40,842 nucleotides of DNA from Planctomycetota bacterium. Lineage in GTDB: Bacteria > Planctomycetota > B15-G4 > JADJEK01. A model generated the notes under the pieces. The model was given only the letters and a program-made list of their open reading frames with translations. It did not search any database and was not told where the DNA came from. Made by a program: the position numbers and the translations under genes. Location: positions 1-40,842 of the forward strand of contig JACQZJ010000150.1 in NCBI GenBank assembly GCA_016213895.1, in the 5' to 3' direction. How positions within the stretch are numbered: position 1 is the first letter of the stretch; the number at the start of each line of letters is the position of its first letter. Below are positions 1-40,842 of the stretch, piece after piece.

Positions 1-120
1 CCGGAGCAGAACGGCTCACGGCTTCCTCACGCGGCGGTTCCCCGAAACAGACCAGCGCCCCAAGAAGGAGGTCTACGCATCCCCAGACTTTCCTCTTGAC
101 AGGGCCGGCCTCCCCATAGA

Positions 121-308
121 AGCGGAGCAGCGTTTCCCCGGCGAAGGGAGCGGCCGCGACGACGTTCCACCTCACCCGGCGTACCTTTGCCGCGCTGGAC
201 CGGTTTCTTCGCCTAAACCTTGACGAGCCGGCTGACGATCCTCGCGCGCACGATGCACCGGGAGTCGCGCATCCGCTCCCGAGAGCCGGGGAAACGGCTG
301 CGATCGCT
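121..308. repeat. 188-bp inverted-repeat (MITE-like) element, copy A
   Basis: Bases 121-308 match 32632-32819 in the opposite orientation, with exactly the same length. The ends are imperfect inverted repeats beginning AGC and containing CGTTTCCCCGG (131-141) and its complement CCGGGGAAACG (286-296); these inner arms are 166 bp apart end to end in both copies. Identity by eye is roughly three quarters, with one compensating 1-nt indel. A C-rich tract follows at 320-340 (G-rich on the minus strand, four runs of three or four G), next to the stop of the last Rnf-operon gene; the other copy has a similar tract. Conceptual translations of both copies share short strings such as PGVA and RFPGEG, so it may derive from an old coding fragment. 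Bases 1-120 hold no gene I can support, only an unrecognised open frame (2-223) running into the element. I saw no target duplication or transposase. Confidence 0.6.
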
Positions 309-342
309 CCACGCACTGTCCCTCCCATCCCCTCCCCTCCGC

Positions 343-519
343 CTACACCGTCGCGTCGTTCGATTCAGGCGGCGGCGCGGAGGCCTGGCATTCGGCGCAG
401 TCGCCGGCATTCCGGGCGTGGCACTTCTCGCAGCCCGTGGAGCGGCAGTTCATGCGCTGGGCGATGGCGAAGACCACGAAGAGGAGCGCGACGCCGAGGA
501 TTGCCATGATCTCGTTCAT
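343..519 (-). CDS. Small Cys-rich membrane protein ending the Rnf operon
   Basis: A 58-aa protein whose ATG overlaps the rnfA stop as ATGA, so it is almost certainly translated by coupling as the last gene of the operon. Residues 4-21 form one hydrophobic helix. Basic residues (R22, R26, K32, R36) follow the helix, so by the positive-inside rule the C-terminus should be cytoplasmic. The tail has five cysteines: C25, C30, C33, C41, C44 (C-x4-C-x2-C-x7-C-x2-C). The layout (one N-terminal helix plus a short Cys cluster) is that of NqrM, which is needed to mature the Na+-NQR iron centre, and of FeoB-associated Cys-rich proteins; RnfA/RnfE are homologous to NqrD/NqrE. I infer a role in inserting the RnfA-RnfE iron-sulfur cluster, without sequence-level proof. 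C30-x2-C33-H34 is also a heme c motif but probably lies on the wrong side of the membrane. The stop is TAG at 343-345. Confidence 0.75.
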   Translation of the reverse strand: MNEIMAILGVALLFVVFAIAQRMNCRSTGCEKCHARNAGDCAECQASAPPPESNDATV

Positions 520-1094
520 GACTGGCTCCCGAGTCCGGCGAAGCCCCCGAAGGCCAGTGAGAGCGAAGCGGCGATGAGGAGAGTGAGCGCCGTGCCCTTG
601 CACACGGCGGGTACGGTCGAGAGCTCGGTCTTCTCGCGGATCGACGCCATGAGGACCAGGGCCAGCGTGAGCCCGAGGCCGGCGCCGAGGGCGAAGAAGA
701 GGCCCTGCAGCAGGCCGTACTCGCGGTTCGTTTGGAAGATGGCCAGGCCGAGGACGGCGCAGTTGGTGGTGATGAGCGGCAGGTAGATCCCGAGCTGGCG
801 GAAGAGGGTGGGGCTGAGCTTCTTGATCGCCATCTCGGTGATCTGCACCAGCGACGCGATCACGACGATGAATGAGATGAGGCGCAGGAAGGGCACTGCC
901 GCGAGGATGTACGTGTTGAGGAACCACGCGCAGAGCGACGTGAGCGTGAGCACGAAGATGTTGGCCACGCCCATGCGCAGGGCGGTCTCGATCCGGGAGG
1001 AGACCCCGAGGAAGGGGCAGATGCCGAGGAACATGGACAACGTGAAGTTGTTCACGACCATCGCGGAGATGAAGATCCAGATCAGGTTTCCCAT
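516..1094 (-). CDS. rnfA: Rnf complex subunit A (integral membrane)
   Basis: A 192-aa hydrophobic protein with about six membrane helices, the usual RnfA/NqrE length. It begins MGNLIWIFISAMVVNNF, the family N-terminus. RnfA and RnfE form an inverted pseudosymmetric pair that holds an iron-sulfur cluster within the membrane; the expected ligands are visible as C26 (LGICPFLGV) and C112 (TTNCAVLG). Its ATG shares one base with the rnfE stop (TAATG), and its own stop overlaps the next small gene as ATGA. The start was chosen by this coupling and by family length; the open frame extends upstream but reads as out-of-frame rnfE sequence. Confidence 0.95.
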   Translation of the reverse strand: MGNLIWIFISAMVVNNFTLSMFLGICPFLGVSSRIETALRMGVANIFVLTLTSLCAWFLNTYILAAVPFLRLISFIVVIASLVQITEMAIKKLSPTLFRQLGIYLPLITTNCAVLGLAIFQTNREYGLLQGLFFALGAGLGLTLALVLMASIREKTELSTVPAVCKGTALTLLIAASLSLAFGGFAGLGSQS

Positions 1095-1744
1095 TACGCG
1101 ACCCTCCTGGCTGCGGCGCCTGCGTCCGCGCCCGCGGCGCGCAGCGCCGCGCGCTGCTCCCGCCAACTCACGAAGAGCAGGAGGAACCCGAGCGTGAGGA
1201 AGCCGCCCGGCGGCAGCACGAAGATGACCCAGGGTTCGAACCCGGGTCCGAACAGGCTGAAGCCTAGGAACGTGCCGCTGCCCAGGACCTCACGCACCGA
1301 CCCCATGATGAGCAGCGTGACCATGAAGCCGATGCCGTTGCCGCAGGCGTCGAGGAGCGCCCGGCCCACCGGCCGCTTGAAGGCGAAGGCCTCGGCACGG
1401 CCGAGAATGATGCAGTTCACCACGATGAGCGCGATGAAGGCCCCGAGCGCCTTGTGGATCGTGGGCACCAGCGCTTCCAGGCACATGTCCGCCACGGTGA
1501 CGAAGGTCGCGATGATGAGCATGAAGGCGGAGATGCGCACCTCGTTGGGGATGACCTTCCTGCTCAGCGAGACGAGCACGCTCGAACAGCAAAGCACGGC
1601 GAAGGTCGCGATGCCCATGGCCAGGCTGTTGGCCACGGTGTTGGTGACCGCGAGCGTCGGGCAGAGCCCGAGCACCTGTATCAGGACCGGGTTCTCCTTC
1701 CAGATCCCCGCCAGGAGATCCTGACTCGGCGTGGTCTGCTTCAC
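1094..1744 (-). CDS. rnfE: Rnf complex subunit E (integral membrane)
   Basis: A 216-aa membrane protein of the RnfE/NqrD family with six predicted helices. Cluster-ligand cysteines matching those of RnfA are present: C28 (GLCPTLAVTN) and C111 (VVNCIILGRAEAF). It starts with GTG at 1744-1742, overlapping the rnfG stop as GTGA, and ends one base into rnfA. The C-terminus after the last helix is Ala/Arg-rich (ALRAAGADAGAAARR) and shows no conserved feature. It moves electrons across the membrane between cytoplasmic RnfC/RnfB and the flavins of RnfG/RnfD. Confidence 0.95.
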   Translation of the reverse strand: MKQTTPSQDLLAGIWKENPVLIQVLGLCPTLAVTNTVANSLAMGIATFAVLCCSSVLVSLSRKVIPNEVRISAFMLIIATFVTVADMCLEALVPTIHKALGAFIALIVVNCIILGRAEAFAFKRPVGRALLDACGNGIGFMVTLLIMGSVREVLGSGTFLGFSLFGPGFEPWVIFVLPPGGFLTLGFLLLFVSWREQRAALRAAGADAGAAARRVA

Positions 1745-2427
1745 GGGCCGGTCTCCACTCCGTAGGCCTCGAGCAGCGGTCTCATCTTCTCGAGCTTGTT
1801 GTTGATGATGCGGATCACGGTCTTGGACGAGATCGTGGCTCCCGTGATCATGTCGATCTCCTCGGCCTTGCCGCTGCCGTCGCCGGCCTTCACGCCGACG
1901 ATGGGCGCCGCCGCTCCCTTGAACTGCGAGATGAACGGCGCGCTCTTCTCGATCTTGTCGCCCAGCCCCGGCGTTTCCTTGCTCTCCAGCACCTTCATGC
2001 CCAGGAGCGTGCGGCCTTCTGCGTCGCAGCCGAAGATGAGGCGCACCGTGTCCTGGAAGCCGGGCTCTCCGGACACCATGGCGAAACCGACAGGGCGGGA
2101 GGCCGCGTCCAAGCCGAGGAAGACGCGCTCCAGGCCCTTGGCGTCGACTCCGGCCGGAGCCTCGGCGACGAGCTTGCCGCCGTGGACGAAGAGCGCGACG
2201 AAGCGCTGCGGAGCGTTGAGGACCTCCCGCACGGCGCGCTCGATGGCCGCCTCTTTGTTCTGCTGGATGGCGGGCAGAGTGGCCTGGAAGGCCAGGACGA
2301 GCAGGAGGCCGCAGACCAGCCCGCCCACCGCGAGAGTCAGGACGAGCCGCAGGGAGGAGACCTCGGGCGGCGCGGGCGCGGTCGGGACGCTCTGTTCAGC
2401 CGGTGGGGAGAGGGCGGCTTCCGTCAT
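1741..2427 (-). CDS. rnfG: Rnf complex subunit G (covalent FMN protein)
   Basis: A 228-aa protein of the RnfG/NqrC family. It has a Pro/Ala-rich N-terminal tail of about 24 residues, one membrane helix (about 27-49), and a periplasmic FMN-binding domain. The flavinylation motif D-x2-T-G-A-T is seen as DMITGATISS, making T198 the expected site of phosphoester-linked FMN. The motif ETPGLGDKIE typical of the family is also present. Start ATG 2427-2425 overlaps the rnfD stop as ATGA; the stop overlaps rnfE as GTGA. Flavinylation needs an ApbE transferase, which is not in this window. Confidence 0.95.
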   Translation of the reverse strand: MTEAALSPPAEQSVPTAPAPPEVSSLRLVLTLAVGGLVCGLLLVLAFQATLPAIQQNKEAAIERAVREVLNAPQRFVALFVHGGKLVAEAPAGVDAKGLERVFLGLDAASRPVGFAMVSGEPGFQDTVRLIFGCDAEGRTLLGMKVLESKETPGLGDKIEKSAPFISQFKGAAAPIVGVKAGDGSGKAEEIDMITGATISSKTVIRIINNKLEKMRPLLEAYGVETGP

Positions 2428-3464
2428 GACAGCACCTTCACCCGGCTCCTGCCGAAGACCCTGGGCTGGGTGGCGCGCTCGATGAACGGCACCACGCCGT
2501 TCATCAGCAGGATGGCGTACATCACTCCCTCGGGCAGGCCGCCCCACATGCGAATCGCCACCACCAGGACGCCGATGCCGCCGCCGAAGAGCCAAGAGCC
2601 CAGGCTGGTGGTGGGGGAGGTCACCATGTCCGTGGCCATGTACACCGCGCCGAGCATGAGCCCGCCGGAGAAGAGCATGAAGAGCGGGTCCGGATAGCGC
2701 GCGGCGTTCGTCAGATGCAGGATGCCGGAGAACACGGCGACCGTGAGGAAGATGCTCGCCGGGATGCGCCAGTTGAGGAAGCCGCGGTACGCGAGATAGG
2801 CGCCGCACAGCAGGATCACCAGGGCGCAGGTTTCGCCGAGCGATCCGCTCGTGGATCCGAGCATCAGGTCAGAGAAACCCGAGCCGGTCTTCTCGAACTT
2901 CATCAGGCCGAGCGGCGTGGCGCCCGTGGCGACGTCCGGCAGCGTAATGCCTTGAGCGGCCAGGGCCGCGCGCTCCGCGGCCTCGCTCATGAACGGCCAG
3001 GCGAGGTTGTCGCCGCGCAGGTTCCACCAGTTGCCGCCGGTCACGGGCCAGGTCGTGAGGGTGACCGGAAAGGCCGCCTGCAGGAAGGCGCGGCCGAGCA
3101 GCGCCGGGTTGAAGGGGTTCTGGCCCAGCCCGCCGAAGATCAGCTTGCCGATGGCGATGCCGAAGGCGCCGCCGATGAAAGCCATCCAGATGGGCAGGCC
3201 GGGCGGCAGGGTCAGGCCGAGCAGCAGGCCGGTGATCACCGCCGAGCCGTCGCCGAGCGAGCCCTTGTTCCCGAGCAGGCGCTCGGGCAGCAGGGCGCCG
3301 GCGGTGGCGGCGAGGATCACCAGGAGCGCGCTCGGGCCGAAGTACCAGAGGGCAGCCGCCACGACCGGCAGCAGGCTCAAGACCACGTTCCACATGATCT
3401 GCCGCGTGCTGTCCGGCCCCTTCAAGTGGGGCGAAGCAGTCACCAGCAGCTTCTCATCGCTCAT
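2424..3464 (-). CDS. rnfD: Rnf complex subunit D (integral membrane, covalent FMN)
   Basis: A 346-aa polytopic membrane protein of the RnfD/NqrB family with about nine hydrophobic segments. Recognisable family strings are GLGQNPFNPALLGRAF (residues 112-127) and the flavinylation motif VATGATPLG, with T183 the predicted FMN-bearing residue. It belongs to the ion-translocating membrane core. ATG at 3464-3462 overlaps the rnfC stop (ATGA). The open frame continues further upstream, but that extension is a shadow of rnfC and was not used. Confidence 0.95.
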   Translation of the reverse strand: MSDEKLLVTASPHLKGPDSTRQIMWNVVLSLLPVVAAALWYFGPSALLVILAATAGALLPERLLGNKGSLGDGSAVITGLLLGLTLPPGLPIWMAFIGGAFGIAIGKLIFGGLGQNPFNPALLGRAFLQAAFPVTLTTWPVTGGNWWNLRGDNLAWPFMSEAAERAALAAQGITLPDVATGATPLGLMKFEKTGSGFSDLMLGSTSGSLGETCALVILLCGAYLAYRGFLNWRIPASIFLTVAVFSGILHLTNAARYPDPLFMLFSGGLMLGAVYMATDMVTSPTTSLGSWLFGGGIGVLVVAIRMWGGLPEGVMYAILLMNGVVPFIERATQPRVFGRSRVKVLS

Positions 3465-4792
3465 GAGCGCGCCGCCTTGATCTTCGTGAGCGCCGCTTTG
3501 GAGACCTGGAACATCTGGCTCAGCGGGATGTTCGAGGGACAGACGTATGAGCAGCAGCCGCAGAGCATGCACGTGGCGAGGTCGTGCTCCTCCATCTGCT
3601 CGTGGCGGCCGGCGCGCGCCAGGGCGCCGAGGAGCTGCGGATTGAGGAACACCGGGCACGCGTCCAGGCAGTGGCCGCAGCGGATGCACGGCAGGATCTC
3701 GACGGACCTGCTGTGCCGGTCGTCGAGCACCACGACGCCGGTCGTGCCCTTGCACACCGGCACGTTCAGGTCGCTCACCGCCGCGCCCATCATCGGCCCG
3801 CCGAGCACGATCTTGCGCGCGCCGGGCGTGAGCCCGCCGCAGGCGTCGAGCAGGTCGCGGAGCTTGGTGCCCACCGGCACGAGCAGGTTGCCCGGTCGCC
3901 GCACGCCGTCTCCGGTGACGGTGACGATGCGCTCGAGCAGAGGCAGCCCGGTCTCGAAGGCCTCGGCGATCGTGGCCACCGAGCCGACGTTCTGCACCAC
4001 CGCGCCGACGTGCACCGGCAGCTTGCCCGGCGGCACCTCCCGATCGATCAGCGCCTTGATGAGCATCTTCTCCGCGCCCTGCGGATAGCGCACGCGCAGC
4101 GGCATGACCAGGACGTCGAGATCGTCCGGAAGCGTGCGCTGGATCGCGCGGATGGCCTCCGGCTTGTTCTTCTCGATGCCCACCAGGCAGTGCCGCGCGC
4201 CCAGGCACTTCATCATGATGCGGATGCCGAGCTGGACCCTCTCCGGGTACTCGACCATGGTGCGGTCGTCGGTGGTGAGGTACGGCTCGCACTCGCAGCC
4301 GTTGACCAGCAGGTAGTCGACGTGCTCGCCCTCGGGAGGCACGAGCTTGACGTGCGTGGGGAAGGCCGCCCCACCCAGGCCGACGACGCCCGCCTCGCGC
4401 ACCGCCGCGACGAGCTGCTCCTTCGAGAGCCCGCGCCAGTCAGGGATGACCCGGGCGCGCGTCTCGTGCAGCGAGTAGCGCTCGACGGCGATGCGGATGG
4501 CGGGCGCCAGCGACCCGTCCGGATGGGGCCAGAGCCCGATGGCGGAGATGATGCCGCTGGCCGATGCGTGCAGGGGCACGGAGACCCAGCCGTCCGCCTC
4601 CGCCACCTTGTCGCCCCGCATGACGCGGTCGCCCACGCGCACGATGGGGCGGGCCGGCTTGCCGGTGTGCTGGCGCAGCGGCAGGACCAGTTCGTCCGGG
4701 TAGGGCAGCCGCCGGAGCTGTCTGCCCGCCGTGAGCTCCTTCAGCTCGGGCGGGTGGACGCCGTGCCGGAAGTTGAGCGGAATCGTAGGCAT
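3461..4792 (-). CDS. rnfC: Rnf complex subunit C (NADH/ferredoxin-side Fe-S flavoprotein)
   Basis: A 443-aa peripheral subunit. Order of parts: N-terminal barrel-sandwich domain with FRHGVHPPELKELT, the nucleotide/FMN-binding domain with GVVGLGGAAFPTHVKL (about 135-150), an SLBB region (VTVTGDGVRRPGNLLVPVG), and two [4Fe-4S] motifs, C369/C372/C375 plus C379 and C408/C411/C414 plus C418. It lacks the long Ala/Lys-rich C-terminal extension of some gammaproteobacterial RnfC proteins. RnfC is the NAD(H) site of the complex. It starts with ATG 4 nt after the stop of the giant pyruvate:ferredoxin oxidoreductase gene, so the two are co-translated. Confidence 0.95.
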   Translation of the reverse strand: MPTIPLNFRHGVHPPELKELTAGRQLRRLPYPDELVLPLRQHTGKPARPIVRVGDRVMRGDKVAEADGWVSVPLHASASGIISAIGLWPHPDGSLAPAIRIAVERYSLHETRARVIPDWRGLSKEQLVAAVREAGVVGLGGAAFPTHVKLVPPEGEHVDYLLVNGCECEPYLTTDDRTMVEYPERVQLGIRIMMKCLGARHCLVGIEKNKPEAIRAIQRTLPDDLDVLVMPLRVRYPQGAEKMLIKALIDREVPPGKLPVHVGAVVQNVGSVATIAEAFETGLPLLERIVTVTGDGVRRPGNLLVPVGTKLRDLLDACGGLTPGARKIVLGGPMMGAAVSDLNVPVCKGTTGVVVLDDRHSRSVEILPCIRCGHCLDACPVFLNPQLLGALARAGRHEQMEEHDLATCMLCGCCSYVCPSNIPLSQMFQVSKAALTKIKAARS

Positions 4793-4796
4793 CGGC

Positions 4797-7700
4797 TCAC
4801 TTGTTGAACGGTTCGGCGCGCTTGATCAGCTCGTCGAGGTTCTTCTCCTTGGGGTTCTGCGGCGAGCCCGGGTGGATGATCCCGACCGGGCAGCGCTCGG
4901 CGGCCATCACCAGGTGCTTGAAGGGGCCTCCCTTCGCGTCCTTGACGTAGGCCTGCTTCTTGTCGTTGTAGGCGAAGATCTTCTTGTTCAGGTTGGTGCA
5001 CTCGTTGCAGGTGGTGCAGCGCGCCGACTCGATGTACGGCTCCATCACCAGCCGCTCTTCGGCCGCGGGCGCCGCGGCCGAGGCAGGCTGCGCGGCCGCG
5101 GCTGGCGCCGGCTCGGCCACGGCAATCGCCGCGGTGGACGGAGCGGCCGCCGCGGCCGCCCTGCCCTGCGCTCCCACCGGGATCGGATCGACGCCCATGA
5201 TCTCCATGGCCTGGGCCGTGCTCAGGAGCTCGGCCACGGTGCGCGAACCGTCCGCGCGCAGCAGGCCCTCCGCCATGCGGCGCGCCACCAGGCTCGGGTA
5301 AGAGGCCTTGAGGTCGGTCAGCTTGCCCTCGTACTCGCGGCGCAGCGCCTCCATCTTCGCGTCGAACTCCTGGCCGAGCGCGTCGGACACGCGGTCCTTG
5401 ACCGTGTCGGTGACGAGCACGCCGGCGAGCTGGCGCAGCTGCGACCAGTAGAGCAGCCGGTCCTCGGCCAGGCGCACGATGTCGGCGGATGCGGCGAAGC
5501 GCGCCAGCTTGCGCTGCGCGTCGATGGTGTAGATGAACGGCGTCTTGCCCTCCCGGTCGCCAGCCGCCAGGTCGAGGTACTCGTGGAACGGCACGAGCTC
5601 CTCGCCGGCGTCGGCCTTGACCGGGGTGAAGTGCTTCTTGAAGCGCGCCTCGGTGCACGCCCAGTCGGCGACCGTGAGCGGCAGGGTGAGCGACTGCCCC
5701 TTGCCGTCGTCGCCGGCGAACTTCAGCTCGTAGGTCGGCCAGCGCTCCTCGAGGTCGGGGTTGCCGTCCAGGTTCACACAGTCGGCGATGGACGCGCCCT
5801 TCTCCGGGTCATAGACGAAGAACGGGTAGGCGCGGCTCTCGAGCGAGAGGCGCGCCGCGCGGAACGCGGAGTCGTCGCCGATGCCGTGTTCCGGCGCGCA
5901 CGGGCAGTGCAGCAGGAAGAGCGCCGGACGGCGCTCCTGCAGCCCTCTGAGCACGCCGCCCAGCAAGTGGGAGGGCGACGCCTGCGAGGACTGCAGCACG
6001 TAGGTGTTGCGGTGCGCGAACGCGACCAGCGCCAGCTCCTTGCGCGTCTCCTCCTTGCCGCGCTGGCCCTTGCCGAAGGCCGCCATGTCGGAGATCTGGC
6101 TGGTGAAGCCGCTGGTGCACGCCTGCCCGCCGGTGTTCGAGTAGACCTGCGTGTCGAGCACGACCACGCGGATCGGCTTGCCCGAGGCCATCATGCGCGA
6201 CAGGTTCTGGAAGCCGATGTCGAACATGGCGCCGTCGCCGCCGACCGCGATCAGCGGCGGGCACAGGTCGAACTCCTCGGCGGAGAAGTCGAGCCAGGTG
6301 AGCTTCTGGAAGGCCGGCTCGTGCGCGGCGGCGTCGTACTCGCCGGCCAGCTCCAGCTCGGCGCGGCGCACGGCGATGAAGCCGTCGCCCATCTTGCGCA
6401 TGTGCCCCTCGAAGATGCCGATGGCGACCGACGGGGAGTCCTGGAAGAGCTGGTTGACCCAGGGGACCGGGTAGGGGTTGAAGGGGTAGGTGCTGGCCCA
6501 GACCGAGGAGCAGCCGGTCGAGTTGGCGATGCCGCAGAGCGCGCGGCCCTTGCCGCTCGGGCCCTTGGTGTAGCGCCAGAGCAGGTCCTTGAGGTCGCGC
6601 AGCACGCGGTTGATGCGCTCGATGGCCGCCGCCTTGTCGCCGGCAACCTTCACGTCGACCTTGCCCGCGCCGCCGCTGACCTTCTCCAGGTCGGCGCCGG
6701 CAGCGAGCAGCGTGCGCGCCTTCTCGTCGAGCTTGGCGATGAGGTCCTGCAGGCGCTGGATGTGCTTGTCGACGCGCGGCTGCATCAGGGCGTTGACCGC
6801 GCCCAGCACGAGATGCAGCACCGTCTTCTCTGCGCAGCCCATGCACGCGCCGTCGCCGCCGACCATGCCGCGGTAGGCGTTCTTCTTGAGGAGCATGGAG
6901 GGCAGGATGCCGATGCCCTGCTCGTAGCTGGAGATGTTGATGTAGCGGTCGTCGGTGTCCGGGAGCTGCTTCCAGAGCCGCCAGTTGCGCCGCAGGGTCT
7001 CGACCGTTTCCGGCTCCTGCTTGATCGTCCTCAGGGCGCCGTCCGGGCAGACGTCCACGCACAGCATGCAGCCCTTGCACGTGTCCGGATTGACCGTGAT
7101 CGAGAGCAGCGCGCCGCTGCCCTTCTCCTTGCCCTCGGGCACGTCGAAGAAGGGCGCCGTCTTGGCCAGCGGGAAGTCGGTGAGCGCGGTGCGCACCGGC
7201 AGAAACTGCCGGTCGAGGACCTCGCGCTGCTCCGGCGACGGAGCCGCCTTCTCGAGCACGTTCTTGTAGGCGAGCGACAGGACCTCGGTGAACTTGGCGA
7301 ACGGGCCGCCGCTGACGATGCGCTGCGCTTCGCGGGCGAGCGGCTTGACGAGCTGGCGCAGGCGGTCGAATGGCGTGCCGCCCTCGACGGAGCGGATCGC
7401 CGCCTCGAGGAGCTGGTCGATGGGGGTGACCAGGCCGGGGATGGCGCTGTCCGGGCACTGGCTCCAGCACTGGCCGCAGCCGGTGCACCTCTCGGCGATG
7501 AACTGCGGCACCTCGAAGCGCACGTCCGTCATGTCGCGCGTGACCGTGGTCACCGCGGGAATGGCGGAGATGGCGACGAACGGATCGGCGAGCGGATCGG
7601 AGCCGCTCTTGTAGACGTTGGTGATCTGCTCCCAGAAGCGGCCCTGGTCGCCGATGCCCGGGCGCACGTCCTTGACGTTCAGCTCGTCCGGGATGACGCG

Positions 7701-9836
7701 CAGGGCGCCGCCCTCGGCGCCGGTCAGCTCGCGCGCCGACGCGTCGAACTCCTGCAGGCCCTCGAAGCCGCGCTCGATCACGCGCATGTTGTCCTCGACG
7801 ACGCTCCCTCCCAGGCGTCCGAACTTCTTGGCGAGCTGGGCGCGGATGCCGGCCATGAGGCGCTCGCGGTCGAGCTCGCCGCTCTCCATGAACGGCGACA
7901 CCTTGAAGAACGCGCCCATGAAGGCCGTGCCCTGCATGCGGTAGCGCAGCTCGGCCTCGGAAGCCTCCTGCATGGCGATCTTGAAGGCGTCGATGTAGTA
8001 GACGCGCAGCTTGTCCTTCTTGATCCTGTCCTGGGCGGAGCGCGGCAGCATCTGCCACAGCTCGTCGGCGCTCTTGTCCCACTGGATGACGAACACGCCG
8101 CCCTGGCTGAGGCCGGCGAGCGGGTTGGAGTGGCGGAACACGTTCGGGTCCGGGGAGAGCACCACGCTGACCTGCCTCAGCTCGCAGTTGAGCCGGATGG
8201 GCTCCTTGGCGAGCGTGGCGTAGAACGTGGTCGGCTGGCCCTTCTTCTCCGAGCCGTACTTGGGGTTGGCCTTGATGTACAGGCCGAGCAGCTCGGACGC
8301 GGTCATCGCCACGTTCTTGCCCATGGTGATGGCGCCCCATCCGCCCACCGAGTGGATGCGGATCGAGACCGACCCCTTGGGCATGAGGTTGGCCGCGTCG
8401 CTGGCCTTGAGGGCGAGCTGCGCCAGGTGCGGGTAGCCCTCGAGCAGCTGCTGCTGGTGGATCTCGAGCTTCGGCAGCTTGGTCCCGGGGCGGACGAAGT
8501 CGATGCTCAGGTAGAACTGCCGCTGGCGGCCGCCGTTCTCCAGCATGTTCTCGACCGCGGCGATCAGGTCGGCGGGCTGCAGGTCGCGGCTGCCCATGCC
8601 GAAGCAGCCGGAGAAGAACTCGGGGACCTCCTCGGAGCGGAGCGCCGCGACGCCGCGGTGCGGCGGCGCTCCCTTGGCGCGGCCGTTCTCCAGGCCCTTG
8701 CTCATGGCGGCACGGATCTCGCGGATGAGCGGCAGGTCGACCGCGAGCGGCTGGTCGACGCGCTCCAGGACCGTGGCGGCCTTCTTGCCCTTGAGGATCT
8801 TGGTGATGAGGTCGGACGGGAAGGGGCGGAACATGGTGACGTTGACCACGCCAACCTTCAGTCCCTTCTTCTCGCGCAGGTAGTCGCAAACCGCCTCGGC
8901 GTTGGCTACCACCGAGCCCTGGCCGATGATGACGTACTCGGCGTCGTCGGTCCTGTAGCCGGTGACGCGGCTGTAGCGCCGCCCGCTCAGCGCCGCGTAC
9001 TCCGCCATCGCCTGGTCAGCCAACTCCTGGATGTGGTCGAAGTAGAAGGGGCGCTGCGCGGCGACGCCCTGGGCGTAGCTGTCCTGGTTCTGCACCACGC
9101 CGACCATCGCCGGGTAGTCGAAGTCGAACATCTCCGGGATGCGGCGGCGCTTGGCGCCGAAGACCATGCGCTGCGCCGGCGTGGGCGAGTCGATCAGGTC
9201 GGAGGGGTCGCCGAGGTACTCCTTGACCAGTTCCGGCTCCGGCAGGTCCATGGTCTCGATGACGTGGCTGGTGAGGAAGCCGTCCTGGGCGGAGATGCCC
9301 GGGTTCAACGACAGCTCGGCGATGCGGTGCGCGATGAGCGTCAGGTCGGCGGCCTCCTGCACGCTCTTGCTGAACATCTGGAAGAAGCCGGTGTCGTCGA
9401 TCGCGTGGTAGTCGTCGTGCCCGGCGTGCACGTTGAGCGAGTGCTTGGTCATCGCGCGGCAGGCGACGTTGAGCACGTAGGTGAGGCGCTTGCCCACGGC
9501 CGCGTAGAGCGACTCGTGCATGTAGGCGATGCCCTGGCCGCTGGAGAAGTTGGTCGAGCGCAGGCCGGTCATGCTCATGCCGGCGGTCACGGCGGCGGCG
9601 GCGTGCTCGCCCTCGGGCTCGAAGAAGATCAGCCGGCGGCCGTTGACGTTCGTCTTGCCCGCGGCCACCGCCAGGGCCCAGCCCTCGCCCATCTGCGTCG
9701 AGGGCGTGATCGGATAGGCGCCCGCGGCCTCGCTGGCGGCGGTCTCCATGGCGACGACGGCCTCGCTGCCGTCCATCGACATGCGCACCCCCGGGTACTT
9801 GGCGGAAGACGAGCTCGTGCTCTTTGCCTTGGACAT
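4797..9836 (-). CDS. nifJ: Giant NifJ-type pyruvate:ferredoxin oxidoreductase with C-terminal ferredoxin domain
   Basis: A 1679-aa single-chain 2-oxoacid:ferredoxin oxidoreductase, about 500 residues longer than typical NifJ (near 1170-1200). It makes acetyl-CoA, CO2 and reduced ferredoxin from pyruvate, or the reverse. Seen in order: YPITPST (about 41); a two-cluster ferredoxin domain, CTGCGQC (about 784) and CKGCMLC (about 920), separated by an unusually long spacer of about 125 residues; CMGC near 1000, followed by an extra helical insert of about 80 residues before STGCSSVW; and a TPP motif GGDGAMFDIGF...DTQVYSNTGGQ (about 1196-1235). An Ala/Pro-rich linker near 1560-1595 leads to an extra Fe-S domain with CTTCNEC (about 1606) and a later CP (about 1648). 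Start ATG has AAGGAG upstream, inside the end of rnfB. Substrate (pyruvate) is inferred from family and not proven. Confidence 0.9.
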   Translation of the reverse strand: MSKAKSTSSSSAKYPGVRMSMDGSEAVVAMETAASEAAGAYPITPSTQMGEGWALAVAAGKTNVNGRRLIFFEPEGEHAAAAVTAGMSMTGLRSTNFSSGQGIAYMHESLYAAVGKRLTYVLNVACRAMTKHSLNVHAGHDDYHAIDDTGFFQMFSKSVQEAADLTLIAHRIAELSLNPGISAQDGFLTSHVIETMDLPEPELVKEYLGDPSDLIDSPTPAQRMVFGAKRRRIPEMFDFDYPAMVGVVQNQDSYAQGVAAQRPFYFDHIQELADQAMAEYAALSGRRYSRVTGYRTDDAEYVIIGQGSVVANAEAVCDYLREKKGLKVGVVNVTMFRPFPSDLITKILKGKKAATVLERVDQPLAVDLPLIREIRAAMSKGLENGRAKGAPPHRGVAALRSEEVPEFFSGCFGMGSRDLQPADLIAAVENMLENGGRQRQFYLSIDFVRPGTKLPKLEIHQQQLLEGYPHLAQLALKASDAANLMPKGSVSIRIHSVGGWGAITMGKNVAMTASELLGLYIKANPKYGSEKKGQPTTFYATLAKEPIRLNCELRQVSVVLSPDPNVFRHSNPLAGLSQGGVFVIQWDKSADELWQMLPRSAQDRIKKDKLRVYYIDAFKIAMQEASEAELRYRMQGTAFMGAFFKVSPFMESGELDRERLMAGIRAQLAKKFGRLGGSVVEDNMRVIERGFEGLQEFDASARELTGAEGGALRVIPDELNVKDVRPGIGDQGRFWEQITNVYKSGSDPLADPFVAISAIPAVTTVTRDMTDVRFEVPQFIAERCTGCGQCWSQCPDSAIPGLVTPIDQLLEAAIRSVEGGTPFDRLRQLVKPLAREAQRIVSGGPFAKFTEVLSLAYKNVLEKAAPSPEQREVLDRQFLPVRTALTDFPLAKTAPFFDVPEGKEKGSGALLSITVNPDTCKGCMLCVDVCPDGALRTIKQEPETVETLRRNWRLWKQLPDTDDRYINISSYEQGIGILPSMLLKKNAYRGMVGGDGACMGCAEKTVLHLVLGAVNALMQPRVDKHIQRLQDLIAKLDEKARTLLAAGADLEKVSGGAGKVDVKVAGDKAAAIERINRVLRDLKDLLWRYTKGPSGKGRALCGIANSTGCSSVWASTYPFNPYPVPWVNQLFQDSPSVAIGIFEGHMRKMGDGFIAVRRAELELAGEYDAAAHEPAFQKLTWLDFSAEEFDLCPPLIAVGGDGAMFDIGFQNLSRMMASGKPIRVVVLDTQVYSNTGGQACTSGFTSQISDMAAFGKGQRGKEETRKELALVAFAHRNTYVLQSSQASPSHLLGGVLRGLQERRPALFLLHCPCAPEHGIGDDSAFRAARLSLESRAYPFFVYDPEKGASIADCVNLDGNPDLEERWPTYELKFAGDDGKGQSLTLPLTVADWACTEARFKKHFTPVKADAGEELVPFHEYLDLAAGDREGKTPFIYTIDAQRKLARFAASADIVRLAEDRLLYWSQLRQLAGVLVTDTVKDRVSDALGQEFDAKMEALRREYEGKLTDLKASYPSLVARRMAEGLLRADGSRTVAELLSTAQAMEIMGVDPIPVGAQGRAAAAAAPSTAAIAVAEPAPAAAAQPASAAAPAAEERLVMEPYIESARCTTCNECTNLNKKIFAYNDKKQAYVKDAKGGPFKHLVMAAERCPVGIIHPGSPQNPKEKNLDELIKRAEPFNK

Positions 9837-9839
9837 GCG

Positions 9840-10691
9840 TCAACTCCTTGCCGGCGCCAGCCGGCTGAGGGCCGGGAACTGCGCGCCCTCGACCCAGACG
9901 ATCGCCTTGGTCGGGCAGCGCGCGATGGCTTCCCTGCCCGCCAGGTCGTTCTTCTCGTAATCAACCCTTGCCAGACCGTCCACGATTCTGATCACGCCCG
10001 GTTTGGCGTCAGCGGCGCAGCGGCCGCAGCCGGTGCAGGCGACGGCGCAGAGCTGCTCCGCCACGTCGCCTTCCAGCAGGCTGCGGCACTGCACGATCAA
10101 CTTGTGCTCGATCGGCATGACAACGAAGAGGTTCTTGGGACAGGCGGCGACGCAGTCGCCGCACGCGGTGCAGCGCGCGGGATCGACCAGCGGCAGGCCC
10201 GTCTCGCTCATGTGGATCGCGCCGAAGCCGCAGGCCGCTTCGCAGTCGGCGAGCCCGATGCATCCCCACTTGCACGCCTTGCCGCCGCCCGCCACGGCCG
10301 CGGCCGCGCCGCACGTCGGCAAGCCGCGGTACTCCGCCTGCTGCAGCGCCACGTCGCTGCCGCCGGCGCACAGGAGGCGCGCGACCCTCTTCTGCGCGGC
10401 TCCCGCGGCCACGCCGAGGTAGGCGGCGACCTCCTCGATTCCGTCGCCGCTCAGCACGTTGCAGCCCGCGGGCTGCACGGCGCCGGCGACGAGCTTCTCG
10501 GCGAAGGCGCGGCACCCCGGGTAGCCGCAGGCGCCGCAGTTGGCGCCGGGCAGGAGAGCGACCGTGCCGTCGATGCGCGGGTCCTCCCACACCCTGAGCT
10601 TGCGGAAGGCCAGGGCGATCAGCGTGCCGAAGACGAGGCCGACCCCGCCCAGGATAAGAGCAGAGACCACGATCGTGGTGCTGTCGTCCAT
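9840..10691 (-). CDS. rnfB: Rnf complex subunit B (ferredoxin-type Fe-S protein)
   Basis: A 283-aa protein. One N-terminal membrane helix (about 6-30) is followed by the RnfB-specific cluster motif C52-x2-C55-x4-C60 with C77 (GANCGACGYPGC), then a multi-cluster ferredoxin part with C140/C144/C150/C154, C174/C177/C180/C184, C215/C219/C222/C225 and C259-P. RnfB is the entry point for electrons from soluble ferredoxin. Here it is not next to rnfA or rnfC, as in common rnf operons, but directly upstream of the giant pyruvate oxidoreductase (3-nt gap). ATG at 10691 has GAGAGGA upstream and lies 17 nt after the preceding gene's stop. The open frame extends upstream but without family similarity. 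Confidence 0.93.
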   Translation of the reverse strand: MDDSTTIVVSALILGGVGLVFGTLIALAFRKLRVWEDPRIDGTVALLPGANCGACGYPGCRAFAEKLVAGAVQPAGCNVLSGDGIEEVAAYLGVAAGAAQKRVARLLCAGGSDVALQQAEYRGLPTCGAAAAVAGGGKACKWGCIGLADCEAACGFGAIHMSETGLPLVDPARCTACGDCVAACPKNLFVVMPIEHKLIVQCRSLLEGDVAEQLCAVACTGCGRCAADAKPGVIRIVDGLARVDYEKNDLAGREAIARCPTKAIVWVEGAQFPALSRLAPARS

Positions 10692-10708
10692 CTCGGTCGC
10701 CGGTCCTC

Positions 10709-11707
10709 TCAGAGACCCTGCAGGTCGGTCCGCTTCAGCAGCCAGGCGGCCAGGCGGTCCACCTGAGCGCTGGCCGGGCGGTCCGGCGCGGATGGTCCCG
10801 CGGCCGCAGCCGGGGGCGCGGCGGCGAGTTCCTGCAGAAGGCGCAAGCACTCGCGCTGCCAGGCGGCGCTCATGCCCTCGAGACGGATCACGGCGTCCTC
10901 CTGCGGCAGGCGCGCGATCTTGAGGCGGTCCCAGGAGCGCGCTTCTGCCCGCGGAACATGCGTGAACAGGGCAGCGGACTCTGGAACCAGTGCGGCGATT
11001 CCTGGGCCTTGATAGGCCGTGAAGCCCGCCAGTTCCACTGGCTCAGCGGCCTGCACCACGTACACGCCGGGGCTCGCCAGCCGCGCCAGCGGCGCCGGCG
11101 GGCACTTGCCGCTGACGACGAGGACAATCTTCTGCCGGCCGTCGAGGAACTCTGCCAGAGCTTCCGCGCGCACATCCTGGCCGGCGACCTCCACCACGAG
11201 CGGCGGAGCGATCTGCCGTTCGCTGGAGCTCCACAGGAAGTAGGGGTACTCGTTGACGAAGCGCTGGTGCAGGGAAGCCTCATAGCGCCGCGCCCGGGAC
11301 AGTCCCACGACGCGCGCGGCGCCGAAGGCGCGCCCGATGCGGGCGAGCGCGCCGGCCACGGCGTCCCTCAGGACTCCGCCCGTCGCGACCTTCACCCGCA
11401 CGACGCTCTCCTTCTGGTCGGCCAGGTCGGAGAGGAGGTCGAAGATCGTCTCCAGGCGCGCCACGGTCGCGGCGTCCACCTCCTCCTCGACGGCGAGCAG
11501 GGTGGCGAACCGCTCCGCGTCGATGCGGCCGGCGGCAAAGCTGCCCAGCTCGGCCCGGCGCTGCTCGCCGCTGTCGGACTGGGCCGAGCGCCAGGTCGAG
11601 AGGATGCCGCGCACGTCCTCCACCGCGCTCGCCAAAGCCGAGCGGAAGGCGCTGATCGGACCGGCCAGCTCCTTCAAGGTCCGGGAAACCCTGTCGTCAG
11701 ACTGCAT
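10709..11707 (-). CDS. Unrecognised 332-aa protein between korB and rnfB
   Basis: I do not recognise this family. The gene overlaps the end of korB by 11 nt and precedes rnfB by 17 nt, so it belongs to the operon. The first 125 residues are mostly helical and rich in charged residues (one long run, about 60-105, is acidic). The middle (about 165-270) looks alpha/beta, with strands such as PPLVVEVAG, KIVLVVSG and PGVYVVQAAE. A low-complexity Ala/Pro stretch (AAAPPAAAAGPSAPD) precedes a short C-terminal helix ending LLKRTDLQGL. There is no signal peptide, membrane helix or Cys cluster; the one cysteine pair (C202 region and near 290) is isolated. Position suggests an accessory or assembly factor for the oxoacid oxidoreductases or Rnf, which is inference from context only. 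Confidence 0.8.
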   Translation of the reverse strand: MQSDDRVSRTLKELAGPISAFRSALASAVEDVRGILSTWRSAQSDSGEQRRAELGSFAAGRIDAERFATLLAVEEEVDAATVARLETIFDLLSDLADQKESVVRVKVATGGVLRDAVAGALARIGRAFGAARVVGLSRARRYEASLHQRFVNEYPYFLWSSSERQIAPPLVVEVAGQDVRAEALAEFLDGRQKIVLVVSGKCPPAPLARLASPGVYVVQAAEPVELAGFTAYQGPGIAALVPESAALFTHVPRAEARSWDRLKIARLPQEDAVIRLEGMSAAWQRECLRLLQELAAAPPAAAAGPSAPDRPASAQVDRLAAWLLKRTDLQGL

Positions 11708-12656
11708 AGCGATCCAACTCCGCGTTGAGGATCTCGATCTTCTCCTCCGCCGTGTACTTGGGCAGCGCGCGCGTCTCGTTGTAGCGCGGCCGCGACTCGT
11801 CGCGGAAGAAGAGCCCGAGCCGGAACTTCCCGTTGCCGCCCTCGGCGAGGCGCCGCGCCTCGTGCAGGTCGGAGGGGTCGTGGCTGATGTGGTTCTTGTA
11901 GAGCCCCTCCGCCTCCGGCTCGCAGATCCCGGCGGAGTGGGTGAGCAGCTCGACGTTGTCCGGGTGGCGCACGGCGTCCTGGTAGATGCCGGCAGTGAAG
12001 TGCGGGCAGCGCTGCAGGACGCGCACGAAGGAGAAGCCCTTGTGGTGGAACGCGGCCTTGAGCGTCTGGAAGAGGTGGGCCGGCGTCCAGTCGGAGGTCT
12101 GGGCCACGAACGAGCAGTTGGTGATGCCGAGCGTCGCGCTCAGCGGGTTGAGGGCCGGCAGGTAGCTGCCCTGCTGCTGCGTGTTGCTCTTGTGGCCCTG
12201 CGGCGTCGTGGGCGAGGTCTGGTTCTTGGTCAGCCCGTAGATGTTGTTGTCGAGCAGCATGGCGACCATGTCCACGTTGTAGCGCACGGCGTGCAGCCAG
12301 TGCCCGAGGCCGATGGAGCAGCAGTCGCCGTCGCCCATGATGGCGAAGACGTTCAGGTCGGGCCGCGTCATCTTGATGCCGGTGGCCACCGGCAGGGCGC
12401 GGCCGTGCAGGCCGTGGAAGCCGTAGGTCTTCAGGTAGTGGGGGAAGCGGCTCGAACAGCCGATGCCCGAGCAAAAGACGGTCTTCTCGCGCTTGAGCTG
12501 CTCGGACTCGAGCAGGCGCTGCATCGCGCCGAGCGCCGAGTGGTCGCCGCAGCCCGGGCACCAGCGCGGCACCGCGGACGAGTAGTCCTCGATCGTCAGG
12601 TGGCGCTCGTCGCCGCAGACGTCGCCGTCCAGCAAGGAGAACTGGGAACCGCTCAT
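11697..12656 (-). CDS. korB: 2-oxoacid:ferredoxin oxidoreductase beta subunit
   Basis: A 319-aa TPP-binding subunit. Motifs: CPGCGDHS with C33 and C36, GIGCSS with C67, and LQRCPHF with C217, together the four ligands of the single [4Fe-4S] cluster known in this two-subunit family. The TPP motif is GDGDCCSIG (109-116) through DNNIYGLTKNQ. The start ATG overlaps the korA stop (ATGA). With KorA it oxidises a 2-oxoacid (2-oxoglutarate or a broad range) with CoA, reducing ferredoxin. The last 11 nt overlap the next gene. The kor symbol is given for family; substrate cannot be read with certainty. Confidence 0.9.
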   Translation of the reverse strand: MSGSQFSLLDGDVCGDERHLTIEDYSSAVPRWCPGCGDHSALGAMQRLLESEQLKREKTVFCSGIGCSSRFPHYLKTYGFHGLHGRALPVATGIKMTRPDLNVFAIMGDGDCCSIGLGHWLHAVRYNVDMVAMLLDNNIYGLTKNQTSPTTPQGHKSNTQQQGSYLPALNPLSATLGITNCSFVAQTSDWTPAHLFQTLKAAFHHKGFSFVRVLQRCPHFTAGIYQDAVRHPDNVELLTHSAGICEPEAEGLYKNHISHDPSDLHEARRLAEGGNGKFRLGLFFRDESRPRYNETRALPKYTAEEKIEILNAELDRYAV

Positions 12657-14569
12657 CGCTGGCCTCCTTTCGTGAACATGCGCTCGATGCCGCCGAAGAT
12701 GTGATCCGGCCGGAGCGGTTCGCCGAAGCAGCGCGACCAGCAGTCCACGTCCACCAGGGTGTGGGCGCGCAGCAGCCAGCAGAGCTGGCTCAAGCGCCGG
12801 TTCTCCTTGGTGACGAACGGGTCGTTCAGCTCGTCGCTGTGGTTGATCTCCACGGTCATGACCTTTTTGAAGCGGCTGAAGATCTCCTTCAGGCCGGGCT
12901 GCATGGGCGCGAGGAAGGTGAGATGCGTCGAGGAGACTTTCAGGCCCTTGGCGCGCGCCCGGTCGACCGCCTCCTCGATGGCGCCCTTGGTGGAGCCCCA
13001 CCCCACGACCAGGAGGTCGCCCGAGCGGTCGCCTCTCACCTCGGGCGGCTTGAGCGTCTCGCTCAGCACCGCCATCTTGCGGCTGCGCATCTTCAGGCCC
13101 AGGGCGTTGGTCGCGGCCACGTAGCTCACGCGGCTCGCCTCGTCGTGCGAGAGGCCGGTCGCCACGAACATGCCCTCGGGCTGGCCGGGAATGAAGCGCC
13201 GGGACAGGCCGGAGCGCGCATCCCATTCGTAGGGACGCGTGTCCTTCGGGACCGGTCCTTGATCGGGCTGGCGCGCCTGCCAGCGCGGATCGAGCTTCGG
13301 GCGGGGGAAGGGCTGGACGCCCGTGGCGAGGTTGGCGTCCGTGAGCACCATCACCACGCAGCGGAACGCCTCGGCGATCCTGCGCGCCGTGATCATGCTG
13401 TGGAAGCATTCCTCGATCGTGGCCGGGGCGATGATGACCTTGGGGGCGTCCCCGGGCTGGCCGAAGAGCGCGGCCAGGAGGTCGGCCTGCTCGACCTTGG
13501 TCGGCAGGCCGGTCGACGGGCCGCCGCGCTGAACGTCGACCACGACCAGCGGCGTCTCGGTCATGGTGGCGAGGCCGATGAACTCGGTCTTGAGCGCGAG
13601 GCCCGGTCCGGAGGTGACGGTGAACGCCACCTTGCCCGCGAAGGACGCGCCGATGGCGCAGCCCACGGCGGCGATCTCGTCCTCGGCCTGGTGGACCACG
13701 CCGCCGGCCTTGTGGAAGGCCTCGGCCAGGTAGTGCGAGACCGAGGTGGCCGGGGTGATGGGGTACATGGCCATGTAGTCCATGCCCGCGGCCATGGCGC
13801 CCATGCCGACGGCCTCGTTGCCGTTCATGACCACCATGGGCCGGTCGCTCTCCGTGGGCGGCACCTGGATGCGGAAGGGGAGGTGCTCCTCGGCCCAGCG
13901 CACGCCCAGCTCGACCAGCTGGATGTTGCGCTCGCGGACCTCGTCCGACTTGGAGCGGAACTGGTGCACGATCTGGGCCTTCACCTTCGCCATGTCGCGC
14001 GTGTAGACCGCGCACAGCAGGCCGAGGGCGAACATGTTCTTGCCCTTGCGCGCGTCGTCCACGACCGTCAGGCAGATCTCCTCCATTGGCACCCGGATGA
14101 TGCGGTAGCGGGCGCGCGACAGCTCCTCCAGCCCCGCCTGCCACTCGGCGCGCACCTTCTCGTCCTCGTGCTTCTCCCACATGTCCTCGAGGAAGATGAC
14201 GGCGTCCTCGGCCAGCGCCTCGAGCCGGTGCCGCGCCAGGAGCACCTGCTCGTTGAAGGCGACCACCACGTTCGCCCGGTCTCCCCAGTTGGTCACCGTC
14301 TGCGTGCCGATGCGGATGCGGTTGCCGGAGGCTCCCGCGGCGTTGCGCGCCGGCGGCTGGATCTCGGCTGGGATGATCTCGACCGTCCACACGCCGTTGC
14401 CCATCTTCGCGGACACCGAGCCGAAGATCTGCCCGCACTTCTGGGCGCCTTCCCCAGAGTCGGAGACCACCTCGACGGTGTGCTCCGAGCAGTGCAGGAC
14501 TTCCGGTTCCATGCCGGAGGCGGTCGGAGCGGACTGAGACTCGGAAGGTGTGACGGGAGGAGTACTCAT
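12653..14569 (-). CDS. korA: 2-oxoacid:ferredoxin oxidoreductase, fused gamma-alpha subunit
   Basis: A 638-aa subunit and the first gene of the operon. Residues about 35-235 are the gamma (NifJ domain III-like) part, followed by the alpha part with the hallmark YPITP at 269-273, the substrate-pocket region, and a transketolase C-terminal domain ending near LTFLAPMQPGLKEIF. This gamma-alpha fusion with a separate beta is the layout of Sulfolobus-type 2-oxoacid and mycobacterial 2-oxoglutarate enzymes. There is no clear Shine-Dalgarno before the ATG at 14569, unlike most genes here. An alternative Met at codon 20 is possible because the first 19 residues are Ser/Pro/Thr-rich and not conserved in kind. 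Confidence 0.88.
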   Translation of the reverse strand: MSTPPVTPSESQSAPTASGMEPEVLHCSEHTVEVVSDSGEGAQKCGQIFGSVSAKMGNGVWTVEIIPAEIQPPARNAAGASGNRIRIGTQTVTNWGDRANVVVAFNEQVLLARHRLEALAEDAVIFLEDMWEKHEDEKVRAEWQAGLEELSRARYRIIRVPMEEICLTVVDDARKGKNMFALGLLCAVYTRDMAKVKAQIVHQFRSKSDEVRERNIQLVELGVRWAEEHLPFRIQVPPTESDRPMVVMNGNEAVGMGAMAAGMDYMAMYPITPATSVSHYLAEAFHKAGGVVHQAEDEIAAVGCAIGASFAGKVAFTVTSGPGLALKTEFIGLATMTETPLVVVDVQRGGPSTGLPTKVEQADLLAALFGQPGDAPKVIIAPATIEECFHSMITARRIAEAFRCVVMVLTDANLATGVQPFPRPKLDPRWQARQPDQGPVPKDTRPYEWDARSGLSRRFIPGQPEGMFVATGLSHDEASRVSYVAATNALGLKMRSRKMAVLSETLKPPEVRGDRSGDLLVVGWGSTKGAIEEAVDRARAKGLKVSSTHLTFLAPMQPGLKEIFSRFKKVMTVEINHSDELNDPFVTKENRRLSQLCWLLRAHTLVDVDCWSRCFGEPLRPDHIFGGIERMFTKGGQR

Positions 14570-14974
14570 GGTCAGTCGCTATCCGAAATGAAGGGAAACT
14601 CGCAGGTTACCCGATCCAGGCGATTCTATGGAGTACGCGCCCGCAAGAAGAAGGAGAGAACTCCGAACTTGTTTCAAATCCGGCGGCGCCGCAGGAGGCG
14701 CGGAGTCCTATGCAAGCAGCATGCCGCAAGCAACTCGCGCGCGGCGCGCGCGCCGCGCGGCGTTCAGCCGCGGCCGCCCGCTCCGGGAATCCGGCCGCGC
14801 CGGCGAGGCGAGGAAACGTGTTCCTTGCGCGGCGCGCCGGGATGCGGGCGAGAGCGGGCCGCGGCGCGCGCAGCCGCGCGCATGCGCACGGCGAGAAGAT
14901 GCGTTGATTTCCCGTATTCACCCGGTCTATGGCTGTCCGCTCGGCGCCGCCGGTGGCCGCGCACTTCGCCCCTC
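14570..14974. other. Intergenic region between korA 5' end and dnaE 3' end
   Basis: 405 bp with no gene I can support. The korA-proximal 110 bp are AT-richer and must hold the promoter of the kor-nifJ-rnf operon unless it is read through from dnaE. On the minus strand TTGAAA and TAGAAT are visible there, but not at a sensible spacing from each other. The middle is extremely GC-rich and contains a perfect 22-nt palindrome of alternating C and G at 14738-14759. It could fold or act as a transcription brake after dnaE, but it has no T-tract. Confidence 0.5.
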
Positions 14975-17900
14975 TCAGCGGAGCTTCACATTCTCCGCTC
15001 CCACCAGCTCGGCGAACGCCTCGAGCGCCTCCTCGGTGACCTTGACCTGGAACCTCGCGCCGCAGCGGACCAAGTCGTGGCCGCCTTGCGGCCGCTGCAG
15101 CAGCAGGTAGACCGGGACCGAGCCCGCGTTCTTCTTGATGCACGCCTGGATGCGCGCGAGCAGCGGGTCATCCGGCTCCTGCACGGTGAGGATCACGCGC
15201 TCCACCCGCCGCGCGAGGATCTGTTGGAACGGTTCTACCTTGACCACGCGCAGCGTGGGCTCCTCGCGCGAGGCGTCCATCGTCCCGGAGAAGAGGCAGA
15301 TGGCGTCGTCCACCAGGTCCTGGGCCGCCCTGCGGTAGTCCTCGGCGAAGCACACCGCCTGCAGGGGCGCTCCCTCCAGGCCCGTGATGCGGAACAGCGC
15401 CATCTTCTGGCCGGCCGCGCGGCCGCGCTTCGTCGTGCGCGTGCGCAGGCCCTGGACCATGCCCCCGACCGTGACCTCCGCGTGGCCGCCCGGCGCCGGC
15501 AAGTCGGCCAGCCCGTGCGAGGAGAACCAGCCGAGCGTGCGGGCGTGCGCGCTGAGCGGGCTGCCGGACAGGTAGAAGCCGAGCGCGGCCTTCTCGCGCG
15601 CCAGCTTCTCGCGCTCCGGCCACTCCGGAACATCGGGCAGGCGCAAGCCGGCCTCGGGCGCCGCGGAGGCGGCAAACAGGGTCAGCTGGCCGGCCTTGCG
15701 GTCGCGCTGGACGGCCTGGCCGATGCGCAGGAGCGTGTCCAGGGCGGCGTCGACGCGCGCGCGCGGCAGGCGCGTCCAGTCGAAGGCGCCCGCGGCCACG
15801 AAGGCCTCGTACACCGCCTTGCTCGTGCTGCCGGCGTCGGCTTCCTCGAACACCTCGATCAGGGAGCGGAACGGCCGGCCCAGCCGCCGCCGCGCCGCGA
15901 GGACCGCCTGCACCGGCTTCTCCCCGACGCCCTTGATGGCGCCCAGGCCGAAGCGGATGGCGCCGCCGTCGATGGCGAAGTCCAGGTCCGACGCGTTCAG
16001 GTCCGGGAGCAGCACGCCGATGTCGTGCAGGCGGCATTCCTCGAGCAGCGCCGCGACCTTGTCCGTGTCGCTGCGCTCCACGGACATGCTGGCCGCGAGG
16101 AACTCGCGCGGGAAGTTGGCCTTCAGCCACGCGGTGCGGTAGGTGATGATGCCGTAGGCGACGGTGTGGCTCTTGTTGAAGCCGTACCCGGCGAAGAGCG
16201 CCATCCGCGTCCAGATGTCCTCGGCCGTGCCGCGCTCGATCCCGCGCGCCACGGCTCCCGCGACGAACTTCGACTGGTACCTCTCCATGACCTCGGGCTT
16301 CTTCTTGCCCATGGCCTTGCGCAGGTTGTCCGCCTCCTCGAGGGTGAAGCCGGCCAGGACGTTGGAGATGCGCATGATCTGCTCCTGGTAGACCATGACG
16401 CCGTACGTCTCCTTGAGGATCGCCTCGAGGGACGGGTGGGGGTACTCGATCTCCTCCAAGCCGTGCTTGCGCCTGACGAACGAATCGACCATGCCGGAGC
16501 CGAGCGGGCCGGGACGGAACAGGGCGAGGATGGCGACGATGTCCTCGAAGACGTCCGGCTTCATCTTCTGCAGCAGCTGGCGCATCCCGGCGGATTCGAG
16601 CTGGAACACGCCGGTCGTGTCCCCGCGCTGCAGCAGCTCGTACGTCCCGCGGTCGTCGAGGGGCAATTCCTCCAGGACGACCTCGCGGCCGGCGGCGCGA
16701 ATCATCTCCACGGCCCGCGCCAGGATGGTCAGCGTCTTCAGCCCGAGGAAGTCCATCTTCAGCAGCCCGATCGACTCGAGGTCGTTCATCGAGTACTGGG
16801 TGTTGACTTCGTCCTGCACCCGGCAGAGCGGCACGTACTCCTCGAGCGGGCGGTCGGTGATCACCACGCCGGCGGCATGCGTCGAGGCGTGGCGGTTGAG
16901 ACCCTCGATGGTCAGCGAAATGTCGAACAGCTTGCGGGCCTCGGCGTCCGTCTCGCGCAGCTTCTTCAGTTCCTCGTCCTGCTCGAGCGCGTCCTGCAGC
17001 TTGGTGTTCACCGCGCTCGGGACCTTCTTGGCGATGGCGTCGACCTTGGCCAGGTCGATCCCGAGCACGCGGCCCGTGTCGCGGATGGCCGCGCGCGCGG
17101 CGAGCGTGCCGAAGGTCACGATCTGGCAGACGTTGGAGCGGCCGTACTTCTCCTGGACGTAGTGCAGGATCTCCTCGCGCCGGTCGCGGCAGAAGTCGAT
17201 GTCGATGTCGGGCATCGAGACGCGGCCGCGGTTCAGGAAGCGCTCGAACAGCAGGTCGTAGCGCAAGGGGTCGACGTCGGTGATGCCCAGGGAAAAGGCC
17301 ACGATCGAGCCGGCGGCCGAGCCGCGCCCGGGACCGACGGGAACCCCGATGGAGCGCGCGTGGCGCACGAAGTCGGCGACGATCAGGAAGTAAGCGACGA
17401 AGCCCGCTTCCTTGATGACGGAGGTCTCGTAGCGCAGGCGCTCGGCCAAGGCCTCATCCATGCGGCCGTAGCGGCGCGCGCACCCTTCGCGGCAGAGGCG
17501 GTCGAAGTACTCCTCCAGGGCCTCCCCGGTCGGGACCTGGAAGCGGGGCAGGTGCATCTCGTCGAACTTCAGCCTGACGTTGCACCGTTCGGCCAGCGCG
17601 CTCGCCTCCTCGCACAGGCGCTCCGCTCCGCGAAAGAGCGTCGCCATCTCCTCGCTGCTGCGGAAGTGGTGCTGGTCGGTGTCGAGGCGGCGGCGCGTCT
17701 CGTCCTGGAACGTCTTGCCCGAGGCGATGCACATCATCACCTCGCGCGCCGCGGCCTGCTCCTGGCGTACGTAGTGCACGTCGTTGGTGAGCAGCGCCGG
17801 CGTGCCGGTCCGCCTGGCGACCTCGATCAGCCCCTCGCGCTGGCGCGCCTGCAGCGGGATGCCGTTCTCCATGATCTCGATGAAGAAGCCGTTCTTGCCG

Positions 17901-18391
17901 AAGATCTCGCCGTACTCGCCGACCAGGCGCGCGGCGGCGTCCAGGTCTCCGGCCAGCACCTTGCTCGAGACCTCCCCCGACATGCACCCGGAGAGCGCGA
18001 CCAGCCCGCGCGCGTGCGCCGCGAGCAGGGGTTTGTCGACGCGCGGCTTGAAGTAGAAGCCGTCGAGATAAGCCCGCGTGGCCAGCTTGATGAGGTTGTG
18101 GTAGCCGGCCTCGTTCTCCGCCAGGATCGTCAGGTGGTGCACCGGTTGGTTCGGGTCGCGCGAGGTGTGGTCGCGCGCGGCGACGAAGACCTCGCAGCCG
18201 ATGATGGGGGTGAGGCCGTGCTGCTCGGCCGCGCGGTAGAACTGGATGGCCCCGAACATGTTCCCGTGGTCGGTGAGGGCGATGCGCGGCTGGCCGCAGC
18301 GGGCGGCGGCCGCGCACAGGTCGTCGATGCGCGCGTTGCCGTCCAGCAGGCTGAAGTGACTGTGGCAGTGCAGGTGAGCGAATCGCACCAC
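14975..18391 (-). CDS. dnaE: DNA polymerase III alpha subunit
   Basis: A 1138-aa replicative polymerase of the DnaE1 type, near the usual 1160 aa. The N-terminal PHP domain begins HLHCHSHFSLLDG, polymerase palm Asp residues lie in PDIDIDF (D395, D397, D399), and a helix-hairpin-helix region is followed by an OB-fold (about 930-1010, with VTVGGMVQGLRTR). The start is taken as GTG 18391-18389 because GAGGAG lies 8 nt upstream and the protein then starts just before the PHP motif; the next codon is also GTG. The frame is open further upstream, but that Arg-rich extension precedes the ribosome site. It is monocistronic here and divergent from the lipoprotein gene. Confidence 0.95.
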   Translation of the reverse strand: MVRFAHLHCHSHFSLLDGNARIDDLCAAAARCGQPRIALTDHGNMFGAIQFYRAAEQHGLTPIIGCEVFVAARDHTSRDPNQPVHHLTILAENEAGYHNLIKLATRAYLDGFYFKPRVDKPLLAAHARGLVALSGCMSGEVSSKVLAGDLDAAARLVGEYGEIFGKNGFFIEIMENGIPLQARQREGLIEVARRTGTPALLTNDVHYVRQEQAAAREVMMCIASGKTFQDETRRRLDTDQHHFRSSEEMATLFRGAERLCEEASALAERCNVRLKFDEMHLPRFQVPTGEALEEYFDRLCREGCARRYGRMDEALAERLRYETSVIKEAGFVAYFLIVADFVRHARSIGVPVGPGRGSAAGSIVAFSLGITDVDPLRYDLLFERFLNRGRVSMPDIDIDFCRDRREEILHYVQEKYGRSNVCQIVTFGTLAARAAIRDTGRVLGIDLAKVDAIAKKVPSAVNTKLQDALEQDEELKKLRETDAEARKLFDISLTIEGLNRHASTHAAGVVITDRPLEEYVPLCRVQDEVNTQYSMNDLESIGLLKMDFLGLKTLTILARAVEMIRAAGREVVLEELPLDDRGTYELLQRGDTTGVFQLESAGMRQLLQKMKPDVFEDIVAILALFRPGPLGSGMVDSFVRRKHGLEEIEYPHPSLEAILKETYGVMVYQEQIMRISNVLAGFTLEEADNLRKAMGKKKPEVMERYQSKFVAGAVARGIERGTAEDIWTRMALFAGYGFNKSHTVAYGIITYRTAWLKANFPREFLAASMSVERSDTDKVAALLEECRLHDIGVLLPDLNASDLDFAIDGGAIRFGLGAIKGVGEKPVQAVLAARRRLGRPFRSLIEVFEEADAGSTSKAVYEAFVAAGAFDWTRLPRARVDAALDTLLRIGQAVQRDRKAGQLTLFAASAAPEAGLRLPDVPEWPEREKLAREKAALGFYLSGSPLSAHARTLGWFSSHGLADLPAPGGHAEVTVGGMVQGLRTRTTKRGRAAGQKMALFRITGLEGAPLQAVCFAEDYRRAAQDLVDDAICLFSGTMDASREEPTLRVVKVEPFQQILARRVERVILTVQEPDDPLLARIQACIKKNAGSVPVYLLLQRPQGGHDLVRCGARFQVKVTEEALEAFAELVGAENVKLR

Positions 18392-18440
18392 GGGCGTTGC
18401 TCCTCGGCAGGCGCGGCCCCGCCGCCAGCCGCCAGGCTCG

Positions 18441-18469
18441 AAGTTAGCCGCGCGGCGCTCCTCCCGCAA
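18441..18469 (-). promoter_or_regulatory. Candidate sigma70-type promoter of dnaE
   Basis: On the minus strand TTGCGG (complement of 18464-18469) and TAACTT (complement of 18441-18446) are 17 bp apart. Initiation near 18434 would leave a leader of about 40 nt containing the GAGGAG ribosome site before the GTG start. Read by eye; the -35 is imperfect. Confidence 0.45.
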
Positions 18470-18501
18470 CGAGCGCTCCCGCGCTTCGCGCTCCCGCTCC
18501 C

Positions 18502-18531
18502 TTGACCTTCCAGCCGCGGCGCTGCTACGGT
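18502..18531 (+). promoter_or_regulatory. Candidate promoter of the HEAT lipoprotein gene
   Basis: TTGACC (18502-18507) and TACGGT (18526-18531) are 18 bp apart, a TTGAC/TAnnnT pattern usual in high-GC genomes. The leader to the GTG at 18715 would be about 175 nt. In the 323-bp gap 18392-18714 I see only the two divergent candidate promoters and no gene. Confidence 0.35.
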
Positions 18532-18714
18532 CGCCGCAGCGTTGCCTTCCGCTTGGCCCGCCGTGGGCTTGCGGGCGACGGCTTCTGATCGCATCAGCCG
18601 TGAAGAACGGCGCGGTTGGCAGGAGGCGGTTCTCCCCCGGCGAGGCGGCGTCACGCGCACCCGGCGCAACGCATCGGGCGGAATCCCCTTCCTCCCCTGG
18701 AGGCTGCTGGCGCG

Positions 18715-19617
18715 GTGCCTGCGCGGTTTCTCCTGCTCGTCTTCCTCGCCTGCCTTCTGCCGGGCTGCGCGCGCGACTCCGGCGCGAGCGCCGGCGCCGC
18801 CCTGCCGCGCCAGGAGGAGCTGCTCGAGCGCTACTGGAGCCTCTACCGCGCGCGCGATCCGGCCTGGCCCGAGGCCCGCGACCGCTGGTACGCGCTGGGC
18901 GGCAGGGCGCGGGAGCGGCTCGTCTTGACCCTGGTGCAGGAGCTCGTGCGCAAGGCGCACGTGCCCGAGCGCGGGGCGGAGGGGGACGTCCCCGGCTGGA
19001 AGCGGCCGCAGGAGGATCTCCTGGCGCTGGGCTCCGAGGGAACCGTTCCCGTGCTGGTCGAGGCCCTGCGCGTCGGACGCGACGCCGTCTCGCTCGATCC
19101 GCTGGCCGATGCCCTCGCCGGGCACGGCGCGGTCGGCGCGCTCCTCGACGCCCTGGACCATCCGCGCCCGGACGACTCCCGTCTCTTCCCGCGCTACGCG
19201 CTGCGCGTCCTGGTCAAGGCCGGGGGCGCGAGCGCGATCGAGCGCGCCGGGGCGGAGCTCCGGGCGCACGCGGACTGGGAAGTGCGGGCGGCCGCGGCCG
19301 GCGCCCTGGGAAGCGCGCGCTACTCGGACGGCCAACGCGCCGTGGAGGCGCTGCTCCCCGGCCTCTCCGACCAGGATCCGTTCGTGGTCGAGAAGACGCT
19401 GGATTCCCTGGTGCGGCTGGCGCGCCCGCAGGCGGCGCCGCGCATCGCTGCGCACCTCGAGGAAGCGCGCCGCCGCGGCGACGGCGCCCAGGCGGCCGCG
19501 GCGGCGGCCGCGCTGCGGCGACTCACCGGAACGTCCGTGAGCGGTGATGATCCCGAGCTGTGGCAGCGCGCGGCAGAGGAGGCTGCCGCGCGCTCGCGGC
19601 GCGAGCAGGGCCCGTAG
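18715..19617 (+). CDS. HEAT-repeat lipoprotein
   Basis: A 300-aa protein. It starts with GTG at 18715, which gives a clean lipoprotein signal: VPARFLLLVFLACLLPGC, with lipobox L-P-G-C and Cys18 as the lipidated residue; TGGAGG lies about 11 nt upstream. The open frame begins earlier (18616), but that adds an Arg/Pro-rich stretch in front of the signal. The mature part has helical, Ala/Leu-rich repeats of HEAT/armadillo type (for example EGTVPVLVEALRVG, DWEVRAAAAGALGSARYS, DPFVVEKTLDSLVRLA, about residues 110-275). These are protein-protein docking solenoids. Function unknown; expected at the inner face of the outer membrane or in the periplasm. Confidence 0.8.
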   Translation: MPARFLLLVFLACLLPGCARDSGASAGAALPRQEELLERYWSLYRARDPAWPEARDRWYALGGRARERLVLTLVQELVRKAHVPERGAEGDVPGWKRPQEDLLALGSEGTVPVLVEALRVGRDAVSLDPLADALAGHGAVGALLDALDHPRPDDSRLFPRYALRVLVKAGGASAIERAGAELRAHADWEVRAAAAGALGSARYSDGQRAVEALLPGLSDQDPFVVEKTLDSLVRLARPQAAPRIAAHLEEARRRGDGAQAAAAAAALRRLTGTSVSGDDPELWQRAAEEAAARSRREQGP

Positions 19618-19658
19618 CCCGGCCGGCCTGGCACCTGCCTTCCGCGAGCGGGATCATC

Positions 19659-19687
19659 TTGACTCGGGCCGCGCCAGGGGATGTTCT
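19659..19687 (+). promoter_or_regulatory. Weak candidate promoter upstream of the Zn-ribbon gene
   Basis: TTGACT (19659-19664) is close to consensus; TGTTCT (19682-19687) at 17 bp is a poor -10. A start near 19694 would give a 50-nt leader that includes the GAGGAG ribosome site of the next gene. Confidence 0.28.
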
Positions 19688-19744
19688 GGCGGAACCGGCG
19701 CGCGCCGGCCATGTGAATCCAGCCCGGGCGAGGAGCACGGCCCC

Positions 19745-20308
19745 GTGGAGTACGCGATCACCAGGAGCAGCGGCCAGTGCCAGCGCTGCGCGCATCCGTT
19801 CGCGGGCGGAGAGCGCTTCTATTCCGTCATCCGCCTGGAAGACGCTGCCCCCGCGCGCACGGACTACTGCGTGCCGTGCTTCGAGAAGAGCGAACGCGAC
19901 CCGGAGCGCGACTTCGCCTTCTGGAAGACGCGCAAGGCGGAAGGCCAGCGCGCGCGGCCGGCGGTGGACTTCAAGGCGCTCCGGGACCTGTTCTTCCGCA
20001 TGGCCGAGCGCTGCACGAGCGAGTACCAGAAGCTCACCTACCTTCTCGGGCTCGTGCTCATCCGCAAGCGCGTCGTGCGGCTCGAGAAGTTCGTGAGCGA
20101 GGGCGGAGCCGACTACCTGGTCGCAACCACCCGGGAGCGCCCGGAGCCGCTCAAGATCGTGGCGCCCGAACTCGGCCGGGAGGAGATCGAGGAGCTGAGA
20201 GGCAAGCTGCGCGCGCTCCTGGAGATCGACTACGAGGACGAGCGCACGCTCGCGGGCGAGGGCGCGCTTCCCTCCGCAAGCGGCGCCGAGCCCGCCCCCG
20301 GCGCTTGA
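19745..20308 (+). CDS. Zn-ribbon protein of unknown function upstream of mraZ
   Basis: 187 aa from a GTG with GAGGAG 9 nt upstream. The N-terminus carries a probable zinc site: C-x2-C (CQRCAHPF, about residues 12-15) and C-x2-C (CVPCFEKSE, about 41-44). The centre (about 75-125) is helical and basic (FFRMAERCTSEYQKLTYLLGLVLIRKR); the C-terminal part is acidic and ends in a short Ala/Pro tail. I do not know its function; a small cytoplasmic protein with a treble-clef or ribbon fold is likely. A 14-nt GC palindrome (20320-20333) lies 12 nt after the stop but lacks a T-tract. Confidence 0.78.
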   Translation: MEYAITRSSGQCQRCAHPFAGGERFYSVIRLEDAAPARTDYCVPCFEKSERDPERDFAFWKTRKAEGQRARPAVDFKALRDLFFRMAERCTSEYQKLTYLLGLVLIRKRVVRLEKFVSEGGADYLVATTRERPEPLKIVAPELGREEIEELRGKLRALLEIDYEDERTLAGEGALPSASGAEPAPGA

Positions 20309-20449
20309 CGTCGCCTCCCGCGGCGCGCGCCGCCGGCAAGAGAGCCGCCGCAAAGCACCTGGCGTGACGACGATTGGTCGTGGGGCGCCTCGCGTCTCTC
20401 CCGTCGGATCTCGACAAGGGCCTTTCGCACGGGGCCTGGTCGCTGAAAA

Positions 20450-20477
20450 GTGGTGGTGCCGGGTGGGGGACATGGGG
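20450..20477 (+). promoter_or_regulatory. Upstream GTGG-repeat cluster (candidate MraZ boxes)
   Basis: GTGG occurs at 20450, 20453 and 20463 and TGGGG at 20473, with a near 10-bp rhythm. The core GTGGTGC-N3-GTGG (20453-20466) recurs next to the mraZ start (20666-20679). MraZ is known to bind tandem GTGG/TGGG repeats of 10-bp period upstream of its own gene and to regulate the dcw operon. This cluster is about 230 bp from mraZ, in the AT-richer 384-bp gap 20309-20692. Confidence 0.5.
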
Positions 20478-20510
20478 TTTTTCAGACTTTCGTGGGCTTT
20501 TCCTCACATC

Positions 20511-20524
20511 GGTGCTCGAGCACC
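20511..20524. promoter_or_regulatory. 14-bp perfect palindrome upstream of mraZ
   Basis: GGTGCTCGAGCACC is fully self-complementary and followed by CTTTC. With no loop it is more like a dimer-binding operator than a terminator. No known regulator is assigned. Confidence 0.3.
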
Positions 20525-20627
20525 CTTTCAGACGCAAACACGGATGATCTCAAGACATTTGGGTGAAAGAGGTTAGTTGATCCACAACTTCTGCACATGG
20601 CCTCCTGATCGATTTCCTTGCACCCAC

Positions 20628-20655
20628 TTGACGCATGGCGGGCCGGGGATAACAT
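20628..20655 (+). promoter_or_regulatory. Candidate sigma70 promoter of the dcw cluster
   Basis: TTGACG (20628-20633) and TAACAT (20650-20655) are 16 bp apart, giving a start near 20662 and a 30-nt leader. The GTGG pair at 20666/20676 would then lie just downstream of the start site, suitable for autorepression by MraZ. Confidence 0.55.
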
Positions 20656-20665
20656 TCCAACCCTG

Positions 20666-20679
20666 GTGGTGCAAAGTGG
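20666..20679 (+). promoter_or_regulatory. Proximal GTGG pair (candidate MraZ operator)
   Basis: GTGG at 20666 and 20676, exactly 10 bp apart, in the same GTGGTGC-N3-GTGG arrangement as the upstream cluster. The second repeat overlaps the mraZ ribosome site (GGAGG). Confidence 0.5.
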
Positions 20680-20692
20680 AGGTTTGTGTAGC

Positions 20693-21127
20693 GTGGGCTT
20701 CTTCGGCAAGTACAGGCACACGCTGGACAACAAGGGGCGCGTGTTCGTCCCGAAGAAGATCCTTGCCGCCCTGCCTGAAGGGGAGCCGCGCCACTTCATC
20801 GTGTCCAGGGGTTTCGAAGGCTGCCTCACGCTCTACACGGCCGGCGCCTGGCGGCGGACCGTGGAGCAGGTGACGGCGAAGGACCATGGCGAGCGGGAGA
20901 AGCGCGACTTCCGGCGCCTGATGTTCGCATCGGCTTCCCAGGTGCCGATCGACGGCGCTGGCCGGATCCTCATCTCGGAGGACTTGCGCCAGGAGGCAGG
21001 CCTCGACCGCGAGGTCGTGTTCCTCGGCCTCGAGGATCAAGTCGAAGTCTGGGATGCGGTCCGCTGGAACCAGTACGAGGCGGAGGTGAAGCCGGCGTTC
21101 GAGTCGTCGGGAAGGGGGATGCTGTGA
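20693..21127 (+). CDS. mraZ: Transcriptional regulator MraZ
   Basis: 144 aa, the usual MraZ length, with two AbrB-like swapped-hairpin domains. The first has GKYRHTLDNKGRVFVPKKI (about 5-23); the second has SQVPIDGAGRILISEDLRQEAGL. Start GTG 20693 is chosen because the protein then begins GFFGKY as expected and GGAGG lies 10 nt upstream; a TTG at 20684 would be too close to that site. First gene of the dcw operon and its probable regulator through the GTGG repeats. Confidence 0.93.
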   Translation: MGFFGKYRHTLDNKGRVFVPKKILAALPEGEPRHFIVSRGFEGCLTLYTAGAWRRTVEQVTAKDHGEREKRDFRRLMFASASQVPIDGAGRILISEDLRQEAGLDREVVFLGLEDQVEVWDAVRWNQYEAEVKPAFESSGRGML

Positions 21128-21213
21128 CGGCGCGGCAGGGCGGCGGCGCGCTGGCCAGCAGGAGGGGCGCGGCGAGACGCACGCGGCGCGTGCGCGGGCC
21201 GCGGGAGGAAGCC

Positions 21214-22128
21214 ATGCCTGACGCGGGCGCTCGTTCCGTCCACGAGCCGGTGCAGGTGGAGACGGTCCTTCGCTACCTGCAGCCGGCGGAGGGCTCCACC
21301 ATCCTGGACCTGACCATCGGCGCCGGCGGCCACGCCGAGAAGATCCTCGAGGCGAGCAGGAGCGGCAGGGTGATCGGGCTCGACCTGGATCCCGGCATCC
21401 TCGAGATCGCAGGGCGGCGGCTCGAGCGCTTCGGCGCGCGGGTCGCGCTGCGCCAGGCCAACTTCGCGGACGCGGGCGAGGTCTGCTCCGAGCTCGGGAT
21501 CGACGCCGCCGACGGCGTGCTCCTCGATCTGGGCGTCTCCTCGCTGCAGCTCGACGACGCGCGGCGCGGCTTCTCGTTCGATCGCGACGGGCCGCTCGAC
21601 ATGCGCATGGATCCGGGGGCCGCGTTCTCGGCGGCCGACCTGGTGAACCGCGGCACGCGCGAAGAGCTGCTTCACGCCATCGGCGCCCTGGGCGAGGAGC
21701 CGCAGGCGCGGCGCATCGTCGCCGCCATCCTCGCGGCGCGCCGCCAGGCGCCGCTGCGCCGGACCTGCGAGCTCGTGGACCTGATCGCGCGCGAGGCGCG
21801 AGGCCCGCGCCATCACCACCCGGCGACGCGCACTTTCCTCGGCCTGAGGATGGCGGTCAACGACGAGCTGGGCGCGCTGCGGCGCGCTCTGCCGCAGGCG
21901 CTTGCTCTCCTGCGCCCGGGCGGCCGCGCCGTGGTGATCGCCTTCCACGGCGGCGAGGACGCGCTGGTCAAGCGCTGCTTCCAGGAAGCGGCGCGGCGCG
22001 GCGCGGCGCGCGTCCTGACGCGCCGTCCCGTGCCGCCGGAGGGCGCCGAGGTGGCCAGGAACCCGCGCGCCCGCAGCTCGCGGGTGCGCGCCGCGGAGCG
22101 CGTGCGGAGCGAGGACGAAACGACGTGA
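21214..22128 (+). CDS. rsmH: 16S rRNA (cytosine1402-N4)-methyltransferase
   Basis: 304 aa. Methylates N4 of C1402 in the 16S rRNA decoding site. SAM motif ILDLTIGAGGHAEKIL near the N-terminus, DGVLLDLGVSSLQLDDARRGFSF in the middle, ATRTFLGLRMAVNDEL towards the C-terminus. ATG 21214 has GGGAGGAA upstream and gives the normal length; a GTG at 21124, overlapping the mraZ stop, would add 30 Arg-rich residues and cannot be excluded. The late motif usually read as SFHSLEDR is here AFHGGEDALVKR, a small departure. Confidence 0.92.
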   Translation: MPDAGARSVHEPVQVETVLRYLQPAEGSTILDLTIGAGGHAEKILEASRSGRVIGLDLDPGILEIAGRRLERFGARVALRQANFADAGEVCSELGIDAADGVLLDLGVSSLQLDDARRGFSFDRDGPLDMRMDPGAAFSAADLVNRGTREELLHAIGALGEEPQARRIVAAILAARRQAPLRRTCELVDLIAREARGPRHHHPATRTFLGLRMAVNDELGALRRALPQALALLRPGGRAVVIAFHGGEDALVKRCFQEAARRGAARVLTRRPVPPEGAEVARNPRARSSRVRAAERVRSEDETT

Positions 22129-22196
22129 ACGGGCCGGCGGCCGCGCGGGGTTCCCGCGGCGGCCGCGCGCGGCCCGAAGAAAGCGAGGCCGGTGCC

Positions 22197-22487
22197 ATGC
22201 CGCGATGGACGGACTGGTTGGGGCTTGCCGGACTGGGCGCGCTCGCGCTCCAGACCACGGCGATCAACGTGGAGGCGACGCGGCGCAGCTACGTCGTCGG
22301 CGCGGCGCTGCGCGAGGCGGATGACCTGACGCGGCTCGTCGCCTTCCAGCGCGCCCGCTGCCGGCAGATGCTGCGCACCGAGGTCGTGCAGGAGGTCGCC
22401 GCCCGCCTCGGCCTCTCCGAGCAGGAGCTGTTCGCGGCGCCGCCGCGCATCGAGTGGGCGCGGCCCGCGCCGCTGGGAACGCAATGA
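22197..22487 (+). CDS. ftsL: FtsL-like bitopic division protein
   Basis: 96 aa from ATG 22197, with GAGG upstream. One hydrophobic segment (about residues 6-25, LGLAGLGALALQTTAINV) and a helical extracytoplasmic part with heptad-like Leu/Val spacing (about 30-85), as in FtsL. The assignment rests on position between rsmH and ftsI, size and topology; the sequence itself is poorly conserved in this family. The stop overlaps the ftsI start as ATGA. A GTG at 22125 overlapping rsmH would add 24 residues. Confidence 0.7.
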   Translation: MPRWTDWLGLAGLGALALQTTAINVEATRRSYVVGAALREADDLTRLVAFQRARCRQMLRTEVVQEVAARLGLSEQELFAAPPRIEWARPAPLGTQ

Positions 22488-24208
22488 TGAGAGAGTCACG
22501 CCGCCGCCTGCTCTTCTTCGCCGCAGCCCTGACGCTCTGCTTCATCGCCCTCGAGCTGCGCCTCTTCCACCTGCAGGTGATCCAGAGCCCCGGCGTCGAG
22601 GAGGCGGTCGCGGGCATGCACCGCCAGGCGGAGACCGAGCTGGCCGGGCGCGGGCGCATCATGGTCGGGGACGAGTACGTGCTGGCCGAGTCGATCTCCG
22701 CGGTGGAGATCTACGCCAACTCCAGCTGGACCGAGCAGCATCGCGAGCAGATCACGCGCGAGCTGGAGGAGACCCTGGGGGTGAGCGGCGGCGAGGTGCG
22801 CGCCCTGCTGGAGCGCGGCGGCTACCGCAAGATTCTGCGCCAGCCGCTGCGAGACGCGCTCAAGGTCGACGCCCTCTGGCGCAAGAAGCGCGAGAAGAAG
22901 CTGCCCGGTCTCGAGCTGGAACGAACCTGGGTGCGCTCCTATCCCGAGGGGAGGCTCGCCGCGAACGTGGTCGGCTACGCGGACGGGGCTGGGCACGGAC
23001 ACGCCGGCGTGGAGCTCTTCTGCGACGACGTGCTCAAGGGGACTGCTGGCCGCCAGGTCCTCGAGCGGGACGCCGCGCTGCGGCCGATGTTCGACGTCGA
23101 TTGCCGCTTCGAGCCGCCCGCGCCCGGATGCGACGTGTACCTCACCCTGGACATGGTGCTGCAGTACTACGCCGAGGAGGCGCTCGACCAGCTCATGGAG
23201 GAGCACCGCCCGGAGTGGGCCACCGCGATCGTGCTCGATCCGCGCACCGGCGACGTGCTCGCCCTGGCGGTGCGCCCGACGTTCGATCCGGCGCACTACG
23301 GCAACTACGACCTGTCCGCGCACGTCAATCGCGCGGTGAGCTTCCACTACACGCCCGGCTCGACCTTCAAGCCGTTCATGATGGCCGCGGCCATCGAGCG
23401 CAACCTGGTGCAGTTCAGCGAGATCATCGACTGCACCACCTTCCAGCTCGGCCGGCGCTCGGTGCGCGACTCCCACCAGAACGGCTTGCTCACCCCGCGC
23501 GAGGTCATGATCAAGTCCTCGAACATCGGCATGGCGAAGCTCGCCCTGCGCCTGGCGCCGGACGAGGCCGTCTCGCCGGAGCGGCAGCTGGATGGATTCC
23601 GCGGCGTGCACACCACCTTGACCAACCTCGGCTTCGGCTGCCGCACCGGGGTCGGCCTGCCCGCGGAGACGAGCGGCATGCTCGCCAGCCCGGCGAACTG
23701 GTCGCGGGCCTACACCCTGGTGTCGCTGGGTTTCGGCCACGAGATCGCGGTCTCCCCGCTGCAGCTGGCCTCCGCGTACACCGTGTTCACGAACGACGGG
23801 ATGTACCGGCCGCCGCGCATCGTGGCCAGGATCGTCGCGCCGGACGGCACGGTCCAGGTGCAGGAGCGGCCGGCCGCGCGGCGCGTGTTCAGCGAGGCGA
23901 CGGCCGAGGCGGTGCGCGAGATGCTGATCGGCGTGGTGGACGAGGGCACGGGCAAGAGCGCCGCGATCCAGTGCCGCAGCGTCGCGGGCAAGACCTCCAC
24001 GGCGCAGTGGGAGGAGGATCCCAGCAAGTACACCTCCTCGTTCGTCGGCTTCGCGCCGGCGCACGAGCCGCGCCTGCTGGTCGCCATCGTCGTCGACCAG
24101 CCGCGCGGCGCCCTGCACTCCGGCGGGATGGTGGCGGCGCCGGCGGCGCGCGACATCCTGGAGCGCGGCCTCGCCTACCTGCGCGTGGAGTTGGACCGTA
24201 CGTATTGA
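22484..24208 (+). CDS. ftsI: Septal peptidoglycan transpeptidase (class B PBP)
   Basis: 574 aa. A short cytoplasmic tail, one membrane helix (about 10-28), a dimerisation/pedestal domain, and the penicillin-binding transpeptidase domain. Catalytic motifs: STFK with Ser293 (PGSTFKPFM), SSN near 345-347 (KSSNIGMAK) and KTS with K503 (AGKTSTAQ). No PASTA domains. Together with FtsW it makes septal peptidoglycan in the periplasm. ATG overlaps the ftsL stop; a second in-frame ATG follows directly. 20 nt separate it from murE. Confidence 0.93.
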   Translation: MMRESRRRLLFFAAALTLCFIALELRLFHLQVIQSPGVEEAVAGMHRQAETELAGRGRIMVGDEYVLAESISAVEIYANSSWTEQHREQITRELEETLGVSGGEVRALLERGGYRKILRQPLRDALKVDALWRKKREKKLPGLELERTWVRSYPEGRLAANVVGYADGAGHGHAGVELFCDDVLKGTAGRQVLERDAALRPMFDVDCRFEPPAPGCDVYLTLDMVLQYYAEEALDQLMEEHRPEWATAIVLDPRTGDVLALAVRPTFDPAHYGNYDLSAHVNRAVSFHYTPGSTFKPFMMAAAIERNLVQFSEIIDCTTFQLGRRSVRDSHQNGLLTPREVMIKSSNIGMAKLALRLAPDEAVSPERQLDGFRGVHTTLTNLGFGCRTGVGLPAETSGMLASPANWSRAYTLVSLGFGHEIAVSPLQLASAYTVFTNDGMYRPPRIVARIVAPDGTVQVQERPAARRVFSEATAEAVREMLIGVVDEGTGKSAAIQCRSVAGKTSTAQWEEDPSKYTSSFVGFAPAHEPRLLVAIVVDQPRGALHSGGMVAAPAARDILERGLAYLRVELDRTY

Positions 24209-24228
24209 AGGACCAGGCAGTACACCGC

Positions 24229-25737
24229 ATGGCGACTATCGGGACCAGGAGCCCGCATCCATTGAGCGACGCGCAGATCGCCAGCAACCGCCTCGATGAC
24301 CTGCTGCGGGCAGTGGCACCGCTCGCGGTCGAGGGGGATGCGGGCGCCTGCGTCAGCGCCCTGGCCACCGACTCGCGCCGGGTGCGGCCGAACGCGTTGT
24401 TCTTCGCCGTACCGGGCGTGCGCGAGGACGGGGCGCGCTACCTCGCTGAGGCGGTGCGGAACGGCGCCTGCGCCGTGGTGGTCGAGGGCGACGTCGAGGT
24501 GCCGCGCGGCGTCGCGGTGGTGCGCGTCGCCGACTGCCGCCTGGCCAAGGCGCTGATCGCCGCGCGCTTCTTCCGCTACCCGGCGCGCACGCTGCCGGTC
24601 GTGGGCATCACCGGCACGAACGGCAAGACGACGACCTCGTACATGCTGCGCGCCATCGCCGATTACGACGGCGGGCCGACCGTCCTCATCGGGACCATCG
24701 CCTACGAGGTCGGGGGCGTGGCCTCCCCGGCGCCGAACACGACGCCCGATCCCATCGACCTGCATGGCCACCTGGCGCGGGGCGTGCTTCGCGGCGCGCG
24801 GCTCGCCGTCATGGAGGTCTCGTCCCACGCGCTGGCGCAGCGGCGCGTGGCCGGCGTCGACTTCCAGGCGGCCGTGTTCACCAACCTCACGCCCGAGCAC
24901 CTCGACTACCACGGGACCTTCGAGGCCTACCGCGAGGCCAAGGCGGAGCTGTTCACGGCGCTCGCACCCAGCGCGGTGGCGGTGCTCAACGCCGACGATC
25001 CGGCCGCCGCCGAGATCGCGCGCCGCACGCGCGCGCGCGTCGTGCGCTACGGGCTGAAGGGCGCGGCGGAGGTGACCGCGAGGGTGCGCCGCGTCGACAT
25101 CGACGGCGTGTCCTTCATCCTCAGGACTCCCCAGGGCGAGGTCGACGTCAACACCTCCCTGCCCGGCAGCCACAACCTGCAAAACGCCCTGGCCGCCTGC
25201 GCGGCGGCCATCGCGCTCGGCTTCCCGCTCGAGTCGGTGCACGGCGGCTTCCAACTGCTGAAGCGCGTGCCGGGCCGCCTCGAGCCGGTCGACTGCGGGC
25301 AGGACTTCCGCGTCCTCGTCGACTACGCGCACACCGACGACGCCCTGAGCAAGGTGCTGGAGACCCTGCGCCCGCTGACCAAGGGGCGCATCATCACCGT
25401 GTTCGGCTGCGGCGGGGACCGCGATCGCTCCAAGCGCCCGCGCATGGGGCGGGTGGCGGCCGCGCTTTCGGACATGGCGATCGTCACCAGCGACAACCCG
25501 CGCAGCGAGGACCCGAACGACATCATCGCCGCCATCCTCTCCGGCATCCCGAGCGGCTGCCGCGTGGACGTCGAGCCGGACCGCCGGCGCGCGATCCGCC
25601 AGGCCCTGCTCGCCGCGCGCGGCGGCGACATCGTCCTCATCGCGGGCAAGGGCCACGAGGACTACCAGCTCGTCGGCGGCGAGCGCATCGACTTCGATGA
25701 CTGCGCCGTGGCGAAGGAGGTGTTGTGGAGCCTCTGA
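24229..25737 (+). CDS. murE: UDP-MurNAc-L-Ala-D-Glu:meso-diaminopimelate ligase
   Basis: 502 aa, normal length. P-loop GITGTNGKTTTSYML (about 127-141), Mur-ligase HxxD-type centre, and the signature SDNPRSEDP near residue 420. The DNPR motif marks meso-diaminopimelate rather than lysine specificity, pointing to Gram-negative type peptidoglycan. ATG 24229 is used; a TTG at 24205 is an alternative. The 3' end overlaps murF by 13 nt. Confidence 0.94.
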   Translation: MATIGTRSPHPLSDAQIASNRLDDLLRAVAPLAVEGDAGACVSALATDSRRVRPNALFFAVPGVREDGARYLAEAVRNGACAVVVEGDVEVPRGVAVVRVADCRLAKALIAARFFRYPARTLPVVGITGTNGKTTTSYMLRAIADYDGGPTVLIGTIAYEVGGVASPAPNTTPDPIDLHGHLARGVLRGARLAVMEVSSHALAQRRVAGVDFQAAVFTNLTPEHLDYHGTFEAYREAKAELFTALAPSAVAVLNADDPAAAEIARRTRARVVRYGLKGAAEVTARVRRVDIDGVSFILRTPQGEVDVNTSLPGSHNLQNALAACAAAIALGFPLESVHGGFQLLKRVPGRLEPVDCGQDFRVLVDYAHTDDALSKVLETLRPLTKGRIITVFGCGGDRDRSKRPRMGRVAAALSDMAIVTSDNPRSEDPNDIIAAILSGIPSGCRVDVEPDRRRAIRQALLAARGGDIVLIAGKGHEDYQLVGGERIDFDDCAVAKEVLWSL

Positions 25738-27122
25738 CGGCCAGCGTCCTGCTCGCGGCGACGCGCGGAGCGGCGCTCGGCACGCTGCCGGATCACATCG
25801 TCGGCGTCTCCACCGACAGCCGCTCGGTGCGCGCCGGCGAGCTCTTCGTGGCGCTGCGCGGCGAGAAGTTCGACGCCCACTGCTTCCTCGAGCAGGCGGC
25901 GCGGAACGGCGCGGCCGCGGCGGTCGTGGATCAGCCCGCGGCGGGCGAGGCGCCCCTCCCCCTGCTCCAGGTGAAGGACACGAGCCGCGCCCTGCTGGAC
26001 CTGGCCGCCTGCCAGCGCCGCCGGCTGCGGGCGAAGGTCGTGGCGATCACCGGCTCGAACGGCAAGACGACCACGAAGGACTTGACCGCGCACGCGCTCG
26101 CCGCCCGTTTCCAGGTGGTCTCTTCGCCGCGCTCGTTCAACAACTTCGTGGGCGTGCCGCTCACCCTGTTCCTGGCCGAGCCCGAGACCGAGGCCGTGGT
26201 CCTGGAGATCGGGACGAACGCGCCGGGGGAGATCAAGACCCTGGCGGAGGTCGCGCGCCCCGACGTCGCGGTCATCACCAACGTGACCGCGGCGCACCTC
26301 GCGGGGCTTTGCAGCCTCGAGGGGGTGGTGCGCGAGAAGGGGGCGCTGCTCGAGCACGTCAGCCCGGACGGCGTGGCCATCCTCAACGCCGACGACGAGA
26401 GCTTCGCGGCGCTGCGCGAGCGCGCGCGCTGCCGCGTGGTGACGACCGGCGTGCTGCGCCGCGCCGACTACACGGCGACGATGCCGGCCTGCGACCTCGA
26501 GCGCATCGCTTTCCACCTGAACGGCCGCGAGCGGGTCAGGGTCCCGCTGCTCGGCTGCCACAACCTCTACAACGCCCTGTCCGCCCTCGCCGTCGCCGCG
26601 GAGCTGGAGATCCCGATCGAGCAGGCCGCGCAGAGCCTGCTCACCTTCGAGGGCCCGCCGATGCGTCTGAAGAAGCACCGGGTGGGCGAGCGCCTGGTGA
26701 TCGACGACGCCTACAACGCCAACCCCGGCTCGATGAAGGCGGCCATCAAGACCTTCGCCGCCCTCGACCTGAAGGGCCGCAAGGTGCTGGTTCTCGGCGA
26801 CATGCTGGAGCTGGGCGCGGAGACGGAGCGCCTGCACCGCGAGGTCGGCGCGAGCCTCTCTTGCGGCAGCTTCGACCTGGTGGCGGCGGTCGGCGCGCAG
26901 GCGGCGCACCTCGTCGCCGGCGCGCTCGAACACGGCCTGACGCCCGCGCAGCTCCTGCAATACGAGGACGCGGAGCAGTGCGCCCGCGACCTGCTCCCGC
27001 GGCTCTGCCCTGACGACGCGGTGCTGGTGAAGGGCTCGCGCGCCATGGGGCTGGAGCGCGTCGTGGCCGCCCTGGTCGGCGCCGCGCGCGGCGCCGGCGG
27101 AGGGATGACGAACAATGCGTAA
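25725..27122 (+). CDS. murF: UDP-MurNAc-tripeptide:D-Ala-D-Ala ligase
   Basis: 465 aa starting with GTG, with GAAGGAGG upstream inside murE. P-loop AITGSNGKTTTKDL (about 107-120), EIGTNAPGEI, and YNANPGSMKAAI of the C-terminal ligase domain. Adds D-Ala-D-Ala to the UDP-muramoyl tripeptide. The stop is TAA; after it comes the only sizeable gap in the cell-wall cluster. Confidence 0.94.
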   Translation: MEPLTASVLLAATRGAALGTLPDHIVGVSTDSRSVRAGELFVALRGEKFDAHCFLEQAARNGAAAAVVDQPAAGEAPLPLLQVKDTSRALLDLAACQRRRLRAKVVAITGSNGKTTTKDLTAHALAARFQVVSSPRSFNNFVGVPLTLFLAEPETEAVVLEIGTNAPGEIKTLAEVARPDVAVITNVTAAHLAGLCSLEGVVREKGALLEHVSPDGVAILNADDESFAALRERARCRVVTTGVLRRADYTATMPACDLERIAFHLNGRERVRVPLLGCHNLYNALSALAVAAELEIPIEQAAQSLLTFEGPPMRLKKHRVGERLVIDDAYNANPGSMKAAIKTFAALDLKGRKVLVLGDMLELGAETERLHREVGASLSCGSFDLVAAVGAQAAHLVAGALEHGLTPAQLLQYEDAEQCARDLLPRLCPDDAVLVKGSRAMGLERVVAALVGAARGAGGGMTNNA

Positions 27123-27166
27123 CGACCCGTCGAGCAGCGCGCCGCGGCGGGCGAACGGACGATTAC

Positions 27167-27185
27167 GCCGGCCGAGTCGGCCGGC
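27167..27185. repeat. 19-bp perfect inverted repeat in the murF-mraY gap
   Basis: GCCGGCCGA and TCGGCCGGC flank a single central G (27176). As RNA it can form seven GC pairs with a 5-nt loop. It lies 45 nt after the murF stop, just upstream of the larger structured element. Confidence 0.5.
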
Positions 27186-27198
27186 AACCGGATGCCTC

Positions 27199-27344
27199 GA
27201 TCCGAGGGTCCGCGGAGTGGGTGATGGTCACGGGACGTAAAACCAGCGGATGTTGACGCCCGGACGTTCCGGGCGCCAGAGGGAAACGAAACCGGTATCG
27301 GCCGTCTCGTTGCCTCCGCACGCCCACCCGCGGACCTTCGGGTC
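27199..27344 (+). other. Candidate structured RNA (or MITE) between murF and mraY
   Basis: Bases 27199-27223 pair with 27321-27344: 24 base pairs with one bulged A (27216), of which three are G-U if read as plus-strand RNA (27201/27342, 27206/27337, 27222/27322). Inside are a perfect 8-bp hairpin, 27257-27275 with loop CGT, and a weaker hairpin, 27285-27311. The 3' side of the long stem can instead form GGACC-TTCG-GGTCC at 27332-27345, so two exclusive folds exist. The rest of the 276-bp gap holds no gene I trust. Read as DNA it could equally be a small transposon remnant with 24-bp imperfect ends. Confidence 0.5.
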
Positions 27345-27350
27345 CCTTTC
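27332..27350 (+). terminator. UUCG-tetraloop hairpin, attenuator-like
   Basis: GGACC (27332-27336), loop TTCG, GGTCC (27341-27345), then CTTTC. A five-pair stem with the very stable UUCG loop, but the following T run is short, so termination would be weak. It competes with the long stem 27199-27223/27321-27344. Confidence 0.3.
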
Positions 27351-27398
27351 CATGCCGCCGGCTGGCGCAGGCCGGGGCGATTGACTTAGGTCGGGCAA

Positions 27399-28511
27399 GT
27401 GATTCTCGAGCTTCTCAGCCTTCTCGAGGGAACCGCCCTCGAGAACCTCTTCGGCTACCTGACGTTCCGCGCGGCGCTCGCGGCGGTCTGCGCGTTCCTC
27501 GTGGCCGTGCTGTGCGGCGCGCCCGTCATCGCATACCTGCGGCGGCGCAAGATCGGCGAGGACGTGCAGAAGACCGACTCGGCGCGGCTCGCCGAGCTGC
27601 ACGAGGCCAAGGCCGGGACGCCCACCATGGGCGGCGTCCTGATCCTCCTGGCCGTGCTCTCCGCCGTGCTGCTCTTCGGCCGCCTGCGCAATCCCTACGT
27701 GGTGCTGGCCCTGCTCGGCACGATCGGCTTCGGCTTCGTCGGCGCCATCGACGACTGGATCAAGCTCAGCCACAAGAACCGGCCCGGCCTGCGAGCGGGC
27801 ACCAAGCTGATCCTGCAGCTGGCCGTGGCGCTCGCCCTGGCGCTCGCCATCGTCATGCTGGCCGAGCGCGGCGGCGCCGAGAACCCGTACCAGCTGCGCC
27901 TGCCCTTTGCCAAGGACTGCTTCATCGATCTCTCGCTCCTCGGCGGGACGATCTACCTGCTCTTCGCCGTCCTGGTGATGATCGCCACGAGCAACGCGGT
28001 CAACCTGACGGACGGGCTGGACGGCCTGGCGACCGGCTGCTCCCTGATCGCCTCCGCGACCTTCGCGGTCATCATCTACGTCGTCGCGCGCAAGGACTTC
28101 ACCGACTACCTGCTGATTCCCCAGGTGCCGGGAGCGGGCGAGCTGACCATCGTGTGCACGGCCCTGGCGGGGGCGTGCCTGGGCTTCCTCTGGTTCAACG
28201 CCTACCCCGCCCAGGTCTTCATGGGCGACACCGGCTCGCTGCCCATCGGCGGCCTGATCGGATTCATGGCCGTGGTCGCCCGCCAGGAGCTCGTGCTGCC
28301 CATCATCTGCGGCGTCTTCGTCCTGGAGGCGCTGTCGGTGGTCCTGCAGGTGGGTTCCTTCAAGCTGCGCGGCAAGCGCATCTTCCGCATCGCGCCGGTG
28401 CACCACCACTTCCAGTTCGCCGGCTGGCACGAGGTGAAGGTGGTCGTGCGTTTCTGGATCATCGCCGTGATCTTCGCGATCCTCGGACTGGCCACGTTGA
28501 AGGTGAGGTGA
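27399..28511 (+). CDS. mraY: Phospho-MurNAc-pentapeptide transferase
   Basis: 370 aa, about ten membrane helices. Transfers phospho-MurNAc-pentapeptide to undecaprenyl phosphate (lipid I). Visible motifs: GTPTMGG, the Asp pair in GAIDDWIKL, NLTDGLDGLATG, FMGDTGSLPIGG and the cytoplasmic PVHHHFQ loop. It starts with GTG at 27399; the only ribosome-site-like bases are TTAGG 8 nt upstream. It follows the structured gap, so it may have its own control. murD, which often follows, is absent: ftsW begins 3 nt after the stop. Confidence 0.94.
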   Translation: MILELLSLLEGTALENLFGYLTFRAALAAVCAFLVAVLCGAPVIAYLRRRKIGEDVQKTDSARLAELHEAKAGTPTMGGVLILLAVLSAVLLFGRLRNPYVVLALLGTIGFGFVGAIDDWIKLSHKNRPGLRAGTKLILQLAVALALALAIVMLAERGGAENPYQLRLPFAKDCFIDLSLLGGTIYLLFAVLVMIATSNAVNLTDGLDGLATGCSLIASATFAVIIYVVARKDFTDYLLIPQVPGAGELTIVCTALAGACLGFLWFNAYPAQVFMGDTGSLPIGGLIGFMAVVARQELVLPIICGVFVLEALSVVLQVGSFKLRGKRIFRIAPVHHHFQFAGWHEVKVVVRFWIIAVIFAILGLATLKVR

Positions 28512-28514
28512 GGG

Positions 28515-29747
28515 ATGACAGAGACCGCCTGCGGCCCGGAGCGGAATCCGAGCGCTCGCGCGAGCGCCAGCGCCGCGCGCGTGGTCCTCGACGCGCGCGC
28601 GCACTGGCTGCTGCTCATCGTCGCCGTGCTCCTCGGCCTCGGCCTGATCATGGTCTACTCCACGCGCGCGCCGCAGGTGGCGCGTGTGCACGGGCTGGGC
28701 GCCTCCTGGGACCCCCTGGTCGAGCAGGGCGTGAAGATCCTGATCGGCCTGGCTTTCCTCGCGGCGGGTATCCTGGTGAGGCCCTCCTGGCTGCTGCAGT
28801 GGCACAAACCGCTCATGGTCGCCGCCGTCGTGCTGCTCCTGCTGGTGTGCGTTCCCGGGATCGGCGCCAAGATCAACGGCGCGCGCCGCTGGCTGGTGTT
28901 CGGACCGCTGGTCTTCCAGCCGGTCGAGTTCGCCCGGATCGCGCTCATCGTCTTCATCGCCGCGCGCGTGAGCAAGGTGGGGCCGCGCATCCGCGAGTTC
29001 CAGGTCGGCCTCCTGCCCGTGGCCGCCGTGCTGGCCACCCTCATGGTCCTGCTCCTGCTGCAGCCCGACTTCGGATCGACCGTGTTCGTGCTCGGGCTCG
29101 GCACGCTGCTCCTCATCCTGGGAGGCGCGCGCGTCCGCCACTTCCTGATCATGGCGGCGGTCGGCCTGCCGGTCTGCCTGGCCTACGCGGTGACCTCCCT
29201 GTCCCACGTCCAGGACCGCTTCCGGCAGTTCATCGACCCTGCGCTGGGCGAACAGGCCAAGCAGAGCCTGCTGGCGCTCGGCTCCGGGGGGCTGACGGGC
29301 GCCGATTTCGGCGCCGGCATGGCGAAGCTCGGCTACCTGCCGATGATCTCGAGCGACTTCATCCTGGCGGGAATCGGCGAGGAGCTGGGCTTCGTCGGCA
29401 CCTCGCTCGTCGTCCTGTTGTTCCTGCTGTTCACGGTGCTGGCCACCAGCATCGTCGTCATGCAGCGCTGCCCCGGCCACTTCTTGATCGGCGCCGGAGT
29501 GACCCTCTCGATCGCCCTGCAGGCGGTCATCAACGTGGCCGTGGTGACCGCGGCGGTGCCGACCAAGGGGATCGCGCTCCCGTTCGTCTCGTCCGGCGGC
29601 TCGTCTCTCGTGTCCTCGCTGTTCGGCGTCGGCCTGCTCATCGGCATGGCGCGCGGGGAGGGCGGGTGGGAGGCCGGCGGGTGGGCGCGCCTGCGGGCGC
29701 TGCTCGCCGACGACGGCGAGCTGGCGCAGGAAGGCTCCCATGGGTGA
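28515..29747 (+). CDS. ftsW: Peptidoglycan glycosyltransferase FtsW (SEDS family)
   Basis: 410 aa with about ten membrane helices after a 28-residue cytoplasmic N-terminus. Polymerises lipid II together with FtsI. Recognisable: GLIMVYSTRAPQ, GARRWLVFGPLVFQPVEFA, LLQPDFGSTVFV, FILAGIGEELGF and PTKGIALPFVSSGGSS. RodA is the alternative in this family; the dcw position favours FtsW. ATG 28515 has GTGAGG upstream. The end overlaps the LysM gene by 8 nt. Confidence 0.92.
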   Translation: MTETACGPERNPSARASASAARVVLDARAHWLLLIVAVLLGLGLIMVYSTRAPQVARVHGLGASWDPLVEQGVKILIGLAFLAAGILVRPSWLLQWHKPLMVAAVVLLLLVCVPGIGAKINGARRWLVFGPLVFQPVEFARIALIVFIAARVSKVGPRIREFQVGLLPVAAVLATLMVLLLLQPDFGSTVFVLGLGTLLLILGGARVRHFLIMAAVGLPVCLAYAVTSLSHVQDRFRQFIDPALGEQAKQSLLALGSGGLTGADFGAGMAKLGYLPMISSDFILAGIGEELGFVGTSLVVLLFLLFTVLATSIVVMQRCPGHFLIGAGVTLSIALQAVINVAVVTAAVPTKGIALPFVSSGGSSLVSSLFGVGLLIGMARGEGGWEAGGWARLRALLADDGELAQEGSHG

Positions 29748-30444
29748 GCTGGAGAAATACGGTCTGCTGTCCCTGGCGAGCATCCTCGTGCTCTTCCTGG
29801 TGCTGACCTTCGTGCGGCGCGACCTGCCGGCGGGGGCGATCCGCTACGCCGCGCTCGCGGACGAGCCGGACGTCCTGGTCGTGGAAGGCGCGAGCGCGGG
29901 AACTCAGGTGCGCGCCGGCGAGCCGGCCGCCGCGCCGCCCGCGGAGCCCGAGCACGAGGTCGCGACCGCGCAGCCGGAGGGCGCGAGCGACGCGGCGGCA
30001 GGGGCCAAAGTCTACGTCGTGCGGCGCGGCGACACACTGTCCGGCATCGCGCAGCAGCACCTGGGCAGCGCCAGGCGTTGGCCCGAGCTCCTGGCCTTGA
30101 ACGGGCCGCTCGACCCGAAGAAGCTCAGGATCGGCCAGCAGATCCTGCTGCCGCCGGCGGATCAAGGCCGGACGCGGCGCGCCGCGGCGCCGCAGGCGGA
30201 GGAGGAGGACGCAGCGCCGCGGCCGGCGGAGCCGCCGCGGCGCGAGACGAAGAAGGCGAAGAAGCCGGAGCGGCCGCGCCCGAGCGCCAGCTCCCACAGG
30301 ATCGAGCCGGGCGACACGCTCTCGGCGATCGCGCTCAAGTACTATGGGGACGCCATGCAGTGGAAGCGCATCCATGAGGAAAACCGGGACCGCATCCGAG
30401 ACGCCCGACACCTGGAGCCGGGCACGGTCCTGCGCCTGCCTTGA
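29740..30444 (+). CDS. Membrane-anchored double-LysM protein
   Basis: 234 aa. One N-terminal membrane helix (about 8-25), a Pro/Ala/Glu-rich spacer, LysM 1 (about 91-137, with VVRRGDTLSGIAQQHLG), a second charged Pro/Lys/Glu-rich spacer, and LysM 2 (about 186-233, with IEPGDTLSAIALKYYGD). LysM binds GlcNAc-containing glycans such as peptidoglycan. No enzymatic domain is visible. It overlaps ftsW by 8 nt and lies 37 nt before murG, so it is embedded in the division operon; a scaffold linking the divisome to the wall is a reasonable inference. Confidence 0.88.
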   Translation: MGELEKYGLLSLASILVLFLVLTFVRRDLPAGAIRYAALADEPDVLVVEGASAGTQVRAGEPAAAPPAEPEHEVATAQPEGASDAAAGAKVYVVRRGDTLSGIAQQHLGSARRWPELLALNGPLDPKKLRIGQQILLPPADQGRTRRAAAPQAEEEDAAPRPAEPPRRETKKAKKPERPRPSASSHRIEPGDTLSAIALKYYGDAMQWKRIHEENRDRIRDARHLEPGTVLRLP

Positions 30445-30481
30445 GCGGCCGGCTGCCCCCGCTGCGCGCTCGGGAGAGAGC

Positions 30482-31672
30482 TTGAGGATCCTCCTTGCCG
30501 CCGGCGGCACGGGCGGCCACCTGCGCCCGGCCCTGGCCGTGGCCGACGCGCTCCGCCGCCTCGAGCCCGCGGCCGAGCTGCGCTTCCTCACCACGGGGCG
30601 GCCGGTAGTGGAGAAGTTCTTCGCCGGCTCCTCCCTCGCGCGCGAGGCGCTCTTCCCCGAGCGGCAGGGCGCGCCGCGCCGCCTCGACGTGGCCGCCTGG
30701 TGGGATGCTTACCGGCGCACGCGGCGCCTGCTCCGCTCCTTCGCGCCGGACGTCGTGGCCGGCTTCGGCGGCTACCCCACGGCCATCGCCGGCTGTGCCG
30801 CGCTCTCCGGCTTCCTCGGGCCGGTCTCGGCCGCCTGCCGCATCCTCCTCGGCCGGCCGGGCCGCGCGCTCGGCGCGGCGGACGCAGGGCGGAGGTCGCG
30901 GCGGCCGCGGCTCGTCCTCCTGGAGCAGAACGCGCGGCCGGGCCGCGCCGTGCGCCTGCTCGCGCGCTCCGCCTCCCTGGTGCTGCTGGCGCTGCCCGGA
31001 GCCGAGACGCGCCTGCCGCGCAAGAGCGCGATGCTCTTCACCGGCAATCCCTTGCCCTGCGAGTTCGACGAGCCCCGGGACATCGCGGTCGATCCGCGCG
31101 AGTTCCTGCTCGAGCCCGGCAGGCCCACGCTGCTGGTGCTCGGCGGCAGCCAAGGGGCGCGCGGCGTGAACCGCATGGCGCTGGAGGCGCGTCCCCTGCT
31201 GGCGAGGAGCCACCCCGAGCTGCAGATCCTCCTGATCAGCGGCGACACGGACTACTGGGAGGTGAACGACCGGCTGCGCGGCGAACCCCTGCCGAGGACC
31301 GTGGCCGTGCCCTTCGAGACGCGCATGCGCCAGGCCTACCAGGTCGCCGACGTCGTGGTGGCGCGCGGCGGGGGCACCACCCTGGCCGAGCTGGCGGTCG
31401 TCGGCCGGCCGATGGTGCTCGTGCCCTACCCGCACCACCGCGACCGCCACCAGTTCGCGAACGCGGCCGCTTTCGAGCGGGCCGGCGCCGCGCGCGTGGT
31501 GCCCGAGGGACCGGGCGCGGCCGCGCGGCTGGCCGAGGCGGTGGCCGGCTGGCTGGACGACGCCGCGGCGCGGCGCCGCGCCGGCGAGCGCGCGCTCACG
31601 CTCTGGCGGCCGGGCGCGGCGACGCGCTGCGCCGAGCTGATCCTCGAAACGGCGCGGGCGCGCGCCCCGTGA
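30482..31672 (+). CDS. murG: UDP-GlcNAc:lipid I GlcNAc transferase
   Basis: 396 aa from a TTG start with GGGAGAGAG just upstream; the protein then begins LRILLAAGGTGGHLRPALA, the expected MurG start. It also has GFGGYPT, LVLGGSQGARGVNRM and ARGGGTTLAELAVVGRPMVLVPYPHHRDRHQ-like motifs of the GT28 family. It makes lipid II at the cytoplasmic membrane face. Longer than usual (about 360) mainly because of roughly 30 extra residues, rich in Gly/Arg/Ala, between the GGYPT helix and VLLEQN (about residues 115-142). Confidence 0.92.
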   Translation: MRILLAAGGTGGHLRPALAVADALRRLEPAAELRFLTTGRPVVEKFFAGSSLAREALFPERQGAPRRLDVAAWWDAYRRTRRLLRSFAPDVVAGFGGYPTAIAGCAALSGFLGPVSAACRILLGRPGRALGAADAGRRSRRPRLVLLEQNARPGRAVRLLARSASLVLLALPGAETRLPRKSAMLFTGNPLPCEFDEPRDIAVDPREFLLEPGRPTLLVLGGSQGARGVNRMALEARPLLARSHPELQILLISGDTDYWEVNDRLRGEPLPRTVAVPFETRMRQAYQVADVVVARGGGTTLAELAVVGRPMVLVPYPHHRDRHQFANAAAFERAGAARVVPEGPGAAARLAEAVAGWLDDAAARRRAGERALTLWRPGAATRCAELILETARARAP

Positions 31673-31697
31673 GGCGCCGACCGAGGTCGAGGGCGCG

Positions 31698-32627
31698 ATG
31701 AACGTGCACCTTCCCTGTCCGGCGCGCTCTGACCTGGAGCTGGCGCCCTTCACCACCTTCCGCATGGGCGGCCGGGCGCCGCTCGTCGCCGAGCCGCGCA
31801 ACCGCGAGGAGTTCGTCGCCGCGGTGGCGGCGCTGCGTGCGCAGGGCCTCTCCTTCCGCGTGCTCGGCGGCGGCGCGAACCTGTTCATCGACGATCGCGG
31901 CATCGACGAGGTGGTGGTGCTCAGCGCGGGCATGTCCTTCATGCTGCGCGAGGCCGAGGACACGCGCCTGCTGCGCCTCGGCGCCGGCCTGTCGCTGCCG
32001 CGCTTCGTCGCCAGCGCGCGCGCCATGGGCAGGAGCGGCGCGGAGTTCCTGGCCGGCATCCCCGGCTCCGTCGGCGGGGCGACGGTGATGAACGCCGGAG
32101 GACGCCACGGCGAGCTGTCCGGCATCGCGCGCCGCGTGCGCGTGCTCTTGCCCTCCGGCGCCGAAGAGGAAGTCGCGGCCGGCGCCGGCACTTTCGGCTA
32201 CCGCGCGTCGATCTTCGGCCCGGAGATGATCGTGCTGGAGACGGTGGTGGAGCTCGAGCAGGGAGACCGCAAGCAGAGCGGCGAGCTGATGCGCGCCTGC
32301 CTCAAGGAGAAAGGGGCGGCCCAGCCGCTCACCCGGCGCAGCGCGGGCTGCGTCTTCAAGAACCCGCCCGGGCAGTCGGCCGGCCGCATGCTCGACCTGG
32401 CGGGCTGCAAGGGGCAGAAGTGCGGCGGCGCGGAGGTCTCCGAGAAGCACGCCAACTTCATCGTCAACGCCGGCGGCGCCACGCTGCAGGACGTGCTCGC
32501 CCTGGTGCGGCGCATGCGCGAGGCGGTGCTCGAGCGCTACGCGACCGCGCTCGAGCTGGAAGTGGAGATCTGGCAGCGCGGCTTCGCGGCTGGTTCCTCG
32601 GATCCGGAGGGGAGGGGAGGGCGGTGA
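31698..32627 (+). CDS. murB: UDP-N-acetylenolpyruvoylglucosamine reductase
   Basis: 309 aa, FAD enzyme of type II. Reduces UDP-GlcNAc-enolpyruvate to UDP-MurNAc with NADPH. Motifs: TTFRMGGRA, GGGANLFIDD, FLAGIPGSVGGATVMNAGG, SAGCVFKNP and EKHANFIVN. The proton-donor position, Ser in E. coli, is C218 here, a substitution known in the family. Last gene of the dcw run; murC and ddl do not follow. The 3' end (PEGRGGR) is coded by a G-rich run at 32606-32621 that also occurs beside the other 188-bp repeat. Confidence 0.93.
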   Translation: MNVHLPCPARSDLELAPFTTFRMGGRAPLVAEPRNREEFVAAVAALRAQGLSFRVLGGGANLFIDDRGIDEVVVLSAGMSFMLREAEDTRLLRLGAGLSLPRFVASARAMGRSGAEFLAGIPGSVGGATVMNAGGRHGELSGIARRVRVLLPSGAEEEVAAGAGTFGYRASIFGPEMIVLETVVELEQGDRKQSGELMRACLKEKGAAQPLTRRSAGCVFKNPPGQSAGRMLDLAGCKGQKCGGAEVSEKHANFIVNAGGATLQDVLALVRRMREAVLERYATALELEVEIWQRGFAAGSSDPEGRGGR

Positions 32628-32631
32628 GCGT

Positions 32632-32819
32632 AGCTATCGGGGCCGTTTCCCCGGCCTCCGGGGCCGCATCGCGACTCCCGGTACATCGAGCGTGCGACGA
32701 ACGCGCAGGGCCTCGTCGAAGTCGAGGCGATGCTGGCGGTCCAGTGTCGTGAAGGTGAGCCGGGTGGGCGTGGTACGTCGTCGCTGGCGGCCCCTTCACC
32801 GGGGAAACGCCCCTCCGCT
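32632..32819. repeat. 188-bp inverted-repeat (MITE-like) element, copy B
   Basis: Reverse-orientation partner of 121-308, same length. Inner arms CGTTTCCCCGG (32644-32654) and CCGGGGAAACG (32799-32809) are 166 bp apart, as in copy A. Shared internal blocks include GACGACGT, CTGGACCG and CCGGGAGTCGCG. It begins 5 nt after the murB stop. The 331-bp gap 32628-32958 holds only this element and the hairpin at 32893. Confidence 0.6.
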
Positions 32820-32892
32820 CCCCCAGCGCGCAGTCTCCGTGCTCCCGGTCGAGGCGGGCCGCTTCGGGACAACATCCTTGCGGTAGGCGGTC

Positions 32893-32908
32893 GCGGGCAG
32901 GAGCCCGC
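32893..32908. terminator. Hairpin between convergent murB and VTT-protein genes
   Basis: GCGGGC-AGGA-GCCCGC, six GC pairs with a 4-nt loop, between two convergent transcripts. No T-tract on either side, so intrinsic termination is uncertain. Confidence 0.35.
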
Positions 32909-32958
32909 TCCCGCCCCGGAGTCGATGACCGCGCGCGGACGCGCGGCCGGAAGGGCCG

Positions 32959-33786
32959 TCACCGCTGGCGCGCGTCCCGCTCGGCGAACCAGGCCTCGAT
33001 GGCGCGCAGCGCCGCCTCGTTCCGCGCGTCGCCCGGGGGCAGCCGCGCGTCGAAGCCGAACTCCCGTCCGGCCTCCTCCTCGATCCTCTCGATGCGCACG
33101 GCGCGCACCGCGGCGCTCGGCGAGGCGAGCCTCTCCAGGCTGTCTTGCGCCTCGAGGCGCTCCCCGCCGCCCAGGTACTTGATGGCGGCGAAGCCCAGGA
33201 CGATGAGCACAAGGAAGGTCCACATCAGGCGGTCGAAGTGGCGCTCGATGAACACGCGCACCGGCGGGCCGAAGCGGTAGACCAGCGCCGCGACCAGGTA
33301 GAAGCGGGCGGAGCGCCCGACGATCGAGGCGAGGACCAGAGTCGTCAGGGGCACCGACTCGTGGAAGATCCCGGCCGCGATGGTGAAGACCTTGTACGGG
33401 ATCGGCGTGAAGGCGGCGAGCAGGATGTAGAAGAACGCGTCCTCGCCGTACCAGACCGCCACCTGATCGAAAGCACGCGCCGAGGCGAGGTGCGTGATGA
33501 TCCAGCGCCCGACCGGCTCCGCCGCCCAGCCGATGCCGTAGCCGCCGATGCCGCCGAGCACCGAGAAGACCGAGGTGATGAGGGCGTAGCGGAAGGAGCG
33601 GCGCGGCAGGCCGAGGCAGAGCGCGAGCAGCAGCACGTCCGGCGGGATGGGGAAGCACGAGGACTCGGCGAAGGCGAGGGCGGCGAGCGCCGGGACGGCG
33701 TAGGGCGTCTCGGCCAGGCCGAGCACCCAGTCGTAGGTGCGGCGCAGCAGGCCGGGGCGCTTTGCCCCGCAGGCGGAATCGGTCAC
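32959..33786 (-). CDS. VTT-domain (DedA/YqaA-type) membrane protein
   Basis: 275 aa. Four to five hydrophobic segments make up the VTT (SNARE-associated/DedA) fold. Signature pieces are ESSCFPIPPDVLLLALCLG (about 41-59), GGIGGYGIGWAAEP and the reentrant stretch AAFTPIPYKVFTIAAGIF. After the last helix (about 180-195) comes an 80-residue soluble tail rich in Glu/Arg/Ala. Related DedA proteins are lipid (undecaprenyl phosphate or phospholipid) transporters; the role of this branch is not established. GTG start overlaps the recJ stop as GTGA. Confidence 0.85.
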   Translation of the reverse strand: MTDSACGAKRPGLLRRTYDWVLGLAETPYAVPALAALAFAESSCFPIPPDVLLLALCLGLPRRSFRYALITSVFSVLGGIGGYGIGWAAEPVGRWIITHLASARAFDQVAVWYGEDAFFYILLAAFTPIPYKVFTIAAGIFHESVPLTTLVLASIVGRSARFYLVAALVYRFGPPVRVFIERHFDRLMWTFLVLIVLGFAAIKYLGGGERLEAQDSLERLASPSAAVRAVRIERIEEEAGREFGFDARLPPGDARNEAALRAIEAWFAERDARQR

Positions 33787-35510
33787 GTGGCTGCCTCGGG
33801 AAGGTGGATGTCCTTGACTTCCATCTCGACGTCCGCGCGGCCGCGGAACAGGTTCAGCCGCGGGATGAAGGCGAGCGAGAAGGAGGAGCTGCGGCGCAGC
33901 TCGCCGGCGAGGCCGCCCATGTCGTAGGCGATCGCCTTGCGGCGCACGTTCGACTGCCGCACGGCGAAGGAGAGGTGGTTCTTGTTCTTGCCGACCAGGC
34001 GCGCCTCGCCGTCCAGCGTGAGGCGCGCGGCGGCGAAGACCGGCGCCGGCATGCCCTCGCCGAACGGCGCCAGCCGGTTGATCTCGCTCATGAGCGAGGG
34101 ATCGAGCACGCCCAACGGCACCTCGGCGTCGATCATGATCTCCCTGGCGGCGGCGCCGGCGGAGGTGCCCCGCGCGGCGGCCAGGAGCGCCTCCTTGAAG
34201 GAGGCGAAGGCACCGCGCTCGATCTCCACGCCGGCGGCGCGCGCGTGGCCGCCGAAGGCGAGCAGGTGGCCGGCGCAGCAGGAGAGCGCCTGGTAGAGGT
34301 CGAATCCCGGCACCGAGCGTCCCGAACCGCGCCCGCGCTCGCCGCCCATGGCGATGAGCACGGCGGGGCGGTTGAACTCGGCGGCCAGGCGCGCGGCCAC
34401 GATGCCGACCACGCCGGCGTGCCAATGATCGTCCGCCAGGACGATGACCGGGTCGTGCTGGCGAAGCAAGGCGCTCGCCTGGCGGCGGGCGTCGCCGAGG
34501 ATGCGCGCCTCGATCTCCTGGCGCTCGGCGTTGCGCGCGCTCAGGAGGCGGGCCAGCTCGCGACCGCGTTCGGCGTCCTTCGCGAGCAGCAGGGCGAGCG
34601 CTTCGCCGGCGTCGCCGAGGCGGCCCGCCGCGTTGATGCGCGGCCCGAGCCGAAAGGAGACATCGTCCGCCTGCACTTCTCGCGGGACCTCGGCCTCCTG
34701 CAGCAGGGCGCGCAGCCCGGGATGCTCGGTCTCCTGCAGGGCGGTCAGGCCGGCGCGCGCCAGGATGCGGTTTTCGCCGATCAGGGGCACGCAGTCGCAG
34801 ATCGTGGCCAGCCCGACGAGGGCCAAACAGTGGCGCAGCAGGTCGTGCGTGGCTTCGCGCGCCGCCGCGCGCGCCGGCAGGCGCGCGGCCAGGGCGGAGA
34901 GGACCTGGAAGCCGACGGCCGTGCCGCAGAGGTGCGGAAAGGGGTAGCCGCAGCCCGGCACCTTGGGGTTCAAGAGCGCCGTGGCCGCGGGCAGCTCCTC
35001 GGCCGGCTCGTGATGGTCCGTGACGATGACGTCGACGCCGCGGGCGCGCAAGCCGGCGACCTGGGAAACGGCGGTGGTGCCGTTGTCCACGGTGATGACC
35101 ACGTCGGCGCCGCGCTCGAGGATGCTGCCCACACCCTTGTCCGTGAGCGAGTACCCCTCCTCGAGACGGTCCGGGATGTAGGTCGAGACCTCGCCGCCGG
35201 CGGCGCTGAGGAAGCCGGCGAGGAGCGCCGTTCCGGCCACGCCGTCCACGTCCGAATCGCCGTAGACGAGGATCCTCTCCCTGTTCTTGAGAGCGGCCAG
35301 GATGCGCTCGACCGCCGCCTCCATGTGCACCATGCGATACGGGTCGCTGAGCAGGGAGAGGGAGGGTTTGAGGAACGTGGAGGCCTCCTGCACGCTCCGG
35401 ATGCCGCGGTTCACCAGGAGGCGCGCGGCCAGGCTCGAGAGCGCCAGGGAGCCGGCGATCCGTTCCTGCACGTCGAGCCTGTCGGGGTGGAAGCTCCAGC
35501 GCGGAGACAT
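33783..35510 (-). CDS. recJ: Single-stranded-DNA-specific exonuclease RecJ
   Basis: 575 aa, normal RecJ length. 5'-3' exonuclease of recombination and mismatch repair. DHH motifs: YGDSDVDG (D85, D87, D89), TVDNGT (D142), TDHHE (D165, H166, H167). The DHHA1 motif is GGHARAAG, and the C-terminal OB-like domain follows. The canonical Tyr of motif I (GDYDVDG) is Ser here. ATG 35510 is chosen over a TTG three codons upstream; it has no ribosome site and sits 7 nt after a -10-like hexamer, suggesting a leaderless message. Confidence 0.92.
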   Translation of the reverse strand: MSPRWSFHPDRLDVQERIAGSLALSSLAARLLVNRGIRSVQEASTFLKPSLSLLSDPYRMVHMEAAVERILAALKNRERILVYGDSDVDGVAGTALLAGFLSAAGGEVSTYIPDRLEEGYSLTDKGVGSILERGADVVITVDNGTTAVSQVAGLRARGVDVIVTDHHEPAEELPAATALLNPKVPGCGYPFPHLCGTAVGFQVLSALAARLPARAAAREATHDLLRHCLALVGLATICDCVPLIGENRILARAGLTALQETEHPGLRALLQEAEVPREVQADDVSFRLGPRINAAGRLGDAGEALALLLAKDAERGRELARLLSARNAERQEIEARILGDARRQASALLRQHDPVIVLADDHWHAGVVGIVAARLAAEFNRPAVLIAMGGERGRGSGRSVPGFDLYQALSCCAGHLLAFGGHARAAGVEIERGAFASFKEALLAAARGTSAGAAAREIMIDAEVPLGVLDPSLMSEINRLAPFGEGMPAPVFAAARLTLDGEARLVGKNKNHLSFAVRQSNVRRKAIAYDMGGLAGELRRSSSFSLAFIPRLNLFRGRADVEMEVKDIHLPEAAT

Positions 35511-35517
35511 GGAGTGC

Positions 35518-35546
35518 AACTAACTGCGCGCGCGGCGGGCGGTCAA
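35518..35546 (-). promoter_or_regulatory. Candidate leaderless promoter of recJ
   Basis: Minus strand: TTGACC (complement of 35541-35546), 17 bp, TTAGTT (complement of 35518-35523), then 7 nt to the ATG. Transcription would begin at or next to the start codon. The -10 matches consensus poorly. Confidence 0.4.
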
Positions 35547-35642
35547 AGGGAATCCCTCGGCGTCCGGCAATCGCCGCGGGGATGCGCGCCGCGCCGCCGC
35601 CGCCGGCGGATTTTCCCGGGCTGCCGGCCGCCTCTCTCCTCG

Positions 35643-35648
35643 TACATT
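35643..35648 (+). promoter_or_regulatory. Candidate leaderless -10 box of selA
   Basis: TACATT lies 7 nt before the selA ATG, mirroring the recJ arrangement. TTGTGTTCCATG here resembles TTGCACTCCATG at recJ. No good -35 is visible at 16-18 bp. Confidence 0.35.
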
Positions 35649-35655
35649 GTGTTCC

Positions 35656-37065
35656 ATGGACGATCCCGCGACCATCTTGCGCAGGATCCCGAAGATCGAC
35701 GTGCTTCTCGGCCAGATCCAGTCGGCCGGCGAGCTGGCCGAATTCCCGCGGCCGCTGGTCGCCGAGGCGGTCAGGGCGACGGTCACCCGCTTCCGCAACG
35801 CGCTCGTCGCCGGCGCCCCGCTCGGGGAGGCGGAGGCGTTCTTCTCGGGCCGCGGCTACCTCGAGCATGTGCTCGCCGCGCTCGCCGCGCTGCTCGGCCG
35901 CCGCCACGTGCCGGTCATCAACGCGACCGGGATCCTGCTGCACACCGGACTCGGCCGCGCCCCGCTCGCGGACGCGGCCATCGATGCGGCTGCCGCGGCG
36001 GCGCGCTACTCCGTGCTCGAGGTCGATCCCGAGTCGGGCGAGCGGGACCAGCGCGAGGTGCGCGTGGCCGAGCTGCTCCGCGACCTGACCGGCGCCGGGG
36101 CCGCGACCGTGGTGAACAACAACGCGGCGGCCGTGCTCCTGGCCCTGACTGCCCTGGCCGCGGGCCGGGAGGTGCTGGTCGCGCGCGGCGAGATGGTCGA
36201 GATCGGCGGCGGCTTCCGCATGCCGGACGTCATGCAGGCCTGCGGCTGCCGGCTCAAGGAGGTCGGCACCACCAACCGCACGTACGTCCAGGACTACGCC
36301 CGGGCGATCGGCCCGGACACCGGCCTCATCCTGCGCGTGCACACCTCGAACTTCCGTCTGGTCGGGTTCACGCACGCCGCGGCCGGCGAGGAGCTGGCCG
36401 CGCTGGCCGGAGAGCGCCGCCTGCCGCTGATGTACGACCTGGGCTCCGGCCTGCTCCGGCCGGTGGACGTGGCCCCGCTGCAGGACGAGCCGGCGGTGGT
36501 GGACGCCGTCCGGGCCGGCTACGACTTGGTCACCTTCAGCGGGGACAAGCTCCTCTGCGGTCCCCAGGCGGGGCTCGTGGTGGGGCGGGCGGAGCACGTG
36601 AACAGAATGCGCGCCCACCCCCTGTTCCGCGCGCTCAGGCCCGACAAGCTCTGCCTGGCGGCGCTCGAGGCGACGCTGCTCGCCTACCGCAGGGCGCCCG
36701 AGGGCCTGCCCGACCTGCCTCTCTATCAAGCGCTTGGGCGCGGGCAGGACGAGCTGTTCGCCTGGGCGAGCCGTCTCGCCGCCGGCCTGTCCCGAATCGC
36801 CGGGGTCGCGGCCGAAGCGCAGGACACGGTGGGCTTCCTCGGCAGCGGCTCCGCCCCGGCGCGCGAGATCCCGGGCGTGGCGGTGGCCGTGCGGCGCGCT
36901 GGCAGCGGGCCGCTCGAGCTGGCCGAGCGCCTGCGGCGCGGCACTCCGCGCGTGTTCGCGCGCGTCGACGAGGACGCGCTCGTCCTCGACCTGCGGGCGG
37001 TGTTCGCCGACGAGCTGGAGCCGTTGTTCGATGCCGTGGTCGCCGCGTTGTCTGTCAAGGACTGA
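35656..37065 (+). CDS. selA: L-seryl-tRNA(Sec) selenium transferase
   Basis: 469 aa, PLP enzyme converting Ser-tRNA(Sec) to Sec-tRNA(Sec) with selenophosphate. Seen: the N-terminal helical domain (RRIPKIDVLL), VINATGILLHTGLGRAPL, EVDPESGERDQRE, VVNNNAAAVLL, and the PLP lysine K298 in SGDKLLCGPQAG. ATG 35656 is preferred over a TTG three codons upstream. No ribosome site precedes it. selD starts 3 nt after the stop, so the two selenium genes are one operon. Confidence 0.94.
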   Translation: MDDPATILRRIPKIDVLLGQIQSAGELAEFPRPLVAEAVRATVTRFRNALVAGAPLGEAEAFFSGRGYLEHVLAALAALLGRRHVPVINATGILLHTGLGRAPLADAAIDAAAAAARYSVLEVDPESGERDQREVRVAELLRDLTGAGAATVVNNNAAAVLLALTALAAGREVLVARGEMVEIGGGFRMPDVMQACGCRLKEVGTTNRTYVQDYARAIGPDTGLILRVHTSNFRLVGFTHAAAGEELAALAGERRLPLMYDLGSGLLRPVDVAPLQDEPAVVDAVRAGYDLVTFSGDKLLCGPQAGLVVGRAEHVNRMRAHPLFRALRPDKLCLAALEATLLAYRRAPEGLPDLPLYQALGRGQDELFAWASRLAAGLSRIAGVAAEAQDTVGFLGSGSAPAREIPGVAVAVRRAGSGPLELAERLRRGTPRVFARVDEDALVLDLRAVFADELEPLFDAVVAALSVKD

Positions 37066-37068
37066 GAG

Positions 37069-38145
37069 ATGGAGTCGTCACAGGGTGATTTCGACGCCCG
37101 GAAGGACATCGTGCGCCTGACGAGCTACTCGTCGTGCGCGGGCTGAGCAGCCAAGCTCTCGCCCGGGGACCTCGTCGAGGTCCTCAAGCACCTCCCGGAC
37201 ATGTCGCATGAAGCGCTGATCATCGGGCCGGACACGCTCGATGACGCGGGCGTCTACCGTCTCGACGAGAACACCGGGCTGGTGCAGACGCTCGACTTCT
37301 TCCCGCCGGTGGTGGACGACCCGCTCTGGTTCGGGCGCATCGCCGCGGCCAACGCGCTTTCCGACGTGTACGCCATGGGCGGCCGCGTCCTGACCGTCAT
37401 GAACATCGTCTGCTTCCCGCCGAAGCTGCCCATGGCGCTGCTCGGCCAGATCCTGCGCGGCGGAGCGGAGAAGATCCTCGAGGCCGGGGCGGCGCTGGCC
37501 GGCGGGCACTCGGTGCGGGACGAGGAGATCAAGTACGGCCTCTCGGTCACCGGCATCGTCCATCCGGAGCGCATCATCAGCAACGCCCGCGCGCGTCCGG
37601 GCGACCTGCTCGTCCTGACCAAGCCCCTGGGGATGGGCGCGATCTCGACCGCGCTGAAGAAGGGCGAACCCCTGGACCGCGGCCTGGTGGAGCGCGCCTG
37701 CGCGGTGATGGCGACGCTGAACCGCGGCGCCTCGGAAGCGGCCATCCTGGCCGGCGTCTGCACCGCGACCGACGTCACCGGCTTCGGGCTGATGGGGCAC
37801 GCCCGCGGCATCGCGCAGGCGAGCGGCGTGACCCTCGAGTTTCAGGCCGCGGACCTGCCGCTTTTCGAGCAGGCCCTGGAGCTCGCCGAGCGCAACTTCA
37901 TCTCCGGCGCGGCCGCCAAGACGCGCCTCTTCCTGGGCGAGCGCGCCCAGGTGGCCGCCGCCGTGCCCTTCGCCTTGCAGCAGCTCGTCTTCGACGCGGA
38001 GACATCGGGCGGACTGCTCATCTGCGTGGCCGCGGCGCGCGCCAGCGAGCTTCTCGCGGAGCTGCGCCGGCGCGGGACGCCGTGCGCCGCGGTCGTCGGC
38101 CGCGTGCTGGAGCGGGACCGAGAGGTCCGCGTGCGCTTGACCTGA
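37069..38145 (+). CDS. selD: Selenide, water dikinase, itself a selenoprotein (Sec26)
   Basis: 358 aa if the in-frame TGA at 37144-37146 is read as selenocysteine. It makes selenophosphate from selenide and ATP. The N-terminus reads RLTSYSSCAGUAAKLSP, aligning with the catalytic segment AGCGCK of E. coli SelD: U26 takes the place of Cys17 and K29 that of Lys20, while the second Cys of that motif is Ala here. AIRS-family ATP-binding parts follow (FFPPVVDDPLWFGRIAAANALSDVYAMGG-like run, ATDVTGFGLMGHARG). ATG 37069 has AAGG upstream. Starting at the first Met after the TGA (37201) would remove the whole active site. A SECIS-like hairpin follows the TGA. Confidence 0.93.
37144..37185 (+). promoter_or_regulatory. 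UGA(Sec) codon and bacterial SECIS hairpin in selD
   Basis: TGA at 37144-37146. Downstream, GGACCTC (37167-37173), loop GTC, GAGGTCC (37177-37183) form seven perfect pairs, extendable by G37166-T37184 and G37165-C37185. The loop begins 27 nt after the TGA and starts with G, both within the rules known for bacterial SECIS elements bound by SelB. Confidence 0.85.
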
Positions 38146-38255
38146 GGCGCCGCGGATTCGGCTGGCGCGCCTGCCGCTGCCCCGGTTATCCTGAGAGGTT
38201 CTCCACGCCGCGAATCCGCCCCATCCCGACTCCTGCAGCAAGCGTTCAGCCGATC

Positions 38256-39509
38256 ATGAGCAGCGAAGACCACAGCGAAGACCGCATCGACGAGCAGGCG
38301 ATTCGGGCCCAGTTGGAACGGGCCCTGGAAGCGATGGACGCGGACGCCGCCGGTCCGAACGAGGAGGAGGCGGCGCCCGAGGAGGGGCCGCAGGGCGGCT
38401 CCGGCGACCCGCATCTGCACGGCGGCACGATCCTCTCCGTCCAGGGCAAGGATGTCTTCGTGGAGCTGGGCCCACGCAGCCAGGGCGTGATCTCCAGCGA
38501 CGAGTTCGAGCAGCCGCCGGCGCCGGGAGAGCGCTACGAGTTCACGCTGGTGAGCATCCAGGACGGCCTCTGGACCCTGAGCCGCAAGGAGGCGCGCGTC
38601 CTCGCCACCTGGAAGGAGCTGGCCCGGGGGAAGAGCGTCAAGGCGACCGTGATCGGCGAGAACTCCGGCGGCCTGGAGCTGAAGGTGGGGCCGGTGTCGG
38701 CCTTCATGCCGGCCTCCGAGATCGCGCTCAGCCGCGTGGCGGACTTCGCGCCCTTCGTCGGCCAGACCATGATCTGCGAGGTGATGGAGGTCTCGCGGCG
38801 GCGGCGGCGCGTGGTGCTCTCGCGCCGGGCCGTGCTGCAGCGCGAGCGCCGCGAACAGCGCGAGCGCACGCTTTTGACCCTCGCCGCGGGCCAGGTGGTG
38901 CGCGGCCGCGTGGAGAAGATCGAGCCGTTCGGCGCCTTCGTCGACATCGGCGGTGGAGTCACCGGCCTGCTGCACGTCTCCAACATCTCGCACAAGAGGG
39001 TGGCCGATCCGGCGAGCGTGCTGTGCGTGGGCCAGGAGATCGAGGTCCAGGTGCTCGAGGTCAAGGAAGGCGGCAAGCGCATCGGCTTGGGGATGAAGCA
39101 GCTCGAGGCCGATCCCTGGGACACGGCGCGGGAACGCATACGCGCCGGTCAAGTCGTCCGCGGGCGAGTGGCTCGCCTCGCCGAGTTCGGCGCCTTCGTC
39201 GAGCTCGAGGGCGCGATCGAGGGCTTGCTGCACCGCTCTCAGCTCGCGCCGGAGCGGGTCAACCGCGTCGAGGACGCCGTCAAGGTCGGCGACGAGATCA
39301 CGGTGCGCGTGCAGGCGATCGACGCCGAGAACCGCCGCATCTCCCTCTCGCGCCTGGGCGAGCGCGGGGGGCTGCTCGGCTCGGACGAGGACGTCGGCAA
39401 CGCGGACGTGGGCCGCTATCTCGAGTCCGGCTCGGCGCCCACCACGGGCACCAACCTGGGCGCCCTGCTGCGCGAGGCGCTGGAGCGGCGCGAGAAGAAG
39501 CCGCGCTGA
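38256..39509 (+). CDS. Protein with four S1 RNA-binding repeats
   Basis: 417 aa. An acidic N-terminal 50 residues, then four OB-fold S1 repeats: about 56-120 (divergent, DVFVELGPRSQGVIS), about 127-200 (GLELKVGPVSAFMPASEI), about 208-285 (VRGRVEKIEPFGAFVDIGGGVTGLLHVS) and about 293-365 (VRGRVARLAEFGAFVELEGAIEGLLHRS). The last two are the most canonical. The tail is polar and basic. It resembles a short ribosomal protein S1 (bS1 usually has five or six repeats); a second, S1-like RNA-binding protein is equally possible. ATG 38256 lacks a clear ribosome site. The 110-nt gap from selD holds a weak TATCCT (38187) but no good -35. Confidence 0.85.
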   Translation: MSSEDHSEDRIDEQAIRAQLERALEAMDADAAGPNEEEAAPEEGPQGGSGDPHLHGGTILSVQGKDVFVELGPRSQGVISSDEFEQPPAPGERYEFTLVSIQDGLWTLSRKEARVLATWKELARGKSVKATVIGENSGGLELKVGPVSAFMPASEIALSRVADFAPFVGQTMICEVMEVSRRRRRVVLSRRAVLQRERREQRERTLLTLAAGQVVRGRVEKIEPFGAFVDIGGGVTGLLHVSNISHKRVADPASVLCVGQEIEVQVLEVKEGGKRIGLGMKQLEADPWDTARERIRAGQVVRGRVARLAEFGAFVELEGAIEGLLHRSQLAPERVNRVEDAVKVGDEITVRVQAIDAENRRISLSRLGERGGLLGSDEDVGNADVGRYLESGSAPTTGTNLGALLREALERREKKPR

Positions 39510-39521
39510 CGGCCCGGCCTG

Positions 39522-39604
39522 GCAGCCCGCTGAACAAGTCATCCTGCCTGCGGCGGCGCCGGATGCACTCGCCTCGGCGACGGAGCACTTCTTCAGCGGG
39601 CTGC
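39522..39604. repeat. 83-bp stem-loop with 18-bp inverted arms after the S1 gene
   Basis: GCAGCCCGCTGAACAAGT (39522-39539) and ACTTCTTCAGCGGGCTGC (39587-39604) are complementary at 17 of 18 positions, with a GC-rich 47-nt interior. It starts 13 nt after the S1 stop. It may be a transposon-end relic or act as a 3' hairpin for the S1 transcript. The last base is shared with the next element. Confidence 0.6.
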
Positions 39605-39841
39605 TAGCCCGGGTATCTCACCACCGGTGCACGAGTATCGACGCAAGGCGTGAGATCGAGAGAAGATGGAGACGCGCGGACGGGACACGGCCGCGGGACA
39701 GACTGTCCTGGCCGAGTCCTCGTCGCCGAGATCGAGGCGCGAGGAGGAAGTCAACTCGGCGGAGTTCCTGACGACGAGCAACGAGGAGATCGGCGACGAG
39801 GGCCGGCCAGGCGCGGACCCGTGGTGAGATATTCGGGCTAG
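39604..39841. mobile_element. 238-bp non-coding element with 21-bp terminal inverted repeats
   Basis: Left end CTAGCCCGGGTATCTCACCA plus C (39604-39624) and right end GTGGTGAGATATTCGGGCTA plus G (39821-39841) match as inverted repeats at 19 of 21 positions. The interior carries no transposase-like reading frame, as in a MITE or an internally deleted insertion sequence. The right end supplies the TAG stop of the adjacent minus-strand gene. No target duplication was found by eye. Apart from it and the preceding stem-loop the 328-bp gap 39510-39837 is empty. Confidence 0.65.
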
Positions 39842-40842
39842 CGCGCCGCCACTCCCTCGGAGGCGATCGAGGGCAGGGTCCAGGTGTTGATCACGGCGAG
39901 CGTCTGCGTGTTGATCTCCCTGATGCTCGCCGCCGCCATCTCGACCGCGTAGACCTTGTCGCCCTCGGGGGAGAGCCCGACCGCGAACGGAGAAGAGAGC
40001 CCCTGCGCCGACGTGAAGGTCAGGTAGCCCGCGGCGCCCGGATTGACCTTGAGGCGCGTGACTTCGTTGGAGTTGGGGCAGGCGATGTACGCGTAGTCGC
40101 CGCGGCCGTCCAGGTCGATGTCCGTCGGGAACAGGCCGATCGAGGAGACGCTGGCCACGATGCTGCCGGCCAGCCGCCGTCCGTGATCGGGATGTAGCCG
40201 ATCACCGTGTTGCGGGTCGCGCTCTGCGGATCGATGTCGACCACCACGACCGCCGCCGGGTTGCCGAGGCCGAGGTTCGCGGCGGTGAGGATGCGGCCGT
40301 CGCCGGAAATGCCGGAGCCTTCCCACTGCTTGAGAGTCGTGGGGAAGCCGGTGACGTTGGCGAGCTTCTGGGCGAAGGTCGGCGACGCCGGGTCGAGGTC
40401 GATCTCGATGATCTCCTGGAAGTTGTTGGCCGCATCCGGGCCGACGAGCCCGTAGCAGCGCGTCCCGTCCGGCGTGATGGCCGCGTTGTTCGGGACCCCG
40501 AACACGCTCACCGAGCCGAGAGCGGCGCCGGTCACGGCGTCGATCACGAGGAAGGTGCGGGAACTCATGGCGGATACGACCGCCAGCGAGCCGTCCGGAG
40601 TGAAGGCGACATCCACGTTGCCGGCGAGCATGGACCAGTTGCTGATCGCGCCGGTCAGGGGATCGATCGCGAAGACCGAACTGGTGTAGCCGGCCGCGCC
40701 CACGGCGAGGACGAGCGGCGCCGGCGTGATGACCACCTCGAGCCCCTCGCTCGCCGCGTAGCCGAGCACGCCCGGATCGGCCACGACCCACTGGAAGTAG
40801 GCGCTGAACCCGAGGAGCTGGGGCATGGCCGGGATGGGCAGG
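39838..40842 (-). pseudogene. Frameshifted beta-propeller protein, 5' end beyond the window
   Basis: The coding sequence enters from the right edge and runs in one frame to about 40170 (ending near NTVIGYIPITDGGW), then continues in another frame (from about LAGSIVASVSSIGLFP) to a TAG at 39838. Both parts are clearly one protein: YncE/lactonase-like repeats such as AALGSVSVFGVPNNAAITPDG, GNVDVAFTPDGSLAVVS, and SPFAVGLSPEGDKVYAVEMA. A single-base indel near 40165-40185 explains the switch; a sequencing error cannot be excluded. The first visible residues, LPIPAMPQLLGFSAYFQW, resemble a module common in secreted proteins of Planctomycetota-like genomes (from memory). The stop codon lies within the terminal repeat of the neighbouring element, so the C-terminus may be truncated. 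Confidence 0.6.

Follow-up and report, generated by a model that had tools for sequence, protein, structure and literature searches.

The rnf operon of the window and its small last gene

An rnf operon of a Planctomycetota bacterium ends in a very short gene for a Cys-rich membrane protein, which raises the question of whether a small protein encoded directly behind rnfA helps to build the [2Fe-2S] centre of RnfA and RnfE. The operon lies in the window, which is the whole stretch of 40,842 nucleotides that we analysed. All its genes are on the minus strand, in the order 2-oxoacid:ferredoxin oxidoreductase alpha/beta (14569-11697), a gene for a 332-aa protein next to the oxidoreductase beta gene (10709-11707; no Pfam match at E 0.001), rnfB (9840..10850; transmembrane segment, PF04060 FeS domain and ferredoxin domain), a fused pyruvate-type 2-oxoacid:ferredoxin oxidoreductase of 1679 aa (POR; 4797..9836), rnfC (3461..4792), rnfD (2424..3464), rnfG (1741..2427), rnfE (1094..1744), rnfA (516..1094) and the small gene (343..519). 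Here rnfB is placed upstream of POR and not after rnfA. Positions 4797-14569 encode two ferredoxin-reducing 2-oxoacid oxidoreductases together with rnfB and rnfCDGEA, one a separate alpha/beta pair and the other the fused POR, which has an extra C-terminal ferredoxin domain.

The small gene, identified from its sequence, its relatives and a profile search, reads ATG AAC GAG from position 519 to a stop at 343 (minus strand) and encodes 58 aa: MNEIMAILGVALLFVVFAIAQRMNCRSTGCEKCHARNAGDCAECQASAPPPESNDATV. Its start overlaps the rnfA stop in an ATGA (516..519, minus), so that the gene is the final link in a chain of start/stop overlaps running through rnfC-rnfD-rnfG-rnfE-rnfA. AlphaFold and hydropathy place the transmembrane helix in the N-terminal part (residues 1-20 at 460..519, minus). 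The five Cys (25, 30, 33, 41 and 44) follow in the spacing C-x4-C-x2-C-x7-C-x2-C (388..447, minus) and are predicted to be cytoplasmic. The frame, its single helix, its Cys pattern and its overlap with rnfA had all been described in an earlier note on this DNA and are confirmed from the sequence. Automatic annotation could easily overlook such a frame, and the small ORF 3' of rnfA now has an explanation.

AlphaFold2 returned a single confident helix over residues 2-27, most of which has a pLDDT of about 95; the Cys tail is predicted with low confidence and is unstructured. When 45 proteins of the family were considered together, the part preceding the helix held 12 Lys and Arg in total, against 115 in the 12 residues that follow the helix. 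This bias indicates an N-out/C-in orientation, and the Cys should therefore face the cytoplasm.

The same note had named C26 and C112 of RnfA and C28 and C111 of RnfE as the ligands of the iron centre. These residues are invariant in our alignments, in 99 out of 99 rows of RnfA/NqrE and in 96 out of 96 rows of RnfE/NqrD. Another gene relevant to this locus is apbE, the flavin-attaching maturation gene of Rnf and NQR. The contig stops 342 bases beyond the small gene, and no apbE begins within these bases; the source genome has three apbE genes, all on other contigs.

A family of small proteins encoded behind rnfA

A search of related genomes returned a 45% identical homologue in a genome of the same family. 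We then read the DNA 3' of rnfA in 30 loci of Planctomycetota. All 15 loci of the window type, namely the window itself and loci with RnfA 66-80% identical, have a frame of 47-63 aa with one helix and a Cys cluster, usually with apbE next in line. Two further, looser cases were present (L060 and L061), and less similar rnfA genes were followed by rnfB or other genes. A scan of a collection of 84,980 species genomes with the RnfA alignment added 80 loci; since all loci were picked by RnfA similarity, the frequencies of carriers given here hold for the sampled loci. The small gene, of 47-78 aa, was found behind rnfA in records named as Gemmatimonadetes, Rokubacteria, Acidobacteria, Calditrichaeota, Spirochaetia, Kiritimatiellae, Planctomycetaceae, Flavobacteriia, Saprospiraceae and Beta- and Gammaproteobacteria, frequently with the ATGA overlap. 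The earlier note had considered that the gene might be missing after rnfA in all relatives, or that its Cys might not be conserved. Neither is the case, as the gene occupies this site across many phyla and a Cys cluster is retained in relatives.

Two forms can be distinguished. Group A, to which the window protein belongs, has a short linker and usually an adjoining apbE on the 3' side. Group B has a longer juxtamembrane stretch and a tail such as CSNCGCTTVCERK, and in many of its loci the genes for an FNR-like NAD-binding protein and for RnfB come next. The two groups are linked by an hhalign value of 96.7% and by cross-group HMM matches down to 7e-9, and they form one family. The last CxxC is the sole near-invariant element in an alignment of 40 sequences, and the number of Cys varies from 3 to 6, as does their spacing.

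The FNR-like gene lies after rnfA and the small gene, often before rnfB, in L134 (6876-7739) and L113 (6797-7657), and after rnfA alone in L125 (4707-5552). Its product is possibly an alternative electron outlet of POR-linked Rnf in group B operons. At L110 (2744-3466), a Gemmatimonadetes record, rnfA reads into the small gene with no stop between them, apparently owing to a frameshift or an ambiguous base near the end of rnfA.

The small gene is confined to one clade of Rnf

To place the carriers, we built a FastTree phylogeny of RnfA, RnfE and RnfD that also included 16 NQR operons. All carriers of the small gene fall within one clade (support 1.0), whose operons mostly have POR upstream of rnfC. 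Among the sampled loci, the small gene is present in 36 of the 40 assessable clade members and in none of 42 other Rnf. This count follows hand correction of three loci: L115 and L116, where the gene lies further downstream, and L121, which runs off the contig. A contig end truncates both L115 and L130, where the small gene was recognised from its helix part. Upon re-reading, L099, L107, L125 and L126 had no small gene at that rnfA. An automated test for a small ORF with one transmembrane segment and at least three Cys just after rnfA gave a similar picture, with 32 out of 39 clade loci, 0 out of 42 other Rnf, 1 out of 16 NQR and 16 out of 4739 random positions; the lone NQR case is apparently a spurious frame.

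The earlier note had suggested a profile search of other genomes. When 28 whole genomes were searched with the group B profile, all 17 matches, distributed over 16 genomes, were behind rnfA. Three of these were outside the known loci. Each was directly after rnfA in a further rnf operon, one in Ectothiorhodospira mobilis, one in a genome of Calditrichia and one in a genome of Flammeovirgaceae. Nine genomes with only canonical Rnf had no match to this profile. We conclude that the small proteins are solidly established as a new, clade-specific and previously unrecognised Rnf-associated family, and the gene is a simple signature of the POR-linked Rnf lineage.

Some genomes host both situations. 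E. mobilis has a canonical and a POR-linked rnf operon (L157 and L252), with the small gene only at the POR-linked one. The Calditrichia genome has two rnf operons (L125 and L251), and the small gene missing from L125 is present at the second.

The small gene is absent from canonical Rnf of the E. coli, Vibrio and Clostridium types. As canonical Rnf has neither this gene nor NqrM, a factor of this sort is not universally required, and the four clade members without the gene at rnfA likewise indicate that the centre can be built without the small protein. The small protein is therefore no general requirement of Rnf.

A possible role in assembly of the RnfA/RnfE iron centre

We put at roughly one in two the probability that the 58-aa protein handles iron as a membrane-anchored accessory and thereby helps to build the [2Fe-2S] centre of RnfA and RnfE, similar to NqrM in its role without being a member of that family. 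According to this proposal, the N-terminal helix would hold the flexible CxxC tail next to RnfA and RnfE, on the cytoplasmic side of the membrane. During assembly of the complex, this tail would capture either Fe(II) or a small Fe-S unit and hand it on to the four intramembrane Cys of RnfA and RnfE. That the protein binds iron, touches RnfA/RnfE and delivers iron to them is what we infer. The role would parallel that of NqrM in NQR, played by a protein that is independent of NqrM or only very distantly related to it.

Several features point in this direction. In a 2025 review of RNF and NQR, apbE and nqrM are described as coming after the structural genes in the nqr operon of Vibrio cholerae, and NQR as needing ApbE and, it seems, NqrM (PMC12174285; also PMC6209661). 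The position of the small gene in group A, usually between rnfA and apbE, and the lack of NqrM in the 15 Planctomycetota genomes with the small gene fit an NqrM-like role. For a cytoplasmic Cys tail anchored close to RnfA, with its gene adjoining apbE, the best explanation is a helper of assembly that handles iron. In addition, Cys that vary in number and spacing while CxxC is retained are what is expected of a metal carrier and not of a fixed electron-transfer cluster. The confinement of the gene to one Rnf clade, with a place behind rnfA in second operons as well, its purifying selection, the cytoplasmic orientation of the Cys, the iron-associated PF12669 as nearest Pfam model and the invariant ligands of RnfA and RnfE speak for the same reading. 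The main objection to it is that canonical Rnf manages without the gene, and the lack of an apbE in the bases left behind the small gene of the window also counts against it.

The main rival reading, which we consider unlikely but well short of negligible, is that the protein is a small permanent subunit of Rnf in the carrier clade. Its helix would pack on RnfA/RnfE, and a metal site in its Cys tail would dock RnfB, POR or ferredoxin, or relay electrons from them. Such a subunit is favoured by the fact that the small gene strictly accompanies the rnfCDGEA operons of one clade, most of them headed by POR, and is coupled to rnfA as tightly as the structural genes are to one another. However, a fixed electron-transfer cluster would agree poorly with Cys so variable in spacing and number, or with a tail that AlphaFold leaves disordered. 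Moreover, RnfB, complete with a helix and an FeS domain of its own, is still encoded in the window and in several other operons.

The iron-handling reading may be taken a step further. Our searches of the literature for RnfM or an rnf maturation factor returned nothing relevant, and we found no described factor for the intramembrane [2Fe-2S] of Rnf; only ApbE and, for NQR, NqrM are named as such factors in the passages of the 2025 review consulted here (PMC12174285). It is possible, although we hold this more tentatively than the general role, that the undescribed family is dedicated to maturation of the RnfA/RnfE [2Fe-2S], belongs to the POR-linked clade and evolved independently of NqrM. If so, two related pumps would have gained, independently of each other, helpers for iron loading that are built alike. 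With the gene and its Rnf clade now defined, and with carriers in culture, the question of how Rnf acquires its [2Fe-2S] can be put to a direct test. The cultured carriers are Thiothrix caldifontis, Flavivirga rizhaonensis, Seonamhaeicola aphaedonensis, Thiorhodococcus mannitoliphagus and Ectothiorhodospira mobilis.

Comparison with NqrM

NqrM and the small protein have much in common. Both are small, with one N-terminal helix and a cytoplasmic Cys tail, both are encoded downstream in the operon of homologous pumps, and NqrD/NqrE hold the same four-Cys iron centre; NqrM, however, is linked to nqr, whereas the small gene is linked to rnfA. The NqrM model PF04400 matched neither the window protein nor any of 42 aligned small proteins, and it had no match in 15 Planctomycetota genomes that carry the small gene. 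The NqrM proteins that we collected from Planctomycetota and Vibrio have a GSCGG motif, which contains the first Cys to follow the helix; this motif is absent from the small proteins, as is MAxGVI, another hallmark of NqrM.

In profile comparisons, groups A and B together gave an hhalign value of 93.1% against NqrM, compared with at most 76.3% in 60 column-shuffled controls, and group B gave 93.8%, above all 60 shuffles. The closeness to PF12669 and to the N-terminus of RnfB is about equal (see below). Judging from these profiles, the resemblance reflects a common design, a helix followed by CxxC, and is not specific to NqrM. The analogy drawn in the earlier note hence stands in part: the location after rnfA, the neighbouring apbE and the lack of PF04400 in the 15 carriers speak for it, but a specific kinship with NqrM is not supported.

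We therefore think it improbable that the small protein is a genuine homologue of NqrM (DUF539), highly diverged and handed down to both NQR and the carrier Rnf clade. The group B value over the shuffles and the equal size, topology and Cys tail would be in keeping with such an origin, but the RnfB N-terminus and PF12669 score at the same level, both motifs and any PF04400 match are missing, and NQR branches neither within nor beside the carrier clade. Two related proposals were rejected. One was membership in NqrM, given that the HMM has no match and the shuffle-controlled similarity is real but unspecific; the other was an origin of NQR, with an inherited NqrM, from the carrier clade, as the tree does not place NQR inside or next to that clade.

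The two genes may also occur in the same genome. T. caldifontis encodes both NqrM and the small protein, each adjoining its own pump. Two genomes with POR-linked Rnf also have an NQR operon (L185/L230 and L186/L231), with a divergent NqrM (GSCGGTGxDCACD) below the Pfam cut-off.

Comparison with PF12669 and RnfB

The nearest Pfam model is PF12669, the FeoB-associated Cys-rich membrane protein, which is also the only Pfam family matched by many of the small proteins. The matches are weak: they involve 12 out of 25 members of group A, with a best E of 4.9e-5 per protein and of 7.3e-4 in a whole genome, where the score of 22.4 bits falls short of the cut-off of 27, and none of the rnf-site small proteins listed reached the gathering score of 27 bits. 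The PF12669 motif Cx3-5Cx2-3Cx6-8C is commonly associated with iron binding, although the function of the family itself is not established (PMC8749426). The window protein fits this motif exactly, whereas its relatives do not. Groups A and B together scored 95.8% against PF12669 (at most 60.8% in 60 column-shuffled controls). Both kinds of protein are about 50 aa long and combine one helix with a Cys tail, but PF12669 genes adjoin feoB and the small gene adjoins rnfA. From these comparisons, the small family should not be filed under NqrM or PF12669. A profile search of the PDB with the family returned no match, and a search of NCBIfam gave nothing useful for the small protein.

The RnfB N-terminus, with a helix followed by a CxxC loop, scored 94.9% against groups A and B together (at most 56.6% in 60 column-shuffled controls), and rnfB occupies the same site directly after rnfA in many canonical operons. 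Along with one weak HMM match (E 0.0024) of the frame that L152 has at the rnfB position, this would suit a derived RnfB fragment, consisting of the N-terminal helix and the first Cys loop, left at the ancestral rnfB position. We judge this very improbable, as the Cys spacing differs from that of RnfB (C-x2-C-x4-C with a later fourth Cys) and a full rnfB, helix included, has another place in the window and in several operons. PF04060 has no match among the small proteins, and ferredoxin domains are absent from them too. A degenerate rnfB was ruled out, as the complete gene is present.

Although the small size and the low identity outside the Cys might suggest that GC-rich DNA has here produced a spurious frame, or that the product is an unrelated regulator, this is highly improbable for a gene that is conserved across many phyla and GC contents, is placed at a specific position and has dN/dS below 1 in the close pairs for which it could be computed. 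The spurious frame was discarded on the basis of these selection data and of the automated test against random positions. Close pairs gave dN/dS of 0.14/0.72, 0.19/0.78, 0.24/1.37 and 0.22/0.78, with ratios of roughly 0.2 to 0.3, a few higher ones and a single pair at 0.9. In these close pairs the small gene is under purifying selection, and the Cys are retained in most of them.
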